Positions 1-64,000 of a DNA stretch of 64,000 nucleotides are shown piece by piece. Source of the DNA: Nocardia vinacea (GTDB lineage Bacteria; Actinomycetota; Actinomycetes; Mycobacteriales; Mycobacteriaceae); NCBI RefSeq assembly GCF_035920345.1, contig NZ_CP109149.1, positions 1,798,001 through 1,862,000 of the forward strand, given 5' to 3'. The notes under the pieces are model-generated. The model was not told the DNA's origin and ran no database searches. It worked only from the letters and a program-made list of their open reading frames with translations. Each line of letters opens with the position of its first letter. Position 1 is the first letter of the stretch. A program made the position numbers and the translations under genes.

Positions 1-765
1 CCGCAACTGCCGGTGCTCAAACTGCTCGCGCTCGTCGTGGTCGCGGGAACGCTACTACTGCAAGGTACTTCGCTGCCGTGGGTGGTGCGGCGGCTACATG
101 TGCGCGGCCCGAGTCGCGCGGAAAACGCACTGCAGAAGGCGAATCTGCTGCAGCAGGCGACCGCGGCCGGATTGGCCGAACTGGACAAGCACATCACCCC
201 TGATACGCCGCCGGGTGTCGTCGAACAACTGCGCGATCGGGTCACCTGGAAGACCAACGCGGCCTGGGAACGCCTGGGCCGCTCGGAATCGGAACTGGCG
301 ACACCGACCGCCGAATATCGGCGACTGCGGCTGGAAATGCTGCGCGCGGAACGGGAAACGGTACTGCGCGTGCGGGATTCGGGCGGCGCGGACTACGAGA
401 TCCTGCAGTACGTGCTGTCGCGGCTCGATCTCGAGGAATCGATGATCGACCGCTTCGACGAAACCGAAGAGGAACGCGTCGAACCGCTCGCTGCCCCGGC
501 GGCGGCCGACAGCTGCGCGCATCTGGAGTCCGCGCCGTTGGTGCGTGAGCCCACCGAACCCGACGAGTGCAAGGAATGCATCGCTGAGGGATACACCTGG
601 GTGCATCTGCGAATGTGCCTGTCCTGCGGGCACATTGCCTGCTGCGACTCCTCGGTGGGCAATCACGCCACCAAACACTATGCCGGCACTGGCCACCCCG
701 TCATGCGCAGCGTCGAACCCGGCGAGGCCTGGCGCTGGTGCTACATCGACGAACTCCTGGGCTGA
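1..765 (+). CDS. Na+/H+ antiporter C-terminal part with UBP-type zinc finger (5' truncated)
   Basis: The gene runs in from the left edge, so only about 254 C-terminal codons are visible. The first 30 residues are hydrophobic and end in a segment like the last membrane helix of CPA1/NhaP-type sodium/proton antiporters (GTSLPWVVRRL). A charged cytosolic region rich in Arg and Glu follows, probably coiled coil. The last 75 residues form a zinc-finger UBP domain, with Cys and His ligands around CKEC, CLSCGH and the HATKH stretch. In eukaryotes this domain binds ubiquitin tails; in bacterial antiporters its role is unknown and may be regulatory metal binding. The transporter assignment rests on one helix and on known family architecture. 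Confidence 0.75.
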   Translation, partial: PQLPVLKLLALVVVAGTLLLQGTSLPWVVRRLHVRGPSRAENALQKANLLQQATAAGLAELDKHITPDTPPGVVEQLRDRVTWKTNAAWERLGRSESELATPTAEYRRLRLEMLRAERETVLRVRDSGGADYEILQYVLSRLDLEESMIDRFDETEEERVEPLAAPAAADSCAHLESAPLVREPTEPDECKECIAEGYTWVHLRMCLSCGHIACCDSSVGNHATKHYAGTGHPVMRSVEPGEAWRWCYIDELLG

Positions 766-790
766 CCGCCGATGGTAATCATTCGGCGGT
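765..790. terminator. Hairpin after the antiporter gene
   Basis: A perfect 8-bp inverted repeat, ACCGCCGA / TCGGCGGT with a 10-nt loop, starts at the last base of the antiporter stop codon. It lies between this gene and the convergent TetR gene, so it may serve both strands. There is no U tract, which is common for actinobacterial terminators. Confidence 0.5.
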
Positions 791-863
791 CTCCGAACCC
801 ACCAACTGCCACCATTCGACTACCCTCGCCGACCGTTTCCTGCTCGCACGAGCGGCGGGGTGG

Positions 864-1412
864 TCAGCGGCGGGTGTGGGAGTAGATCAACCGGGCGTAC
901 TGGGCCAGCAGCTGGTCCAGTGAAATGTCCTCCCCGCCCGCGGCGATCTGCTGGTAGCCGATCAGCATCGACATGCCGAGCGCGGTGACCACCGCGGTGG
1001 TCTCCTCATCGCCCACAACGCCTTTGATCGCCTTGTGCACGGTGCGGCGGCGCGATTCGTCGACCCGCTTGAGTGCCAGATTCACCGATTCGTCATTGCC
1101 GGCCCAGGCACGGATCGCGGCCTCGGCGGCGTGGTGCAGGCCTGCGGCGAGGTCGGACATGGCGCGGATGTCGTCGTCGGGATTGCCCTGGTTGAAGTTC
1201 AGCGTGCGCAGAATGATGACCTGGCGGTTCTCCCAATGCTCGAGCAGCGCGTCCACGAAGCCCTGCCAGCTACCGAAATGGTGGTAGAACGAGCCGCTGG
1301 TGACACCGAGGCGGCGGCACAGCACGCCGATATTGAGGCCCTTGAAGCCGAGTTCGGCCAAGACCTCCAGAGCGGTGTCGAAGTACTGCTCCTTGGTGAC
1401 CACTCGTGACAT
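864..1412 (-). CDS. TetR-family transcriptional regulator
   Basis: A 182-residue TetR-type repressor. The N-terminal helix-turn-helix is clear at residues 30-47 (LCRRLGVTSGSFYHHF), and a helical ligand-binding domain without recognisable specificity follows. ATG at 1412 puts the HTH at the usual distance from the N-terminus; the reading frame stays open upstream to 1595, but that part has poor composition. The gene diverges from a second TetR gene at 1627, so the 215-bp space between them must hold both promoters. The effector is unknown. Confidence 0.85.
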   Translation of the reverse strand: MSRVVTKEQYFDTALEVLAELGFKGLNIGVLCRRLGVTSGSFYHHFGSWQGFVDALLEHWENRQVIILRTLNFNQGNPDDDIRAMSDLAAGLHHAAEAAIRAWAGNDESVNLALKRVDESRRRTVHKAIKGVVGDEETTAVVTALGMSMLIGYQQIAAGGEDISLDQLLAQYARLIYSHTRR

Positions 1413-1596
1413 TCGCAGGCGCCGTTTCTGTTCGTGCGGGCAGGGTGGACCGGACAGTACCTCATCGTATCTCCGTCGCGCGGAAACGTAACGAAGTCCA
1501 CGCATCGGCGTCGCCGCGCCGCGAAAGTACCCGTGACCGGGCGAAACGTGCAGTGGCATAGCGGAAGAGGGTTTGCCAGGGTGCTGCCGATTCATT

Positions 1597-1620
1597 ACAG
1601 AGCAATTGCTCTGTTATAGT
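1597..1620 (+). promoter_or_regulatory. 18-bp perfect palindrome overlapping a leaderless -10 box
   Basis: Bases 1597-1614 read ACAGAGCAATTGCTCTGT, a perfect palindrome. A TATAGT -10 box (1615-1620) abuts it and lies 6 nt before the ATG at 1627, so the transcript is probably leaderless. Repressor bound to the palindrome would cover the space between -35 and -10. This is the expected layout for autoregulation by the TetR protein encoded next. Confidence 0.75.
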
Positions 1621-1626
1621 CGTGGC

Positions 1627-2241
1627 ATGCCGCGCCCACGGACCCATGACCCCGACACCGTGCTCGATGCCGCGGAGTCGCTGGCGGTGCGCTCGGGTCC
1701 GGCAGCGGTCACCATCCGCGCCGTCGCGGCGGCCACCGGCGTGTCCAACGGCGCGATCTATCACACCTTCGGCTCGCGCGCGGAACTGCTCGGGCGCAGC
1801 TGGTTACGGGCGGCTGGGCGGTTTCTGCGGATGCAGACCGAATCGGTCGAGGCGCATCTCGCCGCGAACGACGACACCCCATACGCGCTCGAGGCGGTCG
1901 TGGCCGCCGCCGAGACGCCGGTGGAGTTCGCGCGGCGATACCCGGACTCCTCGAAACTGCTGCTGACCGTCTCACGTGACGAACTGCTCGGCGACGAACT
2001 GCCCGAACAGGTCGTCGCCGAACTCGCCGGAACCGATGACGCGCTGGTGCGACTGCTCATCCGGCTGTCACGTGCCCTGTGGGGCCGCGGCGACGCCGCC
2101 GCGGTCGACGTGATCACCACCTGCGTCGTCGATCTGCCGACCGGCATCCTGCTGCGCCGCGACCGGATCACGAAACCCATTGCCCGCGAACACCTTCGCG
2201 CCGCCGTGCGCGCGGTGCTCGCGGTCGGCCCACCTGAATAA
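1627..2241 (+). CDS. TetR-family regulator of the adjacent crotonase genes
   Basis: A 204-residue TetR protein with an HTH at about residues 28-50 (ITIRAVAAATGVSNGAIYH spans the recognition region). ATG at 1627 was chosen because a -10 box sits right before it and no ribosome site is seen, consistent with leaderless translation. The gene is followed after 20 bp by two enoyl-CoA hydratase-like genes on the same strand. With the palindrome in its own promoter, it probably controls itself and this short operon in response to an acyl-CoA or related ligand. The ligand is inference. Confidence 0.85.
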   Translation: MPRPRTHDPDTVLDAAESLAVRSGPAAVTIRAVAAATGVSNGAIYHTFGSRAELLGRSWLRAAGRFLRMQTESVEAHLAANDDTPYALEAVVAAAETPVEFARRYPDSSKLLLTVSRDELLGDELPEQVVAELAGTDDALVRLLIRLSRALWGRGDAAAVDVITTCVVDLPTGILLRRDRITKPIAREHLRAAVRAVLAVGPPE

Positions 2242-2261
2242 CACCTGGAGCAAGGAACAAT

Positions 2262-2921
2262 ATGAGCACACTGAGCTACCACGAAAAGATCGCCGTTCTC
2301 GACCTCGGCGACGACGAAAACCGTTTCACCCCGGACTTTCTCGACGCGGTCAACGCCCACCTCGACACCGCACTCGCCGAGGATGCACACGGTCTGGTGA
2401 CCACCGCGAGCGGCAAGTTCTACTCCAACGGCCTCGACCTGGACTGGCTGGTCGCCAACGGTGACCGCACCCAGTGGTACATCGGCCGGGTACAGGCCCT
2501 GTTCGCCCGCGTGCTCACCCTGCCCATTCCCACCGCCGCCGCACTGCCCGGGCACGCCTTCGGCGCCGGCGCCATGCTCGCCCTCGCCCACGACTATCGG
2601 GTGATGCGTGCCGACCGCGGCTTCTTCTGTCTGCCCGAGGTCGATGTCCACATTCCGTTCACCGCGGGCATGGCCGCGCTGATCCAGTCCAAATTGACAC
2701 CCAAGGCCGCCGTGGCCTCGATGACCACCGGTCGCCGCTTCGGCGGCATCGATGCCTCGGACCTGGATATCGTCGACGCCACCGCGGGCGAAGGCGCGGT
2801 CGCCACCGCCGCTCTCGCGATGCTCGCTCCGCTCGGCGGTAAGGATCCCGCGACACTGGGCGCGATCAAGAACACCATGTTCGGTCCGGTCGTCGCCGAG
2901 CTGACCGAATCCGGCTCGTAA
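2262..2921 (+). CDS. Crotonase-family enoyl-CoA isomerase-like protein
   Basis: A 219-residue, short crotonase-fold protein preceded by a good ribosome site (GGAGCAAGGA). The oxyanion-hole region (YSNGLDLDWL) is present. At the place of the first catalytic Glu of enoyl-CoA hydratases the sequence reads GAGAM, so Met105 aligns with that Glu. The second Glu is kept (Glu126 in CLPE). One remaining acid is typical of delta3-delta2 enoyl-CoA isomerases, so double-bond shifting during unsaturated fatty-acid oxidation is more likely than hydration. It probably forms an operon with the TetR gene before it and the hydratase after it (38-bp gap). Confidence 0.8.
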   Translation: MSTLSYHEKIAVLDLGDDENRFTPDFLDAVNAHLDTALAEDAHGLVTTASGKFYSNGLDLDWLVANGDRTQWYIGRVQALFARVLTLPIPTAAALPGHAFGAGAMLALAHDYRVMRADRGFFCLPEVDVHIPFTAGMAALIQSKLTPKAAVASMTTGRRFGGIDASDLDIVDATAGEGAVATAALAMLAPLGGKDPATLGAIKNTMFGPVVAELTESGS

Positions 2922-2959
2922 GAAGGTAGGTTCGGCACACATCAACAGAGGAGCCCGAC

Positions 2960-3742
2960 ATGACCGAGGCCGCCATCCTGCAACGCCAGGGCCATATCGC
3001 GATCATCACGCTGAACCGGCCCGAGGCGATGAACGCGGTGAACTCCGCGCTCTCGATCGCCGTCGGCGCGGCACTCGAGGAGTTGGCGGCCGATCGGGAC
3101 CTGCGGGCCGGGGTGATCACCGGTGCCGGTCGCGCATTCTGCGCGGGCGCGGACCTCAAGGAACTGGCTCGCGGTAACGGAATCCACGACCCGCAGCATC
3201 CGGAGTACGGATTCGCCGGGCTGGTCCAGCATTTCATCGACAAACCGCTCATCGCCGCGGTCAACGGATTCGCCCTCGGCGGCGGTACCGAGATCGTATT
3301 GGCCTGCGATCTCGCGGTGATGAGCGCCGAAGCCGAACTCGGACTGCCCGAGGTCACCCGTGGGCTGTTCGCCGCCGCGGGCGGTGTGCTGCGGCTGCCG
3401 CGTCAGATCCCGCCCAAGATCGCCCACGAGATGGTGCTGACCGGAGCGCCCATCGATGCCGCGGCGGCCGCGCACTGGGGGTTGGTCAACCGGGTCATCC
3501 CGGCCGATCAGGTGCTGCCCACCGCGATAGCGCTCGCCGAGACGATCGCCGCCAACGCGCCGCTGTCGGTGCGCGCGTCCAAGCGAATCATGCACCGCAG
3601 CAACGAATTCGGCTCCGATTGGGATGCGCCGATGTGGGAGATGAGTTTCCGGGAGGCGGGACCGATCTTCGCGAGCAAGGACGCGCTGGAAGGGCCGCGC
3701 GCGTTTGCGGAGAAGCGTGCGCCGCGGTGGCACGGGCAATGA
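2960..3742 (+). CDS. Enoyl-CoA hydratase (crotonase family)
   Basis: A 260-residue crotonase with both catalytic acids: Glu111 in the ALGGGTE motif and Glu131 in GLPE. The oxyanion-hole sequence FCAGADLKE is at residues 60-68. It should add water to a trans-2-enoyl-CoA in a beta-oxidation-type pathway in the cytosol. The ribosome site is GAGGAG, 7 nt before the ATG. It lies downstream of the isomerase-like paralogue and the TetR gene and is probably cotranscribed. The substrate chain cannot be read from sequence. Confidence 0.88.
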   Translation: MTEAAILQRQGHIAIITLNRPEAMNAVNSALSIAVGAALEELAADRDLRAGVITGAGRAFCAGADLKELARGNGIHDPQHPEYGFAGLVQHFIDKPLIAAVNGFALGGGTEIVLACDLAVMSAEAELGLPEVTRGLFAAAGGVLRLPRQIPPKIAHEMVLTGAPIDAAAAAHWGLVNRVIPADQVLPTAIALAETIAANAPLSVRASKRIMHRSNEFGSDWDAPMWEMSFREAGPIFASKDALEGPRAFAEKRAPRWHGQ

Positions 3743-3755
3743 TGGCCGAGGTTTT

Positions 3756-3776
3756 CGCCGGAAGTCATCTCCGGCG
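3756..3776. terminator. Short hairpin between convergent genes
   Basis: CGCCGGA and TCCGGCG form a 7-bp stem with a 7-nt loop, just after the enoyl-CoA hydratase gene and before the end of the convergent hydrolase gene. There is no U tract on either strand, so terminator function is only suggested by position. Confidence 0.35.
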
Positions 3777-3851
3777 GTAGGGATACGCTCCGAAGCATGC
3801 GGCAGTCGTGGTGGGCCCAGGGTGTGGCTCGTCCCGAGGCCGGCGGCCGCG

Positions 3852-4565
3852 CTACTCGGATCCGCTGGCCGGAGTGTCCGTCAGGTGCTTGTCGAAGAAG
3901 GCGAAGATCCGGCGCCAGGCATCGCGGGTGGCCTCGGCGTCGTAGCCCAGACCGGCGACCCGCAGGACCGGGTCGATGCCGAAGACGTTCGCGAAGCCGT
4001 GCATCGTGCCCGGGTAGGTCTTGATGTCGTGCTCGACGTCGAGATCGGTCAGCACACGATCGAGCTTGCGGCCCGCGCCCAGGAGCGAGGGATCGAGCTG
4101 GGCGTAGCTGGCAACCACCGGGCACGCGCCCTCGAGTTGGGCGCGGTAGTCGCCGTAGAGGCCCGGATAGAACGGTGCGGCCGCGTCGAAACCCATTGGC
4201 GCGGTGAGCAATGCGAAGCCGCCGCCCATGCAGAAGCCGATGACCGCGGTTTTGCCGGTGCAGCCGGGATCGGCGACCAGGCGGTCGCGGGCGGCGAGTA
4301 TCTCCCGGATCGCGGGGCTGGCGCCGGTGAAGATCAGCGACCGCATCACCGCGCGGATGCAGCGCACCCGGCCATTGGCGAACAGGTTCGGGGCGATCGT
4401 GAGATAGCCGTAGTCGGCCAACATTTCGACATTGCTGCGGATATCCGGGCCGAAGCCCACACCGTCGTGGAGCACCACGACACCGGGCCACGGACCGTCC
4501 CCGGTCGGGCGGGCCAGGATCGCCTCGAGAGCGCCGTCCGGTGCGTCGAGCTCGATGGTGTTCAT
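3852..4565 (-). CDS. Dienelactone hydrolase-family protein
   Basis: A 237-residue alpha/beta hydrolase of the dienelactone hydrolase family. The nucleophile is a Cys in GFCMGGG (residues 111-117), as in classical dienelactone hydrolases, and the catalytic His is in the PGTMHGF motif near the C-terminus. The natural substrate may be a lactone or ester and is not predictable here. The start is set at ATG 4565; an ATG at 4595 is possible and would add ten residues. A TACATT box just before 4565 would make this start leaderless. It is divergent from the lipase gene at 4739. Confidence 0.85.
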   Translation of the reverse strand: MNTIELDAPDGALEAILARPTGDGPWPGVVVLHDGVGFGPDIRSNVEMLADYGYLTIAPNLFANGRVRCIRAVMRSLIFTGASPAIREILAARDRLVADPGCTGKTAVIGFCMGGGFALLTAPMGFDAAAPFYPGLYGDYRAQLEGACPVVASYAQLDPSLLGAGRKLDRVLTDLDVEHDIKTYPGTMHGFANVFGIDPVLRVAGLGYDAEATRDAWRRIFAFFDKHLTDTPASGSE

Positions 4566-4738
4566 GCCAGCAATGTAAGCCACTGTCCCAGACATGTACA
4601 GCTATGGCGCGCCCTTTCGCGCGACGCGAATTTCGGTGTTGATCGTGAAATCCGCGGTGTCGCGGCCCCGGTTGGTTTAACCTCTGCCGACGCGGTGTCC
4701 CCGGTCAGCGCGTTGTTCGAGCGAAAGGCGAATTGTTC

Positions 4739-5908
4739 ATGTTTCGGCTGCCGTGGCGCGCCCTCTCCGTCGCGACCACCCTGGCGCTCACCATGTTCGC
4801 GGCCTCGCCCCTGGTCGCGGCCGACAGCGGTGACTACGCGAAATTCGATCCCGACCCGACCGGCGACGCCTACCTCGATCAGCATTTCAATACCGACGCT
4901 CTGCCCAACGGCGCGATCCTGTCGTCGCGATCGGTGCAGATTCTGCCGCCGCTGGCCGCCACCAACGACTTCGCCGCCTGGCAGGTGTGGTTCAAATCCA
5001 CTGCCGCCGACGGCACTTCGATCGCGGCGCTCACCACGATCATGAAACCGAAGACCTGGAACGGGCGCGTCGTCAGCAATGACTACGCGATCGACAGCGT
5101 CGGACTCCAATGCAATCCGTCCTACCAACTGACCCACTCGGTCTCCATCGAGGCGCCCGATATCACCCGCCAACTGCTCGGGCACGGTTACGCGGTCGTG
5201 ATGACCGACTACCAAGGCCCCAAGATGGCCTACGCACACGGACCCACCCAGGCTCGCGAAGTGCTCGACGGAATCCGTGCCGCACTACAGTTTCCGGCAG
5301 CCGCACTGGCCGGCAGCCCCACCACGATGATCGGCTACAGCGGCGGCGCGATCGCCACCGTATGGGCCGCACAGCTGCAACCCACATATGCCCCCGAACT
5401 GCGGATCCTCGGCGCCGCCGCCGGTGGCACACCCGCCGACCTGAGCCTGCTGCGCAAAACGATGGACGGGAAACCGCCCGCCGCGGCGCTGTATCTGATG
5501 GCGGCGCTCGGGGTGGCCCGAGCCACACCCGAGGCGTTCGACCTGCTCAACGACACCGGGGTGCGGACCGCCCAGGAGAGCAAGAACCTCTGCTCCAGCG
5601 CCGCCCTCCTCGGCGCCGCGCCGGTGGCGGTGCGCACGCTGACCAAAGTCGACCCGTACCCGACCGAAGTCGTCCAGCGGATCTACCGCGAAACCAAGGT
5701 CGGCGGACTGACCCCGACGATGCCGATCTACCTGTGGCACGGCCTCTTCGACGAATGGATTCCCGCCGCAGGCGCGCAAGCACTCCAGCAACAGTGGAAA
5801 AGCGCCGGTGTGGACGTGTCACTGACCCTGCTGCCGTGCGACCACATCACCTGCGCGTTCACACCCGGGGCAATCGATCAGATCGACAAATGGATGGGCG
5901 TCGCCTGA
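4739..5908 (+). CDS. Secreted LIP-family lipase
   Basis: A 389-residue secretory lipase (LIP family, alpha/beta hydrolase). The N-terminus has a basic start and a hydrophobic stretch ending near LVAAD, consistent with a Sec signal peptide cleaved around residue 28. The catalytic triad can be read as Ser201 in GYSGG, Asp338 in HGLFDEW and His369 in CDHITC; the Cys residues flanking this His may form a disulfide. It probably hydrolyses triacylglycerols or other esters outside the membrane. ATG 4739 is preferred; a TTG at 4733 with closer spacing to AAAGG is an alternative. Confidence 0.88.
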   Translation: MFRLPWRALSVATTLALTMFAASPLVAADSGDYAKFDPDPTGDAYLDQHFNTDALPNGAILSSRSVQILPPLAATNDFAAWQVWFKSTAADGTSIAALTTIMKPKTWNGRVVSNDYAIDSVGLQCNPSYQLTHSVSIEAPDITRQLLGHGYAVVMTDYQGPKMAYAHGPTQAREVLDGIRAALQFPAAALAGSPTTMIGYSGGAIATVWAAQLQPTYAPELRILGAAAGGTPADLSLLRKTMDGKPPAAALYLMAALGVARATPEAFDLLNDTGVRTAQESKNLCSSAALLGAAPVAVRTLTKVDPYPTEVVQRIYRETKVGGLTPTMPIYLWHGLFDEWIPAAGAQALQQQWKSAGVDVSLTLLPCDHITCAFTPGAIDQIDKWMGVA

Positions 5909-6479
5909 CCGCATTCGGCCGACGTTCCCGGCACCCGAGACCAGATTCGACGTCGGTTGCGCTTTCATCGAAATCGATTCAGCTGTCGAGAATTTCGTCC
6001 GCAGGCCAGCCATTGCGAGCGGCGAACGCAGATGTGCTCGGACGTGAGTCCCCACTCGGTCCCGCACCGAGCGGGAGGAACTGGAGCCGAGGCGGGCGAC
6101 CTATTGGGAAGCTTTGCGGCGGAAGGCGATTCGGTACATGTGCAGTGCCGACGCGACGGGTCAGGTCACTGCCAAGATGCGGCCGCCTCGGGTTCACAAC
6201 ACCGATACTGATCGGGGGTTGCGGCGAAGAAATACCTCGTGATGAGCCCTTGTTCGGACCCGGTGCGTGGTGGCAGCGGCTCGTGTGCGATTCTCGAGAC
6301 GTCGACTCAGGGAAAGGGCTGCTCATGATGCTCGGTATGGTCCTCGGCGACTTCGGTGCTCGCGCTTCGACGCGGGACCGCTAGTCCGTCCTGACAGCTC
6401 CGGCTGACTCAGGCCGTTCTCCCGCTCCTCGTCGAAGTGCTCGCCGTGTCAACGCACGTCCGATCACGAGGAGCACCCC
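5909..6479. other. 571-bp intergenic region
   Basis: This gap separates the lipase gene from the methyltransferase gene. Frames on both strands are open only in pieces with poor protein composition, and no family is recognisable. The last 15 bases carry the ribosome site (GAGGAG) of the next gene. No tRNA, clear palindrome or repeat was seen, so it may be decayed coding DNA or a long control region. Confidence 0.5.
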
Positions 6480-7634
6480 ATGTCGACCATTCACTGGACC
6501 GAAGCAGATACCGACCACAGCGCACAGTGGCATTCCGAAAGCGCGGCGGCAGCGCCCGCGCAGGTCACCGTCGCCGATGACCGTATGCGTGCCGATACCG
6601 CCTATCGCCTGGCCTGCCAGGGGACAGCGCTGCTCTGGCGCGGCGATTTTCACAACGCTCGTCAACTGTTGCGGGCACTGAGCCGCCGGATCGATCGCAA
6701 ACCCGTACCGGCGGGCGAGGGACCGGCCGAATCCTTTCACCTCTATCGGCGGGCTCGTGGGCAGCGGGCACGGGTGCTGGGCAGGCTGATCGTGCAGTTG
6801 GAGCCGGACCATTCGTTGGCATTGCGGCGCGCGCCCGACGTTCGCCAGGCATGCACCGAGGCGTATGGGTCCGCGCATGAGCCGATGGTGATCGCCTTGA
6901 CCGAACTACTCGGCGCGATCGGGGCGCACGAGTGGCGCGAAAACGGTGTCCTGGTACCGGCCCTCGGCGCGCGGATCCACCCGCACTACGGGGTGTTCTC
7001 TCCCGTGCGCGGGGAATACGTCGATCTGGTCGCCACGGCACCGTTACCGGTCCAGCACCACACCGCATTCGACCTCGGAACCGGAACCGGCGTGCTGGCG
7101 GCGGTGCTGGCCCGCCGCGGCGTCGACCATATCGTCGCCACCGATATCAATCCGCGCGCACTCGACTGCGCCCGCGACAATATCGACCGCCTCGGGCTCA
7201 CGACCCGCATCGATGTCCAGGGTCCAGGCCTGTATCCCGACGGCCGCGCACACCTGATCGTCTGCAACCCGCCATGGCTGCCGGTCCGTCCGACGTCCAC
7301 CGTCGAACAAGGCGTCTACGACACGAACAGTGCCATGCTGCGCGCCTTCCTGACCGACCTGCCCGCTCACCTCGAACCCGGCGGCGAGGGCTGGCTGGTC
7401 CTATCCGATCTGGCCGAACGCCTCGGCCTGCGCACCCGCACCGAACTCCTCACCGCCATCGACTCGGCAGGCCTGCACATCATCGACCGGATCGACACCC
7501 GACCCCACCACTCCCGACCCCGCGACACCACAGACCCGTTGCACGCAGCCCGAGCCGCGGAAGTGACCTCCCTCTGGCGCTTGGCCACCCGGATACCGTG
7601 CCGGCACCCGGGATTCATCAAGGGCACCGGCTGA
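6480..7634 (+). CDS. Class I SAM-dependent methyltransferase (HemK/RsmC-like)
   Basis: A 384-residue protein with a Rossmann methyltransferase domain in its second half. Motif I is DLGTGTG (198-204), the acidic loop is ATDINPRAL (220-228) and the catalytic-type motif NPPW is at 263-266. NPPY/W motifs occur in enzymes that methylate amide or exocyclic amine nitrogens (PrmC, RsmC, DNA N6-adenine enzymes), so the target could be a protein, RNA or small molecule. The first 150 residues match no family I recognise and may bind substrate. The ATG has a strong GAGGAG site. No operon partner is evident. Confidence 0.8.
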   Translation: MSTIHWTEADTDHSAQWHSESAAAAPAQVTVADDRMRADTAYRLACQGTALLWRGDFHNARQLLRALSRRIDRKPVPAGEGPAESFHLYRRARGQRARVLGRLIVQLEPDHSLALRRAPDVRQACTEAYGSAHEPMVIALTELLGAIGAHEWRENGVLVPALGARIHPHYGVFSPVRGEYVDLVATAPLPVQHHTAFDLGTGTGVLAAVLARRGVDHIVATDINPRALDCARDNIDRLGLTTRIDVQGPGLYPDGRAHLIVCNPPWLPVRPTSTVEQGVYDTNSAMLRAFLTDLPAHLEPGGEGWLVLSDLAERLGLRTRTELLTAIDSAGLHIIDRIDTRPHHSRPRDTTDPLHAARAAEVTSLWRLATRIPCRHPGFIKGTG

Positions 7635-7818
7635 TCCCGGTCGCTCCCGGTAGATCCTCGGCCCGCTTCGCGCCGGAACCTGCCACGACGCCAACCTTCG
7701 CCAGCCGCGACCGCGGAAGGCATACGGGCAAGGCGGAATCGGGTGAAAACGGCACGCAAGGGTTGGGTGGCAACTTACGGTCGGGAAGAAAATGTGGCCG
7801 TAGTGATTGTGGTGTGCG

Positions 7819-9633
7819 ATGACCGAACCGAATACCTCCTGTGCCGCCTTCCAGCGGGTGGCGGCGATCGATCCCGACGCGATCGCGGTGCGCTCTATCG
7901 GTGGCGGGCACACGTTGACCTGGCGGGAGTACGCCGAGCAGGTCCGGCATATCGCGGCGGGATTGCATGCGCTCGGGATCGGGCACGGGGATACGGTCGC
8001 GCTGATGATGGCCAATCGGGTGGAGTTCTATCCGATCGAGGTGGGCGCACAGCACACCGGTGCGACCTCGTTCTCGGTGTACAACACCCTCGCGCCTGAG
8101 CAGCTGAACTATGTGTTCGGCAACGCGGGCAATCGGGTGGTGATCTGCGAGGAACAGTACGTCGAGCGGGTCCGCACCTGCGGGGCGCAGATCGAGACCA
8201 TCGTGTGCATGGATGCCGAGCACGCGGGAACGATCAGTCTCGCGGAGCTGAAGGCCAAGGGCCGCAACGATTTCGACTTCGAGGTGACATGGCGTTCGGT
8301 GCGGCCGGACGATATCGCGACGCTGGTGTACACCTCCGGTACCACCGGAAATCCGAAGGGCGTCGAGATCACCCATGCCAATCTGACCGCCGAGGCGCAC
8401 GCGTTCAACGCCGTTCTTCCCGTGGAATTCGGCGACCGGCAGACCTCCTACCTGCCGACCGCGCATATGGCCGACCGGTTCACCGCGCTGTACCTGCAGG
8501 AGTACTACGGCATTCAGATCACCGTCGTGCCCGACCGCAACCAGCTGCCCGCGGCGCTATTGGATGCGCGCCCGTCGATTTGGGGTGCGGTGCCACGGGT
8601 GTGGGAGAAGTTCAAGGCCGCGGTCGAGTTCTCGGTCGCCAATGAGCCCGACGAAACCACGAGGGCTGCGCTGCAATGGGCGCTCGGTGTGGCCGCACGC
8701 AAGGCTGCGGTGCTACTGGAGGGCGGAACCGTCGATGCGGAGCTGGCCGCTGAATGGGCCGAGGCCGACAACTCGGTGCTGTCGAAGCTGCGCGCCAAAC
8801 TCGGCCTGGACCAGGTCAAGTGGGCGATGTCGGGCGCCGCGCCGATCCCGCCGGAGACCCTCGGTTTCTTCTGCGGTCTCGGCGTCCCCATCTCCGAGAT
8901 CTGGGGTATGTCCGAGCTGACCTGTGTGGCCAGCGCCAGCCCACCCGCCGAGGCGCGCCTGGGCACCGTCGGTCGCATGCTGCCCGGTTCGGAAGCCAAA
9001 ATCGCCGACGACGGCGAATTCCTGGTCCGCGGACCGCTCGTGATGAAGCGCTACCGCAAGGAGCCGGGCAAGACCGCCGATGCGATCGACACCGACGGCT
9101 GGCTGCACACCGGCGATATCCTGACCCGCGACGCCGACGGCTACCTACGCGTGGTCGACCGCAAAAAGGAACTCATCATCAACGCGGCCGGAAAGAATAT
9201 GTCCCCGGCCAATATCGAGAACACCATCAAGGCCGCCACCCCGCTGGTCGGCTCGATCGTCACCATCGGCGACGCCCGCCCTTACAACACCGCCCTTATC
9301 GTGCTCGACGCCGAATCCGCGACACCCTATGCGACTCAACGCGGTCTGCCCGACGCCTCCGCCCCCGCCTTGGCCGCCGACCCGGGCGTCATCGCTGAAA
9401 TCGCCCAGGGCATCGCCGCAGGCAACGCGAAACTGTCCAGAGTGGAACAGATCAAACGGTTCACCATTCTGCCCACCTTCTGGGAGCCCGGCGGCGACGA
9501 AATCACCCTCACCATGAAACTGCGCCGCAAGCCCATCGCGGCCAAATACGCCACCGAAATCGAAACCCTCTACACCCCGACACAATCCGCCACCACCCAC
9601 GAACCAGCCACCCAAATCCCCTCCGAGGTCTGA
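7819..9633 (+). CDS. Long-chain fatty-acid-CoA ligase, FadD15-like
   Basis: A 604-residue acyl-CoA synthetase of the ANL superfamily. The P-loop YTSGTTGNPKG is near residue 170, the adenylate motif is in WGMSEL, and the C-terminal hinge and lysine region (GDILTRDADGYLRVVDRKKE, then NAAGKNMSP) is complete. It should activate a fatty or similar acid to its CoA thioester with ATP. The size and the DRKKELI/AGKN pattern match the bacterial FadD15 / eukaryotic long-chain ligase type. It closely resembles the gene at 34923 and a 68-bp remnant at 15805. A GTG four codons upstream could also be used. Confidence 0.9.
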   Translation: MTEPNTSCAAFQRVAAIDPDAIAVRSIGGGHTLTWREYAEQVRHIAAGLHALGIGHGDTVALMMANRVEFYPIEVGAQHTGATSFSVYNTLAPEQLNYVFGNAGNRVVICEEQYVERVRTCGAQIETIVCMDAEHAGTISLAELKAKGRNDFDFEVTWRSVRPDDIATLVYTSGTTGNPKGVEITHANLTAEAHAFNAVLPVEFGDRQTSYLPTAHMADRFTALYLQEYYGIQITVVPDRNQLPAALLDARPSIWGAVPRVWEKFKAAVEFSVANEPDETTRAALQWALGVAARKAAVLLEGGTVDAELAAEWAEADNSVLSKLRAKLGLDQVKWAMSGAAPIPPETLGFFCGLGVPISEIWGMSELTCVASASPPAEARLGTVGRMLPGSEAKIADDGEFLVRGPLVMKRYRKEPGKTADAIDTDGWLHTGDILTRDADGYLRVVDRKKELIINAAGKNMSPANIENTIKAATPLVGSIVTIGDARPYNTALIVLDAESATPYATQRGLPDASAPALAADPGVIAEIAQGIAAGNAKLSRVEQIKRFTILPTFWEPGGDEITLTMKLRRKPIAAKYATEIETLYTPTQSATTHEPATQIPSEV

Positions 9634-9707
9634 CCCAGCGCCCGGACAAGCGATCACCGGATAACGGCGGCGGCAAACGTCGAGAGCGCCCCGCCACCAG
9701 TACATTC

Positions 9708-9896
9708 TCACTCGGCGCGGAGCGCCTCGACGGGGCAGGTGTCGATGGCGAGTTGGGCATCGGGGTGGTCGGGGGTGGGGATGGGGTCGGTGAGGACGCG
9801 GACTTTGCCGGAGTTGTCGACCTGGAAGATGTGCGCGAGTAAGGCTTCGCACATGCCGTGGCCCTGGCAGCGGGTTCGGTCAGCGGTAATTCTCAT
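9708..9896 (-). CDS. [3Fe-4S]-type ferredoxin partner of the P450
   Basis: A 62-residue ferredoxin with Cys10 and Cys16 (CQGHGMC) and Cys54 (CP motif), the three-cysteine pattern of actinobacterial P450 ferredoxins that carry a 3Fe-4S cluster. The usual middle ligand position is His/Gly here. Its ATG overlaps the P450 stop by 4 bp (ATGA), so the two are translated together. It should pass electrons from a ferredoxin reductase to the P450; no reductase lies nearby. Confidence 0.88.
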   Translation of the reverse strand: MRITADRTRCQGHGMCEALLAHIFQVDNSGKVRVLTDPIPTPDHPDAQLAIDTCPVEALRAE

Positions 9897-11326
9897 GCGG
9901 GCCGCCGGGTTTCGACGCGTGCGGCTTGCAGCTGGATCGGGAGGCCGTCGAGTGGGATGGGGCCGGTCGCCCAGCCCATCGGCGGCACATATCCGGCGGG
10001 CACCGACCACCGGTAGCGCAACAGCATGCGATGCATGATCGCCTTGACGGTCATACCGCCGAAGTACAGGCCGATGCACTTGTGCGCGCCGCCGCCGAAG
10101 GGCGCCCAGACGTAGCGGTGGGACTTGTCCTCTTGGCGTTCGGCGGTGAAACGCTCCGGATCGAAGACATCAGGGTCGTGCCACCAGCGATCGATACGCA
10201 TCGCCGAATGCGAGCCGATGACGACAATGGTGCCCGCGGGTAGGAAGTGGCCCTGGATCGCGGTGTCGCGCACCGTCTCCCGGATCTGCTGACCGACCGG
10301 GGAGTACATCCGCAGGATCTCCTTGAACACCAGATCCAGGGCGGGCAGCCGGTCGAGGTCATCGTAATCGAGCGAATCCTTACCCAGCGCTTGCGATTCG
10401 GCGCGCAGCCGGTCCTGCCACTCCGGATGCAGACCGAGTTGATAGCCCATCATCGCCAGCGCGATGGTGCTGGTGTCGTGCGCGGCCATCAGCACGAAGA
10501 TCAGATGGTCGACGATGTCCTGATCGGTGAACGTATGGCCCTCATCGCTGGCGGTGTGGCACAGCACGCTGAAGAGGTCGTCACCGGTGCCCGCGCGTCG
10601 GGCGGGCATTTCCCGGCGGCAGTAGTCCTCGAGCACCTTGCGCCCGCGCAAGCCCTTCGCCCACACACCGCCGGGCAGATTGGTGCGCACCAGCGCCTGC
10701 CCGCCGCGCACCGCATCGATGAACGCACGCTCGAGGCGCGCCGCCTCGGGACCGAGGCGTGCGCCCATGAACACCTCCGACGCCATGCGCAGCAGCAGAT
10801 GTTTCGTCGCCGGGAAAAGCTGAAAGTCAGTGGCGGGCAACCAGTCATCCATACCGCGGGCGATCGCCGGTGTGGTGATGTCGAGATAGCCGACCAGTCG
10901 CGGCCGGGTGAAGGCCTGCTGCAGAATGCGCCGGTGGTATCGGTGCTCGTCGAAATCGCGCAGCAGGATGCCGCCACGAAAGAACGGTCCGATGAAGAAG
11001 TCGTAGCCGCGCTTGGCGGAATACACCTTGTCCCGGTCCGCGAGCACCTCTTCGATCGCCTCCGGGCTCACCACCATCACGACCTGCCGCCCGAGCAGTC
11101 CGGACCACTGCACGGGACCGTATTTCTCGACGCGCCGCCGCGCGAAATCGAGGTTGTCCGTCATGGCTGGGAGGGCGTGCCCGATCACCGGTAAGCCGTA
11201 ATCGCCTAGTATCGGCCGCAATTCGCTATCGGCGGGTGGTTCGGCGAGGGCTCGGGTCCGCGACGGATAACGCTCGGCCAGCACGGATGCGGCGTACTTT
11301 GCCCGTCGGCCCATCGTCGACATCAT
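9893..11326 (-). CDS. Cytochrome P450 (CYP136-like)
   Basis: A 477-residue P450. The I-helix oxygen-activation motif is AAHDTST, the ExxR motif lies in KEILR and the heme-thiolate loop is FGGGAHKCIG. The length, AHDTST motif, ferredoxin and divergent TetR gene resemble mycobacterial CYP136 and its setting, but this is from memory. It probably hydroxylates a lipid-like substrate. Start 11326 is chosen for its AGAGGA ribosome site; 11323 is an in-frame ATG one codon later. A 36-bp imperfect palindrome lies 47 bp upstream, so the divergent TetR protein probably represses it. Confidence 0.9.
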   Translation of the reverse strand: MMSTMGRRAKYAASVLAERYPSRTRALAEPPADSELRPILGDYGLPVIGHALPAMTDNLDFARRRVEKYGPVQWSGLLGRQVVMVVSPEAIEEVLADRDKVYSAKRGYDFFIGPFFRGGILLRDFDEHRYHRRILQQAFTRPRLVGYLDITTPAIARGMDDWLPATDFQLFPATKHLLLRMASEVFMGARLGPEAARLERAFIDAVRGGQALVRTNLPGGVWAKGLRGRKVLEDYCRREMPARRAGTGDDLFSVLCHTASDEGHTFTDQDIVDHLIFVLMAAHDTSTIALAMMGYQLGLHPEWQDRLRAESQALGKDSLDYDDLDRLPALDLVFKEILRMYSPVGQQIRETVRDTAIQGHFLPAGTIVVIGSHSAMRIDRWWHDPDVFDPERFTAERQEDKSHRYVWAPFGGGAHKCIGLYFGGMTVKAIMHRMLLRYRWSVPAGYVPPMGWATGPIPLDGLPIQLQAARVETRRPA

Positions 11327-11372
11327 GGTCGTCCTCTCGCATCCTTGCGAAAATCGTGTGATCCACACCATA

Positions 11373-11408
11373 CAGGAATCAATGGTTTCCGTAAACGGTT
11401 GTTTCCTG
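11373..11408. promoter_or_regulatory. 36-bp imperfect palindrome between P450 and TetR genes
   Basis: The sequence starts CAGGAATCAA and ends TTGTTTCCTG; 14 of the 18 base pairs of the dyad match. It sits in the divergent promoter region of the P450 (start 11326) and TetR gene (start 11433). A CATACT -10 box for the TetR gene at 11421-11426 lies 12 bp away. Its size and position fit a TetR dimer-pair operator controlling both genes. Confidence 0.7.
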
Positions 11409-11432
11409 ATTTGCCTGCGGCATACTGAGCCT

Positions 11433-12095
11433 GTGACACGGGCAGCGACCGGGATCTACCGCGGCACCTCCGCCGAGCAGCGGCGCGAGGAACGCCGCCG
11501 TCGCCTGATGGATGCGGGCCTGGAGATCATCGGCACCCAGGGCTGGGCGACGACCACCGTGCGTGGAATCTGTGAACAGGCCAAAGTCGGCCCACGCTTC
11601 TTCTACGAGAGCTTCCGGGACCTCGACGCCCTTGCCGCCGCCGTGCACGACGAGATCATCGATACCGCAATCCACAGCTCGCTCGAGGCCCTCGCCGCGG
11701 CACCCGAAGGCATTCCGGCCAAAATGCGTGCGGCCGTTACCGCCATCGTGACCTCGGTTATCGACGACCCGCGCCGGGCCCGCATCGCCTTCGCCGAGGC
11801 CCACGGCAGCGAAACCCTGATGCGCCGCCGCGCCGCCGCCATGCGCACCATCGCCGACGTCGTCGCCGATCAAGAACGCGCCCTGCTCGACCCACCACCG
11901 GGCAGCGACACCCTCGTGCGCGCGGTCTCGCTGATGATCACCGGCGGCGCCGCCGAACTGGTCCTCGCCTGGCTCGACGGCAGCATCGACCTCACCCGCG
12001 ACGAACTCATCGACCTCTGCGTCGAATTCGTCCTCACCTTCGCCGACAACCTGGCCACCATGGCCGCCCGCCTCCCACCCAGACCAGCCCCCTGA
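11433..12095 (+). CDS. TetR-family regulator divergent from the P450
   Basis: A 220-residue TetR protein. The HTH lies in TTVRGICEQAKVGPRFFYE after a basic N-terminus (REERRRRLMDAG). GTG 11433 is chosen because a CATACT -10 box ends 6 nt upstream, suggesting a leaderless message; the frame remains open further upstream across the palindrome, which makes longer starts unlikely. Together with the dyad at 11373 it is the likely repressor of the P450/ferredoxin operon. The ligand is unknown. Confidence 0.85.
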   Translation: MTRAATGIYRGTSAEQRREERRRRLMDAGLEIIGTQGWATTTVRGICEQAKVGPRFFYESFRDLDALAAAVHDEIIDTAIHSSLEALAAAPEGIPAKMRAAVTAIVTSVIDDPRRARIAFAEAHGSETLMRRRAAAMRTIADVVADQERALLDPPPGSDTLVRAVSLMITGGAAELVLAWLDGSIDLTRDELIDLCVEFVLTFADNLATMAARLPPRPAP

Positions 12096-12166
12096 ACGGT
12101 GTTGCCGTCCGGATGCCTGGGCGAAGCAAAAGGTGCGCGGGTTGTCAGGTGTCGTGGGAGTTGCGG

Positions 12167-13258
12167 TTACAGCGGGAACGTCAGGCGCTGGGGGCTGATG
12201 TAGTCGACCGGGTCGTGGAGGGGGCGCAGGTCCGGGCGGTGGTCGGTAGGGATGCGGGCCAGTTCGCCGCGCAGTGGAATGTCGTAGGTGGCGGCGGAGG
12301 CGGTGAGGCCCGGGAGCCAGTTGTCGTGGTGGGTTGGGACGAAGAGTTTGGGGCGGATGGCCTCGATGTAGCGGCGGGGGTCGCGTAGACCATTGGTGAT
12401 CTGGTTGAAGCCCTGAACCGCGCCGATCTGGAGATCGGTGGGTGGCAGGTCAGCGAAGACGTCGAAGACCCGCGGGGCCCGCTCGGTGAGCGGACCCGCC
12501 GAATCGTGCCAGACCAGCGAGAACCCGGGGACGCGGAACTGGTAGAGCAGAGTGCCGCCCTCCGGATCCTTGAGACGCGGCACACTCTGCAGGACACCGG
12601 CCAGCGTGGGTGGATGCCGCACCAGAGCGCGCAGTTCCGGTAGCGGGAAGAACGGCGCGGACCCACCGGGCCGTTCGCGAGCGGTGGGCGCGGAGTGCAC
12701 GTGACGGACCGCGGTGACCTCGACCGGTCCCACGGTGAACTCGTGCCGCTCGCCGGGCAGCGAAGCCCCGTCCCCGAGCGCGACCGTCCGGAATGTCGAA
12801 TCGGCCACCTGCGCACGGATATTCACGCCGTGATCGGCGGTTCCATAGACGACCGCCCCGGACGCTTCGGCGATCCGACCCGCATCGGCGGCGTGATCGA
12901 AATGCCCGTGACCGATGAATATCGCTTCCGGCGCCAGATCCGCCAGATCCTGTGCCGTCGCGGGCACATAACCTGTGCTCGTCAGTCGCGGCACCCACGC
13001 ATCCAGCAGAAACACCGACCCGGCCATAGCGAACGCGTAGGTCGTGCACCCCACCCAGGACAACACCACCCGATCCGCACGCACCGCACCCGTATCCGGA
13101 TCCACGACGTCGGCCCCGAAGAACCGCACCCGCGCCGCCACAGTCCGCGGATCCGCGGGTGCCGCCGAGGCCTGCAACCGACCCGCGGCCCCAGCGCCGA
13201 TCACATCACCGAGCGCGGACCACCGCCCCACCAAGCCCCGAGGATGAACGCCGCACAC
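12167..13258 (-). CDS. Metallo-beta-lactamase-fold hydrolase
   Basis: A 363-residue protein of the MBL superfamily. The metal motif HGHFDH is at residues 117-122, and further ligands are probably in the WHDSAG and PTHHDNW segments. The family includes lactonases, phosphodiesterases and ring hydrolases, and the substrate cannot be assigned. The Gly/Ala-rich N-terminus after GTG 13258 (VIGAGAAGRL) may be part of an export signal or a mis-set start. It lies downstream of mshC on the same strand, 155 bp away, but no coupling is visible. Confidence 0.75.
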   Translation of the reverse strand: MCGVHPRGLVGRWSALGDVIGAGAAGRLQASAAPADPRTVAARVRFFGADVVDPDTGAVRADRVVLSWVGCTTYAFAMAGSVFLLDAWVPRLTSTGYVPATAQDLADLAPEAIFIGHGHFDHAADAGRIAEASGAVVYGTADHGVNIRAQVADSTFRTVALGDGASLPGERHEFTVGPVEVTAVRHVHSAPTARERPGGSAPFFPLPELRALVRHPPTLAGVLQSVPRLKDPEGGTLLYQFRVPGFSLVWHDSAGPLTERAPRVFDVFADLPPTDLQIGAVQGFNQITNGLRDPRRYIEAIRPKLFVPTHHDNWLPGLTASAATYDIPLRGELARIPTDHRPDLRPLHDPVDYISPQRLTFPL

Positions 13259-13413
13259 CTATGTACAACACCACGGATCAACTCCCCGAACAACACGCAC
13301 CCCGATCCCAACGTGCTTTCGGCGCTGCCGTCGAGCCGATATTGCCCAGCACGCAAGCATTTTCGCCGTCACACGCCCGATCGCGGAACCGATCGAGTAT
13401 CTCAGCCGCGAGA

Positions 13414-14652
13414 CTACAGCTGCACGCCCAGCAGGCCGTCTACGGCGGTCGCGATCAATGCCGGGGCGGCCGGGTCGCGGCCTCCGTAGTTCAGGGCTTG
13501 GTTGGCCCAGTTGTCCACGGCGGCAAGGGCTTTCGGGGTGTCGAGGTCGTCGGCGAGGTGTTGGCGCAGGCGGGCGACGGTGTCTTCGGCGGCGGGGCCG
13601 GAGGTGTGGTTGGTCGCTCGACGCCACAGGTCCAGGCGGGCAGTGGCGTCGGCGAGGACGGTATCGGTCCACATGCGGTCTCGGCGGTAGTGGCCGGCGA
13701 GCAGGCCCAGGCGGATCGCGGCAGGGTCGACGCCCGCGGCGCGCAGCTTGGAGACAAGCACCAAATTGCCGCGCGATTTGGACATCTTCTCGCCGTCGAG
13801 GCCGATGAGACCGGCGTGCACGTAATGGCGGGCGAAGCGGCGGCCCGCGATCAGTGCCTCGGCGTGTGCGGCGGAGTATTCGTGATGCGGGTAGATCAGG
13901 TCGCTGCCGCCGCCTTGGATATCGAATTCGGGGCCGACGCGGTTGAGCGCGATCGCCGCACACTCGATATGCCAACCGGGTCGCCCGGCACCGAACGGCG
14001 CCGGCCACGACGGCTCGTCGGGCCGCGCGGCGCGCCACAGCAGCGCGTCGATGGTGTCGCGCTTGCCGGGACGGTCGGGATCGCCGCCGCGTTCGGCGAA
14101 CAGCCGTTCCATGGTTGCGCGGTCGTAGCCGGATTCGTAGCCGAACTGTTCGGTGGCATCGGCGCGGAAGTAGATGTCCGGATATTCGGCATCCTCGACC
14201 GTGTATGCCGCGCCCGAGGCCAGCAGCTTCTGCACGAATTCGATGACCTCGTCGACGGACTCCACGGCGCCGATGTAGTCGCGCGGCGGCACGATGCGCA
14301 GGGCGGACATGTCCTCACGGAACAGATTGATCTCGCGGGTGCCCAGATCGCGCCAGTCCACACCGTCGCGGGCGGCGCGCTCGAACAGCGGGTCGTCGAC
14401 GTCGGTGACGTTCTGCACGTAGTGCACCTCGTGGCCCGCATCGCGCCACAACCGGTTGACCAGGTCGAAGGTCAGGTAGGTGGCGGCATGCCCGAGATGG
14501 GTGGCGTCATAGGGGGTGATCCCGCAGACGTACATGGTGGCCGTAGGGCCCGGGGTCACCGGGCGAACCTGCCGGTCGGCGGTGTCGTACAACCGCAACG
14601 GTGGCCCTGCTCCGGGAATAGTCGGTAGGGCGGTATCGGACCAGGACTGCAT
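13414..14652 (-). CDS. mshC: L-cysteine:1D-myo-inosityl 2-amino-2-deoxy-glucopyranoside ligase MshC
   Basis: A 412-residue paralogue of cysteinyl-tRNA synthetase that joins cysteine to glucosaminyl-inositol in mycothiol synthesis. Class I synthetase signatures are HLGH (52-55) and KMSKS (289-293); zinc and cysteine-binding residues are in the YVCG (Cys43), WHIEC (Cys231) and PHHE segments. The length equals mycobacterial MshC and is shorter than CysRS, with the tRNA-binding tail missing. ATG 14652 gives the known MshC N-terminus (MQSW). It shows that the host makes mycothiol. This is also the first gene of the conserved actinobacterial neighbourhood that continues to uppP. Confidence 0.95.
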
Positions 14653-14890
14653 GATTCGAGGGTAGAGGTGTGGTGGCGGCCATTGCGCCGCACCCTGCTC
14701 CGAACGGTAGGTTGTATGGCAACGACCCCGGATCTGACCTGCCCCGATGTCGCGAAAGCCGGATGTCAATGGTTGCCGTCTGGTGGATCGAATTGCCGCG
14801 AGTGGCGCAGGTCACTGTCGCTGAGTTTGCTGTGAGCGCCGAGCACCCGAATTCAGCCGGGGCCGAGTGGGATCGCGCTAGGTTGGACGG

Positions 14891-15763
14891 GTGACTGTTC
14901 TCGGTGCGGTGTCGATGCCCCAGGTTTCCCCGGAACGTTTGCTCGCGGTGGCGGCCGCAGCCGAGGCCAGCGGTCTCGAAGAACTGTGGTTGTGGGAGGA
15001 CTGCTTCTGGGCCGGCGGGATCGCCACTGCCGCAACGGTGTTGGCGAGGACCGAGCGGGTGCGCGTCGGGATCGGGGTGATGCCGGTGCCGTTGCGGAAT
15101 GTCGCGCTCACCGCCATGGAGGTGGCGGCGCTGCTGCGGCTGCATCCGGGCCGGGTGATTCCGGGTTTCGGGCACGGTGTGCAGGACTGGATGGGACAGA
15201 TCGGTGCGCGGGTCGAATCGCCGATGACGCTGCTGCGGGAACAGTTGAGTGCGCTGCGCGGCCTGCTGAACGGTGAGAAGATCAGTGCCGCAGGCCGATA
15301 CGTGCGCCTCGACAATGTCGCCCTGGATTGGCCGCCCACCACACCCCCACCGATCACCGCCGCCGCGACAGGTCCACAGACACTGCGCCTGTCCGGCGAA
15401 CTCGCCGACGCCACCATCCTCACCTCGCGAACCACCCCCGACGGCGTCCGCGCCGCCCGCGCACGCATCGAGGAAGGCCGCGTGAAAGCCGCACGCACCG
15501 CACCACATCGGGTCATCGTCAACCTGCTCACGGCCACCGGCCCGGACGCGGCCGAACGCCTGACAGCCGCCCAGCAACGTAACTCCGGCGAGCATCCGCC
15601 CGAGGCAGGTGTCGCGGGCGACGCACAGGCCATCGCGGACGCCGTCCGCCGCTACGCCGAGGCAGGTGCCGACACCGTAGTCCTCGAACCCACCGACGAC
15701 GATCCCGATCTGATCGAATTCGTCCGCTTCGCCGGGGCCGAGGTCCGCCCGCTGATGAGCTGA
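14891..15763 (+). CDS. Luciferase-like (possibly F420-dependent) monooxygenase/oxidoreductase
   Basis: A 290-residue protein of the bacterial luciferase-like family, a TIM barrel that uses FMN or coenzyme F420. Typical segments are ELWLWEDCFW near the N-terminus, RVRVGIGVMPVPLRN, HPGRVIPGFGHG and the ATGPQTLRLSGELADATIL region. The reaction is unknown. GTG 14891 is preceded by TAGGTT (14879-14884) at leaderless spacing. The gene is divergent from mshC and convergent with the SCO1664-type gene. Confidence 0.82.
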   Translation: MTVLGAVSMPQVSPERLLAVAAAAEASGLEELWLWEDCFWAGGIATAATVLARTERVRVGIGVMPVPLRNVALTAMEVAALLRLHPGRVIPGFGHGVQDWMGQIGARVESPMTLLREQLSALRGLLNGEKISAAGRYVRLDNVALDWPPTTPPPITAAATGPQTLRLSGELADATILTSRTTPDGVRAARARIEEGRVKAARTAPHRVIVNLLTATGPDAAERLTAAQQRNSGEHPPEAGVAGDAQAIADAVRRYAEAGADTVVLEPTDDDPDLIEFVRFAGAEVRPLMS

Positions 15764-15804
15764 GCGCGGTACGAGCCGGGGTCGGCTTACCGGCGCCGGA
15801 AGAT

Positions 15805-15872
15805 GCCCTTCGGACTTCCGGCGATACCGGCAGGTGTAGACCAGCGTCGCGATATCGTCCGGCCGCACCGAC
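15805..15872 (-). pseudogene. Remnant of an acyl-CoA synthetase gene
   Basis: On the minus strand this short stretch encodes VRPDDIATLVYTC followed by a frame-damaged P-loop. Its DNA is nearly the same as the matching part of the ligase gene at 7819 (around 8296-8362), including GGCCGGACGATATCGCGACG. Nothing before or after it continues the gene. It is a small fadD scar inside the 324-bp gap 15764-16087, in which no other feature was recognised. Confidence 0.75.
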
Positions 15873-16087
15873 CCCACGTCGCCCCGCCACCGCGATCTGA
15901 TCGGTGCGAATGATCGCGGAGATGATGCCAGCTGCCATCGTGCCGGGCTCATCGCGCGAGCCCGACAATGGCCCCGTCGCCACGATGGGTGGACGTCAGT
16001 GCCCCACGCAGCCACCGCATCGGCAGCCCGTGCGCCTTGGCATTCGATGCAACATGGCACCGTCCGCTATCGCGGGCAACGCACGAC

Positions 16088-16870
16088 TCAGAACGCGGGC
16101 CACGGGATCGGCCGCGAGGTCCTCGGCATCGGCATCACCGGATTGTCCAGCAACTCCTGCGCGCGGTCGGCGAGCGCATCGATCTCGGCATCGGTGATAT
16201 GCGGTGCGAGCGCATCGGCGAGCGCACCGGGTAGCGCCTTCGCGAAGGCGGCGATATCGGCCATCAGCGCGTCACAGATGGGTTTACCCACCCATCCCCA
16301 CAGCACCGTGCGCAACTTGTGCTCACTGTGCAGGCAGATGCCGTGGTCGACGCCGTAGACCTGCCCGTCGACACCTTCCAACGCGTGCCCGCCCTTGCGG
16401 TCGGCATTGTTGAGCAGCACATCGAGCACCGCCATCCGCTGCAGTCGCGGATCGTCGGCGTGGATCAGCGACACCTCGTTACCCGCCGGATCCTGGGCGC
16501 GCAGCACCTCACAGAACCCGTCCGGCACCGCACCCAACGGCACCAGATCCACCAGATCGAGCCGGTCGCCCTGATCGGTGTGGTTGTCCACCGACTCCAC
16601 CCACCGCTGCACCATCCCCGGCCCGTAGGGGCCATCGCGCAGGATCGTCTCCGGAATGACAGCCCACCCGAGCGCATCCGAGACCCGGTAGGAGGCCACC
16701 TCACGCCCGGCCAGGGTGCCGTCCGGGAAATCCCACAGCGGCCGCTCCCCGCGCACCGGCTTGTAGACCACGCGAACGCCGTCCGTATCGCAGACGAGGG
16801 TGACGTTGCTCGCGGTCGTCACCCGACCTATCACCGTCAATTCCGCGGTGTGCCACCGAGGCTCGGCCAC
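16088..16870 (-). CDS. SCO1664-family protein (phosphatidylinositol kinase-like fold)
   Basis: A 260-residue actinobacterial protein of the SCO1664 family, related to PI3/PI4-kinase-like domains. Kinase-like features include VVYKPVRGERPLWDFP near the N-terminus, HADDPRLQRMAVLDVLLNN and the YGVDHGICLH segment, resembling catalytic and metal-binding loops. The biochemical role is not established. It starts with GTG, 3 bp after the stop of the DUF3090 gene, so the two are cotranscribed. The same pair occurs in M. tuberculosis (Rv2133c-Rv2134c) and Streptomyces as I recall, suggesting a shared function. Confidence 0.85.
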   Translation of the reverse strand: MAEPRWHTAELTVIGRVTTASNVTLVCDTDGVRVVYKPVRGERPLWDFPDGTLAGREVASYRVSDALGWAVIPETILRDGPYGPGMVQRWVESVDNHTDQGDRLDLVDLVPLGAVPDGFCEVLRAQDPAGNEVSLIHADDPRLQRMAVLDVLLNNADRKGGHALEGVDGQVYGVDHGICLHSEHKLRTVLWGWVGKPICDALMADIAAFAKALPGALADALAPHITDAEIDALADRAQELLDNPVMPMPRTSRPIPWPAF

Positions 16871-16873
16871 GGA

Positions 16874-17458
16874 CTACTCCTCTAGCTCGGCCGCGCCGAA
16901 AATATCCCCGCGCTTGTATCCGTTGGTTCGCACACACATATGCCCGCGCGACGAAAGCGGTTCCCCGCACAGCGGACACGGCGGCCGGCCCGCCGCGATC
17001 ACCCGGGTGGAGCGCAACGCGAACTCCCGCGCCTGGATCGGGGTCAGGAACACCCGCACCGCGTCGGGACCCTCTTCGGTGTCATCGAGCACCACCGACT
17101 CGTCGACCTCGGTTTCGGTGATCGCCAGCAGTTCCACCACCACCGCGCCCGCATCCGCGTCCCAGCCCAGGCCCATGGTGCCCACCCGGAACTCGGCGTC
17201 GATCGGGGTCACCAGCGGGTCGCTGTCGGAGATGTCCTCGGCCTGCGGCGGCACCTCGGCGCCGAAGCGGCGCGCGACCTCGTCGAGCAGCAGGCCCATC
17301 CGGTCGGCGAGCACCTTCACCTGTTGCTTCTCCAGCGCCACGCTGACCACCCGTGGTTCCTGCACGGCCTGCAGGTAGAACGCGCGATCGCCCGGCTCAC
17401 CGACGGTCCCGGCGACAAAACGATCGGGGGTGCGAAATACGTGGATTGCGCGAGACAT
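16874..17458 (-). CDS. DUF3090-family protein
   Basis: A 194-residue conserved actinobacterial protein (DUF3090). The start ATG 17458 (MSRAIHVFRTPDRFVAGTVG) has a full AGGAGG site 5 nt upstream; a GTG in front lies inside that site. The C-terminus carries a zinc-type motif, CPLCGEPLSSRGHMC. It is coupled to the SCO1664-family gene and follows the phosphatase gene by 71 bp. Function is unknown; the context suggests one operon of phosphatase, DUF3090 and kinase-like protein. Confidence 0.88.
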   Translation of the reverse strand: MSRAIHVFRTPDRFVAGTVGEPGDRAFYLQAVQEPRVVSVALEKQQVKVLADRMGLLLDEVARRFGAEVPPQAEDISDSDPLVTPIDAEFRVGTMGLGWDADAGAVVVELLAITETEVDESVVLDDTEEGPDAVRVFLTPIQAREFALRSTRVIAAGRPPCPLCGEPLSSRGHMCVRTNGYKRGDIFGAAELEE

Positions 17459-17529
17459 CTGCACCTCCTGATACGTGACCTTGATCGACTACCCGCGGCG
17501 CTGGACACTGCAACACGCCACCTACTCGT

Positions 17530-18285
17530 TTACAAGGAATCTCGAAGCTCCGCATTCCCATTATCCGCACTCGGGGTACCACCCAACTCGCCACCGGGAA
17601 CCGGACCGGCTTCGGTCTCTGCGGGCGACCCGGAAGCCGAGGCGGGCTGTTGCGGTTTGATTGCCAAACCGGACAGATCCGCCCCCGTGTCGTTGAGCCG
17701 AACCACATACGGCGCGGTCGGGGTGTAGCGCACGATACTGAGCGAGGCGGGTTCGACCACGATGCGCTGGAAACCGTCGAGATGCAGGCCGAGCGCGTCC
17801 GCGAGCACGGATTTGATCACGTCACCGTGCGTGCACGCCACCCACAGCACGTCGTGACCGGCCTTCTCGGCGAACCGTCGATCATGCTCGCGCACCGCGG
17901 CCACCGCACGGATCTGCACCTGCGCCAGACCTTCGCCACTGGGGAAGACCGCCCCCGAGGCGTGCCGCTGCACCACCTTCCACAGCGGTTCGGTCAGCAG
18001 ATCCGCGATCGCCTTGCCGGTCCAGTCGCCGTAGTCGACCTCGATCAACCGATCGTCGTACTCCGGTTCCAGACCGAGCTTTTCCGCAAGCGGTGCGACC
18101 GTTCGCTGACAGCGCAGCAGCGGCGAATGCACGATGTGCTCGATCGGCAGCGAGGCCAGCCGTTCGGCGACGGCGCGGGCCTGGGTATCGCCGTGCTCGG
18201 TCAGATCGACGCCCGCACTGCGCCCGGCCAGGGTGCGGGCGGTGTTCGAGGTCGAAACACCGTGCCGCAGCAGGATCACCGTCAT
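17530..18285 (-). CDS. Histidine phosphatase-family protein (MSMEG_4193-type)
   Basis: A 251-residue phosphoglycerate-mutase-like phosphatase. The catalytic LLRHG motif (His8) opens the protein, and a second His is in ACTHGD, with HSPLLRCQRT as the phosphate-binding segment. The C-terminal 45 residues are low-complexity and Pro/Gly/Ala-rich. It matches the gene before DUF3090 in mycobacteria (Rv2135c position). The natural phosphoester is unknown. It lies 16 bp downstream of uppP on the same strand. Confidence 0.87.
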   Translation of the reverse strand: MTVILLRHGVSTSNTARTLAGRSAGVDLTEHGDTQARAVAERLASLPIEHIVHSPLLRCQRTVAPLAEKLGLEPEYDDRLIEVDYGDWTGKAIADLLTEPLWKVVQRHASGAVFPSGEGLAQVQIRAVAAVREHDRRFAEKAGHDVLWVACTHGDVIKSVLADALGLHLDGFQRIVVEPASLSIVRYTPTAPYVVRLNDTGADLSGLAIKPQQPASASGSPAETEAGPVPGGELGGTPSADNGNAELRDSL

Positions 18286-18301
18286 TGCTACAGCCTAACG
18301 A

Positions 18302-19246
18302 TCATGTCGCCGGTACCACTCCGCCCGCGAGCAGGCCCATGACCGTCAGCCCGAGCACGATGCGGTAGCCGACGAACCAGTCCAGGGAATGTTTGCCGAC
18401 GAACTTCAACAGCCACGCGACCGAGGCATACCCGACCACGAACGCCAGAATCGTCGCGACCAGCAGCTGCGGTCCGCTGGCATTGAGGCCCTCACCCGCC
18501 GGTTCGAACGCGTCGGGCAGGCTGAACAGTCCCGATGCCGTCACAGCGGGAATGGCGAGCAGGAACGAGAACCGCACGGCCGCTTCGCGCTCCAGCCCGA
18601 GGAACAAACCCGCCGTCGCGGTCGCACCGGAACGCGACACACCCGGGACCAGGGCCAGACATTGCGCGAAGCCCATGATCAAACCGTCGCGGGTGGTCAG
18701 CTGCTCGATCGGGCGGATCTTGCGTCCGTAGTACTCACCGGCCGCGATGACCAGCGCGAACGCGACCAGCATGAACGACACCAACCACAGATTGCGGGCG
18801 CCGGTGCGGATCTGATCCTTGAAAAGAAACCCGAGCACACCGATCGGGATCGTGGCGATGATCACATACCAGCCGATGCGGTAGTCGAGTTCACGCTGCG
18901 CCTGCTCGTCCAGGATGCGCTTGTGATCAGCGGTGATGACCGGGAGCCGCATGGTGGGCTGGTCGTGCAGCGGCAGCTCCGGCCGGCCACGCTCGGTCAG
19001 GCGATCGCGCAGGCCGGCGAACCACGCGACGATGATCCGCCAGATGTCCTTGGCGAAGAACACCAGCACCGCGGCCTCGGTGCCCAACTGGGTGACGGCG
19101 GTGAACGAGGCGCCCGCGTCATCGCCGAAGAACACCGCCGACACGATGCGCAGATGCGCGGAGGAAGAGATCGGCAGAAACTCCGTGAGGCCCTGCACCA
19201 GACCAAGTATCAAGGCCTGCACCCAGGTCATCGACTCGCCGACCAC
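18302..19246 (-). CDS. uppP: Undecaprenyl-diphosphatase UppP (BacA)
   Basis: A 314-residue integral membrane phosphatase that recycles undecaprenyl (or decaprenyl) pyrophosphate for peptidoglycan and arabinogalactan synthesis. The signature segments are [16 protein letters not shown] near the N-terminus and [17 protein letters not shown] in the middle. The start is set at GTG 19246 by a GGAGG site 7 nt upstream; the ATG at 19231 has a poor site. The loop between WFAGLRDR and LDYRIGWY is about 30 residues longer than I expect for mycobacterial UppP and is charged. It probably heads the operon with the phosphatase and DUF3090 genes. Confidence 0.93.
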
Positions 19247-19468
19247 GAACCAGCCTCCACTTCCGCCCGAAAATTGTGTTCCTACTGGGCAATTGGTCCG
19301 GCGATCGATCGCATCACTGTGACCACCGCCGCAATCACGCAGCGACAGTACAGTGTCGAGATGGTGGCAGCATGCCCGGCTCGACGGCGCGACCCACGGT
19401 GCTGGTGGGCGTCGAGTTGCGTATCCACACTCTAGGCTTGGCGCCGTGACGATTGCGCGGGCACGGTG

Positions 19469-20446
19469 ATGGAACAGCGGACGGTCGGCCGCAGCGGCCT
19501 ACGGGTGTCCCGGATAGGACTTGCGACCCACACCTGGGGTGCGCATACCGATACCGACGATGCGGCGGTGCAGTTGGTGGCGTTCGCCGAGGCCGGCGGC
19601 ACACTGGTCGATACCTCCCCCGCCTACGCCGGCGGCGCGGCACAACGGATTCTGGCCGAACTGCTCGGCGATCTGGTCTCCCGCGACGATCTGGTGCTCA
19701 GCGGCTGCGCGGGTGTCGCGCCGCAGATCACGCCCGCACCCGCAGGGCCGACCGTGCCCGAGCCGGAGCCGGTGCGTCCGGCCGTGGACACCTCGCGTCG
19801 CGCGCTGTTACGCCAGCTCGATCGGACACTGCTCGAACTGGGTACCGACTATCTCGATATCTGGCATGTCGCCGCGTGGGATCCGGCGACCCCGCTCGAT
19901 GAGGTCGCCGCCACTCTCGAATTCGCGGTGCGCTCCGGGCGCGTCCGCTACGCGGGTGCGCGCGGATTCAATGCCTGGCAGGTCGCCAGCCTCGCCGCGG
20001 TCGCGCCCGTCACCGTCGCGCAGGCCCCGTACTCATTGCTGGTCCGTGACACCGAAACCGATTTCATTCCGGCTGCTCGACATCACGGTGTGGGGCTGAT
20101 CGCCACCGCGCCGCTGGCCGGAGGCATTCTCACCGGCAAATACCGCGACGGGGTGCCCGCCGATTCGCGCGGTGCGGATGAGGCGACCGCCGCCGAGATC
20201 CGGCACCGGCTCGATGACCACGCGACCCGGGTGGTCGAGGCGCTGGTGACTGCCGCCGACGGGCTGGCCACCTCACCGTTGGCCGTTGCCCTCGCCTGGA
20301 TCCGCGACCGTCCCGGCATCGCGAGCATGATCGTCGGCGCGCGCGATATCGGGCAGCTCACCGGGGTGCTGGCCGCCGAGACACTGGAACTGCCGCGTGC
20401 CATCGCGGCCGCGCTCGACGATGTCAGCGCACGCGCGGCAGGGTGA
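19469..20446 (+). CDS. Aldo/keto reductase-like protein lacking catalytic Lys and His
   Basis: A 325-residue aldo/keto reductase fold. The Asp and Tyr of the tetrad are present in [10 protein letters not shown]. Where active members have Lys (DVVLATK type) this protein has DLVLSGC, and where they have His (YQVHRWDP type) it has WHVAAWDP, so Lys and His appear replaced. It may be inactive, moonlighting, or use other residues. ATG 19469 is preferred over the GTG just before it. The stop is 28 bp before hmuT on the same strand. A role in iron or heme metabolism is not supported beyond this proximity. Confidence 0.8.
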
Positions 20447-20455
20447 GTCGATGAG

Positions 20456-20474
20456 GGAGGCTAGCCTTACCTGC
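20456..20474. promoter_or_regulatory. IdeR/DtxR-type iron box overlapping the hmuT promoter
   Basis: The 19-mer GGAGGCTAGCCTTACCTGC fits the IdeR consensus TWAGGTWAGSCTWACCTWA at 14 of 19 positions, with the core AGG.TAGCCT.ACCT intact. It ends one base before the ATG of hmuT. TAGCCT (20462-20467) inside it sits where the -10 of a leaderless transcript would be. Iron-loaded IdeR would therefore block transcription directly, as expected for heme or iron uptake. Confidence 0.75.
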
Positions 20475-21512
20475 ATGAGGTTTCTCGACCGTGTCCGATC
20501 CGGCGGGGTGCGTTCCCTCCTGGCCGTACTGGCATTGACCCTGCTGGTCGGTTCGGCCTGCGGAACCGACAGTGATGCCACCCTCAGCGGCGGCCGCGGG
20601 CCGGTCACCGCGAAACTGGAGAACCTCGATCCGGTGCCGATCGGGCCCGAACCCACACCCACGCTGCCCGCGTCCGTCCGATCCTTCGACGGGGCCGAAG
20701 TCACGGTCACCGATGCCAGCCGCATCATCGCCGCCGACCGCTTCGGCACCCTCGCGCAGACGGTCTGGGCGTTGGGCATGGGCGCCAAACTGGTCGGGCG
20801 CAGTACCGCGGCCGGGTTTCCCGCGGTCGCGAATCTGCCCATCGTGACCGGTGGCAGCGGTTCGCTGAACGTGGAATCCGTTCTGGCACTGCGTCCTTCG
20901 GTCTTTCTCACCGACAGCACCAGCGCCGCCCCGCAGGTGCGCGAGCAACTGCGCGCAGCCGGGGTGACGGTCGTCTACTTCGATCCGCAGCGCACCATGG
21001 ACGGCGTGGTGCCGCAGATCGAGGCGGTCGCCGCCGCACTCGGCGTACCCGATCGCGGCCAGGCCCTGGCTCAGCGCACCCGTGACGAAATCGCCGCCGC
21101 CAGTGCCGCGGTGCCCAAGCAGGACAAACCCCTCACCATCGCCTTCCTCTACCTGCGCAGCACCGCCATCACCATGCTGGCCGGACCCGGCTCCGGCGCC
21201 GACGCCCTCATCGCCGCACTCGGCGCGCGCGACGCGGGCACCGAGGCCGGGTTGACCGAGCCGTTCGTCGCGATCACCAGTGAGGCCATGATCGCGGCCG
21301 CGCCGGATGTGCTGCTGGTGATGTCGGACGGGCTGAAGTCGGTCGGCGGCGTCGACGGCCTGGAAAAGGTGCCCGGCATCGCGCAGACACCCGCCGGGCG
21401 CAACAAGCGCGTGGTCGATATGGCCGACTCGGTGGTGTTGAGTTTCGGCCCGAACACCGGCCGGGTGATCGCCGCCCTCAGTGCGGCCGTGTACGGCACC
21501 GAGCCCGCATGA
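20475..21512 (+). CDS. hmuT: Heme ABC transporter substrate-binding protein HmuT
   Basis: A 345-residue periplasmic-binding protein of the FecB/BtuF fold. The N-terminus has a hydrophobic export signal ending in a possible lipobox (VGSAC), so it is probably a lipoprotein facing outwards. DASRIIAADRFGTLAQTVWALG and the later SEAMIAAAPDVLLVMSDG are typical of heme-binding HmuT proteins. It should deliver heme to HmuUV. ATG 20475 directly after the iron box is chosen; an upstream ATG at 20451 would place the iron box inside the coding region. Confidence 0.87.
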   Translation: MRFLDRVRSGGVRSLLAVLALTLLVGSACGTDSDATLSGGRGPVTAKLENLDPVPIGPEPTPTLPASVRSFDGAEVTVTDASRIIAADRFGTLAQTVWALGMGAKLVGRSTAAGFPAVANLPIVTGGSGSLNVESVLALRPSVFLTDSTSAAPQVREQLRAAGVTVVYFDPQRTMDGVVPQIEAVAAALGVPDRGQALAQRTRDEIAAASAAVPKQDKPLTIAFLYLRSTAITMLAGPGSGADALIAALGARDAGTEAGLTEPFVAITSEAMIAAAPDVLLVMSDGLKSVGGVDGLEKVPGIAQTPAGRNKRVVDMADSVVLSFGPNTGRVIAALSAAVYGTEPA

Positions 21513-21829
21513 GCGGCGCGTCACGGTGCGGCGATCGGGCCGTGCTCGGGAACATCGGTCGAGTGCAGGCGGCACTTTGCGGATGTGCAGCCGGACATCG
21601 CAGCGGTGCCGTGACGCGCGAGCGGACCACGAGCGCACTTCGCGAACAGCGGAGCCGAGCGTCGGGGACTGTGAGCGTCAGCGAAATGACCACGGGGACA
21701 ACCGTCTCGGCGATGCAGCGTAATCCGCATCCGATTGCGCCGAAGTCGCGAGTGCCCTCGGTCACCGCGATCGTGTTCGCAGCAGCGGTGGCCGCGCTGC
21801 CGGCGGCGATCGGGCAGGTGTGGGTGTGA
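21509..21829 (+). CDS. Possible spacer ORF between hmuT and hmuU
   Basis: This 106-codon frame starts with an ATG that overlaps the hmuT stop by 4 bp (ATGA) and ends in a TGA that overlaps the hmuU start by 4 bp (GTGA). Its first half is Arg/Ser/Cys-rich and matches nothing I recognise. Its last 51 codons, from GTG 21671, resemble the N-terminus of HmuU (TTGTT, NPHPIAPKSR, TAIVFAAAVAAL) and include one hydrophobic helix. It may be translated to keep ribosomes moving along the operon. It could also be a leftover of a duplication. Confidence 0.4.
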   Translation: MSGASRCGDRAVLGNIGRVQAALCGCAAGHRSGAVTRERTTSALREQRSRASGTVSVSEMTTGTTVSAMQRNPHPIAPKSRVPSVTAIVFAAAVAALPAAIGQVWV

Positions 21830-21999
21830 ACGAAAGGGCCACTGGGACAACCGCGACCGACTCGGCGATGCCACACAGTCCGCATCCGGTCGCGCCGAAG
21901 TCGCGGGGATGGTCGCGGACCGCGATCGTGTTCGCCGCGGCAGTAGCGGCGCTGGTGGTGTTGGCGCTGGCGTCGGCGGCGATCGGGCAGGTGCCGACG
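21671..21999 (+). repeat. Imperfect tandem duplication of the hmuU 5' end
   Basis: Bases 21671-21825 and 21826-21999 are related over most of their length. Shared pieces include GGGACAACCG, CGCCGAAGTCGCG, ACCGCGATCGTGTTCGC and GGCGGCGATCGGGCAGGTG. The first copy lacks about 20 bp that encode VVLALAS-type residues in the second and then runs into a stop. The second copy is the true start of hmuU. Confidence 0.75.
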
Positions 22000-22941
22000 A
22001 CGCCTGCCGAGGTCGCGGGCAGTGTGCTGCATCGGATCGGGTTGGACTGGGGGCCGATGCCCGCGCATCCGGCGGGTGAGGTGACGCTGTGGGAAGTGCG
22101 GTTTCCCCGCGTGGTACTCGCGATCCTGGTCGGGGCCGCATTGGCGACAGCGGGTGCATTGCTGCAGGGGGTGTTCGCGAATCCGCTCGCCGAACCCGGT
22201 GTGATCGGAGTGTCGGCAGGGGCGGCGGTCGGTGCGGGCACGGTGATCGTGGTGGGCGGTGCGTTCGTGGCGGCGTGGTCGGTGGCGGCGGCCGCATTCG
22301 CTGCGGGGCTGTTGACCACATTGCTGGTTTATCTGCTGTCGCGATCGAATGGGCGCACCGAGGTGGTCACGCTGGTGCTCACCGGTGTCGCGATCAATGC
22401 CTTCGCGGGTGGGTTGATCGCGTTCCTGCTGTTCATCGCGACCCCCGCCGCTCGCGATCAGATCGTGTTCTGGCAGTTGGGCAGTCTCAACGGAGCCACC
22501 TGGGACGCGGTGCACGTCGTCGCTCCATTGGCCGCTCTCGGCATTCTCGCCGCGGTCCTCATCGCACCCCGTCTGGACCTGCTCGCCCTCGGCGAATCCG
22601 CCGCGCGACATCTGGGCGTCGACGTGGAGCGCTTGCGGCGCAACGTCATTGTCGTGGTCGCCGTCCTCGCCACAGCGGGTGTCGCCTTCACCGGCATCGT
22701 GCTGTTCGTCGGACTGATCGTGCCGCATGTGGTCCGCATGCTCGTCGGCCCCGCCCACCGCCTCCTCATCCCGTTGAGCGCCATCGTCGGCGCGGTTGTG
22801 CTCCTCGCCGCCGACGTAGCCGCCCGCTCCCTGGTCCACAACGCCGACCTCCCCCTCGGCATGCTCACCTCCCTCATCGGCGGCCCCTTCTTCTTCTGGC
22901 TGCTGCGCCGCACCCGTGCTCGTGCGGGAGGTTGGGCATGA
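21826..22941 (+). CDS. hmuU: Heme ABC transporter permease HmuU
   Basis: A 371-residue FecCD-family permease with about nine to ten hydrophobic segments. Family motifs are present: RFPRVVLAILVGAALATAGA, QGVFANPLAEPGVIGVSAGA, FWQLGSLNGATW and GLIVPHVVRMLVG, the last contacting the ATPase. It should move heme through the inner membrane with HmuT and HmuV. The start could be GTG 21826, which overlaps the stop of the spacer frame, or ATG 21868. The stop overlaps an ATG (22938) of another spacer frame. Confidence 0.88.
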   Translation: MNERATGTTATDSAMPHSPHPVAPKSRGWSRTAIVFAAAVAALVVLALASAAIGQVPTTPAEVAGSVLHRIGLDWGPMPAHPAGEVTLWEVRFPRVVLAILVGAALATAGALLQGVFANPLAEPGVIGVSAGAAVGAGTVIVVGGAFVAAWSVAAAAFAAGLLTTLLVYLLSRSNGRTEVVTLVLTGVAINAFAGGLIAFLLFIATPAARDQIVFWQLGSLNGATWDAVHVVAPLAALGILAAVLIAPRLDLLALGESAARHLGVDVERLRRNVIVVVAVLATAGVAFTGIVLFVGLIVPHVVRMLVGPAHRLLIPLSAIVGAVVLLAADVAARSLVHNADLPLGMLTSLIGGPFFFWLLRRTRARAGGWA

Positions 22942-23399
22942 GACACGAAATCTCCTGGGGTACAACCGATCCACAAGCCGTCCGCGTGTGTCGTCGCGCT
23001 CCCTTGCCCCGAAGCATTCGTACTTTCTCCCAGGATCATCACCACTTGTGGTCACCGACAACAGATGCGGATCCAGATGAGGGGTGCGGGTCGTTCGGCG
23101 GCGTGGGAGTCAATCGGTGCCGCCGCGGCGACGTGACAGCTAGCGGGCTATCGGGATGCAGCTTGACGGCGGGTCAACCAGGCAGGTCGAGCGCAGATTC
23201 CTGGTGGCGTCGCGCGCCGACGCTGGGGTGCGGGCCGGGAGTCGACGGGCGGGCCGCACCGATCAGCCAACCGGCAGTGCACGGCGGGATGCCGAACCCG
23301 TCGGCGCTGCGAGGCAGCATTATCAGCGAAGGGGCGTGCAGGATCGTCGGCGTCGGCCGGGCGTACACCCCGGAGCCCGTGGGTGGGGCGCAGGTGTGA
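22938..23399 (+). CDS. Possible spacer ORF between hmuU and hmuV
   Basis: A 153-codon frame beginning with an ATG that overlaps the hmuU stop (ATGA) and ending with a TGA that overlaps the hmuV GTG (GTGA). The product would be Arg-, Gly- and Cys-rich with no membrane segment and no family match known to me. Third-position GC looks ordinary for the genome in its second half but low in its first half. The double 4-bp coupling argues for translation; the odd composition argues against a folded protein. Confidence 0.35.
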   Translation: MRHEISWGTTDPQAVRVCRRAPLPRSIRTFSQDHHHLWSPTTDADPDEGCGSFGGVGVNRCRRGDVTASGLSGCSLTAGQPGRSSADSWWRRAPTLGCGPGVDGRAAPISQPAVHGGMPNPSALRGSIISEGACRIVGVGRAYTPEPVGGAQV

Positions 23400-24259
23400 G
23401 CGGGGTGCTGGAGGGATTGAGTTCGGTGTTCGCGCGGACACATGAGTTGCCGGTGCCGCCGGCGCGGGGTGCGGTTACGCTTCGGGCCAGCGGAGTGAGC
23501 ATCGACAGGCGTGGGGCTTCGGGGGCCCATACGCGCCGGGTCCTCGAAGCCGTCGACTTCGACGTTGTCGCCGGCGAGATCGTGGCGTTGGTGGGGCCGA
23601 ACGGGGCGGGCAAGTCGACACTGTTGGCGGCGCTTGCGGGTGAGTTGGAGCCGAGCGAGGGCACGATCGAACTCGATGGGCGGGCGCTGGGCCACTGGTC
23701 GCATCTGGATATGGCGCGGCGCCGGGCGGTACTGCCGCAGAGTCACACCGTCGGATTCCCGTTCACCGCTCGTGAGGTCGTCGCCATGGGTCGCGCGCCG
23801 TGGGTGCGGACCGAGCGGCGCGACCTCGATGACGAACGGATCGCCGCCGCCATGACCGCCGCCGACGTGGAACACCTTGCCGCCCGGGCATTTCCGACGC
23901 TCTCCGGTGGTGAACGCGCCCGTGTCGCCCTGGCCCGCGTCCTGGCCCAGGACACCGGAACACTGCTACTGGACGAACCCACCGCCGCCCTCGACCTCGG
24001 CCACCAAGAAGCGGTGCTGCGCCTGGCCACCGCCCGAGCCGCCGCGGGCGCCGCAGTTGTCGTCGTCCTGCACGACCTCGGTATCGCTGCCGCCTACGCC
24101 GACCGAGTCGCGGTCCTGGAATCCGGCCGCATAGCCGCTGACGGCCCACCCCGCAAAATCCTCACCACCGAACTCCTCACCCGCGTCTACCAACACCCCG
24201 TCGAGGTCCTCAACCACCCGATAACCGGCGCTCAACTGGTCTTGCCCGTCCGCCGCTGA
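23396..24259 (+). CDS. hmuV: Heme ABC transporter ATP-binding protein HmuV
   Basis: A 287-residue ABC ATPase. Walker A is GPNGAGKST, the signature is LSGGE, Walker B is LLLDEPTAALD and the switch His is in VLHDLG. FPFTAREVVAMGRAPW in the Q-loop region is typical of HmuV-type importers. It should energise HmuU. The start is set at GTG 23396, overlapping the preceding spacer frame by 4 bp; GTG 23405 is possible. The gene is convergent with the MMPL gene, 21 bp apart. Confidence 0.88.
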   Translation: MSGVLEGLSSVFARTHELPVPPARGAVTLRASGVSIDRRGASGAHTRRVLEAVDFDVVAGEIVALVGPNGAGKSTLLAALAGELEPSEGTIELDGRALGHWSHLDMARRRAVLPQSHTVGFPFTAREVVAMGRAPWVRTERRDLDDERIAAAMTAADVEHLAARAFPTLSGGERARVALARVLAQDTGTLLLDEPTAALDLGHQEAVLRLATARAAAGAAVVVVLHDLGIAAAYADRVAVLESGRIAADGPPRKILTTELLTRVYQHPVEVLNHPITGAQLVLPVRR

Positions 24260-24280
24260 CGCCGTCTGCTGAGCAGCCAC

Positions 24281-26374
24281 TCAACGCCAGATCAGCTTCA
24301 GCACCGCGGGTGTCAACAGCATGCGGACCACGGACGCGTCCAGGACCAGCGCCGCGATCATGCCGTAGGCGATGTACTTCATCAACACCAGATCCGAGAA
24401 GCCGAACGCGCCGGTCACCACGATGAGAATCGCTGCGGCAGAAGTGATGACGCCGCCGGTATGGGCGATGCCGTAACGGATGGCTTCCGGCGGCGACGCG
24501 CCGTCCGCGCGCGCCTCGGCCATCCGCGACAGCAGGAACACCTCGTAGTCGGTGGACAGCCCGAACACCACCGTCACGATCAACGCGAGCACCGCGAACA
24601 TCAGCGGTCCCGGCGTGAAGTCGAATATCCCGGCCCCGTGCCCCTCGACGAATACCCAGGTGAGCACGCCCAGTGTGGAGGCCAGACTCAATGCGCTCAT
24701 CAAAACGGCCTTGAGTGCCAACACAATCGAACGAAATGCCAGATACAACATCACCAACGCCGCAGCCGCCAGCAGACCCACCAGCAACGGTAGTCGCACG
24801 AGCAACCCATTGATGCTGTCGCGCTCGAGCGCGGGCACCCCGGTCACCATGATGTCCACCCCGGAAGGTTCCGGAATCGCCCGCACCGCATCGATCACCG
24901 CGTCCGCATTGCGCTTGTCGGTGAGACCGGCGTTGAGCACATTGATCCCGTCCTTGGTCGGCGCGCTCGGCTCGAAACGACCGGTTAGACCGTGAATCCG
25001 GCTGGCTTCGTAGCGGATATCGCTGAGCTGCTGCGGATTCGCGCCCACCACCACCAGTTTGATCGGCTCGGTGCGAAAACTCGGGAACAACTCGTCGAAC
25101 CGTTCCTGCGCGACCCGCGCCGGATTGTCCTCGGACAGATACCGTTCACTGATCCCGCCGAACTCGATATTGCGAATCGGAACGATCAGTGCGAGCAGCC
25201 CGAGCACGACCGGCACCACCACCGCCCACGGCCGCCGCATCGCCCGCGTCGCCAACCGTGAGAAGAATCCGGCGTCGATCTGCGCCTCGGTTTTGGTGCG
25301 CGAGAATCGATGCCAACCCCACAGGTCGATCCGCCGCCCGACAATGCTCAGCACCGCGGGCAGCGCCGTCACCGACAGCAGCGCGGCAAGCAGCACCGAA
25401 CTGATGCCGCCATAGGGCACCGACCGCAACACCCCGTTCGGGAAGATGAACAACGCCGCCAAGCTGATCGCGATGATCGCGGCCGAGAACAGTACGGTGC
25501 GCCCGGCCGTGGCGACGGTGCGCGCCGTCGCATCCTCCACACTGTGCCCGGCGGCCAACTCCTCCCGGAACCGGGTCACGGTGAACAGCCCGTAGTCGAT
25601 CGCCAACCCCAGACTCACCAAAGTGACCACCGCACTGGCGAAGACATTCACGTCGATGTGATCGGTGAGCATCCGGATGGTGCCCTGGGTGCCGAGCACC
25701 GTCATCCCGCCGATCAGCACCGGCAGCAATGCGCCGACGATCCCGCCGAAAACGAAATACAGCAGGATCGCCACGATCGGCAGCGCGATGATCTCGGCCC
25801 GGCGAATATCGTCCTGCATGCCCTGATTGATGCCCTCGACAATCGGCTGCAGCCCGGCCAACTGCACCGTGGTGCCGCCGGGTCCACCACCCGCGTGCCC
25901 GGCGCCCAGCTCATTCTTGATCGCGGTGTAGTTCTCGACTGTCGCGGTGCCTTCCCCGCGCAATCCGACGCTGGCGAAGGCGTGCGAGTGTGAAGCGTCG
26001 GTGGCCTGCGCGGCGAAGGGGCTGTCCCAGTAGCTGTCGATCTTCAGGACCCGGTCGGGGTGACGTGCCAGCAGTTGCTTCAGCGAATTCGTCACTGCCG
26101 CACGGACTGTCGGGTCGTCGACCGTCATCCCCTCGGGCGCGGTGTACAGCAGGATGATGTCGCTGTCGGTATCGCGACCGAAGGTGGCATCGGCGATCTT
26201 GGCGGCGGCCACTGATTCACTGCTCTCGTCGAACCAGCCCTCCTGGGTCAGCCGGTCCGCCAGATCCCGGCCGTACCAGCCCGAGAGCAGCACCACGACA
26301 ATGGCGATGCCCAGCACCAGATAACGGTGGCGGTGGATGAGACGTCCCCACCGCAGTGAGCCGGATTCGATCAT
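24281..26374 (-). CDS. MMPL-family RND transporter
   Basis: A 697-residue RND-type membrane protein with the two-fold MMPL layout: a first helix, a large outer domain, five helices, a second outer domain and a final helix bundle. The proton-relay Asp-Tyr pairs are visible in GLAIDYGLF and GLSTDYEVF. It is shorter than the lipid-exporting MmpL proteins and lacks a C-terminal cytoplasmic domain, like many small actinobacterial MMPL proteins. The cargo is unknown, perhaps a lipid or a drug. The ATG directly follows the stop of the lipoprotein gene upstream, so the two are cotranscribed. Confidence 0.88.
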   Translation of the reverse strand: MIESGSLRWGRLIHRHRYLVLGIAIVVVLLSGWYGRDLADRLTQEGWFDESSESVAAAKIADATFGRDTDSDIILLYTAPEGMTVDDPTVRAAVTNSLKQLLARHPDRVLKIDSYWDSPFAAQATDASHSHAFASVGLRGEGTATVENYTAIKNELGAGHAGGGPGGTTVQLAGLQPIVEGINQGMQDDIRRAEIIALPIVAILLYFVFGGIVGALLPVLIGGMTVLGTQGTIRMLTDHIDVNVFASAVVTLVSLGLAIDYGLFTVTRFREELAAGHSVEDATARTVATAGRTVLFSAAIIAISLAALFIFPNGVLRSVPYGGISSVLLAALLSVTALPAVLSIVGRRIDLWGWHRFSRTKTEAQIDAGFFSRLATRAMRRPWAVVVPVVLGLLALIVPIRNIEFGGISERYLSEDNPARVAQERFDELFPSFRTEPIKLVVVGANPQQLSDIRYEASRIHGLTGRFEPSAPTKDGINVLNAGLTDKRNADAVIDAVRAIPEPSGVDIMVTGVPALERDSINGLLVRLPLLVGLLAAAALVMLYLAFRSIVLALKAVLMSALSLASTLGVLTWVFVEGHGAGIFDFTPGPLMFAVLALIVTVVFGLSTDYEVFLLSRMAEARADGASPPEAIRYGIAHTGGVITSAAAILIVVTGAFGFSDLVLMKYIAYGMIAALVLDASVVRMLLTPAVLKLIWR

Positions 26375-26908
26375 CTAGCCGCAGGCCGCGGTGCGGTAGT
26401 CGGCTGAGCGCAGGATGCCGCACAGGTCGGTGCGCGAGATCTTCCACTTGCCGTCGAGCAGCACGAAGTGCACGACGGTCGTGCGGACCGCGGCGCCGGT
26501 GCCGTCCTTGTCCAGCCGCATGGTCGCGGTAAGTGTGCCGTCGCGGTTGTCGAAGACCGGGTCGGTGACGCCGTAGATGGCGCGTGGATTGTCCTGCAGT
26601 GCCCTGTACATATCCGGGATGGCGTCGCGGAAGGCCGCGCCGTCCTCGATGAGGTCGGTGCGCTCGGAGTCGGGCAGCCCCGGATCCAGGGCGCGTTTGA
26701 TCTGCGCGTCCAATTCGGCGGCCGTCGGCAGCGGCCGGTGCGCGGCGCTCGAGGAGGTCGCGATCGAGGACGACAGCGAGGCATTGGCCGAGGACCGCGC
26801 GGCATCGACCGAGGCCTCGTCCGGTCCGGTGCTGCACGCCGCAGCCACCGCGACGAGGGTGGCCGCGGTCAGCGCGGAACGGACGAATCGTGTGGTTGGC
26901 ATCACCAT
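26375..26908 (-). CDS. Lipoprotein with Mtb12/CFP2-like C-terminal domain
   Basis: A 177-residue protein with a lipoprotein signal; the lipobox is VAAAC, so Cys25 should be lipidated. A Ser/Ala-rich linker follows. The C-terminal domain (KRALDPGLPDSERTDL, then GKWKISRTDLCGIL) resembles the mycobacterial secreted antigen Mtb12/CFP2 domain as I remember it. It could be an outer-face partner of the MMPL transporter encoded directly downstream. Its own ATG directly follows the stop of the gene before it. ATG 26902 is an alternative start. Confidence 0.75.
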   Translation of the reverse strand: MVMPTTRFVRSALTAATLVAVAAACSTGPDEASVDAARSSANASLSSSIATSSSAAHRPLPTAAELDAQIKRALDPGLPDSERTDLIEDGAAFRDAIPDMYRALQDNPRAIYGVTDPVFDNRDGTLTATMRLDKDGTGAAVRTTVVHFVLLDGKWKISRTDLCGILRSADYRTAACG

Positions 26909-27301
26909 CTACATACCATCTATGACTGCACTGATCCGGCCCAGCAGGGCCCGCACGGTTGTCATGTCACGATCCGGGACCGCCTCGACCGGTTCCGCGT
27001 CCGGAATCATGTCGCGCACCAGCGCCACGACACTGCGTTCGTCGTCGAGGTCGATATCGGTGGCGCGGGCCTGCGCGACGGCGACCACATCCTCCGGTCC
27101 CGGTACATCGCTGTCGAGGTCGGCCCGGTAGACCTCCAGTACCACGGTGGAGCGCACGGTACGGAAGGCGTAAGGCCTGCCATCGGCCGTGGTGCCGAAC
27201 CCGTGAGCAAACGGACCAACGGTTATGTCATCGATGGCAAATCCCGATGGATGGTCGGCTTTCAACCGGATCTCCCTGAATTGGACATTGTTTCGAGTCA
27301 A
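26909..27301 (-). CDS. Hypothetical protein, first gene of the MMPL operon
   Basis: A 130-residue protein without recognised domains, membrane segments or signal peptide. The segment SGFAIDDITVGPFAHGFGTT followed by a stretch of beta-type residues is the most distinctive part. The frame opens at a TTG (27301); a TTG at 27268 has a better AGGGAG site. Its stop abuts the lipoprotein start with no gap, and that gene abuts the MMPL gene, so the three probably act together. Confidence 0.6.
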   Translation of the reverse strand: MTRNNVQFREIRLKADHPSGFAIDDITVGPFAHGFGTTADGRPYAFRTVRSTVVLEVYRADLDSDVPGPEDVVAVAQARATDIDLDDERSVVALVRDMIPDAEPVEAVPDRDMTTVRALLGRISAVIDGM

Positions 27302-27419
27302 CCGTAACCCCGATCACCGACATTCTCCGCCAGCGCCGACCCCGGTAGGCCGGTCACGTGCGCCATCATGGTCAGATGGTGCGGTAGCGGATGATTCGTC
27401 GTAGTAAGGAGTTCGGTGG

Positions 27420-28478
27420 ATGCGCCCACATGGTTCGCTGCCCGCAGCGCTCGCGGGTGTGGCGGTGCTGGCGCTGATCGCCGGATGTTCCTCCGATTCC
27501 GATAGCGGCAAGCTTCAGACGCGCCCCGCGGCCACCGCTGCGGTCGCACCCGAGCGTCGCACGCAACCCGTCGGGGATGTGTGGGGGCTCGACAACCCGG
27601 TCGGCGGACTGTTCGCCGAGGCGGGCACCGGACAACTGATTGCGCTCGAAGCAAGCCACGACGCCGGCACGATGTTGTTCGTCATCGACCCCGCGACGTT
27701 CACCCGCGTCGATCCCACCGGCGCGCCGGACGTGGAGATGCGTACCCTCCTGCTGCCCACCCACGGTGTCGGCTTGGCGCAGGGCAAGCCGGGGGAAGTG
27801 CTGATCCCCGGCGACCACCGGATCATGCGCCTCGACATCACCTCCGGCATCACCACCGAGGTGCCCGTCGACGGCGATGCCAGATCGGTGCGCTATCGCG
27901 ACGACGGCACGATGTTCGTCGGCACCGCGGACGGCAAGGTGCGCGAACTCTCCCCCGACGGCACGGTCGCCGAAACCATTTCCGGGCTCGCCTCCGCCGA
28001 CGCCCTCGCCCTCACCGGCGACCAGGTCTCGGTCCTGGACCGCCGCCAGACCTCGCTCACCCAGCTCGACCTCGGCAAAGACCGCCTCGGCCTGGCACTG
28101 CGCGCGGGTGACGGCGCAACCAATCTGATCACCGACCCGTTCGGCCGGATCATCGTCACCGACACTGCGGGTGACGAACTGCTGGTCTACACTGCCGGAC
28201 CGCTCGTGCTGCGGCAGCGATTCCCGGTAGGATCGTCGCCTTACGCGCTTGCCTACGATCAGCGGTCCGACACCGTGTGGGTGACGTGTACCCAGAGCAA
28301 CGAAGTCGTCGGATTCGACCTGTCGACGGGTATACCGAAAGAGGTGGGCCGTTATCCGACGGTTCGACAGCCGAACTCGGTGACCATCGACGAGCGCACC
28401 GGTGACCTGTTCGTCGGTTCCGCGACCGGAGACGGTCTGCAACGGATCCGCGCGGACCAGCGGAAGAAAGGGCAGTGA
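27420..28478 (+). CDS. LppL-like lipoprotein with beta-propeller repeats
   Basis: A 352-residue lipoprotein; LIAGC is a clean lipobox. The body contains repeated blade-like segments such as GDHRIMRLDITSG, DDGTMFVGTADGKVREL and YDQRSDTVWVTCTQSNEVVG, as in SMP-30/YVTN-type propellers. It corresponds by position to M. tuberculosis LppL (Rv2138), just before a DUF5703 gene and pyrD. The role is unknown; binding at the outer membrane face is plausible. The ribosome site is AAGGAG. Its stop overlaps the next ATG by one base. Confidence 0.87.
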   Translation: MRPHGSLPAALAGVAVLALIAGCSSDSDSGKLQTRPAATAAVAPERRTQPVGDVWGLDNPVGGLFAEAGTGQLIALEASHDAGTMLFVIDPATFTRVDPTGAPDVEMRTLLLPTHGVGLAQGKPGEVLIPGDHRIMRLDITSGITTEVPVDGDARSVRYRDDGTMFVGTADGKVRELSPDGTVAETISGLASADALALTGDQVSVLDRRQTSLTQLDLGKDRLGLALRAGDGATNLITDPFGRIIVTDTAGDELLVYTAGPLVLRQRFPVGSSPYALAYDQRSDTVWVTCTQSNEVVGFDLSTGIPKEVGRYPTVRQPNSVTIDERTGDLFVGSATGDGLQRIRADQRKKGQ

Positions 28479-28723
28479 TGGCGCCACAATCACGCGCAGC
28501 GCTACCGGCGAGCTGGGAAACCACCAGTGACGACTACGAATACGTGCCGCTGCGGCTCCCACCGGAGGTGAACCGGGTGACGGCGTCGATGCGGCTGGCC
28601 ATCCAAGCCGAATTCGGCGGCTGGGAACTGTCGCGGGTGCGCGCCTACACCGACGGCAGCAGGCGGGTGCTGCTGCGGCGCCGTAAAACCGCACTACTAC
28701 CCCAGCCCGAACCGGGAATGTGA
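28478..28723 (+). CDS. DUF5703-family small protein
   Basis: An 81-residue conserved actinobacterial protein. The core [21 protein letters not shown] and [22 protein letters not shown] sequence is the family hallmark, here reading [18 protein letters not shown]. It has no signal or membrane segment. ATG 28478 overlaps the lppL stop (TGATG) and has AAAGGG upstream; pyrD starts 4 bp after its stop. It sits between lppL and pyrD, the mycobacterial arrangement as I recall it. Function is unknown. Confidence 0.85.
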
Positions 28724-28727
28724 GGCC

Positions 28728-29804
28728 ATGTATTCACTGCTGCTGCGCCTGATGTTCCTGCTTCCGCCGGAACGCATCCACCATCTGGTGTTCACGGCCA
28801 TGCGGCTGGCCGCCCGGTTCGCGCCCTCGCGCTGGGCGATGACCAGAGTGCTGACCACCGACGATCCCATCCTGCGCAACCATGCCTTCGGCATCGACTT
28901 CCCGGCGCCGCTCGGGCTGGCCGCCGGATTCGACAAGAACGCCGACGGTGTGAACGCCTGGGCGCCATTGGGGTTCGGATTCGCCGAAATCGGCACCGTC
29001 ACCGCGCAGGCCCAGCCCGGCAATCCCGCACCGCGACTGTTCCGGCTGCCCGCCGACCGCGGTCTGATCAACCGGATGGGTTTCAACAACCACGGCGCCG
29101 CCGCCGCGGCCGAACATCTGCGCAACCGCCGCGGCGGGGTCCCGATCGGCGCGAATATCGGTAAGACGAAAATCGTCGAACCCGCCGACGCCGCCGCCGA
29201 CTATGCGGTGAGCGCGTCGCTGCTCGGGCCGCTGGCCGACTTCGTCGTCGTCAATGTCAGCTCGCCCAACACCCCCGGCCTGCGGGATCTGCAGGCCGTC
29301 GAATCCCTGCGCCCGGTCCTGCAGGCCGTCCTCGACAGCGTCGAGGTCCCGGTGCTGGTGAAAATCGCCCCCGACCTGTCCGACGACGATGTCGACGCCG
29401 TCGCCGATCTCGCGGTCGAACTCGGCCTGGCCGGGATCGTCGCCACCAACACCACCATCCGCCGCGACGGCCTGCGCACCGATGCCGCCGAGGTCGCGGC
29501 CATGGGCGCGGGTGGCCTGTCCGGGCCTCCGGTCGCCGAGCGCTCCCTGGAAGTGCTGCGCCGGCTCTACCGCCGCGTCGGCGACCATCTGGTGCTGATC
29601 TCGGTCGGCGGCATCGAAACCGCCGACCAGGCGTGGGAGCGCATCCTCGCCGGCGCCACCCTGCTGCAGGGCTACACCGGTTTCATCTACGGCGGACCGT
29701 TCTGGATGCGCCACATCCACCGTGGTATCGCCCAGCGACTGCGCGAAGCCGGTTACCACTCCATCGCCGAGGCGGTCGGCGCGGACCACGTCGCGCGTAC
29801 CTGA
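28728..29804 (+). CDS. pyrD: Dihydroorotate dehydrogenase (quinone), class 2
   Basis: A 358-residue class 2 dihydroorotate dehydrogenase, the membrane-associated, quinone-using flavoenzyme of pyrimidine synthesis. Family segments are [38 protein letters not shown] (with the catalytic Ser region), TNTTI and LISVGGI followed by GASLLQGYT-type sequence, here [13 protein letters not shown]. The N-terminal amphipathic helix for membrane contact is present. The start has a GTGAGG site. It closes the lppL/DUF5703/pyrD operon. Confidence 0.95.
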
Positions 29805-29914
29805 TCCCGACCGGTCGTTTCGTGCGGCCGATGTATTGTTGCGGGACATGCTATTTCGCGCGTGCGCGGCCTAAGCTGGTGTGCGGCAAGTCGAGAGCAC
29901 CTGAGGGGCGGCGC

Positions 29915-30890
29915 ATGGTCACCGGTGCCGAACAGTGGCATCCGCACGGCGTGGTCACCGTGATCGGTGACGCGGTCATCGATCACATCTACCGCACGGA
30001 CACCATGCCCTCCGAAGGCTCCGAGGCAAGCGGGACATTCGAGGCGCAAGTCGGCGGCAAGGGACTCAACTGGGCCGTCGCGGCGGCCCGCCTCGGCTTG
30101 CGAGTCCGCCTGGTCACCGTGATCGGAGACGACGACAGCGGCCGTCGCATCATCGAGTATCTGCGGCGCGAGAACGTCGACACCGGACTGGTCAAGGTTG
30201 TTCCCGGAACGACACCGGTTGCCGTCGTGATGGTCGATCGCAATGGCGCGGGGGCATTTATCGGCCGGGTCGACGGCGCCAAGCTCGGCATCGCGGATCT
30301 GCGCGGCGAGCAGGTTCGCGCGGCGATCGTGTCCTCGGATGCAGTGCTGCTGACATTCGAATTGCCGACCGAGGTCATCAACGAGGCACTATCGATGATC
30401 CGTGCCACGCCGCAGCGCCCACGCCTTGTGGTTCACCCCGCACCCCCTGTCGAGAATTTTCAGGACCTCGAACGTCACCTCGAGCCGATCGACTACCTGA
30501 ACGGAAGTTCGTGGGAACTCGGCGAATTGGCCGGCGACAGCGATAACGTCGGCGGCGAGCACTTCGGCGACGACCATCGCGCCCGCGCTGCTGGCACGCG
30601 GTGCATACTGCGCCTGCGAGGTGGAGGGCCTCGCCTGCCGGGTCCGCTCGGGCACCCGTCAACTCGACATTCCGGCGCGTCCGGAGGCGGTATCGGAAAC
30701 ATCCCCCGCGGCCAGCGCGGCATTCGACGCGGCGCTGGCCTACCGACTCGCGCGGACCGGGCAGCCCGCGAACCGTGCGGATTTCGAGTGGGCGACCGCC
30801 GCGATGGCGGCAACCCGGACGACCAGCCCGCTCGCCGACGGTATGCCGACCATGCACGAGATCGATCGGATCGTCGCACCGACTCGCTGA
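29915..30890 (+). pseudogene. PfkB/ribokinase-like gene broken by a frameshift
   Basis: The ATG at 29915 (GAGGGG site) opens a PfkB-fold frame with VVTVIGDAVIDHIYR, GGKGLNWAVAAARLG and ELPTEVINEAL. Near 30540 the homology moves to another frame, which continues through SPAASAAF and WATAAMAATR to a stop at 30890. The whole protein would be about 325 residues and is the paralogue of the C-terminal part of the gene at 32381. The PfkB active-site motif GAGD is absent in both. One indel, natural or a sequencing error, explains the break. Confidence 0.8.
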
Positions 30891-30959
30891 CGCAGCGTCC
30901 CGCCACGACGGCACCGGCCGCCTCCCCTCCCGGCGGCCGATGCCTCGCGGCGTCGCACG

Positions 30960-31352
30960 CTATCGGAAAACCCACGGTGTCCGGTCGGCGTGCAGCGACA
31001 TGCGGGAGTGCCCCGCGGATTCGCAGTCCGCCGGGTCGTCCTGAATTCCATTGGGACGCTGGCGTAGTCGAGCCAGCATCCGCTTCGACAGCAGGACCAC
31101 CGCCTGCTCCCAGATGATGCCGACCCGCCCGGCCAGAATGGCCGCATCGGCGTGGGCGTGCCGGTCGTGCACGATGTCCGGATCGCTGAGGATCTCGTCG
31201 AGTTCCATGCCCGCCAGCGCCTGTTCGCGGGTCAGCAGCCGATCCGGCAGCCAGCTCAGTCTCCAGACCGCGGCCCCCGACCCGGTCTGGCGGTATGCCG
31301 ACTCGGGGGTGATATCGCTGATCATGGTCCAGTCGGTGGTGTCGACGGTCAT
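30960..31352 (-). CDS. Small tandem-paralogue protein 1 (of three)
   Basis: A 130-residue protein, the longest of three adjacent paralogues. The shared core is WTMISDITPESAYR, then WRLSWLPDRLLTREQALAG, then a short acidic stretch and a helix around GIIWEQAVVLLSKRM. It has about 35 extra C-terminal residues. It has no signal peptide, membrane segment or known domain. ATG 31352 has GGAGG upstream and overlaps the stop of the next paralogue by 4 bp (ATGA), so it is the last gene of a coupled three-gene operon. Confidence 0.75.
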   Translation of the reverse strand: MTVDTTDWTMISDITPESAYRQTGSGAAVWRLSWLPDRLLTREQALAGMELDEILSDPDIVHDRHAHADAAILAGRVGIIWEQAVVLLSKRMLARLRQRPNGIQDDPADCESAGHSRMSLHADRTPWVFR

Positions 31353-31633
31353 GGGTGCCTCCGGTGTAGCAATTCGAGCACGATGAGCTCGAGGGGTATT
31401 CCGATCTGACCGGCGCAATAGAAGGCTCGTGCTCGAGCCGTCGAGTCTTGCCGGAAATCCTGGGTGCTGAAGATCTCCGCGAGATCCATCCCCGCCAAAG
31501 CTCGTTCCCGCGTCAGCAGCCGTTCGGGCAGCCAGCTCAGCCGCCACGACTTGGCCCACTTGTCCGCCAGCCGGTAGGCCGACTCCGCGGTGAGATCGCT
31601 GGTCATCGACCAGTGAGTTACGTAGATGGTCAC
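31349..31633 (-). CDS. Small tandem-paralogue protein 2 (of three)
   Basis: A 94-residue protein sharing WSMTSDLTAESAYRLADKW and WRLSWLPERLLTRERALAG with its two neighbours. It ends in a helix around QIGIPLELIVLELLHRR. GTG 31633 has an AGGAGG site and overlaps the upstream paralogue stop (GTGA); its own stop overlaps the downstream ATG. The many Trp and Arg residues and small size suggest a compact helical domain, possibly for protein contacts. Function is unknown. Confidence 0.75.
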   Translation of the reverse strand: MTIYVTHWSMTSDLTAESAYRLADKWAKSWRLSWLPERLLTRERALAGMDLAEIFSTQDFRQDSTARARAFYCAGQIGIPLELIVLELLHRRHP

Positions 31634-31917
31634 GAATGCCTCCTGTCGAGCATCCGTTGGTGCAGCGTGTGCAGTGCCTGCTGCACGGTGATACCGAGTT
31701 GATCGGCCAATGCCCGCGCGTGCGCGTCGTGGTCCGATGCCGGGTCCGGGTGGCTCAGAATCTCCTGCAATTGCATTCCGGCCCAGGCCTGTTCGCGGGT
31801 CAGCTGGTCGGGTATCCAGCTCAATCGCCATGCCGGTTCTGCGCGCCCTGCCCGCCACGCCCATTCGTCGGGCGTGACGCTGCTGGTCATCGACCGGCTG
31901 CATTCGTAGATCGTCAC
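31630..31917 (-). CDS. Small tandem-paralogue protein 3 (first in the operon)
   Basis: A 95-residue paralogue with SRSMTSSVTPDEWAWR, then WRLSWIPDQLTREQAWAG, DPASDHDAHARALADQLG and a C-terminal helix. GTG 31917 has GGAG at good spacing. It is the first gene of the three-gene set and faces the PfkB-fold gene at 32381 across a 463-bp control region. Comparison of the three copies points to two old duplications, since identity is limited to the core motifs. Function is unknown. Confidence 0.75.
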   Translation of the reverse strand: MTIYECSRSMTSSVTPDEWAWRAGRAEPAWRLSWIPDQLTREQAWAGMQLQEILSHPDPASDHDAHARALADQLGITVQQALHTLHQRMLDRRHS

Positions 31918-31968
31918 GGCTGTCTCCAGGGGTGCCAGAGCTGTCGCCGACCGCATTTTGGGTGCACT

Positions 31969-32008
31969 GAGCCCCGGTCGACCGCTGCATCGCGGTCAGC
32001 CGGGGCTC
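31969..32008. repeat. 40-bp inverted repeat upstream of the small-gene operon
   Basis: The arms GAGCCCCGG...GACCGC and GCGGTC...CCGGGGCTC pair over 9 plus 6 bp, with two mismatches and a 6-nt loop. It lies 52 bp before the first small gene. No U tract follows on either strand. It could be an attenuator or a processing structure in the leader RNA. Confidence 0.5.
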
Positions 32009-32085
32009 GCTGCTGTCGGATGGACCAGGCGATGAAGTCGGCTTGATCGGGTGAAATGTCGTCCCGGCGAACTCGATTCGTTCGC

Positions 32086-32184
32086 CTAGACCCGGGCGCG
32101 GTTCGGAACGAGCTCGGTTTCGGTACCGCCGGCCCTTGGCTCCCCGCGCCGCCGTGCGTGCCGTATCAGCAGAATCAATCTCAT
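32086..32184 (-). CDS. Possible 32-residue peptide
   Basis: A short frame with ATG 32184 preceded by GGGAGGG at 7 nt. The peptide starts MRLILLIRHARRRG and is hydrophobic, then basic. It lies in the leader of the three small genes, 169 bp before the first of them, on the same strand. It could be a leader peptide or chance. Confidence 0.25.
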   Translation of the reverse strand: MRLILLIRHARRRGEPRAGGTETELVPNRARV

Positions 32185-32240
32185 CACCAGGCCCTCCCGA
32201 GTCATCTGGCGGACGACGCTTGGTCGTCGTAACTCAGTGT

Positions 32241-32290
32241 GGCATTTGCCATTCACTACGGTCAATTGCCGTTGTAAGTTGGTAATTGCC
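32241..32290. promoter_or_regulatory. Three 10-bp repeats at exact 20-bp spacing
   Basis: GGCATTTGCC (32241), GTCAATTGCC (32261) and GGTAATTGCC (32281) recur with a 20-bp period, close to two helical turns. Each approximates the palindrome GGCAATTGCC. They lie between the divergent small-gene operon and the PfkB-fold gene, about 35 bp before a TATCGT -10 candidate at 32326. Cooperative binding of one protein on one DNA face would explain the phasing. Confidence 0.6.
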
Positions 32291-32380
32291 GGTTCACTCG
32301 ACGGCTAAACCCCGGACGATTGGCATATCGTGAGAGTGTCACAGGGAACGATCGCAGCGTCATGGAGGACAGGCCCGCCT

Positions 32381-33883
32381 ATGGTCCAGCAGGACTCACG
32401 CACGGTTGCCATCCGCAACATCCTCACCAGGCTCAGCAAACGCTCGGGGCTGAGTGCGGATCGGTTGCGCACCACGGAAATCGATGTTGCTCCCCTGCTG
32501 GATCTATCCGTCATCCGCCGGCGAGCGCAGCAGGAGGGGCTGTCGGCGGAGGAAGCCGTCTTGCCCGTGGTTCGTGATCTCGCGCGGCAACTGGATCCGA
32601 CCAATCGGTTGATCGCCGATGCCGAACTGTCGTTGGGGCTGTTGCGTGAAAAGCCCTCGGCCGGAATAGATCTCGAGCGCTTGTATGCGGCCGACCTCGG
32701 CGAGCGTCGCGTATACCTGACCGAACAGTGGCGCGGCCTGCACGAGGCGTACGGCGCCGATTTCGTACCGCCCGCACCGACTGTGCGTTCGTTGCGGGCT
32801 ACACCCGAGCGACGCGCATTTACCGAATTGGCGGCCAAGCTCGCGGCCGCGGCCGCCCATTCGACATCGAACTACAGGTTCACCCCCGAACCGAAGGTGC
32901 TGATCGCACTGCCGGACGTACAGCCGCGCCGTGGCGTGGTCACGGTCATCGGATCGGCGGTAATCGACCACATCTACCGGATCGGCCAAATTCCATCGGC
33001 GGGCAAATCCACGCCGGGCAGCTTCGAAGTGCATGCGGGCGGTAAGGGGCTCAACCGTGCGGTGGCGGCTGCGCGTCTCGGACTGCAGGCTCAGCTCATC
33101 TCCGCGGTCGGAAACGACGACGCCGGTAGGCACATCCTCAACTATTTACGCGCCGAGAATGTCGATACCGACTTGGTCAAAGTCGTTGATGGCGCCACGA
33201 CGAATGTCTCCGCGGTCATGATCACCAGTACGGGTGTTTCCAGCAAGATCGGCTGCGAGGACGACCGCATCTGGCAAGGAGCACACGTGGTGAGTGAACC
33301 ACAGTTTCGCGAGGCGCTCGCAGCCTCGGATGCGGTCGTATTGACCTTCGAGCAGCCCTCCGATGCGATCAAGGACGTGCTGGCGGCCATCGGGGAGATG
33401 GATCGTCGGCCAACGGTGGTGGTGAGTCCCTCACCGCCGATCGATGCGCCGCAATATCTCTACCAGTATTTCGGCGCTGTCGACTATCTCGTTGGCTCGA
33501 CGTGGGAACTGCGCGCATTGCTGCCCGGGGACCCGTCCGCGTCCGGGGCCGCGGTGGCGCAACGGCTGCGCAGTCTGGGTGTGCGGGGGGTCTGTGTGAT
33601 CGACGGCTTCCGTTGCATCGTCAGATCTGACGAGATCAATGCGGATATCGCAGATTTTCCTGTGGCACTGGAAGATTCGCCGGGCGCCGCAGCGGCTTTC
33701 TCCGCCGCGCTGGTGTCGAAGATCGTCGCCTCCGGTCGACCAGCCGACGAACCGGTATTCCGCTGGGCGACTGCGGCGATGGTCGCGACCCAGTCGTTCG
33801 GTGACATTCCGGACGCCATGCCATCGGTTCGGGATATCGACCGCATCGTCCACCTCGCCGGGGAAGAGTCGGCCGGCGCGTAA
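32381..33883 (+). CDS. PfkB-fold protein with extra N-terminal domain, catalytic Asp absent
   Basis: A 500-residue protein. Residues 1-175 form a helical domain I cannot name (IRNILTRLSKRSGLSADRLR, then LGERRVYLTEQWRGLHEAYG). Residues 184-495 are a PfkB/ribokinase-like domain with VVTVIGSAVIDHIYR and GGKGLNRAVAAARLG. In kinases the C-terminal signature is D-T-x-G-A-G-D; here it reads DSPGAAAAF, so the base Asp is Ala. Phosphotransfer is therefore doubtful and ligand sensing is more likely. ATG 32381 has a distant GGAGG; an upstream GTG near 32336 next to a TATCGT box is an alternative. It is divergent from the three small genes. Confidence 0.8.
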   Translation: MVQQDSRTVAIRNILTRLSKRSGLSADRLRTTEIDVAPLLDLSVIRRRAQQEGLSAEEAVLPVVRDLARQLDPTNRLIADAELSLGLLREKPSAGIDLERLYAADLGERRVYLTEQWRGLHEAYGADFVPPAPTVRSLRATPERRAFTELAAKLAAAAAHSTSNYRFTPEPKVLIALPDVQPRRGVVTVIGSAVIDHIYRIGQIPSAGKSTPGSFEVHAGGKGLNRAVAAARLGLQAQLISAVGNDDAGRHILNYLRAENVDTDLVKVVDGATTNVSAVMITSTGVSSKIGCEDDRIWQGAHVVSEPQFREALAASDAVVLTFEQPSDAIKDVLAAIGEMDRRPTVVVSPSPPIDAPQYLYQYFGAVDYLVGSTWELRALLPGDPSASGAAVAQRLRSLGVRGVCVIDGFRCIVRSDEINADIADFPVALEDSPGAAAAFSAALVSKIVASGRPADEPVFRWATAAMVATQSFGDIPDAMPSVRDIDRIVHLAGEESAGA

Positions 33884-34023
33884 CATACGCGATGGCGCGG
33901 CTCGAATAGATTTACAGCGCTGAAATCGGTGATCGAGTTACAGTTTGTCGTTCGCTGGCAGCCCGGGCTTCTCGCGCCGCAAACGGCGGCAAACCCAACT
34001 ATCCCATCGTCTTCGGAGGAGCA

Positions 34024-34740
34024 TTGACCACAGCTGTGCCGACGCTTGGTGAGACCGCCCATCGGCTCACCCGCAAGGGGCAGGATCTGCAGGTTCGTGT
34101 GATGGAAGTGGCCGGCGGCGCCGAGTATGGACATGTGCTTGTTTTCGGTGAAGCCGGCGATGGGTGTCTGGTCCGGGTGCATTCGCGGTGTCTATATGGC
34201 GAGGGTCTCGGTTCGGACGATTGCGATTGCGGGCCGGAACTCGACAAGTCTTTGGACCTGATCTGGGCTGAGGGCAGCGGTGTTCTGGTCTATCTGGAGC
34301 AAGAGGGCCGCGGTGTCGGGCTGATCGCCAAGGCGCTGGGTTACCGGGAGAGTCAGCGGTCGGGCGCGGACACCTTCACCAGCTACGAGCGGCTCGGATT
34401 CCCCGTGGACAATCGTAGCTACCTGCACGCGGCGAAAAGCCTGCAGGAACTCGGACTGGCCCGGGTGCGCCTACTCACCAACAATCCGGACAAGGCCGCC
34501 GAACTGCGCGCCGCCGGTCTGGCTGTGATCATGGAACCGCTGCTGACTCCGGTGCTCAGCGCGCGGGCTGCGGCATATCTGGATGCGAAACGCCGACGCC
34601 GCGGCCATCTCATCCCCACGAGCGACGTGCCGTGGGCTCCGGAGGTGCAACCGGTATTCAAACGTAAGAGCCGCATTTGGCGGTTCTGGACGATGCGGGG
34701 TCAGGCCCGCCGTCGGCGCACACTTCCCGCGTCCAAGTAA
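34024..34740 (+). CDS. GTP cyclohydrolase II-like protein (RibA family)
   Basis: A 238-residue RibA-type protein without a DHBP synthase domain. The zinc site is kept: HSRCLYGEGLGS followed by DCDCG. Nucleotide-binding EQEGRGVGL and LLTNNPDK are present. The usual DTVEANxxLGF segment instead reads DTFTSYERLGF, so the active site is altered near the GTP-binding Glu. A basic 35-residue tail follows. It may open the GTP ring for a product other than riboflavin, or be a standard paralogue. The TTG start has GGAGGA 4 nt upstream. It follows the PfkB-fold gene by 140 bp. Confidence 0.8.
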   Translation: MTTAVPTLGETAHRLTRKGQDLQVRVMEVAGGAEYGHVLVFGEAGDGCLVRVHSRCLYGEGLGSDDCDCGPELDKSLDLIWAEGSGVLVYLEQEGRGVGLIAKALGYRESQRSGADTFTSYERLGFPVDNRSYLHAAKSLQELGLARVRLLTNNPDKAAELRAAGLAVIMEPLLTPVLSARAAAYLDAKRRRRGHLIPTSDVPWAPEVQPVFKRKSRIWRFWTMRGQARRRRTLPASK

Positions 34741-34922
34741 CGGACACGATTACCCCGATGTGGCTACCATGAGTGAGCCGCGCCACACGGTGCTATCCCA
34801 CCGCGTGACACGATGAGATAGAGTCGCTTGCAATTTATCAGGAGCAGCGGGTCTCGAACCGCGTGGAAACCATGCGGTCGCGCCGGGCGCGGTTCACGCC
34901 AGAGATATCGGGAAACGGGAAG

Positions 34923-36755
34923 ATGACGACAACAGAAATCGGTTTCGCGCACGAATCCGGCAAGACGGTGTACACGGTGCCGGAGGCATTCCAGGAGACC
35001 GTGAAGTTACGACCGGATCAGGTCGCGTTGCGGACGGTCGGCGGTACCACGGAGATCAGCTGGCGCGAATACGGTGAGCGGGTGCGCACGCTGGCGGCGG
35101 GGTTGGCCGGCCTGGGCGTCGGCCACGGCGACAGCGTCGGCATCATGCTCACCAACCGGCCCGAGTTCAATCTGATCGACACGGCCGCACTGCATTTGGG
35201 CGCCACCCCGTTCTCGATCTACAACACCAGCTCTCCCGAGCAGATCAAGCATCTGTTCACCAATGCGGAGAACAAGGTGGTGATCACCGAGCGTGCCTTC
35301 CTCGACGTCATCAACGGCGCGGGCGTCGATCTCGAGCACATCGTGGTGGTGGACGGTCCGGCCGCCGATACGGTCGGCCTGGCCGACCTCGAAGCGAATC
35401 CGGCCGCCGACTTCGATTTCGACGCCGCCTGGCAGGCGGTCACCCCCGACGATCTGGCCACGCTGATCTACACCTCGGGCACTACCGGCCCGTCCAAGGG
35501 TGTGGAGATCACCCACCGCAATGTGCTGGCCCAGATCATCGCGCTGGTCAACGGCCCACTGCGGGTCGGCTTCGACGACCGCGCCATCTCCTACCTGCCC
35601 GCCGCGCACGTCGCCGACCGCATTTCCGGCCATGCCATCAGCCTGCTCACCGGCATCCTGATCACCTGCGTGCCGGATCCGCGCGAGATCGCCGCCGCGC
35701 TGCCCGACGCACACCCCACCATCTTCTTCGGTGTGCCCCGGGTGTGGCAGAAGATCAAGGCCGGTATCGATGGCAAGCTCGCCACCGAAGCGAGCCCGGT
35801 GAAGAAGGCGCTGGCGAACTGGGCCATCAATACCGGCATCGCGGCCGCACGCGCCGATCTGGCGGGTAAGGGCCGCAGTCCGGTGCTCGCCGCGCAGTAC
35901 AAGGTCGCCGACGCGCTGGTGCTGTCGAAACTGCGGGCCGCGCTCGGCCTGGACAACCTCAAGGTCGCCGCCTCCGGTGCCGCCGCGATCCCGGCCGAAA
36001 CCCTCGAATACTTCCTCGGACTCGGGTTCACCGTCAGCGAGGTGTGGGGTATGTCGGAGACCACCGGCGTGGCCACCTACACCGAATTGGCCAAGCCGCG
36101 GCCGGGTTCGGTCGGCCGGGCCGTCGAGGGTCTCGAGCTACGGCTCGGCGAGGACGGCGAACTGCTGGTGCGTGGCGCGATCGTCACCCCGGGCTACCGC
36201 AAGCAGCCCGATAAGACCAAGGAAGCGCTCGACGCCGACGGCTGGCTGGCCACCGGTGACGTCGCCACCATCGATGCCGACGGCTATGTGCGCATCGTGG
36301 ATCGCAAGAAGGAACTGATCATCAACGAGTCGGGTAAGAACATCTCCCCGACCAATATCGAGAACGCGGTCAAGGCGGCGTCCTCGCTGGTCGGTCAGGT
36401 GGTGGCGATCGGTGAGGCCAAACCGTTCATCTCCGCGCTGATCGTGCTCGATCCGGACACCGCCGCTATCCGGGCCAAGGAATTCGACACGCCCGCAGAC
36501 GATTCGGCCGCGCTGGCCACCCGCAAGGAGATTCTGGACGAGGTGCTCGCGGCGGTCGTCGCGGGTAACCGCAAGCTGTCGCGGGTCGAGCAGATCAAGC
36601 GGTTCACCGTGGTCGGCGAGCCGTGGGAGCCGGGCGGTGACGAGCTGACCCCGACGATGAAGCTCAAGCGTAACCCGATCGCCGCGAAGTACGCCGAGCA
36701 GATCGCCTCGCTGTACACCACGCCGCTGCCCGAATCGGTGGTGAACGTCTCATAA
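34923..36755 (+). CDS. Long-chain fatty-acid-CoA ligase, FadD15-like
   Basis: A 610-residue ANL-superfamily ligase. The P-loop is YTSGTTGPSKG, the adenylate segment is WGMSETTG and the C-terminal hinge and lysine region is IVDRKKELI with SGKNISP. It should form acyl-CoA from long-chain acids with ATP. It is a clear paralogue of the gene at 7819 over its whole length. ATG 34923 is chosen (GGGAAG site); an ATG at 34863 in frame would add 20 basic residues. It ends in a strong terminator. Confidence 0.9.
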   Translation: MTTTEIGFAHESGKTVYTVPEAFQETVKLRPDQVALRTVGGTTEISWREYGERVRTLAAGLAGLGVGHGDSVGIMLTNRPEFNLIDTAALHLGATPFSIYNTSSPEQIKHLFTNAENKVVITERAFLDVINGAGVDLEHIVVVDGPAADTVGLADLEANPAADFDFDAAWQAVTPDDLATLIYTSGTTGPSKGVEITHRNVLAQIIALVNGPLRVGFDDRAISYLPAAHVADRISGHAISLLTGILITCVPDPREIAAALPDAHPTIFFGVPRVWQKIKAGIDGKLATEASPVKKALANWAINTGIAAARADLAGKGRSPVLAAQYKVADALVLSKLRAALGLDNLKVAASGAAAIPAETLEYFLGLGFTVSEVWGMSETTGVATYTELAKPRPGSVGRAVEGLELRLGEDGELLVRGAIVTPGYRKQPDKTKEALDADGWLATGDVATIDADGYVRIVDRKKELIINESGKNISPTNIENAVKAASSLVGQVVAIGEAKPFISALIVLDPDTAAIRAKEFDTPADDSAALATRKEILDEVLAAVVAGNRKLSRVEQIKRFTVVGEPWEPGGDELTPTMKLKRNPIAAKYAEQIASLYTTPLPESVVNVS

Positions 36756-36761
36756 CGATCG

Positions 36762-36789
36762 GTGGCCCTGAGCAAAAGCTCAGGGCCAC
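36762..36789. terminator. Strong bidirectional hairpin
   Basis: GTGGCCCTGAGC and GCTCAGGGCCAC form a perfect 12-bp stem with an AAAA loop, 7 bp after the ligase stop and 20 bp before the end of the convergent PEBP gene. GTTTTCC follows on the plus strand. It is the clearest intrinsic terminator in the window. Confidence 0.85.
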
Positions 36790-36809
36790 AGTCGTTTTCC
36801 CGGCAGATG

Positions 36810-37346
36810 CTAGGCCACCTCGTACTTGGCGACGATGGTGGCGCGGGCCACGGTGTGCGAGAACAGGTTGAAGCCGAGGAAGGCGGGAGTGCCGTTCTCG
36901 TCGATCTCCAACCGCTCCACATCCACCGCGTGCACGACGATGAAGTAGCGGTGGTACCCGTGTCCGGCCGGTGGCGCCGCACCGACGAATCCCGGGAACG
37001 CGCCGTCATTGCGCAATGTGACCGCACCCTCGGGCAGGACACCGCCCTCACTACCCGCTCCGCGTGGCAGCGAGGTGGTGCTCACCGGAATGTTGGCCAC
37101 CGCCCAGTGCCAGAAACCGGCGGCAGTCGGGGCATCCGGATCGTAGACGGTGACCGCGAAACTCTTTGTCTCCGCGGGGAATCCGGACCAGGAAAGCTGC
37201 GGCGAGACATCCTTGCCGCCCGCGCCGAAGACGCCGCTGACCTGATCGTTGCCGAAGCTCTCGCCATCGGCGACATCCTCCGAGGTCACCGTGAAGCTGG
37301 GTACCTCGGGCAGCGCGTCGTACGGGTTGTAAGAGTAGTCGGGCAC
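36810..37346 (-). CDS. YbhB/YbcL-type PEBP-family protein (TB18.6-like)
   Basis: A 178-residue phosphatidylethanolamine-binding-protein-family member. The ligand-pocket motifs YDPDAPT (in [17 protein letters not shown]) and [10 protein letters not shown] are typical. By position next to an M20 peptidase gene it matches M. tuberculosis Rv2140c (TB18.6). The bacterial function is unclear; kinase modulation and small-ligand binding have been suggested for the family. The GTG start has AAAGGA upstream, and the gene lies 18 bp after the M20 gene, forming an operon. Confidence 0.9.
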
Positions 37347-37364
37347 GGTGGGTCCTTTCGATCG

Positions 37365-38726
37365 TCAGCTGTTCAACAGGAAGTGTTCCAGCACCCGGGT
37401 GCCGAATTCGAGTGCCTGCACCGGAACCCGCTCGTCGACACCGTGGAACAGTGCCGTGAAATCCAAATCCGGTGGCAGCTGCAGCGGTGCGAAACCGAAG
37501 CAGCGAATCCCCAAGCGGGCGAAGGCCTTTGCGTCGGTACCGCCGGAGAGCATATAGGGCACGGTCCGACCCTGCGGGTCGTGGGCGAGAATGGCGGCGT
37601 TCATCGCGTCGACGAGATGTCCGTCGAATGTCGTTTCGTAGGAATCGAGTTTGGTGATCCACTCGCGCTCGACATCCGGGCCGATCAGCTCGTCCACCTC
37701 GCGCTCGAATGCGGCCTGTCGCCCCGGCACCACGCGACAGTCGACGACCGCCTCGGCGGTCTGCGGGATCACATTCGCCTTGTATCCCGCCTGCAGCATG
37801 GTCGGATTCGCGGTATCGCGCAGTGTCGCGCCGATGATCCGGGAGATCGTGCCCAACTTCGCGAGCTGACCCTCGATATCGGGGCTCGATGGATCGAACT
37901 CCAAGCCGGTCTCCTCGGCGACCGCGGCCAGGAATTCGGCGACCGAATCCGAAAGCACCAGGGGGAAGGTGTGTTTGCCCAGGCGCGCCACCGCGGCGGC
38001 CAGAATCGTGACGGCATTGTCTTCGTGCAGGAACGAACCGTGACCGGCACGGGCCTTGGCCCGCAACCGCATCCAGCCGAGCCCCTTCTCGGCCGTCTCC
38101 ACCAGATACAACCTCCGGTCGGTGCCATCCGGGCGCGGCACGGTCAGCGAAAAGCCGCCGACCTCCCCCACCGCCTCGGTGATCCCGTCGAACAGGTCGG
38201 GCCGATTCTGCACCAGCCACTGCGAACCCCACTTGCCGCCGTTCTCCTCATCGGCGAGGAAGGCGAAGACGATATCGCGCGGCGGCACCGTCCCCTCGAT
38301 CTTGAACTGGCGCGCGATAGCCAGCATCATGCCGACCATATCCTTCATATCGATCGCGCCGCGCCCCCACACATAGCCGTCGCGCACCGCACCCGAGAAC
38401 GGGTGCACACTCCAGTCCGCGGCCTCGGCGGGCACCACATCGAGATGCCCGTGGATCAGCAGCGCGCCGCGGCTCGAATCGGCCCCCTTCAACCGCGCGA
38501 ACACATTCCCGCGACACGGCGCGCCCGATTCCACGTACTCGGTCGTGTACCCCGCCTGATGCAACTGATCGGCCACCCACTGCGCGCATTCGCGCTCGCC
38601 CTTGGTGGTGGCCAGATCCCCGGTGTTGGAAGTGTCGAACCGGATCAGCGTACTGACCAATTCGACCACCTCGGACACAGCACGAGATGTGGTGTTCGGA
38701 CCGGATACTTCGCCAGTTGCAGACAC
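37365..38726 (-). CDS. M20-family metallopeptidase/deacylase (DapE-like)
   Basis: A 453-residue M20 peptidase with di-zinc ligands in HGHLDVVP, WGRGAIDMK and FLADEENGG, and a late His in FHGVDERV. The dimerisation-type insert lies between. The family hydrolyses amide bonds of small peptides or N-acyl amino acids; the exact substrate is unknown. GTG 38726 with AGGAAAGG upstream is preferred over a longer Arg-rich start at 38810. It matches Rv2141c by position and forms an operon with the PEBP gene. Confidence 0.88.
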   Translation of the reverse strand: MSATGEVSGPNTTSRAVSEVVELVSTLIRFDTSNTGDLATTKGERECAQWVADQLHQAGYTTEYVESGAPCRGNVFARLKGADSSRGALLIHGHLDVVPAEAADWSVHPFSGAVRDGYVWGRGAIDMKDMVGMMLAIARQFKIEGTVPPRDIVFAFLADEENGGKWGSQWLVQNRPDLFDGITEAVGEVGGFSLTVPRPDGTDRRLYLVETAEKGLGWMRLRAKARAGHGSFLHEDNAVTILAAAVARLGKHTFPLVLSDSVAEFLAAVAEETGLEFDPSSPDIEGQLAKLGTISRIIGATLRDTANPTMLQAGYKANVIPQTAEAVVDCRVVPGRQAAFEREVDELIGPDVEREWITKLDSYETTFDGHLVDAMNAAILAHDPQGRTVPYMLSGGTDAKAFARLGIRCFGFAPLQLPPDLDFTALFHGVDERVPVQALEFGTRVLEHFLLNS

Positions 38727-38908
38727 GTACCCTTTCCTACCACCTGACACCGCCCGCAGGGTGCCATGGCTGTTCTCGGGCGGCATCCGCCACGGTCGCG
38801 AGGTGCGCAATCGCGGGTCGATTCACGCTGATCGCAATCACAGGTGCGGTGTGGTCGCGACATTGCCGGGTATGTCTCGGTCGACGCCTCCACCGGAAAG
38901 CCGTGCCC

Positions 38909-39784
38909 ATGAAGTTCCTGAGCCTGCGATTGCCGCCCATCGACAGCGCGACCGACTGGGTCGCCAGGGAGGTGCGAGCGCGGGTTCCCAAGGCGGATAT
39001 GAGCGACCGGGATCCCGCCTTCATCGCCTGCGCCGTCGAACCGTCCTGGCAACTGGCCCGCGCCTACTTCCGCGCCGAGGTGCGCGGAATGGAGCAGATC
39101 CCCGAAGACGGGCCGATACTGTTGGTCGGCAACCACTCCGGCGGCAACGTTTCGCCCGAGGCCCTCGTGACCACCCTCGCGTTCGCGCACTATTTCGGAC
39201 CCGAGCGGCCCTTCTACCAACTCGCCCACAATCTGGTGATGGCCGTACCGTTCCTCGGCTCGTTCCTGTCCCGCTTCGGCGCGGTGGCAGCCGATCCCGA
39301 CAGCGCCAAGGCCGCGCTGCGCAGTGGCGCAGCGGTGCTGGTGTATCCCGGCGGCGACTGGGAGGTACACCGGCCCAGCTGGGAGGAGGATCGCCTCGAT
39401 TTCGCCGGACGCACCGGATTCCTTCGACTGGCCTGGGACGAACACGTGCCGATCGTGCCGTTCGTGAACTACGGCGCCCAGCAGAACGCTCTCATGCTCA
39501 CCCGCGGCGACCGGATTGCCCGGCTGCTACGGCTGGATCGGACACTGCGGTTGAAGGTGTTCCCGATTTCGCTGGCACTGCCGTGGGGGCTGAATATCAG
39601 CGACCTCGCCGGGCATATTCCGTTGCCCACGAAAGTTACGGTCGAATTCCTGCCGCCGATCGACCTGCACGAGATATTCGGGCCCGAGCTGGATGTGGAT
39701 CGCGGCTACGAGTACGTCACCGGGATCATGCAGGAGGCATTGTCGAGGCTGGCCAAGGAACGGACGCTGCCGATCCTGGGATGA
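38909..39784 (+). CDS. PlsC-like lysophospholipid/glycerol acyltransferase
   Basis: A 291-residue acyltransferase-family protein. The acyl-acceptor motif is NHSGGN, a variant of NHxxxxD, and a second block is VYPGGDWEVHRP, like the PGG blocks of DGAT-type and PlsC-like enzymes. It may transfer acyl groups to glycerolipids at the membrane face. ATG 38909 has GGAAAG upstream; the long 5' extension is not protein-like. It is divergent from the M20 gene and ends 4 bp from the convergent HxlR gene. Confidence 0.8.
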   Translation: MKFLSLRLPPIDSATDWVAREVRARVPKADMSDRDPAFIACAVEPSWQLARAYFRAEVRGMEQIPEDGPILLVGNHSGGNVSPEALVTTLAFAHYFGPERPFYQLAHNLVMAVPFLGSFLSRFGAVAADPDSAKAALRSGAAVLVYPGGDWEVHRPSWEEDRLDFAGRTGFLRLAWDEHVPIVPFVNYGAQQNALMLTRGDRIARLLRLDRTLRLKVFPISLALPWGLNISDLAGHIPLPTKVTVEFLPPIDLHEIFGPELDVDRGYEYVTGIMQEALSRLAKERTLPILG

Positions 39785-39788
39785 ACCC

Positions 39789-40145
39789 TCACGTGGGCAG
39801 GTGGACACGCCCGGCACCGATCCGGTCGATGCGATCGCGGCCCCACGCGCCCAGCGGCTCCAGCGCCGCATTGAGGGCGATGCCCAATTCGGTCAGCCGA
39901 TACTCGACCTTCGGCGGCACCTCGCGATAGATCTCGCGATCCACGATGGCGTCCTCCTCCAGCTCCCGCAGCTGCTGGATCAGCATCTTCTCCGAAACGC
40001 CGGGCAGACCGCGACGCAGTTCACCGAAGCGGCGAACGCGGTGATTCGCCAACTCCCACAGGATCAGCGCCTTCCACTTCCCGCCCACCACATCCATCGC
40101 CGCATCGATGCCACAGAAGTACGGTCCGGATCTCTTCGTGCCCAT
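39789..40145 (-). CDS. HxlR-family transcriptional regulator
   Basis: A 118-residue winged-helix regulator. The family pattern CGIDAAMDVVGGKWKALILW near the N-terminus carries the conserved Cys that in HxlR/QorR-type proteins can sense electrophiles, followed by LRRGLPGVSEKMLIQQLREL as recognition helix. Start ATG 40145 is set by homology length. A TACTAT box and two GTACT copies lie upstream (40171-40201), possibly promoter and operator. The target gene is unknown; its convergent neighbour is the acyltransferase. Confidence 0.85.
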   Translation of the reverse strand: MGTKRSGPYFCGIDAAMDVVGGKWKALILWELANHRVRRFGELRRGLPGVSEKMLIQQLRELEEDAIVDREIYREVPPKVEYRLTELGIALNAALEPLGAWGRDRIDRIGAGRVHLPT

Positions 40146-40301
40146 CGCTACCTGTCCCACATGCGCATCGGTAAGTACTGGCCCAAATAGTAGGTACTCG
40201 TCGCCAGCACGGGCAAGGCGAGCGCGCAACACCGAGAATCACCAGCTAAACCCGCGATTTGGCCAACGCCGCCACATCCGATAACCTTGCTGAGCACACC
40301 G

Positions 40302-40386
40302 GTCCGGGTGGCGGAATGGCAGACGCGCTAGCTTGAGGTGCTAGTGCCCTTTATCGGGCGTGGGGGTTCAAGTCCCCCTCCGGACA
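40302..40386 (+). tRNA. tRNA-Leu (anticodon GAG)
   Basis: An 85-nt tRNA with a long variable arm. The acceptor GTCCGGG pairs with TCCGGAC (one G-U), the D-loop region is GGCGGAATGGCAGACG, the anticodon stem CTAGC/GCTAG holds loop TTGAGGT, and the T-arm is GGGGGTTCAAGTCCCCC. The discriminator is A and CCA is not encoded. It reads CUC and CUU codons. Mobile DNA follows downstream, as often at tRNA-Leu genes. Confidence 0.95.
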
Positions 40387-40401
40387 CAGACACTACGTCA
40401 C

Positions 40402-40443
40402 GTCACCCGTTCTGCCTGCGGTTATGCAGAAAGGATGGGTGAC
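40402..40443 (+). terminator. Hairpin after tRNA-Leu
   Basis: GTCACCC/GGGTGAC and inner TCTGC/GCAGA arms pair across an internal loop, 16 bp after the tRNA end. It is a likely terminator or processing structure for the tRNA transcript. Confidence 0.55.
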
Positions 40444-40775
40444 AGCATCGAGCCGAATCAGTGCACAACCGCAAGTGGGCAACTCTGTGGGGGTTCAATT
40501 CGGGTTCAGCTGAGAGAATCCTAAGAAACCGGCACGTCGGCCCGGTGAATCATAGACAGTCATATCACGGAAGTCTTTCCGGCTCTGTGGAAGTCGGTTG
40601 CGGCCTTCACAATCTGGGATGCGGCGGCCCCGCTCGCCACGCCGATCAGAAGGGGCTTTATGCGGAACGCTCGCCCGGTCGACTCCTCGGTCGGGACCGC
40701 CCCTGGTCCACGCTCACACGCCTGTCGCATGACAGCGCGAGATCAACGGAACTCAGAGTCGTCGCCCCGCACCGA
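40444..40775. other. Non-coding accessory stretch with a T-arm-like repeat
   Basis: No credible gene was found in these 332 bp, and the composition is less GC-rich than the backbone. GTGGGGGTTCAA at 40487-40498 repeats 12 bases of the tRNA-Leu T-arm (40360-40371), which could be a trace of past site-specific integration. The match is short and no paired end was found. Confidence 0.4.
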
Positions 40776-41420
40776 TCAGGTCAGCGCGTCCATCGAGGCA
40801 TCTGCAATCATATCGACGGACGCATTGCGTGGTATCTGCTCAAACGCCTCAACCGCCGCCCCGAGGAACTCGGCGTATCGGCGTGCCCAATCCCGAGCGC
40901 CGACGTTGTACGAGTGTGCTGCGGCAACGCTCGCGCCGTCCATGGCGGCTCTGTTCCGAAGCCGAAGGAGTTCGGTCCACGTATTCTCGAGAGAGTAGGG
41001 AGTGCCTGGCCACAACTCTCCTCCACCGATGCTTCCCACTAACCGTTTCAGGTCGTGCGCGATGCGAATCATGGTTTCCGCAGGCTCGGACTCGATCGTC
41101 CGCAGGACCGAGGAACCGCTATACGAGAAGTCTTTCAACGCACTCAAACTCGCTTGGAATTCCAGGAACTCAGCCGCCGGAATCCTGCCTACCGCCGCCA
41201 CCTGGGGCGCAACCTGGATGATGCGCGAGCGTTCCGAGCCGGTTGTTCGGGCGTCAGGGAGCTCCGAATCGGGGATGTCGGAGGCTTGCGAGTCGAGTTC
41301 AAGGGGCTCCACCAGGGGTGGTGTGTCCGCAGGAACTGCGGAGACGTCGCGGGCGAAGTCCTGGGCTTGGCGCTCCATCTCGGCCTCGGCGCCAAAGGGT
41401 GCGACCCTCAGTCTCTGCAC
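40776..41420 (-). CDS. Hypothetical accessory protein
   Basis: A protein of up to 214 residues that I do not recognise. It has no signal peptide or membrane helix. The first 60 residues are acidic and Pro/Ser-rich, and the rest looks helical (LSALKDFSYSGSSVLRTIES, then ARRYAEFLGAAVEAFEQIP). The GTG at 41420 lacks a ribosome site; ATG 41378 with GAGG upstream may be the true start, giving 200 residues. It lies between tRNA-Leu and an IS remnant and is probably cargo of an older integrated element. Confidence 0.55.
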   Translation of the reverse strand: MQRLRVAPFGAEAEMERQAQDFARDVSAVPADTPPLVEPLELDSQASDIPDSELPDARTTGSERSRIIQVAPQVAAVGRIPAAEFLEFQASLSALKDFSYSGSSVLRTIESEPAETMIRIAHDLKRLVGSIGGGELWPGTPYSLENTWTELLRLRNRAAMDGASVAAAHSYNVGARDWARRYAEFLGAAVEAFEQIPRNASVDMIADASMDALT

Positions 41421-41454
41421 CTACGCCAGCATGGCGCGTGCTGGTGAGGAATTG

Positions 41455-41741
41455 TCAAACCCTGTGGATTCGGTGAGTTTCAGGCGACCTCCGTTCCGGT
41501 GGTGTCGGCCGCGTCGGCTGTCGACGCTGGTGTGATGTCGCGGGGCGTTCGAGCAGCTTGCCCTTGTGGAAGAGCGCGCCGGCACGGACGAGGGCGACGA
41601 GTTCGGGGGCGTTGACCTTGCGCCAGCGGGTTTGGGAGGAATCGATCAGCTTGTAGGCCATAGCGATTCCCGCCGCCCGCGAGCCCGGCCCCTTGGTGAC
41701 CTTGGTCCGAAGACGAACGGACGCGAAGGTCGATTCGATGG
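41455..41741 (-). pseudogene. IS256-family transposase, C-terminal half
   Basis: The minus strand encodes PIESTFASVRLRTKVTKGPG and AMAYKLIDSSQTRWRKVNAP up to a stop at 41455, the typical C-terminus of mutator/IS256 transposases. The homology begins abruptly at CCATCG (41736-41741). The preceding codons of the same gene (ending TTNPI) lie 4 kb away at 45732, so the Tn554-like element split the gene. Confidence 0.85.
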
Positions 41742-41747
41742 TTATCT
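41736..41747 (+). repeat. Left junction of the Tn554-like element
   Basis: CGATGG (41736-41741) is the flanking 6-bp core, followed by the element end TTATCT (41742-41747). The same core and the inverted end AGATAA occur at 45726-45737. Removing the element and one core restores the transposase reading frame. Confidence 0.8.
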
Positions 41748-41803
41748 CTAGTCCGAGGTCGGCGCGGTGCTGTGGCCAGCGCGGATGTGTTGTGGATGGT
41801 GTT

Positions 41804-41834
41804 GTCGACGCAGCGGCGTAGCCGCTGCGTCGAC
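41804..41834 (-). terminator. Perfect 14-bp hairpin after tnpC
   Basis: GTCGACGCAGCGGC and GCCGCTGCGTCGAC pair perfectly around a 3-nt loop, starting 3 bp beyond the tnpC stop. It is the likely terminator of the transposon operon and also lies inside the left element end, where it could be a recombinase-binding structure. Confidence 0.7.
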
Positions 41835-41837
41835 TGT

Positions 41838-42269
41838 TCAGCACGGTCGCATCGTTACCGGATTGCGATGCTGTGCAGCTGGTTTCGTTGATCGCTCGGC
41901 GCGAAGTTGTCCGAGGGTCTGTTCGAGCTGGCGGCGAAGTTTCTGGTTCTCCTCGGTGAGCTGGCGGATGCGGGTGTTGGCGATGTTGAGCCGCTGACGC
42001 AGCGATTGATCACTGCCTCGCTGGCGAGATGGTATGGCGGCCTTGATGTTTAGGCCTTGGCTGGCGCGGATCCTCTGGATTTCGTCTTTGATGTCGGGCT
42101 GGCTGTATAGCCAGGAGCGGGAGACATCGGCGTGCTGGGCGAGGGCTTGGAAGGTGATCGCTGTTCCTGCTTGATCGAGCTCGTGAAGAGCTTGGATGGC
42201 CTTGGCGCGGGTCAGTTCGTGACGGCGTTGGGCGGCGGTGATCAGGTGTGCGGTGTTGTCAGCTCGCAT
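41838..42269 (-). CDS. tnpC: TnpC-like transposon protein (DUF6262-type)
   Basis: A 143-residue protein with an N-terminal helix-turn-helix-like region (ALAQHADVSRSWLYSQPDI) and a C-terminal coiled coil (NIANTRIRQLTEENQKLRRQ). This is the layout of the third protein of Tn554-type elements, which affects orientation and efficiency of transposition. ATG 42269 overlaps the tnpB stop by 11 bp, so it is translated from the same message. Confidence 0.8.
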   Translation of the reverse strand: MRADNTAHLITAAQRRHELTRAKAIQALHELDQAGTAITFQALAQHADVSRSWLYSQPDIKDEIQRIRASQGLNIKAAIPSRQRGSDQSLRQRLNIANTRIRQLTEENQKLRRQLEQTLGQLRAERSTKPAAQHRNPVTMRPC

Positions 42270-44505
42270 CGGGGACCGCCTTCTGGTTGCTGCGGGTTTC
42301 GTCGTCGAGGGCGTCGATGATCTGGTTGAGGTTGGTCAGCACGCCCTTGTTCATCTCGGCGAGGCGCTGCTGGCCTCGGGCCTCGGCGGCGTCGATGATC
42401 TGGAGAACCTGTTGACGCTGATTGCGGTGCTGGGGAAGGAATTCCGGTGTTGTGATGAACATGGGGCAGGTCAGACACGCGTTGGCATGCGGGCAGCTCT
42501 TCTGGACCGGCAAACCGCAGAACCCGTTCGGCAGGGCCTGTGTGACGCGGCTGATCCGCTGTTTGGCCCAGGCCGCCTCTGCCAGCGGACCATCCGGGTC
42601 GAGTCTGACGGTGTCGCCGTTGATGTCGACCTTTCGGGCCGCTTCCCAGTGCCGGCGGACGGTCGTGTCGTGCAGGCGGGCGTAGTGCGCGGTCATCTGC
42701 GGCGAGTCGTGGTCGAGGATCTTGCGGACGACTTCCTGGGGGACGTCACGGTTGATGAGTCGGGTGCCCAGAGTGTGACGCCATTGATGCGGGGTCAGGC
42801 GCACCTGGGCGCGGTGTTCGTCGCGGATGTCGCAGTACTCGAGCCAGCGATAGAGCGCCAGCCGGTAGGTGGAACTGCCGACGGGGTGCTCACCGGTGAT
42901 GTTCTTGGTTGGGCGCGGAAACAACCATGGGATGCTGGCCTGCCATCGTTGGAGAACGCGCTGTCGCTGCCCGTTGATCAGCTCGCGGAGTTCCTCGTCG
43001 ATAGGAACCAGGGCGTCGCGTTTCATTTTGTGGTTGAAGTAGCGCAGATAGGGTGCGCCGTCGGCGTCGGTGACGACGCAGTCGCCGCGCAGCCGCGTCG
43101 TGTCGGTGATCCGCAGTCCGCAGCGCATGAGGATGAGCGTGATCAGCCGGTAGGTGGGGTTGTCCCAGCGGTCGAGGTTGATGGGCTGTTCGAGCTGGGC
43201 CATCACGTTGTCGGGCAACGCTCGGGGTGCTCGTTCGTCGCGCTTGGGATAGTCCTGTGTGAAGAAGGACGCTTCGGCGGGAAGTCGTGCGTCCCAACGA
43301 TGTTGGCGGATGGCGGCGAAAAACCCATTGAGCAGACCGATGTTGGTGCCCTGGCGATGCGGGCCGCCGGGTTCGCTGCGAAGGTCGGCCAGATATCGTT
43401 CCAGAACCGGCCGCGTCACCTCGGTGATCTCGGTGACGCCGACGCGGTCCAGAAATCGGGAGAATCGGGTGATCGCCAGGACGGGGCGTCCGCCGCCGGC
43501 TTCGAGCCCGAGCCCGGTCGACAACCGCCAGCGAACCCATCGCTTGGCCAATGCTTTCAGCCATGGTTGAGCAATACCGTTGAACCGCAACACTCTTCGA
43601 CCGTCGAAACCCAGCCGGTGCATGCGCCAGGCATCGCGTGGATACTCGGTTTCCCACCCGGTCGGCTCGGCGAGATCCTCGACGACGCGGCGAGCGTAGT
43701 TCAGGAAACCGATAGATCGTGTGTCACGTGGCCAGTATTCGCCGGCCAGAGCGCGCCAGGCGGATTCGTCGAGGTCCAGCAGCGACGACGCCGTCGCGTT
43801 GGCCAGCAGGCGCACCACCCTCATCACCGTGTCCGGGGTGATGGTGCCTTCGCGCTGGTCGTGACGGTGTTGCAAGACGTACTGCATCTCGAGCCGCATC
43901 CCGACCTCGAGTTCATCGAGCCGGATAGTCTCCCCGCTCGGAATCTGGATGTCGTCAAAGCGTCGAACGAACTCGCCAATATCGGGTCGTCCGTTGACCT
44001 TCCAAGTGGCGGCATGGGGATGACAGAACGGGCCTTGCGCCTTCGGCCAGAGGTCGCAACACGTGATCGCGCAGGTCACTCCCGGTGCGGGCCGCTTGAA
44101 CGGCAGCGGTTCGGCCAACCACTGTTGCAGGTTGGGGCGACCCGCCCGGGTCCATCGCTGGGCGTGCAGCTGACACATCCCGCCGCGCGCGCAGCCGTAA
44201 CCGCAGTCAGTCACCCGGCAGCGCATGTTCGGACGCTGCCGCGCCCAACGGTGGTCGGTCGATGCAGCGAAGTCCTCGATATCGGGTCGACCGGCGTCGG
44301 CCCAGCGTTGATGATGACCGGGACACATCCCGCGCGAGCGTGCGGTTCGCTCGCACTGTTCGACGCGGCATCGACCTCCACCGAACACCGGATCCTCGGC
44401 GGCGAACCGTAGTGTAGTGCTGCGGAATTCGGGCCTCACCGCTGCCATCAATTTCGCCAGTAACCCCGAGCAGGCAGGTGCGGATTTCGTGACAGGCGTG
44501 TTCAC
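42259..44505 (-). CDS. tnpB: TnpB-like tyrosine recombinase with three zinc-type repeats
   Basis: A 748-residue site-specific recombinase. The catalytic domain near the C-terminus has Arg in CGLRITDTTRLR, the HxxR box HQWRHTLGTR and the nucleophile Tyr in YARLHD. The first 180 residues hold three repeats of C-x4-C-x9/10-C-x2-H (Cys46/51/61-His64, Cys96/101/111-His114, Cys145/150/161-His164), each followed by a Trp and GRPD/N. A Cys-rich CPHANACLTC segment lies near the end. GTG 44505 overlaps the tnpA stop (GTGA) and has AGGAGG. It should act with TnpA in excision and insertion. Confidence 0.87.
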   Translation of the reverse strand: MNTPVTKSAPACSGLLAKLMAAVRPEFRSTTLRFAAEDPVFGGGRCRVEQCERTARSRGMCPGHHQRWADAGRPDIEDFAASTDHRWARQRPNMRCRVTDCGYGCARGGMCQLHAQRWTRAGRPNLQQWLAEPLPFKRPAPGVTCAITCCDLWPKAQGPFCHPHAATWKVNGRPDIGEFVRRFDDIQIPSGETIRLDELEVGMRLEMQYVLQHRHDQREGTITPDTVMRVVRLLANATASSLLDLDESAWRALAGEYWPRDTRSIGFLNYARRVVEDLAEPTGWETEYPRDAWRMHRLGFDGRRVLRFNGIAQPWLKALAKRWVRWRLSTGLGLEAGGGRPVLAITRFSRFLDRVGVTEITEVTRPVLERYLADLRSEPGGPHRQGTNIGLLNGFFAAIRQHRWDARLPAEASFFTQDYPKRDERAPRALPDNVMAQLEQPINLDRWDNPTYRLITLILMRCGLRITDTTRLRGDCVVTDADGAPYLRYFNHKMKRDALVPIDEELRELINGQRQRVLQRWQASIPWLFPRPTKNITGEHPVGSSTYRLALYRWLEYCDIRDEHRAQVRLTPHQWRHTLGTRLINRDVPQEVVRKILDHDSPQMTAHYARLHDTTVRRHWEAARKVDINGDTVRLDPDGPLAEAAWAKQRISRVTQALPNGFCGLPVQKSCPHANACLTCPMFITTPEFLPQHRNQRQQVLQIIDAAEARGQQRLAEMNKGVLTNLNQIIDALDDETRSNQKAVPDAS

Positions 44506-45611
44506 CAGCGCACCTCCTGATCGTTGAACCAGCCCGCCCGCTCCAACACTCGGCGAGCGTCTTCGACGGTGAGGTGCCCGTAAACCGTTTCGGTGGTGGT
44601 GATGTCGACGTGGCCAAGGATGCGCGAGACCACCTCGATCGGGACACCATCTCGAAGTAGACGGGTCGCGGCGGTGTGACGCCACCAATGCGGGTCGAAG
44701 TCGATGCCAGTGCGGCGGCGCAGCCGCCCGACCAGGTCATAGACGTTCGAGTAGGTCATCGGGTGCCCGTGCGGGCGGCCCCAAAGGTTGACGAACACAT
44801 AGTCGCTGTCGAGATCACCGTATTCCTCATGCAGGTAATCGGCATATAACCGGACCAGCTGGGCGCTGATCGGAACGCTGCGCGAGGTCGATGATTTCGT
44901 GCGAGCTCCGTTGTCGTTGTCCCGTGGACATACCGTCAACTCGCGCTCGGCAGCGGCGATGTCTTCGTGCCGAAGCCCCAAGGCTTCACCGATCCTGACA
45001 CCGGTCTCATGCAGCACCGCGAATAGGAAGCGGTCCCGCAAACGTCCGCAGGAATCCAGGATCGCTTGCGCTTCAACGACATCGAGCACGCGCGGTAGCT
45101 TCTTTGGTGCCTTCAGCTTGATGGTTCGGGTCTTGACCGGGTCGCCCTTGCTGATGTGATGCAGAAACGGCTTCCAGCCGCCCCTGCCGCGACCCACCGG
45201 CTGCCAGGACACCAGCAAGTCTCCGACGTCAACGCCATGGCGCACGGCGTGGAGGTAGAAGGCGCTCAACGCCGAAAGCTTGCGATTCACAGTCGATTCC
45301 GTGCAATGGTGCGCCACTGACGGCAACACCGTGACCCTGCCGTCTCGTGCCGCAGGTGGCAGCCTCAGCCAACCGACGAACCCGCCGAGGTCTTCCAAAC
45401 GCACTTCCCGCCAGTCCAGGCCACGGAAGGTTAGGAACTCGAACCAGTCCTTCAGGTCGTGGGCATACGCCTTGACCGTGTTCGGGGACCGCTCGATATC
45501 GGTCAAATACGCCAGATACCGCTCTACCGGCCCCAACGGTCGGTCGTCATCACCGAGAACGGTCCATGACTCACGCGACGAGACCGGCGAAACCACCCGC
45601 GTAACAAGCAC
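44502..45611 (-). CDS. tnpA: TnpA-like tyrosine recombinase
   Basis: A 369-residue integrase-type recombinase with all active-site residues: Arg206 (TGVRIGEALGLR), His308 and Arg311 (HWWRH), His334 (LGH) and Tyr344 (ETVYGH). The N-terminal SAM-like DNA-binding domain is in NTVKAYAHDLKDWFEFL. The size matches Tn554 TnpA. GTG 45611 is set by GGGAGG 4 nt upstream; the 120 bp between it and the right element end hold repeats of CCACATC that may bind the recombinase. Confidence 0.88.
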   Translation of the reverse strand: MLVTRVVSPVSSRESWTVLGDDDRPLGPVERYLAYLTDIERSPNTVKAYAHDLKDWFEFLTFRGLDWREVRLEDLGGFVGWLRLPPAARDGRVTVLPSVAHHCTESTVNRKLSALSAFYLHAVRHGVDVGDLLVSWQPVGRGRGGWKPFLHHISKGDPVKTRTIKLKAPKKLPRVLDVVEAQAILDSCGRLRDRFLFAVLHETGVRIGEALGLRHEDIAAAERELTVCPRDNDNGARTKSSTSRSVPISAQLVRLYADYLHEEYGDLDSDYVFVNLWGRPHGHPMTYSNVYDLVGRLRRRTGIDFDPHWWRHTAATRLLRDGVPIEVVSRILGHVDITTTETVYGHLTVEDARRVLERAGWFNDQEVRW

Positions 45612-45725
45612 TCCGCCTCCCTGAGATCTGCCTCCTGGACCGCGGTAGATAACCACATCCAGCACGCACAACAGAGCGGTTCAACAGCACGTGCTCCACA
45701 TCGAAGACACCCTTCGAAGCACTGC

Positions 45726-45737
45726 AGATAACGATGG
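45726..45737 (+). repeat. Right junction of the Tn554-like element
   Basis: The element end AGATAA (45726-45731) is followed by the core CGATGG (45732-45737), mirroring the left junction. The codons beyond it on the minus strand read back into TTNPI of the split transposase. Confidence 0.8.
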
Positions 45738-45945
45738 GGTTTGTGGTGCGCAGATGGATCCAGTGCTCAGCCGGGTATCGGTAGAACTCGAGCAGCACAT
45801 CGAGGTCGTCGACGATCTTCGCGACGGCTTTGGGATATTTTGCGCCGTGTCGATTTCGAACGCTTTCACCGCCAGTTGCCTCTTGTCGATGTCCTCGGCC
45901 ATGTAGATATCCTTCATGGCCGCGACCGCCCCGGGACGGTGGTCG
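45732..45945 (-). pseudogene. IS256-family transposase, upstream fragment
   Basis: The minus strand reads PGAVAAMKDIYMAEDIDK, VKAFEID, then in another frame AKYPKAVAKIVDDLDVLLEF and AEHWIHLRTTNPI, the part directly before the fragment at 41455-41741. One missing base near 45840 (within GACACGGCGC) shifts the frame, and everything 5' of about 45945 is lost. The gene was therefore already truncated, or decayed after the insertion. Confidence 0.8.
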
Positions 45946-46155
45946 AACTGCCCGATGTCGAAATAGTCGCGACGATGGACGCCTCGGCAATGAACTTCTC
46001 CGGCTATAATATAGTGGGCGCTCAGTTTAATAACTGGAAACGCGGCAGGACGCCAGACAGGAAGGGTTCCCTACCGGGACGCCGGACCGATGACGATCCT
46101 GACGCCGGAACCGTGCCGGCCCGGACGCTAGTTAGACGAAATCAACGAGGTCACA
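45946..46155 (+). promoter_or_regulatory. Promoter region of the SDR/kinase/ACAD operon
   Basis: A consensus TATAAT lies at 46005-46010 within CTATAATATAG, an 11-bp near-palindrome. No clear -35 was found at 17 bp. The distance to the SDR ATG is about 145 bp. A GAGG site precedes that ATG. The AT-rich patch stands out from its GC-rich surroundings and could be promoter plus operator. Confidence 0.45.
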
Positions 46156-46899
46156 ATGGAATTCGATGGCAAGGTAGTTGTCGTCACCGGAGGCAGTCGA
46201 GGGTTGGGCCAAGAGATGGCCCAGGCCTTCGGCGCCGAGGGCGCCCACGTTGTGGTGACGAGTCGAAAGGTCGCCGACTGCGAGGTGGTGGCGAAAGCCG
46301 TCGAAGCGCTGCACGGGCGCCGGGCACTGGCCGTCGCGTGCAATGTCAGTGACTGGGCGCAGTGTGACACCCTGATCGACAGCGTGTACCAGGAATTCGG
46401 TCGGGTCGATGTGCTGGTGAACAACGCCGGACTGTCACCGCAGTACCCGTCGGTCGATCAGGTCACCGAGGCGTACTTCGACAAGGTGATCGGCGTGAAC
46501 CTGAAAGGTCCCTTCCGGTTGGCATCGGTTATCGGTGCACGGATGGCGGAGAGGGGCGGTGGCTCGATCGTCAACATCTCCTCGATCGAGGCGATACGCC
46601 CGGATCCCAATGCGATTCCTTACGCGGCCGCCAAAGCCGCGCTGAACAACCTCACCGAAGGCTTGGCACAGACGTTCGGGCCGACCGGCGTCCGAGTCAA
46701 CGCGATCCAGTGCGGGCCCTTCCTCACCGACATCTCCCAGGCGTGGACCGACGAAATGCGGGTGCAGTTCGACAGCCAGGCGGCGCTGCGCCGCTGTGGA
46801 AAGCCTGACGAGATCGTTGGAGCGGCATTGTATCTCGCAAGCGAAAAGGCATCGTTCTGTACAGGTGCCGTACTTCGGCTCGACGGCGGGGTCCGATGA
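46156..46899 (+). CDS. Short-chain dehydrogenase/reductase
   Basis: A 247-residue classical SDR. The cofactor motif is TGGSRGLG (11-18), NNAG is at 89-92, and catalytic Ser142/143, Tyr156 and Lys160 (YAAAK) are in place. It should oxidise or reduce a hydroxyacyl or alcohol substrate with NAD(P). Its stop overlaps the next ATG (ATGA), so it is translationally coupled to the APH-type kinase. This suggests a role in hydroxyacyl-CoA metabolism. Confidence 0.88.
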   Translation: MEFDGKVVVVTGGSRGLGQEMAQAFGAEGAHVVVTSRKVADCEVVAKAVEALHGRRALAVACNVSDWAQCDTLIDSVYQEFGRVDVLVNNAGLSPQYPSVDQVTEAYFDKVIGVNLKGPFRLASVIGARMAERGGGSIVNISSIEAIRPDPNAIPYAAAKAALNNLTEGLAQTFGPTGVRVNAIQCGPFLTDISQAWTDEMRVQFDSQAALRRCGKPDEIVGAALYLASEKASFCTGAVLRLDGGVR

Positions 46900-47960
46900 G
46901 CAGCGTCTGCGCGACCGCGAACTTCGGGATTCCTGGGGTCGAGTTGTCCGCACTCGCCGGCTGGATGGATGCCAATGGCCTTGGGCGCGGGCCATTGACC
47001 GACATCCGCGCCATCGGGGGCGGCACTCAGAACATCATGCTGCGATTCACCCGCAGCGCACGGGAATTCGTACTGCGCCGAGGCCCGCTACATCCGCGCG
47101 CGACGACCAATGACAACCTGCGCCGGGAGATGCGGCTGTTGGCGGCGTTGGCCGACACCGCCGTGCCACATGCCCGGCTGATCGCCGCGTGCCTCGACGA
47201 ATCAGTGCTGGGCGAGGCGGTGTTCTACCTCATGGAGCCGCTGGCCGGTTTCAACGCAGCGGTCGAGTTGCCCGTACTGCACGCCTCGGACGCGGGCGTT
47301 CGCTATCGGATGGGACTCGGGGCCGTCGACGCGCTGGCAACGCTGAGTACGGTCGACTACAAGGCGGTGGGGCTGGCCGATTTCGGGCACCCCGAGGGCT
47401 TTCTCGAACGTCAGGTGCCGCGCTGGCTGCGGGAACTCGAGTCCTATGCACAGCTGGACAATTACGACGGACACGGCCTGCCCGTCGAGTCGGTGGCCGA
47501 GTGGCTTACTCGCAACCGGCCGTCCAGCGGCCCGATCGGGATCATGCACGGCGACTACCACCTCGCCAACATCATGTTCGCGCCCGATGGGCCGCAGGTG
47601 GCGGCGATTGTGGACTGGGAGATGTGCACGATCGGCGATCCGATGCTGGATCTGGGCTGGCTGCTGGCGACTTGGCCGGAGCCGGATCGGCGGATCGACA
47701 TCATCGGCTCTGCACTCACGGGCGCAGGCGGACTGCCGCCCGCGTCGGAACTCATCCGACGTTACGGCGAACGCACGGGCCTCGATGTGTCGGCCGCAGA
47801 CTGGTACGCCGTGCTGGCCTGTTTCAAACTCGGAATCATTCTGGAGGGCACCCATGCGCGGTCGTGCGCCGGGCTCGCCTCCGTCGATGTGGGGCAACGG
47901 CTGCACACCAATGCGGCGGCCCTGTTCACCCGAGCACACCACCTGATCGACCACAACTGA
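46896..47960 (+). CDS. APH-family phosphotransferase of the acyl-CoA dehydrogenase-linked type
   Basis: A 354-residue kinase-fold protein. The catalytic loop is MHGDYHLANIMF and the metal loop is VDWEMCTIGDPMLDLGWLL; the N-terminal GGGTQNIMLRF acts as nucleotide loop. Relatives fused or adjacent to acyl-CoA dehydrogenases (ACAD10/11, LvaA) phosphorylate 4-hydroxyacyl-CoA. The ACAD gene follows 25 bp downstream, so the same chemistry is likely here. Antibiotic resistance is unlikely. Confidence 0.85.
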   Translation: MSSVCATANFGIPGVELSALAGWMDANGLGRGPLTDIRAIGGGTQNIMLRFTRSAREFVLRRGPLHPRATTNDNLRREMRLLAALADTAVPHARLIAACLDESVLGEAVFYLMEPLAGFNAAVELPVLHASDAGVRYRMGLGAVDALATLSTVDYKAVGLADFGHPEGFLERQVPRWLRELESYAQLDNYDGHGLPVESVAEWLTRNRPSSGPIGIMHGDYHLANIMFAPDGPQVAAIVDWEMCTIGDPMLDLGWLLATWPEPDRRIDIIGSALTGAGGLPPASELIRRYGERTGLDVSAADWYAVLACFKLGIILEGTHARSCAGLASVDVGQRLHTNAAALFTRAHHLIDHN

Positions 47961-47985
47961 TCGTATTCACGAATCGAGGACCGAT

Positions 47986-49275
47986 ATGGCATGGGATTTC
48001 TCCACTGACCCCGAGTTCCAGAAGAAACTGGACTGGATCCGGGATTTCATCCGCGCCGAAGTGCTTCCGCTCGAGACTCTGAGCCTGGATTGGGCGCAGC
48101 TGCGCCGTGCCATCGCACCGCTGCAAGAGCAGGTGAGGCAGCAGGAGTTGTGGGCCGCGCACCTGGACCCGGAATTGGGCGGCCAGGGCTATGGCCACGT
48201 CAAGCTCGGGTTGATGCACGAGATTATCGGCTCCAGCTGGGTGGCACCGCTGGTGTTCGGCAATCAGGCGCCGGATTCCGGCAACAGCGAAATCCTCGCC
48301 GCCGCAGGCACTTTTGAGCAGAAGGCACAGTACCTGGAACCGCTGCTGGCCGGCGAGAAATACTCGGCCTTCGCGTTGACCGAGCCCGGCCACGCGGGTT
48401 CTGACCCGACTCGCCTGTCTACCACGGCCTTGCGCGACGGTGACGACTGGATCATCAACGGCCACAAGTGGTTCGTCTCCAACGCCTCGACGGCGGATTT
48501 CATCATTGTCGTCGCCGTGACCGACCGGGAGGCCGAAAAGCACCGGCGTGCATCACAATTCATAGTTCCGATCGGCACGTCCGGGGTACGGATCGTGCGC
48601 GACCTGGCCACCATGGAACATCCGATCGTCCAGCCGAACCACTATCCCTCGCACGCCGAGGTGCTGTTCGACAATGTCCGGGTTCCGGCAGACGCGTTGC
48701 TCGGCGGCATCGGTGACGGCTTCCGCATCGCCCAGAAACGGCTGGGGCCAGGCCGCATTCACCACTGCATGCGGTGGATCGGGCAGGCCAAGCGGGCCTT
48801 CGACATGATGTGCGAACGCGCCGCCTCGCGCGAACTCCACGATGGTGTGCTGGCAGACAAGCAGACCGTCCGGAACTGGATCGCCGATTCGGCCGCCGAG
48901 ATCCAGGCCGCGCGCCTGATGACGTTGAACGCGGCGTGGATGATCGACCAGCACGGTACCGCGGCCGCCCGCAAGGAGATCGCGTACATCAAGTACTACG
49001 GGGCGAAGGTGCTACACGACGTCATCGACCGCGCGATCCAGGCACACGGCTCACTCGGCTACTCCGCCGACTTGCCTCTGGAAGGGATGTACCGGTCGGC
49101 GCGCGCGGCGCGCTTCTACGATGGCCCTGACGAGGTACACCGGGACAGCGTCGCCAAGCTGATCCTGCGCAACTACACGCCTCCGGCGACAGGCATTCCC
49201 ACCGAGCACGTACCCACTCGTCGGGCCGCGGCCCAGCAACGGTTCGCGGAACTGCTCACCGCCACCGCCGGCTGA
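47986..49275 (+). CDS. Acyl-CoA dehydrogenase (possible phospho-hydroxyacyl-CoA type)
   Basis: A 429-residue FAD-dependent acyl-CoA dehydrogenase. Family features include AFALTEPGHAGSDPTRLST, INGHKWFVSNA and KYYGAKVLHDVIDRAIQAHGSLGYS near the C-terminus. It has a long N-terminal helical domain. With the APH-type kinase gene upstream it probably removes phosphate from a 4-phosphoacyl-CoA to give an enoyl-CoA, as described for LvaC. The ATG has a GAGGA site. It is the last intact gene of the operon. Confidence 0.87.
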   Translation: MAWDFSTDPEFQKKLDWIRDFIRAEVLPLETLSLDWAQLRRAIAPLQEQVRQQELWAAHLDPELGGQGYGHVKLGLMHEIIGSSWVAPLVFGNQAPDSGNSEILAAAGTFEQKAQYLEPLLAGEKYSAFALTEPGHAGSDPTRLSTTALRDGDDWIINGHKWFVSNASTADFIIVVAVTDREAEKHRRASQFIVPIGTSGVRIVRDLATMEHPIVQPNHYPSHAEVLFDNVRVPADALLGGIGDGFRIAQKRLGPGRIHHCMRWIGQAKRAFDMMCERAASRELHDGVLADKQTVRNWIADSAAEIQAARLMTLNAAWMIDQHGTAAARKEIAYIKYYGAKVLHDVIDRAIQAHGSLGYSADLPLEGMYRSARAARFYDGPDEVHRDSVAKLILRNYTPPATGIPTEHVPTRRAAAQQRFAELLTATAG

Positions 49276-49302
49276 GCGCTCAGGCCGAAGAAGCGGCAAA
49301 CG

Positions 49303-49500
49303 AGTAGCTATGCGGCCCCAGGCGTGATGATCACGCACGCGAACCTGAACGCGCTTTGCTTGTCACTCATCAGTGCTTTGTCCTGCCGACGCGCCGATGT
49401 GGTCTCAGTCGCGATACCGCTGTTCCACTCTGGTGGCATGGGATCAGCGGTCTCACGGCTGTTCTTCGGCGGTTCGACGGTGAAGCTCGGCTCCGTGGGC
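49303..49500 (+). pseudogene. Fragment of an AMP-dependent acyl-CoA synthetase gene
   Basis: The frame encodes GVMITHANLNALCLSL and VVSVAIPLFHSGGMGSAVSR, which follow the P-loop in AMP-forming ligases. The P-loop itself and everything after about 49500 are missing. It begins 28 bp after the acyl-CoA dehydrogenase stop, so an acyl-CoA ligase probably once belonged to that operon. Confidence 0.7.
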
Positions 49501-49572
49501 GTGGCGACCTCCGCAGTCGAGGTGCGGGTCGGACCAGGCCCGCCGCAGCTGCTGGCTTGGCGAACCGCAGTC

Positions 49573-50211
49573 CTAGCGCCCCAGGCCGTCGATGACCATC
49601 GCCTGGAACTCCCCCACGATCTCATCGATGCGCTGACCGCGGCCGGGCCGGTACCATTGTGCGACCGAATTCATCATTCCCAGTAGGCCATTGGCCACGA
49701 TGCGGTTGGCGCGTGTCAGCTCGCCAGCGCGGTATCCCTGTTCGAGCACACCTTCCCAGCAATCCTGGACTTCTTGCCGCAGCGCCTGCAGCTGCCGCAT
49801 GTGCTCCGCGCTGAGGGCGTCCGCGTCGCGCATCTGAACAAGCACTTCACGCTGATGCCGCACGATGATGCGGACGTGAGCGTCGATGAGCTGGCCAAGC
49901 TTCTCGACCGGGGTGGCGTCTGCGGCGACGACCCGCTGCGCCCCCGCCAGCGCCTTCATGGTGTAGCGTCGCAGGATCTCCCACAACAGCTCTTCCTTGC
50001 ACTTGATGTGGTAGTACAGCGCACCGGGCTGCAGGTTGGTCCGGTTCCCGATCTCGGCGACACTCGTGGCGTGATAGCCCACCGTGGAGAACAGCTCGAT
50101 CGCCACCTCGAGGATCCGCTCCCGCGTCGCCTCGGTACTGCTGGCCAGACTGCCCCGCGGTCGGCCACGACGTCGAGGACCGCCGCTAGTCGACTGATCA
50201 GGTGCACTCAC
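49573..50211 (-). CDS. TetR-family regulator
   Basis: A 212-residue TetR protein with a basic tail (GGPRRRGRPRGS) before the HTH (SVAEIGNRTNLQPGALYYH). The C-terminal half resembles regulators of acyl-CoA metabolism such as KstR2-like proteins, judging by GALYYHIKCKEELLWEIL, but this is weak evidence. GTG 50211 has a TAGACT box at about 8 nt, fitting a leaderless start. It faces the end of the SDR/kinase/ACAD operon and may control it or the genes to its right. Confidence 0.82.
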   Translation of the reverse strand: MSAPDQSTSGGPRRRGRPRGSLASSTEATRERILEVAIELFSTVGYHATSVAEIGNRTNLQPGALYYHIKCKEELLWEILRRYTMKALAGAQRVVAADATPVEKLGQLIDAHVRIIVRHQREVLVQMRDADALSAEHMRQLQALRQEVQDCWEGVLEQGYRAGELTRANRIVANGLLGMMNSVAQWYRPGRGQRIDEIVGEFQAMVIDGLGR

Positions 50212-50404
50212 GAGTACACAGTCTAGGTGGCTCGTTTCGAACGGGCCTTTTCGACGATCACGCGGCCTGGTCGGTGCAGGTTCGGCTGGTCTTGGTGATC
50301 GTTGTCGCTGATCGGTTGTGTCCTGTTGTGCCCTTTGTTGTTTGGGCGTCGGTCACGAACTGTGGCCGGGTATGCCTCAGGCGCAGGCCGGCGTGCAGCC
50401 GTTG

Positions 50405-50519
50405 CTGGTGTGGCCGATCCCGAGCATGCGAGACGTGCGAGATTGACCGCGGCGGTCAGTAGAGCGAAGTCGGCGCTGATCTTGGCTCGCCGCGGACGCA
50501 GGCGCGGCGTACGAAACCA
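50405..50519 (-). pseudogene. Transposase C-terminal fragment
   Basis: The minus strand encodes RPRRAKISADFALLTAAVNL followed by ARLA, similar to the C-terminal end of IS1182-like transposases as I remember them. No start, catalytic domain or inverted ends remain. The rest of the 316-bp gap 50212-50527 holds nothing else recognisable. The family assignment is uncertain. Confidence 0.45.
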
Positions 50520-50527
50520 AAACCGGG

Positions 50528-51586
50528 TCAGCGGTTCGGGTCGAGCACGATCTTGCTGACGTCCTGGTCGCGCGACGCGTAGAGGGTGTAGGCCTCGGGC
50601 CCCTGACTCATCGGCATCCGGTGCGAGACAACGTCACCCGGCCGGATTCGGCCGCTGCTCGTCAATCTGAGGAGCACGGGTAACTCCGCTTGCACGGAGC
50701 ACAGTCCGATGGCGAATTCCAGCTCCTTCACTTGGGCGTACTGCATCGGAAACGGCAGTGCAGGACTCTGATTGACGCCGATGACGCTGACTCGGCCACG
50801 GACCCGGACCAGCTTGACCGCCAGCACGATGGTCTCATCGGAGCCGACGGCGTCGATGACGGCATCGAGGCCGGTTCGGCCCACGATCAACCGTACTTCG
50901 TCGCGAACGTGCTCACCCGCTGCGAGTGCGGTGGCGCCCATGGCCTGCGCCCGACTGCGACGCGACTCCACGGGGTCTATGCCGATGACGTTCGCCGCAC
51001 CCATCGCGAAGGCGCACTGGACACTCATGAGCCCGACGGGCCCAAGGCCGATAACGACGACGTTGTCACCGGGAGCGATCCGGGCGCGCCGACATCCGTA
51101 CCACGCCGTCGGTGCGTTGTCCGTCAGCACGATCGCGGCTTCGTCGCTCACGTCATCGGGCACGGCGACGAGGTTGCGGGCGGCATGGGGCACGAGCACC
51201 TGCTGGGCTTGCGCGCCCTGGAGCTTCGGACCTATTCCGTAGCACGATTCGCTCCAATGCCCAGACTTGGTCAGGCAGGCCGACACCCGACCGGCGCTGC
51301 ACTCGTCGCACGTCGCACAGCCGACAGAAGCAGGGATGAGCACCCGGGTTCCGACAGCCAGATCTCCCGAGTCCCGACCGGCTCGACTGATGATGCCGAG
51401 CGCCTCGTGGCCAACCGTGTAGCCGATGGTGTCGCTGAAGCCGTGACCGTTCCAGATGTGCAGGTCACTGCCGCAGATCCCCGCCGTAACAACGTCGACA
51501 ATCGCCTGATGCGGCTCGGTGATGGATGGTTCGGGGGCGTCGGCGAAGGCGATGTCCCGAGGGCCACGGTAGACCAGAGCCTTCAC
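50528..51586 (-). CDS. Zinc-dependent alcohol dehydrogenase
   Basis: A 352-residue medium-chain dehydrogenase. Catalytic zinc ligands are in AGICGSDLH and GHEALG, and the structural zinc motif is CATCDECSAGRVSAC. The NAD-binding segment is VIGLGPVGLMSVQCA, followed by an acidic IGID, so NAD is likely. It should convert an alcohol, perhaps one made by the P450 at 55478, to an aldehyde or ketone. It starts with GTG and lies 162 bp downstream of the ferredoxin reductase gene on the same strand, so it is probably the end of the operon. Confidence 0.87.
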   Translation of the reverse strand: MKALVYRGPRDIAFADAPEPSITEPHQAIVDVVTAGICGSDLHIWNGHGFSDTIGYTVGHEALGIISRAGRDSGDLAVGTRVLIPASVGCATCDECSAGRVSACLTKSGHWSESCYGIGPKLQGAQAQQVLVPHAARNLVAVPDDVSDEAAIVLTDNAPTAWYGCRRARIAPGDNVVVIGLGPVGLMSVQCAFAMGAANVIGIDPVESRRSRAQAMGATALAAGEHVRDEVRLIVGRTGLDAVIDAVGSDETIVLAVKLVRVRGRVSVIGVNQSPALPFPMQYAQVKELEFAIGLCSVQAELPVLLRLTSSGRIRPGDVVSHRMPMSQGPEAYTLYASRDQDVSKIVLDPNR

Positions 51587-51748
51587 GGAGTGCCGCCGTC
51601 CAGTCCGAGCATCGCCCGGCTGCCAGCAGTCGCTGCGTCCGTGGGCAGGACGAAAGCAGCCGCGTATAGCTTTCCATCCAATTTCTTACTCCGAGTTCTT
51701 CTGAAAGTTGTCGCTATCAATCAAGATTGGGTTGAGCAGGGCGTCCGG

Positions 51749-52984
51749 CTACGACACCGCGACTCGGGCACGCGTCGCGGCGAATTCGAGTGCTGCCGAC
51801 CAACTGGCGCGCTCGGCTATCAAACGGCGATATTTCATGATCTCGCGCGGTTCGTTCATGGTCAGCACTCCGGCCAGGCGTTCGCCACTGCGGTACAGCG
51901 CCACGAATCGGCCGTCGTTCACGTCGCCGCTGACGACGCGCACTTCGCCCTCATCCGGCACGCCGACGAACTGGATGCGACTGTCGTACCAGTCGGACCA
52001 GAAATACGGCACCGTCGTGTACGCCGAGAGGGGATGCTCGCCGAGCGCGTTCCGCGCCGCGATCGCTCCCTGTTCCGCAGCACTCGTCCAGTGTTCGAGC
52101 CGCATCTCGCGGCCGAAGAGGCTGTTGCGCCAACGCGCGACATCGCCGGCCGCATAGACGTCGGGCACCGAAGTCCGCAGATACTCATCGCAGATCACAC
52201 CGTTATCGACGCGAACGCCCGAACCGGCCAGCCAGTCGGTGGCGGGCGTCGCCCCGATGCCGATCACAACCAGGTCCGCGTCCAGGACGGTGCCGTCCGC
52301 CAGCCTGACCCGCTCTACCGAGCCCTGCCCCTCGATCGCGGAAACGCCTATACCGCAACGCAACTCAACACCATTGCGGGCGTGCAGGGAGCTACAGGCC
52401 GGTCCCATCCGCTCCCCCACCGCACGCACCAGCGGCACTGGAAACGCCTCGACGATCGTGACATCGAGTCCCCGTTTGCGGGCCGCGGAGGCCACCTCCG
52501 AGCCGATGAAGCCGGCCCCGACGACCACGGTCCTGGCTCCGGCATCCAATGCCGACCGCACGGCGCGCGCGTCATCCAGAGTGCGCAGGGTGTGAACACC
52601 CGACAGTCCCTCGGTTCCGGGGAACGAACGCGCCGTAGCTCCCGTGGCGATGACCAATGCACGATAGGGGTACTCGGAGTCGCCGACCTCGACAACTCTG
52701 CGCTCGGTACCGAGTCGCGTCGCCGGTGCTCCGAGGACGAGTTCGACGCCAAGCTCGCCCGCGAGCATCTGCTCGGTGCGAAAGTGCGTCTCTTCCGGTT
52801 CCGCGTTGTCCAGGAACGCTTTCGACAGTGGTGGCCGATCGTAGGGAAGATGCTTCTCGGCTCCGATCAGAGTGATCGGACCGGTATAGCCGCTCTTGCG
52901 CGCGCCCTCGACGGCCCGCAACCCGGCCAGCGAGGCTCCGACGACGACAAGCGGTGCAATGGCGCGGGCTGGGCACACGGTCAC
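51749..52984 (-). CDS. NAD(P)H:ferredoxin reductase (rubredoxin/putidaredoxin reductase type)
   Basis: A 411-residue FAD flavoprotein. The FAD motif is VVVGASLAGLRAVEGAR, the NAD(P) motif is VVVGAGFIGSEVASAARKRG and the second FAD motif is VYAAGDVARW. The C-terminal domain is the reductase dimerisation type. It should reduce the ferredoxin encoded directly upstream, whose stop overlaps its GTG (GTGA). Together with the P450 this makes a complete three-component monooxygenase. Confidence 0.92.
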   Translation of the reverse strand: MTVCPARAIAPLVVVGASLAGLRAVEGARKSGYTGPITLIGAEKHLPYDRPPLSKAFLDNAEPEETHFRTEQMLAGELGVELVLGAPATRLGTERRVVEVGDSEYPYRALVIATGATARSFPGTEGLSGVHTLRTLDDARAVRSALDAGARTVVVGAGFIGSEVASAARKRGLDVTIVEAFPVPLVRAVGERMGPACSSLHARNGVELRCGIGVSAIEGQGSVERVRLADGTVLDADLVVIGIGATPATDWLAGSGVRVDNGVICDEYLRTSVPDVYAAGDVARWRNSLFGREMRLEHWTSAAEQGAIAARNALGEHPLSAYTTVPYFWSDWYDSRIQFVGVPDEGEVRVVSGDVNDGRFVALYRSGERLAGVLTMNEPREIMKYRRLIAERASWSAALEFAATRARVAVS

Positions 52985-53175
52985 TCCTCCACCAGCGTCA
53001 ACGCTTCCGTCGGACAGCCCTCACACGCCTTCTTGACATCGTCCAGCAGCCCGTCGGGGACGGTATCGCTCAGCAGGACGAGCTCACCTTCGTCGTTCAC
53101 TTCGAAAACAGTCGGTGCGAATGATTCGCAAATGCCCAGGCCGGTGCACTTCGTCCGGTCGAGTTCGATCTTCAT
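52981..53175 (-). CDS. [3Fe-4S] ferredoxin of the P450 system
   Basis: A 64-residue ferredoxin with Cys10 and Cys16 (CTGLGIC) and the CEGCP motif (Cys51, Cys54). Gly replaces the middle Cys of a 4Fe-4S site, so a 3Fe-4S cluster is expected. ATG 53175 has AAGG upstream. It lies between the frameshifted SDR gene and the reductase gene and overlaps the latter by 4 bp. Confidence 0.9.
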   Translation of the reverse strand: MKIELDRTKCTGLGICESFAPTVFEVNDEGELVLLSDTVPDGLLDDVKKACEGCPTEALTLVEE

Positions 53176-53188
53176 GTCGTGCCTTACT

Positions 53189-54084
53189 TCAGTGGTTCTT
53201 CTGGGTTTCACCGGCTTGTGCCGCAGTCAGCTCCGCGACGATCTTCAAGACGTCGTAGGACCTGTTGTCCCGCTCGGAGGATCGCAGCGCGGTGAACGCC
53301 TCGTCGACATCCGTTGCGCGCGCGTCGAAGTACTGGCGCGCATTCACGTGCGTCGCGATCAGGAATCTCTCGGCTTCGACACCATCGAATGCCATGCCGG
53401 CCACCGCGGCCGCATCCATGCCGTGCGCCAACAGTGCACGTGCGAGCTCATTTTCCGGGATCGGCCCGCCGGTTCGCGGGGCCGTTGCGCCCCCGAACGC
53501 CACAGTCCGGTCGAGACCAGCCCCGGAATCATGGTGCTGACGCCGACATGCGGCGGCATTTCACGCCGCAGGACATCGGCCAGGCCCAGCACGGCGTGCT
53601 TGGTGGCTGTGTAGAAACCATTGCCGGGGAAAGGAATTCCGATCGCGTGCTCGGAAGCGGTCACAAGCAGCCACCCTGGGTCGGCGGCGGCGACCATCCG
53701 GCGGCCGAACGCGCGCAGCGTTGCCCAAGTGCCGGTGACATTCACCGACAGCGCCCAATTCAGATCCTCGGGTTTCGCGGCGAGCAGCGGTGCCGACGGA
53801 GTGTTGACACCCGCGTTGGCGCACACCAACCCCGGCGTCCCCAGTGTCCGCTCCACCTCGTCGGCGAGCCGCTCCACGGCGGTGACATCGGAGATGTCAC
53901 ACGCGAACGGGACCACCGGCACCTGGTATTCGGAAATCCTCTGCGCGGTGGCGTTGGCCGCGACGGAATCGATATCGACGACTACTACTGCGGCGGCTTT
54001 GCGCACAACGGCTTCTTCGGCAAGCGCTGCCCCGATACCGCTACCAGCACCGGTGACGACGACGATACGTCCTTCGAACTTCAC
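53189..54084 (-). pseudogene. Short-chain dehydrogenase gene with a frameshift
   Basis: GTG 54084 opens an SDR with TGAGSGIG, CANAG and the YTATK active site, followed by MIPGLVSTGLW. Near 53465, at a GGCGGGCC run, the homology moves to another frame that continues as PIPENELARALLAHGMDAAA and FLIATHVNARQYF to the stop at 53189. The intact protein would have about 297 residues. Catalytic residues all lie before the break. The start overlaps the aldehyde dehydrogenase stop (GTGA). Either a real frameshift or a base error is possible. Confidence 0.8.
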
Positions 54085-55481
54085 AGCTTCACCGCCACGA
54101 ATTTGGTCTGTGTGTAGTGATGGAGGGCCTCCATGCCCTTCTCGCGCCCGTAGCCGCTGGACTTGTAGCCGCCGAACGGCCCTTCGACGAGACCGGCCTG
54201 CCATTCGTTGACGTAGACCTGCCCGGCCTCCAACTGCGCTGCGACCCGATGCGCTCGCGATAGGTCCTTCGTCCAGAGCCCGGCAGCGAGGCCGTATTGG
54301 GAGTCATTGGCGATCCGCACCGCGTCCTCCTCCGATGAGAAAGGAATCACGACGAGTACTGGGCCGAAGACCTCTTCGCGAGCGATCGTCATATCGTTCG
54401 TCACCCTGGTGTAGACGGTCGGTTGCACCAGCCACCCATCTCCGACCGCCGCGCCACCGTAGGCCAGCGTGGCCCCGTTCTGTTCGGCAACCCGGAAATA
54501 GGACAGCACCTTCTCGAACTGCGCCTCTGTGGTCATCGGACCGTAGGTCTGCCCGGGCTTGATCTGTTCGAGGCCGGTGACCAACGCTTCCACGAATCGG
54601 TCGTGGATCTCCTCCGCGACCAGCAGACGGGTTCCGGCACTGCAGATCTGGCCCGCGTTGAGAACAAAGGCGTTGATCGAGCCCTTGACGGCGGCCGCCA
54701 AATCCGCGTCGGCGAACACGATATTTGCGGATTTCCCGCCTAGTTCCAGGGTCAGGGGCAGAATCCGGTCGGCGGCGATGTGCGCGATCTCGCGCCCGGC
54801 GCGTACCGAACCGGTGAACGCGACCTTGCTGACCGACGTATGTTCGACAAGGGGTCGGCCGACATCCATGCCGGTTCCGGTGACCACATTGAGCACACCG
54901 GGTGGCAGGCCAGCGGCATCTGCGATTCGAGCCAGTTCCAGCGTGGTCGCCGAGGTGAACTCCGACGGTTTGGCGACCACGACGTTGCCTGCGGCCAATG
55001 CGGGTGCGATCGCCCGCGCGGCCTGGTTCAGCGGCGCGTTCCACGGTGTGATCACGCCGACGACGCCGAACGGCTCACGCAGGGTATAGCCGTGCACCCC
55101 TGGGCCCAGATCGATGATCTCGCCTCCCGGCAGATTCGCCAGCCCAGCGTAGAAGTCGAAATAGGCTGCGACTCCTTCGACCTCGATGGGAGTCTGCCAA
55201 TCCGGCTTGCCCGATTCGGCCGACTCGAGTTCGGCCAGGCGAGCTGATTCGTCGCGCAACCCCGCCGCGATCGCTGCCAGAATTCTGCCGCGCTCCCCTG
55301 GCTTGCGGAATCGCCAACCCGGTAGTGCCGCGGCTGCGGCCTCCGTCGCCGCGTTCACATCTGCTTCGGTACCAGCGGCGATCTCGCACACAACCGCATC
55401 GGTGCCGGGGCGGGTCGATGTCAGGTGTTCACCGTTGACCGGTGCGGTGTCCACTCCGCCGATCCAGTGCCCGTACTTCAC
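54081..55481 (-). CDS. NAD(P)-dependent aldehyde dehydrogenase
   Basis: A 466-residue aldehyde dehydrogenase. The catalytic pair is Glu246 (LELGGKSANI) and Cys280 (NAGQIC), with Asn147 in PWNAP. It should turn the aldehyde of the P450/ADH pathway into the acid. GTG 55481 overlaps the P450 stop (GTGA); the upstream extension is P450 sequence in another frame. The family is broad, so the substrate is not predictable from sequence. Confidence 0.92.
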   Translation of the reverse strand: MKYGHWIGGVDTAPVNGEHLTSTRPGTDAVVCEIAAGTEADVNAATEAAAAALPGWRFRKPGERGRILAAIAAGLRDESARLAELESAESGKPDWQTPIEVEGVAAYFDFYAGLANLPGGEIIDLGPGVHGYTLREPFGVVGVITPWNAPLNQAARAIAPALAAGNVVVAKPSEFTSATTLELARIADAAGLPPGVLNVVTGTGMDVGRPLVEHTSVSKVAFTGSVRAGREIAHIAADRILPLTLELGGKSANIVFADADLAAAVKGSINAFVLNAGQICSAGTRLLVAEEIHDRFVEALVTGLEQIKPGQTYGPMTTEAQFEKVLSYFRVAEQNGATLAYGGAAVGDGWLVQPTVYTRVTNDMTIAREEVFGPVLVVIPFSSEEDAVRIANDSQYGLAAGLWTKDLSRAHRVAAQLEAGQVYVNEWQAGLVEGPFGGYKSSGYGREKGMEALHHYTQTKFVAVKL

Positions 55482-56752
55482 AACGCCACCGGTGCCGGGC
55501 ACGCGCCGTACTCGACGGGCATTTCCGTCAAGGCGTTGAACCAGATGCTGCGCAGACGGGTGACTGGGCCACTCACATGCACCTGCGGGCGGGCGGTCAG
55601 TAGTTCCTCCAGAATCGTCCGCATCTGCAACCGTGCCAGCGTAGTGCCCATGCAATAGTGCGGTCCGGCGCCGAAGGACAAATGCTGATCGGCATTGGGC
55701 CGCAGAATGTCGAACCGGTCCGGATCGGTGAACAGCTCTTCATCCCGGTTCGCCGAAGCATAGGACAGGTAGACCTTGTCGCCTTCCCCGATCCGAACAC
55801 CGTGCAGCTCGAAATCACGAGTCGCGGTGCGCCGGAACTGCACCACCGGCGGTGAGAAACGCAGCGTCTCTTCAATAGCGTTCGGCAACCGCCCCGGCAG
55901 ATCGTCCAAGAGCACCGCGCGTTGTTCGGGGAATTCGCTCAGCAGGCGGATTACGTGCGCGGTTGTGTTTCGTGTCGTTTCGTGACCGGCTATCGACAGT
56001 GTAAGGAAGAACATATTGATTTCGAAGTCGGTGAGCCGCTCGCCGTCGATTTCCTTGTTGGCGTAATTGCTCAGCATGCTGCCGTCGGGATTCTTTCGCT
56101 TTTCCTCGACCAGTTGATGGCAGTACCCGAACAGCTCCATCGCAACTTGAAGTGCATCGGTGTCGGGGTCTTCGACCGCGGCGATGGCGTTGCCCCATTC
56201 GAAGAACTGCTTCCAGTCGCTCTTGGGTACACCCATCAGTTCGGTCAGGGTCATCATGGGGAGTTCGGCGGCCACGGTGTAGACGAACTCACCGTCATCG
56301 GCGTCACGAACGCGGTCGATGATCCGCTTGGCGTGGGATTTGATCATCGGTTCCAGCTTCGCGATGTTCTTGGGGGTGAACCCGGCCGACACCAGCTTGC
56401 GGTAAGCCGTGTGTTCGGGGTGATCCTTTCCCATCAAGCCGGTCCGTTGACCTTCCAAGGTGTGCGGACTGCCAGGCGGGGCATCGGGATTGGGGTCGTA
56501 GAGGACCGGGCCGCCCAACCAGGACGAGAACAACTCTGCATCTCGTGAGGCCATATTCACATCCTGATACTTGGACAGCACCCAGAATCCGCGATTCATC
56601 GGCATGGCACCGCCGATCGGCTTATCCGGAGGCGGATTCCAGTGCACCGGCGCCTCGCGGCGCAATGTCGCGAAGTACTCGTACGGCGGCATTCCCACCT
56701 CGAGTAGCTGGTCCGGGTCGGCGAGATTGACGTCGCCGGGCTTGAAAGTCAT
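55478..56752 (-). CDS. Cytochrome P450 (CYP124/125/142- or linalool-hydroxylase-like)
   Basis: A 424-residue P450. The I-helix motif is IAGHETTRN, ExxR is in EETLR and the heme loop is FGAGPHYCMG. The AGHETTRN and HYCMG combination resembles the group with CYP124/125/142 (terminal hydroxylation of methyl-branched chains) and bacterial linalool hydroxylases. It probably attacks a terminal methyl of a terpenoid or branched lipid. The ATG has GGAGGA 6 nt upstream. It is the first gene of an operon with ALDH, SDR, ferredoxin and reductase. Confidence 0.92.
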   Translation of the reverse strand: MTFKPGDVNLADPDQLLEVGMPPYEYFATLRREAPVHWNPPPDKPIGGAMPMNRGFWVLSKYQDVNMASRDAELFSSWLGGPVLYDPNPDAPPGSPHTLEGQRTGLMGKDHPEHTAYRKLVSAGFTPKNIAKLEPMIKSHAKRIIDRVRDADDGEFVYTVAAELPMMTLTELMGVPKSDWKQFFEWGNAIAAVEDPDTDALQVAMELFGYCHQLVEEKRKNPDGSMLSNYANKEIDGERLTDFEINMFFLTLSIAGHETTRNTTAHVIRLLSEFPEQRAVLLDDLPGRLPNAIEETLRFSPPVVQFRRTATRDFELHGVRIGEGDKVYLSYASANRDEELFTDPDRFDILRPNADQHLSFGAGPHYCMGTTLARLQMRTILEELLTARPQVHVSGPVTRLRSIWFNALTEMPVEYGACPAPVAL

Positions 56753-57290
56753 TTATTTTCCTCCGAATTTTTCTGCTTCATATTTCTGACGGAGTCGACT
56801 ACGGCTGCTGTGAATTAGCCGAGGTTATTGCTCGGGCCATGCCCGCCCCTAGGGGAGCAATACCGGACATGTCGGAGAGACACCCGGTGCCGTGATCGCC
56901 GAATTTTCGCGAACCCCGCTGTTGAGGGACTGCTAGTGAGTCGTCGACGCGCGGTGTTCGGCGTTCCCGTCGATCGCCTCCACCTCGCTGTGAGTCATGT
57001 CACCTAGCATGACTTCAAAAATTATTTTGTCAACCACTAATTTTTTTCTCCCACTGTTTCCCCAGCTCAAGTGGGGTAAAGCCGATGCTGGTGCACGCAC
57101 GCGGGCGCTGAACCGCTAGCGGCGGACCAGCGCACCGCAACAACGCGACCGTGTCGCTGGAACGACGCGGACCGGGCACGCGGCTGTGGAACCCGGCCAC
57201 TATCAATCGGTCAGGCCACGGTCACCGTTCACCGATTCGACACCGGCATGGATCCGGGAGTCGACCGCCGCATGCTCGCTCGCCGACCGG
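56753..57290 (-). promoter_or_regulatory. Long leader and promoter of the P450 operon
   Basis: This 538-bp gap holds no credible gene. On the minus strand a perfect TTGACA -35 lies at 57028-57033 inside an AT-rich operator candidate (57017-57047), and a weak -10 (TGCTAG) follows at about 18 bp. That gives a leader of roughly 250 nt before the P450 ATG. The part 57050-57290 lies after the end of the TetR gene. Confidence 0.5.
57017..57047. promoter_or_regulatory. AT-rich operator candidate A
   Basis: A 31-bp site with A-rich and T-rich flanks around TTGTCAACCA, ending TAATTTTTTT. It shares TTGTCA and TAATTTTTT with site C (58711) and an A-run/T-run layout with site B (57931). It covers the -35 of the P450 operon, so a bound TetR protein would repress it. 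Confidence 0.6.
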
Positions 57291-57929
57291 CTACGCACCC
57301 AGGCGAGCGGCGCCGAGCCGGGTTCGCGTCGTCTCGATCATATGGTCGAGCGGCGGCACCGGATCGAATGCTTCGGGGGCCAACCTCCATTGGTAGCCGA
57401 CCCCGCGCAACATCGCCACGACGACCTGCGCTTCCACCACCGGATCGACGGTCGCGCGGATCGAGCCGTCGGCGATTCCGCGTCGAATCTGTCCCGCGAG
57501 CACTTCCCAGGTCTCCCGGTGTAGCTCGACGAAGCGCTCCCGCAGCTCCTGGCCAGGCCCCAGCGCTTCGAACATCAGGGCATAGAGCACCCGCAACGAT
57601 CGGCGGTCGAGCCGGTACTGATCCCGGATGCCTTCCAGCAAAACCATCAAACCGTCGAGCCCCGAAAGGCCTTCGGCCCGAGGCGTGATCGTCGTAATCG
57701 TCCAACGCCTGACGATTCGGTCGACCAGCGCCTCGAGCAATTTCGTCTTGGAACCGAACCGCGCGGTGGCAAGGCTGCGGCTGTAGCCCGCACGCTCACC
57801 GACCGTGGCCAGGGTCATGCTCGCATACCCACCTTCGGCGACCAGTTCACCCGCCGCTTCCAGCAGCAACCGCGTGGACAGCTGCGAGCGCGCTTGATGC
57901 CCGTTGAGCGATTCGACCTCAATATGCAT
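57291..57929 (-). CDS. TetR-family regulator 1 of a paralogous pair
   Basis: A 212-residue TetR protein. The N-terminal part QARSQLSTRLLLEAAGELVA, then ASMTLATVGERAGYSRSLAT and RFGSKTKLLEALV is nearly superposable on the regulator encoded next. The C-terminal halves are also related. ATG 57929 sits 6-7 nt after a TACAAT -10 box that lies inside operator candidate B, so the message is probably leaderless and autoregulated. It is the likely local repressor of the P450 operon and the divergent acyl-CoA operon. Confidence 0.87.
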   Translation of the reverse strand: MHIEVESLNGHQARSQLSTRLLLEAAGELVAEGGYASMTLATVGERAGYSRSLATARFGSKTKLLEALVDRIVRRWTITTITPRAEGLSGLDGLMVLLEGIRDQYRLDRRSLRVLYALMFEALGPGQELRERFVELHRETWEVLAGQIRRGIADGSIRATVDPVVEAQVVVAMLRGVGYQWRLAPEAFDPVPPLDHMIETTRTRLGAARLGA

Positions 57930-57930
57930 C

Positions 57931-57960
57931 AAAAAATTGTAGCTGACTAACCAATTTTTT
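57931..57960. promoter_or_regulatory. AT-rich operator candidate B
   Basis: A 30-bp site with terminal AAAAAATT/AATTTTTT and the inner GTCAGCTA (minus strand), shared with site C. It overlaps the last codons of TetR gene 2 and the -10 box of TetR gene 1. This places the promoter of gene 1 inside the end of gene 2. Confidence 0.6.
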
Positions 57961-58603
57961 CGGCACCATGATCTACACCCACAGGCAGCAGCGCATCGAT
58001 CAGCAGGCCGAGGTCATCGAGGGCTCGATCCACGGCAACATCCTCGGGATCGAGCATCGCCTGATAGGCCGCACCACGCAGACCGCCGACCACCAGGCGG
58101 GCCACCGCCTCGGCATCGACGTCGGACCCTACAGTCCCCTCGGCCATACCCGATTCGATGACGCCACGCACCGAAGTGCGCAGATCGCGGTGCAGTTCGA
58201 GCATGCGCTGCTGTAGCAGCGGGACCGGCAGCAACGCCTCGAACATCAGGATGTAGAGCGCGCGCATCCGATTCGGCGAACGAAGCCAGCTGGACTTCAG
58301 CTCGGCCAGCATGGCCCGGATCGCGACCGCACCGGTCGTACCGCCGATGACCTCACGCAGCGACCTACCCTGCCAGTCGACGACCATGCGTTCGACCAGC
58401 GCCCACAGTAGCCCTTCCTTCGAACCGAACCGTGCGGTCACCAGCCCGGGGCTATAGCCCGCGCGAACGCCGATCGCCGCCAGCGTCATGCGCTCGTAGC
58501 CGCCTTCGGCGATGAGATCCGCCGCCGCGTCCAGGAGTCGACTGGTCGACAGTTCCGAACGCGCCTGCTTCGGGGTGGGCAGGTTGCGATCCACACGTGC
58601 CAC
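57947..58603 (-). CDS. TetR-family regulator 2 of a paralogous pair
   Basis: A 218-residue TetR protein with QARSELSTSRLLDAAADLIA and YERMTLAAIGVRAGYSPGLV as HTH region. It is the paralogue of the regulator at 57291. GTG 58603 has GGAGG 6 nt upstream. Its stop lies 18 bp before the start of the other TetR gene, so both may also be read from one message. It is divergent from the catabolic operon starting at 58859; operator C lies between them. Confidence 0.87.
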   Translation of the reverse strand: MARVDRNLPTPKQARSELSTSRLLDAAADLIAEGGYERMTLAAIGVRAGYSPGLVTARFGSKEGLLWALVERMVVDWQGRSLREVIGGTTGAVAIRAMLAELKSSWLRSPNRMRALYILMFEALLPVPLLQQRMLELHRDLRTSVRGVIESGMAEGTVGSDVDAEAVARLVVGGLRGAAYQAMLDPEDVAVDRALDDLGLLIDALLPVGVDHGAEKIG

Positions 58604-58710
58604 AGTGATCCTCCATGCTCGCCACCTTCGCTTCGAGGGGCGATATTCCCATTCGATCCCCGCATCCTACTGATCATGCCCCTGCTCAGCCTTGCTGACC
58701 TGCGCGGAAG

Positions 58711-58740
58711 AAAATTAAGTTGTCAGCTAGATAATTTTTT
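58711..58740. promoter_or_regulatory. AT-rich operator candidate C
   Basis: A 30-bp site beginning AAAATTAAGT, centred on TGTCAGCTAG and ending ATAATTTTTT. GATAAT (58730-58735) inside it can serve as the -10 of the operon starting at 58859. It lies between that operon and TetR gene 2 and resembles sites A and B. Confidence 0.65.
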
Positions 58741-58858
58741 CGTAGAGTCATGGGACCACTCCGGTGTGCTCCAGCCCACATCGGATTCCGATGGTCCCGC
58801 TGACGTCAGTCTGGGCCTACATCGCCACAACAGTTCCCTACGAAGAGGTAGGTCCCCA

Positions 58859-59665
58859 ATGACCTCAGAGGCAATAGCCGCTTGGCAGGCCGTACGCACT
58901 CGGCTCGACGACGTCCTCGACAGCCTCAGCGCCGACGAGTGGCTGCTGCCCTCCGCCTGTGCCGGCTGGCGAGTGCGCGATGTGATCGCCCACCTGGGCG
59001 CCAGCGCGCGAGCCGTCCTCGATCCGTTGCCGGAGCCTGCCGACGCTCCCCCGCTGCCCGAGAACAGGGAACGCCAGCACGACGTCGCGGTGGCTCGTCG
59101 CCACGGCTGGTCGGTCGATGAAGTCGTCGACGAATACCGCACCTACAGTCCGAAGCTGGTCGAGCTGGTGGGTTCATTCCAGGCCGAACCCACTGCGTCC
59201 CAACCCTTTCCGGTACCGGGACTGGGCGTATACCCGATGCATTCGCTGGCGAACGCGCAGGTGTTCGACTATCACTGCCATCTCCGCCACGATCTGCTCG
59301 GACCCGCCGGCCCGCTCCAGCGCAGCCTGCCCGAACCGGAAGGCGAAGTCGTGCACGCTGCGGTCGTCTGGATGATGCTCGGCTTGCCGCAGATGCAGGG
59401 CAATGAACTCGACGACACCGTCACCGTTCCGATCACCTTCCGGTTCACCGGACCGGGCGCGAGCGAATGGACCGTGCACCGGCCCGACCCCGCGGGCGGA
59501 TTGGTCGTCGAGGAGCACGGCAGCGCCGACGTCATCGTGACCTCGGATGCGGACGCCTTCATCGCCTGGGGCACCAAACGCCGTGACTGGCGGGCGGATT
59601 GCATCATCTCCGGCTCGGATTCGCTCGCCGCGGTCCCGTTGCTGGACGCGCTGAACATCATCTAG
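58859..59665 (+). CDS. Maleylpyruvate isomerase-family, mycothiol-dependent-type protein
   Basis: A 268-residue protein with the DinB/MDMPI fold. The N-terminal helix pattern WRVRDVIAHLG carries a metal-type His, and FDYHCHLRHDL supplies further candidate ligands. A C-terminal SCP2-like domain (ADVIVTSDADAFIAWGTKRR) follows, as in other actinobacterial members. Such proteins use mycothiol for isomerisation or conjugation. In this operon it may handle a reactive acid or its CoA ester. ATG 58859 has GAGGTAGG upstream; it is the first gene of the operon. Confidence 0.8.
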   Translation: MTSEAIAAWQAVRTRLDDVLDSLSADEWLLPSACAGWRVRDVIAHLGASARAVLDPLPEPADAPPLPENRERQHDVAVARRHGWSVDEVVDEYRTYSPKLVELVGSFQAEPTASQPFPVPGLGVYPMHSLANAQVFDYHCHLRHDLLGPAGPLQRSLPEPEGEVVHAAVVWMMLGLPQMQGNELDDTVTVPITFRFTGPGASEWTVHRPDPAGGLVVEEHGSADVIVTSDADAFIAWGTKRRDWRADCIISGSDSLAAVPLLDALNII

Positions 59666-59694
59666 CGGCGGGACACGCCCAGAAAGGATCCCGC

Positions 59695-60924
59695 GTGGAT
59701 TTCGACGACACACCGGCCGAGGCCGAATACCGGCGCCAGATCCGGGAATTCCTGAACCCTCACCATGATGAGCTGATCCATGGGGACGGCGAATATCTCA
59801 ATGAACCGGGCGTGGAGAACATCGACGGCCTGCGCCGCACGCAGGCCCTGCTGTACGACGCCGGATATGTGGGCGTCACCTGGCCGATCGCGTACGGCGG
59901 CCGCGGCGGCACGGCCATGCAGCAGGCCATCGTCACCCAGGAAATGGCCCTAGCCGCGATCCCGGCCCTCGCCAACTTCGTCGGCCTGGGCATGTGCGGA
60001 CCCACTGTGCTCGCCCACGGCACAGAGGACCAGAAGGCACGCTACATCCGACGGCTACTCCGCGCCGACGACATGTGGTGCCAACTGTTCAGCGAGCCCG
60101 ATTCGGGCAGCGACCTCGCCGCACTTCGCACCACCGCGGTCCGGCAGGAGGACGGCACGTGGAGGGTGGACGGGCAAAAGGTGTGGAACACCCGCGCGCA
60201 ATACTCCTCGTACGGCATCCTGCTGGCTCGCACCGACCGCACTGTCGCCAAACACCGCGGACTCACGATGTTCGTCGTCGACATGCGCGCAGCCGGTGTG
60301 ACGGTGCGCCCGCTCGAGCAGATGAACGGGGACCATGAATTCACCGAGGTGTACCTCGATGGCGTGGTGATTCCGGATATCGAGCGGCTCGGTGCGGTGA
60401 ACGATGGCTGGCGGGTCGCGCTGACCACGCTCATGAATGAACGCCTGGCTGTCGGTGGTGGTGGCAACGAGGTCGGTGTCCGCCTCGAAGCGCTGATCCA
60501 GCACGCCCGCGAGCGCCTGCCCGGGTTGCCCGGCGATACGCAAGTGCTGGCCCGCCAAGCGCTTGGCCGGGTCGTCGTCGAATCGCTGGCGACGCGCTAC
60601 ACCGGCTATCGGCGTCTGACCGCCATTGCACGCGGCGAGATCCCGGGCCCGGAGGCCAGTGCAGGAAAGCTCTCGGCCGTGCGCACCGCGCGCGCCGGCG
60701 CCGATCTCGGAGTGCGGCTGCTCGGTCCGGAGGCCGTCTACGGCCGAACTTCGAAGGGTGAGTGGCTGTGGCCGACCGCACAGGCATCGGTGCCCGGCAC
60801 AGCCATCGCGGGCGGCACCGACGAGGTCCTGCGCAACATCCTCGGCGAGCGAATCCTCGGACTGCCGCCCGAACCTCGGACGGATACGCAGCCAGTCTCA
60901 GCAGGTAGGGAAGGCCGATCGTGA
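59695..60924 (+). CDS. Acyl-CoA dehydrogenase, large subunit type
   Basis: A 409-residue acyl-CoA dehydrogenase. Typical segments are YVGVTWPIAYGGRGG, WCQLFSEPDSGSDLAALRTT, DGQKVWNTRAQYS and, at the end, AIAGGTDEVLRNILGERILG. The gene overlaps a second, shorter ACAD gene by 4 bp. Such pairs form heteromeric (alpha2beta2) enzymes in steroid and branched-chain catabolism, as for FadE26-FadE27. GTG 59695 has AAAGGA upstream. Confidence 0.9.
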   Translation: MDFDDTPAEAEYRRQIREFLNPHHDELIHGDGEYLNEPGVENIDGLRRTQALLYDAGYVGVTWPIAYGGRGGTAMQQAIVTQEMALAAIPALANFVGLGMCGPTVLAHGTEDQKARYIRRLLRADDMWCQLFSEPDSGSDLAALRTTAVRQEDGTWRVDGQKVWNTRAQYSSYGILLARTDRTVAKHRGLTMFVVDMRAAGVTVRPLEQMNGDHEFTEVYLDGVVIPDIERLGAVNDGWRVALTTLMNERLAVGGGGNEVGVRLEALIQHARERLPGLPGDTQVLARQALGRVVVESLATRYTGYRRLTAIARGEIPGPEASAGKLSAVRTARAGADLGVRLLGPEAVYGRTSKGEWLWPTAQASVPGTAIAGGTDEVLRNILGERILGLPPEPRTDTQPVSAGREGRS

Positions 60925-61922
60925 ACTTCGACCTCGACGACAACCAGCGCGAATTCGCCGCGGCCGCAAAGGAATTCTTCGAAGGGCAGGACTGCCTCGC
61001 TCATGCCCGCGCCCTGCTGAAGGAACCCGGCGAAGCCCGCCCGGGACTGAAGAGCCTGGCGCAACTGGGTTTCTACGGGCTCATCGCACCCGAGTCCGCC
61101 GGCGGGATCGGGCAGTCCATCCTCGACCTCGCGGTGGTCGCCGAACAAGCCGGGCGGGTGCTGGCCGGTCCGTCACTGGTCACCGCGGCGCGGGCCGCCG
61201 TCCTGCTCGACGGTGACACCGAACGACTGGCCGCGCTCGCGGACGGGTCGACCGAGTATGCCGTGCTCGACGGCTCACCGGAAGGCTCGGCGCCCTCGAT
61301 CGACGCGCGTATAGCGACCGAATTCCTCGCTCTGGACGGTACAACCCTCGTCGTGGGGACCGGTGAGCCGATAGCCGGCGAACCGATCGACGCCACCCGA
61401 GGATTGGCCTCGGTGCGGCTGACCGACCGAACCGTGCTACGAACCGATGCCGGACAGCTGTGGGAACGCGCCCGCCAAATCGCGACCGTCATCCTCGCTG
61501 CGGAAGATCTCGGCGCCGCCGACCGCGTCTTCGAGATCGGTGTCGAATATGCCCGCACCAGAACAACTTTCGGCCGTGCGATCGGCTCCTACCAGGCGAT
61601 CAAACACCGTCTGGTCGATGCCTGGGTCGATGTGGACCAGCTCCGCTCCCTGATGTGGTGGGCGGCGTGGACCGCCGATCACTCCCCCGAGGATTTGCCG
61701 CTGGCAGCTTCGGCGGTGAAGGCCTATAGCTCCCGTGTTCTGGAGGAGGTGACCGAAACCTTGATCCAGCTCCACGGCGGTATCGGCTTCACCTGGGAGC
61801 ACGACGCGCATCTGTTCTGGAGACGCGCCAAGGTCGACCGTCTACTGCTCGGTGACGAGGCCGAGCACCTGGACCATGTCGCCCTTCTGACCCTAGAAAC
61901 TCGAGAAGAGACCCTCCTATGA
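60921..61922 (+). CDS. Acyl-CoA dehydrogenase, small partner subunit type
   Basis: A 333-residue acyl-CoA dehydrogenase-like protein. The N-terminal and C-terminal helical domains are clear (FDLDDNQREFAAAAKEFFEG; TTFGRAIGSYQAIKHRLVDA), while the middle beta domain is shortened. This is the pattern of the partner subunit in heteromeric ACADs. GTG 60921 overlaps the stop of the large-subunit gene (GTGA), supporting a 1:1 complex. The stop overlaps the MaoC gene (ATGA). Confidence 0.88.
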   Translation: MNFDLDDNQREFAAAAKEFFEGQDCLAHARALLKEPGEARPGLKSLAQLGFYGLIAPESAGGIGQSILDLAVVAEQAGRVLAGPSLVTAARAAVLLDGDTERLAALADGSTEYAVLDGSPEGSAPSIDARIATEFLALDGTTLVVGTGEPIAGEPIDATRGLASVRLTDRTVLRTDAGQLWERARQIATVILAAEDLGAADRVFEIGVEYARTRTTFGRAIGSYQAIKHRLVDAWVDVDQLRSLMWWAAWTADHSPEDLPLAASAVKAYSSRVLEEVTETLIQLHGGIGFTWEHDAHLFWRRAKVDRLLLGDEAEHLDHVALLTLETREETLL

Positions 61923-62407
61923 GCGACCCGGATTTCACCTCCTTCCCACTGGCCCCGAAGGGCAACAAGTTCGAAGATTTCACCGTCGGACAGAAGTTGA
62001 CCCACCACTGGGGCCGAACCCTGACCGAAGCCGACAACACCTTATTCTGCACGGCAACCTGCAACTGGCTGCCGCAGTATCTGAACTCCGAATTCGCCCG
62101 CAGCTACGGTCATCCGTCGACCGTGGTACATCCTATGCTGGCTCTGTGCACCGTCGTCGGGCTGTCGGTGGAAGACCTCAGCGAGGCAGGGGGGCCGTTT
62201 CTCGGGGTGGAGGACTGCGTCTTCCACGTTCCGGTGTACCCCGGTGACACCCTGACCGCCCGGTCCGAGGTGCTGGACAAACGGATCTCGGCCAGTCGGC
62301 CCGGGGTCGGCATCGTCACCTGGCGAACCGAAGCACACAACGACCGCGGTGAACTGGTCCTCGACTTCAAGCGGACCAATCTCGTCGAGCAACGGAAGCT
62401 GCGGTGA
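61919..62407 (+). CDS. MaoC-family dehydratase/hydratase
   Basis: A 162-residue hot-dog-fold protein of the MaoC type (FEDFTVGQKLTHHWGRTLTE, then VYPGDTLTARSEVLDKR). The Asp/His hydratase motif is not in its standard form: the region reads TEADNTLFCTATCN. It may work with the second MaoC gene or hydrate a short dicarboxylic enoyl-CoA. It is translationally coupled to the ACAD genes. Confidence 0.85.
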   Translation: MSDPDFTSFPLAPKGNKFEDFTVGQKLTHHWGRTLTEADNTLFCTATCNWLPQYLNSEFARSYGHPSTVVHPMLALCTVVGLSVEDLSEAGGPFLGVEDCVFHVPVYPGDTLTARSEVLDKRISASRPGVGIVTWRTEAHNDRGELVLDFKRTNLVEQRKLR

Positions 62408-62519
62408 GCGCCGCCACCGCCCTGGAACCCGGCGGCGCACGGCGGCGCACGGAAGACGTTGCGCCGCAGGACAACGTTCGGCGATTTACCGTCCGCCTTA
62501 TATCGAAGGAGGCCCGATC

Positions 62520-63005
62520 ATGAGCCGATCCGATGCCGATCTACTCGGGGCCACCGGCTGGTTCGAAGACTTCGCCGTGGGTCAGCGCATTCGCCATGCC
62601 CGGGCGGCGACCATCGACGAGGTCGAAGGCGCATACCTGTCCAAGCTGGCGATGAACACCGCGCAGGGGCACTGGAATGAGCACTACCTGACGGATTCGC
62701 CGCTCGGCGGCGGCCGCCTCGTCTTCGGCCTACTGACCGCATCCATGGTGTTCGGCCTGGCATCCCAGGACACCGCTGAGCATGCGCTTGCCGAATTGGG
62801 TTGCACCGCATTGCGGTTCCGCGCACCCGTACACCACGGCGACACCATCGAAGCCTTCACCGAGGTGCTCGCCGCCACCGATGCCCCCGATCGCGACGAC
62901 GCAGGCGTCATCCGGTTCAAACACTGGGGTCGCCGCCAGGACGAGACCGTGGTCTTCGAAGGCGAGCGAACTGTCCTCATCAAACGCAAGAAGCATTGGA
63001 GCTGA
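62520..63005 (+). CDS. MaoC-family dehydratase (mesaconyl-CoA hydratase-like)
   Basis: A 161-residue MaoC-type protein with WFEDFAVGQRIRHARAATID, NTAQGHWNEHYL, and VHHGDTIEAFTEVL. The NTAQxHxN segment and the following CitE-type lyase gene resemble beta-methylmalyl-CoA dehydratase systems. AAGGAGG lies 7 nt before ATG 62520. The 112-bp gap before it contains no other feature. Confidence 0.85.
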   Translation: MSRSDADLLGATGWFEDFAVGQRIRHARAATIDEVEGAYLSKLAMNTAQGHWNEHYLTDSPLGGGRLVFGLLTASMVFGLASQDTAEHALAELGCTALRFRAPVHHGDTIEAFTEVLAATDAPDRDDAGVIRFKHWGRRQDETVVFEGERTVLIKRKKHWS

Positions 63006-63007
63006 CC

Positions 63008-63943
63008 ATGACCACATCCCGACCGAATCGACTGCGCCGCAGCGAACTGTCCACCCCGGGCACCAGCCCCAAGATGATCGCCAAGGCCGCCGCCAGCGAC
63101 GCCGACCTGGTCTTCCTCGATCTCGAGGACGCGGTGGCGCCGAACGCGAAGGTGGGCGCCCGTGCGAACATCATCGCCGGGCTCAACGACCTGGACTGGG
63201 GCACGAAGGTACGCGCCTACCGTGTCAACGGCGTGCACACCCAGTGGTGCCACGACGACATCATCGAGGTCGTCACCGGTGCGGGCCCCAACATCGACGT
63301 GATCATCGTTCCCAAGGTGAAGTCGCCGCGCGACGTCTGGTTCGTCGACGACCTGCTCACCCAGTTGGAGAGCAAGCTGGGTCTCGAAACCGGCCGCATC
63401 GGCCTGGAGTTGCTCATCGAGGAGACCGAGGCACTGGCCTGCGTCGAGCAGATCGCTGCCGCCTCACCACGGCTCGAAGCGCTGATTCTCGGCATCGGCG
63501 ACCTGTCAGCCAGCCAGGGCGTGCGCGCCAGCCACGTCGGAGTTGCCGATGAGGGCGAGGTCGGCGCCTACCCCGGCGATATCTGGCACTTCGCCCGTAC
63601 CCGGATGATCGTGGCGGCGCGCGCCAACGGCATCGACGCCATCGACGGCCCCTACGCCCACTTCGCCAACCCCGAGGGCTACCGCCGCGACGCGAGCTGG
63701 GTCGCCACCCTCGGCGGTGTCGGCAAGTGGTGCATCCACCCCAGCCAGATCGCCATCGCCAACGAGGTCTTCGCCCCCACCGAAGCGGAGATCAAGACCG
63801 CGACCGAGATCGTGACCGCGGTTCAGGAGGCCGAGGCGCAGGGCCTGGGCGCGGCGAACTACAACGGGATCATGGTCGATGCCGCTACCACCCGGGTCTT
63901 CGAGACCACACTGGAGCGCGCGCGCCTGTGCGGGCTGCTCTGA
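63008..63943 (+). CDS. HpcH/HpaI-CitE-type lyase (malyl-CoA or citramalyl-CoA lyase-like)
   Basis: A 311-residue TIM-barrel lyase. The N-terminus has RRSELSTPGTSPKMIAKAAA, the metal-binding acids are in VFLDLEDAV and LELLIEE, and the late motif is CIHPSQI. Malyl-CoA and beta-methylmalyl-CoA lyases share these. With the MaoC hydratase just upstream it should hydrate and then cleave a short dicarboxylyl-CoA, ending in acetyl-CoA or propionyl-CoA and a 2-oxoacid. It starts 2 bp after the MaoC stop. Confidence 0.88.
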   Translation: MTTSRPNRLRRSELSTPGTSPKMIAKAAASDADLVFLDLEDAVAPNAKVGARANIIAGLNDLDWGTKVRAYRVNGVHTQWCHDDIIEVVTGAGPNIDVIIVPKVKSPRDVWFVDDLLTQLESKLGLETGRIGLELLIEETEALACVEQIAAASPRLEALILGIGDLSASQGVRASHVGVADEGEVGAYPGDIWHFARTRMIVAARANGIDAIDGPYAHFANPEGYRRDASWVATLGGVGKWCIHPSQIAIANEVFAPTEAEIKTATEIVTAVQEAEAQGLGAANYNGIMVDAATTRVFETTLERARLCGLL

Positions 63944-63983
63944 TCCGGCCGATACTGAAATCGATATCAAGGTGGTGAACGTC

Positions 63984-64000
63984 ATGCCAGGACCGCTCGA
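63984..64000 (+). CDS. Start of a further gene (possibly a class III CoA-transferase)
   Basis: ATG 63984 has AAGGTGG upstream, and the visible codons read MPGPL. CaiB/BaiF-type CoA-transferases often begin with MPGPLDG, and such an enzyme would fit the operon, but the evidence is only five complete codons. The gene runs off the right edge. Confidence 0.35.

Follow-up and report, generated by a model that had tools for sequence, protein, structure and literature searches.

A ribokinase-fold protein lacking its catalytic aspartate is paired with a divergent GTP cyclohydrolase II at a fixed Nocardia locus

Genes and features of the locus

The window analysed here is a stretch of 64,000 nucleotides from Nocardia vinacea (NZ_CP109149.1, positions 1,798,001 to 1,862,000). 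The module that it carries occupies one fixed chromosomal spot in Nocardia, a genus of soil bacteria. pyrD flanks it on the left and an acyl-CoA ligase-like gene on the right, and it contains a frameshifted PfkB copy (PfkB-A), three overlapping genes for small proteins (SMALL), a PfkB-like gene with an N-terminal extension (Next-PfkB) and RibA2. In window coordinates, the features are as follows.

28728..29804, + strand: pyrD, which bounds the conserved site on the left (PF01180, E 1.4e-88)
29915..30890, + strand: PfkB-A, second ribokinase-like copy without the N-terminal extension, frameshifted (its first part matches PF00294 at E 3.8e-22)
30960..31352, - strand: SMALL paralogue S3, 130 aa
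31349..31633, - strand: SMALL paralogue S2, 94 aa, 4 bp overlap with S3
31630..31917, - strand: SMALL paralogue S1, 95 aa from GTG, 4 bp overlap with S2
32086..32187, - strand: Arg-rich micro-ORF, 33 aa, with Shine-Dalgarno-like GGGAGGG
32241..32290, no strand: triple operator-like element, sites 32241-32250, 32261-32270 and 32281-32290
32381..33883, + strand: Next-PfkB (PF00294, E 6.4e-29)
34024..34740, + strand: RibA2, divergent GTP cyclohydrolase II (PF00925, E 7.9e-39), start TTG 34024 or ATG 34036
34923..36755, + strand: AMP-binding (acyl-CoA ligase-like) gene that usually bounds the site on the right (PF00501, synteny)

A preliminary description of this DNA had placed its named genes correctly, among them the GTP cyclohydrolase II-like gene and the three small paralogues, two of which share 45 and 48% identity with the first. 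Both of its PfkB-like genes match PF00294, but PfkB-A is not intact: the frame is broken near 30540-30580 and the C-terminal half runs on in another frame. An intact 324-aa copy is present in a close relative (G117, locus L065). That description had missed the triple element and the micro-ORF. At the left flank, pyrD was found in all 36 mapped Nocardia loci with Next-PfkB, and among matched neighbours in these loci no gene was constant beyond the flanks and SMALL. In M. tuberculosis, pyrD and the PEBP/M20 pair are presumably adjacent or nearly so. The Nocardia gene set is apparently undescribed, and no published description of the module was found in the searchable literature.

Next-PfkB and RibA2 as a pair

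Next-PfkB consists of a helical N-terminal extension of about 180 residues followed by a ribokinase-fold domain without the catalytic Asp. Its predicted structure has a mean pLDDT of 89.4, again with a helical extension, and the PDB matches listed in a fold search with this model were mostly ribokinases (ribokinase 1rka, E 3.1e-23). Compared with E. coli RbsK of the ribokinase/PfkB family, Next-PfkB shares the fold and several sugar-site residues but lacks the catalytic Asp and several nucleotide-site residues, and adds the extension and the cysteines C405 and C412, which are nearly invariant (120/121 and 112/121). The catalytic Asp of the GAGD motif (Asp255 equivalent) is missing in 117 of 121 Next-PfkB proteins, the window protein having Ala. 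Across this set, window protein included, the position holds Ala in 76, Ser in 14, Glu in 14, Gly in 10, Asp in four, Val in one and Pro in one, with one further protein not itemised and one of the four Asp (P0065) an alignment artefact. The three distant members that do retain Asp count against reading the family as dead kinases. Equivalents of Thr223, Asn187 and mostly Gly225 are also lost in the 121 proteins, whereas those of the sugar site are retained (Asp16 in 119, Gly42 and Lys43 in 121, Glu143 in 116); the N-terminal GGK sugar-site motif is present, with its second Gly and Lys in every protein. Next-PfkB, a sugar kinase without its catalytic residue, probably acts as a sensor or switch. 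The database name for such proteins is "PfkB family carbohydrate kinase".

The preliminary description proposed degenerate active sites, which is borne out for the PfkB protein but not for RibA2. As in GTP cyclohydrolase II (RibA), RibA2 has equivalents of the Zn Cys residues (45, 45 and 44 of 46 sequences), of Asp126 and Arg128 (46/46 each) and of QEGR, although DTF-x-SY takes the place of the DTVEAN of E. coli RibA. The Tyr105 equivalent is Tyr in the window protein and in 29 of the 46, and all 11 two-copy loci in this alignment combine a Tyr105-type copy with a non-Tyr one (10 Leu, 1 Asn). RibA2 scores above the cut-offs of PF00925 and of NCBIfam PRK00393 (151.9 bits against 148) but under the TIGR00505 equivalog cut-off, and the same genome holds three other, stronger-scoring PF00925 copies. 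Activity of the putative enzyme on the nucleotide GTP is likely.

Of 118 Nocardia genomes, 99 have the extension of Next-PfkB. RibA2 is present in 89 of these, within 6 kb in every case (89/89), and in 87 it follows Next-PfkB downstream on its strand; this co-occurrence (Fisher P 8e-12, kinship ignored) agrees with the suggestion of a conserved accessory module. The pair also occurs, without SMALL, in Actinophytocola, Amycolatopsis and, by inference, Lentzea (loci L151-L153, L175 and L180, with overlapping pair genes in L151, L153 and L180), and therefore Next-PfkB and RibA2 form the core. The preliminary description had instead placed the small family in the core with the N-extended PfkB protein; SMALL does accompany Next-PfkB in Nocardia, but as judged from gene distribution the evidence makes it a Nocardia-side addition. 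A wide distribution of the small genes in the absence of the PfkB gene had been named as a sign against such a module, and to some extent this is what we see: SMALL has matches in 118/118 Nocardia genomes, against 99 for Next-PfkB, and other genomic contexts as well, for example adjoining XRE regulators.

Selection on the pair is purifying (dN/dS about 0.10 against G117 and 0.2-0.4 against four other genomes). Several genome pairs show a divergent block between conserved flanks. Between G009 and G117, dS reaches 0.98 for Next-PfkB and 0.95 for RibA2, against 0.07-0.16 for flank genes and 0.03-0.12 for SMALL. Next-PfkB and RibA2 were replaced jointly between close genomes, and SMALL and the operator were not. 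Over 24 loci, and with the flanks controlled for, the distances of Next-PfkB and RibA2 show a partial correlation of 0.63 (0 of 2000 permutations as high), and the matching value with SMALL is 0.22 (103 of 2000). One recombination tract can, however, replace adjacent genes together without functional coupling.

The operator-like element and its divergent side

Between Next-PfkB and the divergent micro-ORF/SMALL side lie three GGCAATTGCC-type sites with 20-bp spacing, whose conservation is striking. The shared control region supposed earlier between the divergent operons is supported. Exact pair matches of the element within this genome occur at this locus only, which suits a local regulator. 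The element scored better than all 200 shuffles in 41 of 49 upstream regions. Outside Nocardia, three of six loci pass (L151-L153, another family); shuffles as good as the real sequence numbered 1 of 200 at L154, 2 at L180 and 89 at L175. In L151-L153 the element faces a different divergent gene, lipoprotein-like, with an OmpA domain checked in L152 alone. The 118-genome scan gave no pattern match in 18 of the 99 Next-PfkB genomes and at least one match in 8 of the 19 genomes without Next-PfkB. A clear element adjoins SMALL alone in one genome without Next-PfkB (G017, locus L087).

The first gene past the operator on the SMALL side is the micro-ORF, and in 26 of 40 regions the first Shine-Dalgarno-led ORF past the element is 29-37 aa long. 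This Arg-rich frame changes fast (pN 0.44, pS 0.49; 25 sequences). SMALL itself has no Pfam or NCBIfam match. Against G117, S1 and S2 have dN/dS of 1.5 and 1.0, from very few changes.

A possible sensor locus

The best reading, to which we give a probability of roughly 0.38, is an autoregulated sensor locus, with a dead-ribokinase regulator and the synthase of a GTP-derived metabolite. RibA2, as an active GTP cyclohydrolase II-type enzyme, would open GTP and so yield a ribosylamino-pyrimidine phosphate, which, as such or in derived form, would be the most likely ligand of Next-PfkB, whose leftover sugar-site residues may bind a ribosyl compound. The helical extension, the dimer or both would act at the triple element, and ligand binding would switch the operon of Next-PfkB itself and the divergent micro-ORF-SMALL operon; DNA binding, ligand identity, RibA2 activity, the direction of control and the parts played by SMALL and the micropeptide are what we infer. 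Enzyme and receptor would co-evolve and be swappable together, while operator and output genes remain. Counting against this proposal, RibA2 is absent from 10 of the 99 Next-PfkB genomes (E<=1e-40), as is an element match from the 18 noted above. The element matches in genomes without Next-PfkB, the loci outside Nocardia where the element does not pass, the members that retain Asp and the lack of a detected DNA-binding domain in the extension weigh in the same direction. More specific, and unlikely as a whole, is a nucleotide-pyrimidine signalling system: RibA2 would make the signal, Next-PfkB would be its matched receptor and the transcription switch, and pairs would be swapped as allele sets while the operator and flanks around them stay conserved, with SMALL and the Arg-rich micropeptide as possible output in Nocardia and the lipoprotein in Lentzea-type genomes. 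Pherotype switching in peptide quorum sensing is a parallel for such exchange of synthase-receptor allele sets.

Kinase folds serve as ligand sensors in gene control in ROK repressors and HTH-PfkB proteins (PRK09954). Yeast Gal3p is a sugar-kinase-like regulator, and plant FLN1 and FLN2, which are of the PfkB type, belong to the plastid RNA polymerase complex (PMC3409070 for both). Gal3p, ROK and PRK09954 proteins belong to other kinase families or bear an HTH, whereas the Next-PfkB extension shows no known HTH in the search described below. FLN1 and FLN2, matched in the profile search, resemble Next-PfkB as PfkB-type proteins tied to transcription; to our knowledge they are plant complex subunits without a RibA partner or operator, unlike Next-PfkB.

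Alternatively, both proteins could be enzymes of a biosynthetic cassette toward a GTP-derived metabolite, with Next-PfkB using a non-standard catalytic residue or binding an intermediate. The retained catalytic residues of RibA2, the overlapping pair genes and the Glu that L151-L154 have in place of the catalytic Asp favor this, as do the two-copy loci, whose Tyr and non-Tyr copies appear as if dividing two steps. Nevertheless, 100 of 121 proteins have Ala, Ser or Gly at that position, with the nucleotide-site losses described above, and the 36 mapped Nocardia loci offer no further constant gene among matched neighbours. We regard a cassette as doubtful.

It is similarly unlikely that the operator is the target of a regulator encoded elsewhere, with Next-PfkB scaffolding or modulating that regulator or RibA2. 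No HTH family was found across 22 Next-PfkB members at E<=10 (extension searched within the whole protein), and HHalign of the extension against one XRE family was negative; this lack of a detected DNA-binding domain, the place of FLN1 and FLN2 in a transcription complex (PMC3409070), the XRE neighbours of SMALL and the L087 element all suit an outside regulator. XRE-DUF397 pairs of Streptomyces encode a small protein beside a regulator (PMC10364602). These WhiJ-like pairs resemble the present arrangement, but Next-PfkB lacks XRE and SMALL lacks DUF397; one SMALL gene (L100) adjoins such a pair. Against an unlinked regulator, the element stays with Next-PfkB in L151-L153 though the divergent gene differs from that of Nocardia, and the confinement of exact pair matches to this locus fits a local one.

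The preliminary description had raised sensing, defence or a GTP-derived compound. The first and last are plausible, but a conflict, kin-recognition or defence locus, with micropeptide or SMALL as effector and specificity from the swapped pair, is improbable. It would account for the divergent block amid conserved flanks, for the fast-changing micro-ORF and for the RepSA, FtsK-like and integrase genes near distant SMALL relatives; however, six proteins compared with PADLOC-DB gave a single match (12 bits, E 0.021), pyrD is always the neighbour in the 36 mapped Nocardia loci, and no SMALL relative was confirmed in viral contigs. Least probable is a riboflavin-related operon in decay that no longer has a function. 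The PfkB-A frameshift, the genomes without the pair and the S1 and S2 ratios would suit such a remnant, but purifying selection on Next-PfkB and RibA2 and the conserved element oppose it.

Enzymes turned sensors are known singly; here a dead-ribokinase lineage is tied to a second, intact-looking riboflavin-entry enzyme and a sharply defined DNA element. Proteins labelled as PfkB family carbohydrate kinases thereby become a testable regulator hypothesis, and the question is raised why these actinobacteria have extra GTP cyclohydrolase II copies.

Gene content and distribution of the locus

The window lies in a genome of 10.36 Mb, present as a single contig, where the gene order runs from pyrD through an intervening block to an AMP-binding ligase gene, PEBP and M20. 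Between pyrD and the ligase gene, the block carries the following features (window positions):

29915-30890 (+): PfkB-A, a frameshifted PfkB copy that lacks an N-terminal extension
30960-31917 (-): SMALL, three overlapping small paralogous genes (S1-S3)
32086-32187 (-): micro-ORF, arginine-rich, 33 aa
32241-32290: operator-like element upstream of Next-PfkB, with repeats GGCATTTGCC, GTCAATTGCC and GGTAATTGCC in 20-bp steps
32381-33883 (+): Next-PfkB, a PfkB protein of 500 aa, ~180 aa of which form an N-terminal extension
34024-34740 (+): RibA2, a divergent GTP cyclohydrolase II-like gene

Matches to SMALL, some of them weak, were found in all 118 sampled Nocardia genomes. The Next-PfkB extension is present in 99 of these (fragmented in one, G082), and RibA2 in 91 when a relative is used as query at E<=1e-40. 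Both genes occur in 89 genomes, Next-PfkB alone in 10, RibA2 alone in two (G056 and G092) and neither in 17, a co-occurrence with a Fisher P of 8e-12 if kinship is ignored. Wherever both are present they lie within 6 kb of each other (89/89), and in 87 of the 89 RibA2 is on the same strand as Next-PfkB and downstream of it. Our maps cover 36 Nocardia loci that carry Next-PfkB (the window plus sets of 25 and 10), including L168 from G082, which has only the fragment, adjoining a large gene called at 1134 aa. Mapped loci L096, L097, L098, L103 and L104 were picked through a SMALL match and the remainder through Next-PfkB. By map reading, pyrD is present at 36/36, SMALL at 35/36 (absent from L166) and RibA2 at 32/36. 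At the corresponding sites of 17 genomes lacking Next-PfkB (L259-L276), no SMALL, PfkB or RibA2 gene was called within ~1.5 kb either side of pyrD, or less at contig ends; several carry a ~395-aa gene adjoining pyrD.

Outside Nocardia, 348 genomes from the order were searched and Next-PfkB turned up in four, all from another family; a limited first look at 394 genomes of the class found it in Nocardia only. A fifth match outside the genus (G293) was rejected, being weak and from a locus whose map has no PfkB gene. RibA2 adjoins Next-PfkB at three of the four loci (L151-L153) and not at L154, and the maps of all four are without SMALL. A RibA2 scan of named genomes gave at least 80 loci, of which seven were mapped, and in all seven Next-PfkB lies directly upstream; two of these, in Actinophytocola oryzae and Amycolatopsis sp. 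MtRt-6, carry the pair with SMALL absent. The core of the gene set is thus Next-PfkB and RibA2, because this pair persists outside Nocardia without SMALL.

Divergent to the pair at L151-L153 and L180 are a lipoprotein-like gene, with an OmpA domain in the Pfam search of L152, and a gene for a 280-289-aa protein, with no domain in that search.

The SMALL genes of the window had no match in Pfam or NCBIfam searches, and Pfam matches among 48 relatives were scattered, each in only one or two members. The structure model, a beta part plus three helices, had no convincing match in the PDB. At six mapped loci (L088-L092 and L099; Pfam on L088), SMALL is divergent to an operon for an XRE regulator, a class I/II aminotransferase and an alanine dehydrogenase-like protein, as seen at L099 (G000:C1:5661000-5679900) and in five more Nocardia genomes; this arrangement is a second small conserved module. 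Elsewhere SMALL lies near XRE-DUF5753/DUF397-type genes (L095 and L100; Pfam on L100). At L157, L158 and L159, distant relatives are found in the vicinity of genes for the RepSA replication initiator, FtsK-like proteins and integrases; Pfam was run for L158 and L159.

The operator-like element and the micro-ORF

The element was scored as GGCAATTGCC triples in 49 upstream regions, each against 200 dinucleotide shuffles, and 41 of the 49 exceeded every shuffle. Among the remaining eight, one shuffle in 200 did as well for L075, L104_9129 and L154, two for L180, 33 for L177 (N. carnea) and 89 for L175 (Actinophytocola), while the last two regions precede second copies (174 and 199 of 200). In the window's genome, exact matches to the repeat pair occur solely at this locus, and two other places match with two mismatches. 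Across the 118 genomes the pattern gave 353 matches versus 31 for a reversed control, the palindromic site being counted on both strands. At least one match was present in 81/99 genomes with Next-PfkB versus 8/19 without (P 7e-4), and at least three in 66/99 versus 1/19. One locus, L087, has the element and SMALL with the pair absent; L085, with SMALL alone, scores just 21. No element triple was found at the SMALL genes of 11 loci in other contexts (best score 19).

Beyond the element, we took the first start led by a Shine-Dalgarno sequence, with no sequence filter, in 40 regions of element score >=22. The resulting ORFs are 29-37 aa long in 26 regions, 42 aa in one and 70 aa in one; in five the frame runs off the region, the ORF there being the lipoprotein-like gene (L151-L153) or SMALL (L170 and L182), and seven regions have no such ORF. 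The start mostly lies 46-54 nt from the element. The micro-ORF is Arg-rich and quick to change (pN 0.44, pS 0.49, from 25 sequences picked by their Arg motif), and may be translated.

Allele replacement between close genomes

Identity between the window and the close genome G009 is 94-99% in the flanks next to the block and 88-100% across SMALL, the micro-ORF and the element; it falls to 54-66% for most of PfkB-A and to 58-79% for Next-PfkB and RibA2. Between G009 and G117, dS is 0.07-0.16 for flank genes, 0.03-0.12 for SMALL, 0.98 for Next-PfkB and 0.95 for RibA2; between G009 and G045 it is 0.31 for Next-PfkB, 0.39 for RibA2 and 0.19-0.40 for the flanks. The window and G117 thus carry a different allele. 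Replacement is also seen in G112/G080, there with SMALL included (dS 0.9-1.2 versus 0.15-0.53 in the flanks), and a divergent block, seen from identity only, in G073/G011 and G050/G107. The dS comparison of L079/L160 (G016/G420) gave no replacement. Over 24 loci, given flank distances, Next-PfkB and RibA2 distances agree (partial r 0.63, 0/2000 permutations), whereas SMALL hardly agrees with Next-PfkB (0.22, 103/2000) or RibA2 (0.19, 156/2000).

Active-site residues and a possible role

We aligned 121 Next-PfkB proteins and set the position of Asp255, the catalytic aspartate of E. coli ribokinase, by alignment. The equivalent residue is Ala in 76, Ser in 14, Glu in 14 (including all four proteins of L151-L154), Gly in 10, Asp in four, and Val and Pro in one each, which leaves one protein outside this tally. 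One Asp (P0065) is an alignment artefact, and the three genuine cases are all distant members. Equivalents of Asp16 (119), Gly42 (121), Lys43 (121) and Glu143 (116) are retained, and those of Asn14 and Asn187 are gone in 121/121, Thr223 in 106 and Gly225 in 90. By visual inspection, the catalytic Asp is also missing from 4/4 intact PfkB copies without the extension. The Next-PfkB model (mean pLDDT 89.4, pTM 0.67) consists of a helical extension and a ribokinase domain, with a poorly predicted linker at 160-180. Cysteines occur at C405 in 120/121 and C412 in 112/121; this near-invariant pair lies on neighbouring strands at the nucleotide-binding place of ribokinases, and could serve redox or metal sensing.

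Among 46 RibA2 sequences, equivalents of functional RibA residues are largely kept: the Zn Cys in 45, 45 and 44, and Asp126 and Arg128 in 46/46 each. The Tyr105 position holds Tyr in 29, Leu in 13 and others in four. As read from alignment rows, each of the 11 two-copy loci (L067, L069, L073, L074, L078, L080, L083, L096, L098, L104 and L167) combines a Tyr105-type with a non-Tyr copy (10 Leu, one Asn), and single copies have Tyr in 18/24. The two kinds of copy may stop at different products. The window's genome has three more PF00925 copies, each outscoring RibA2.

Nocardia shares the element, Next-PfkB and RibA2 with L151-L153, and the two differ in the divergent output. Because the kinase retains part of the sugar site and loses the catalytic base, the simplest reading of these sequences is that Next-PfkB would be a sensor-regulator and RibA2 its partner enzyme, with Next-PfkB perhaps binding the DNA and sensing a ligand.
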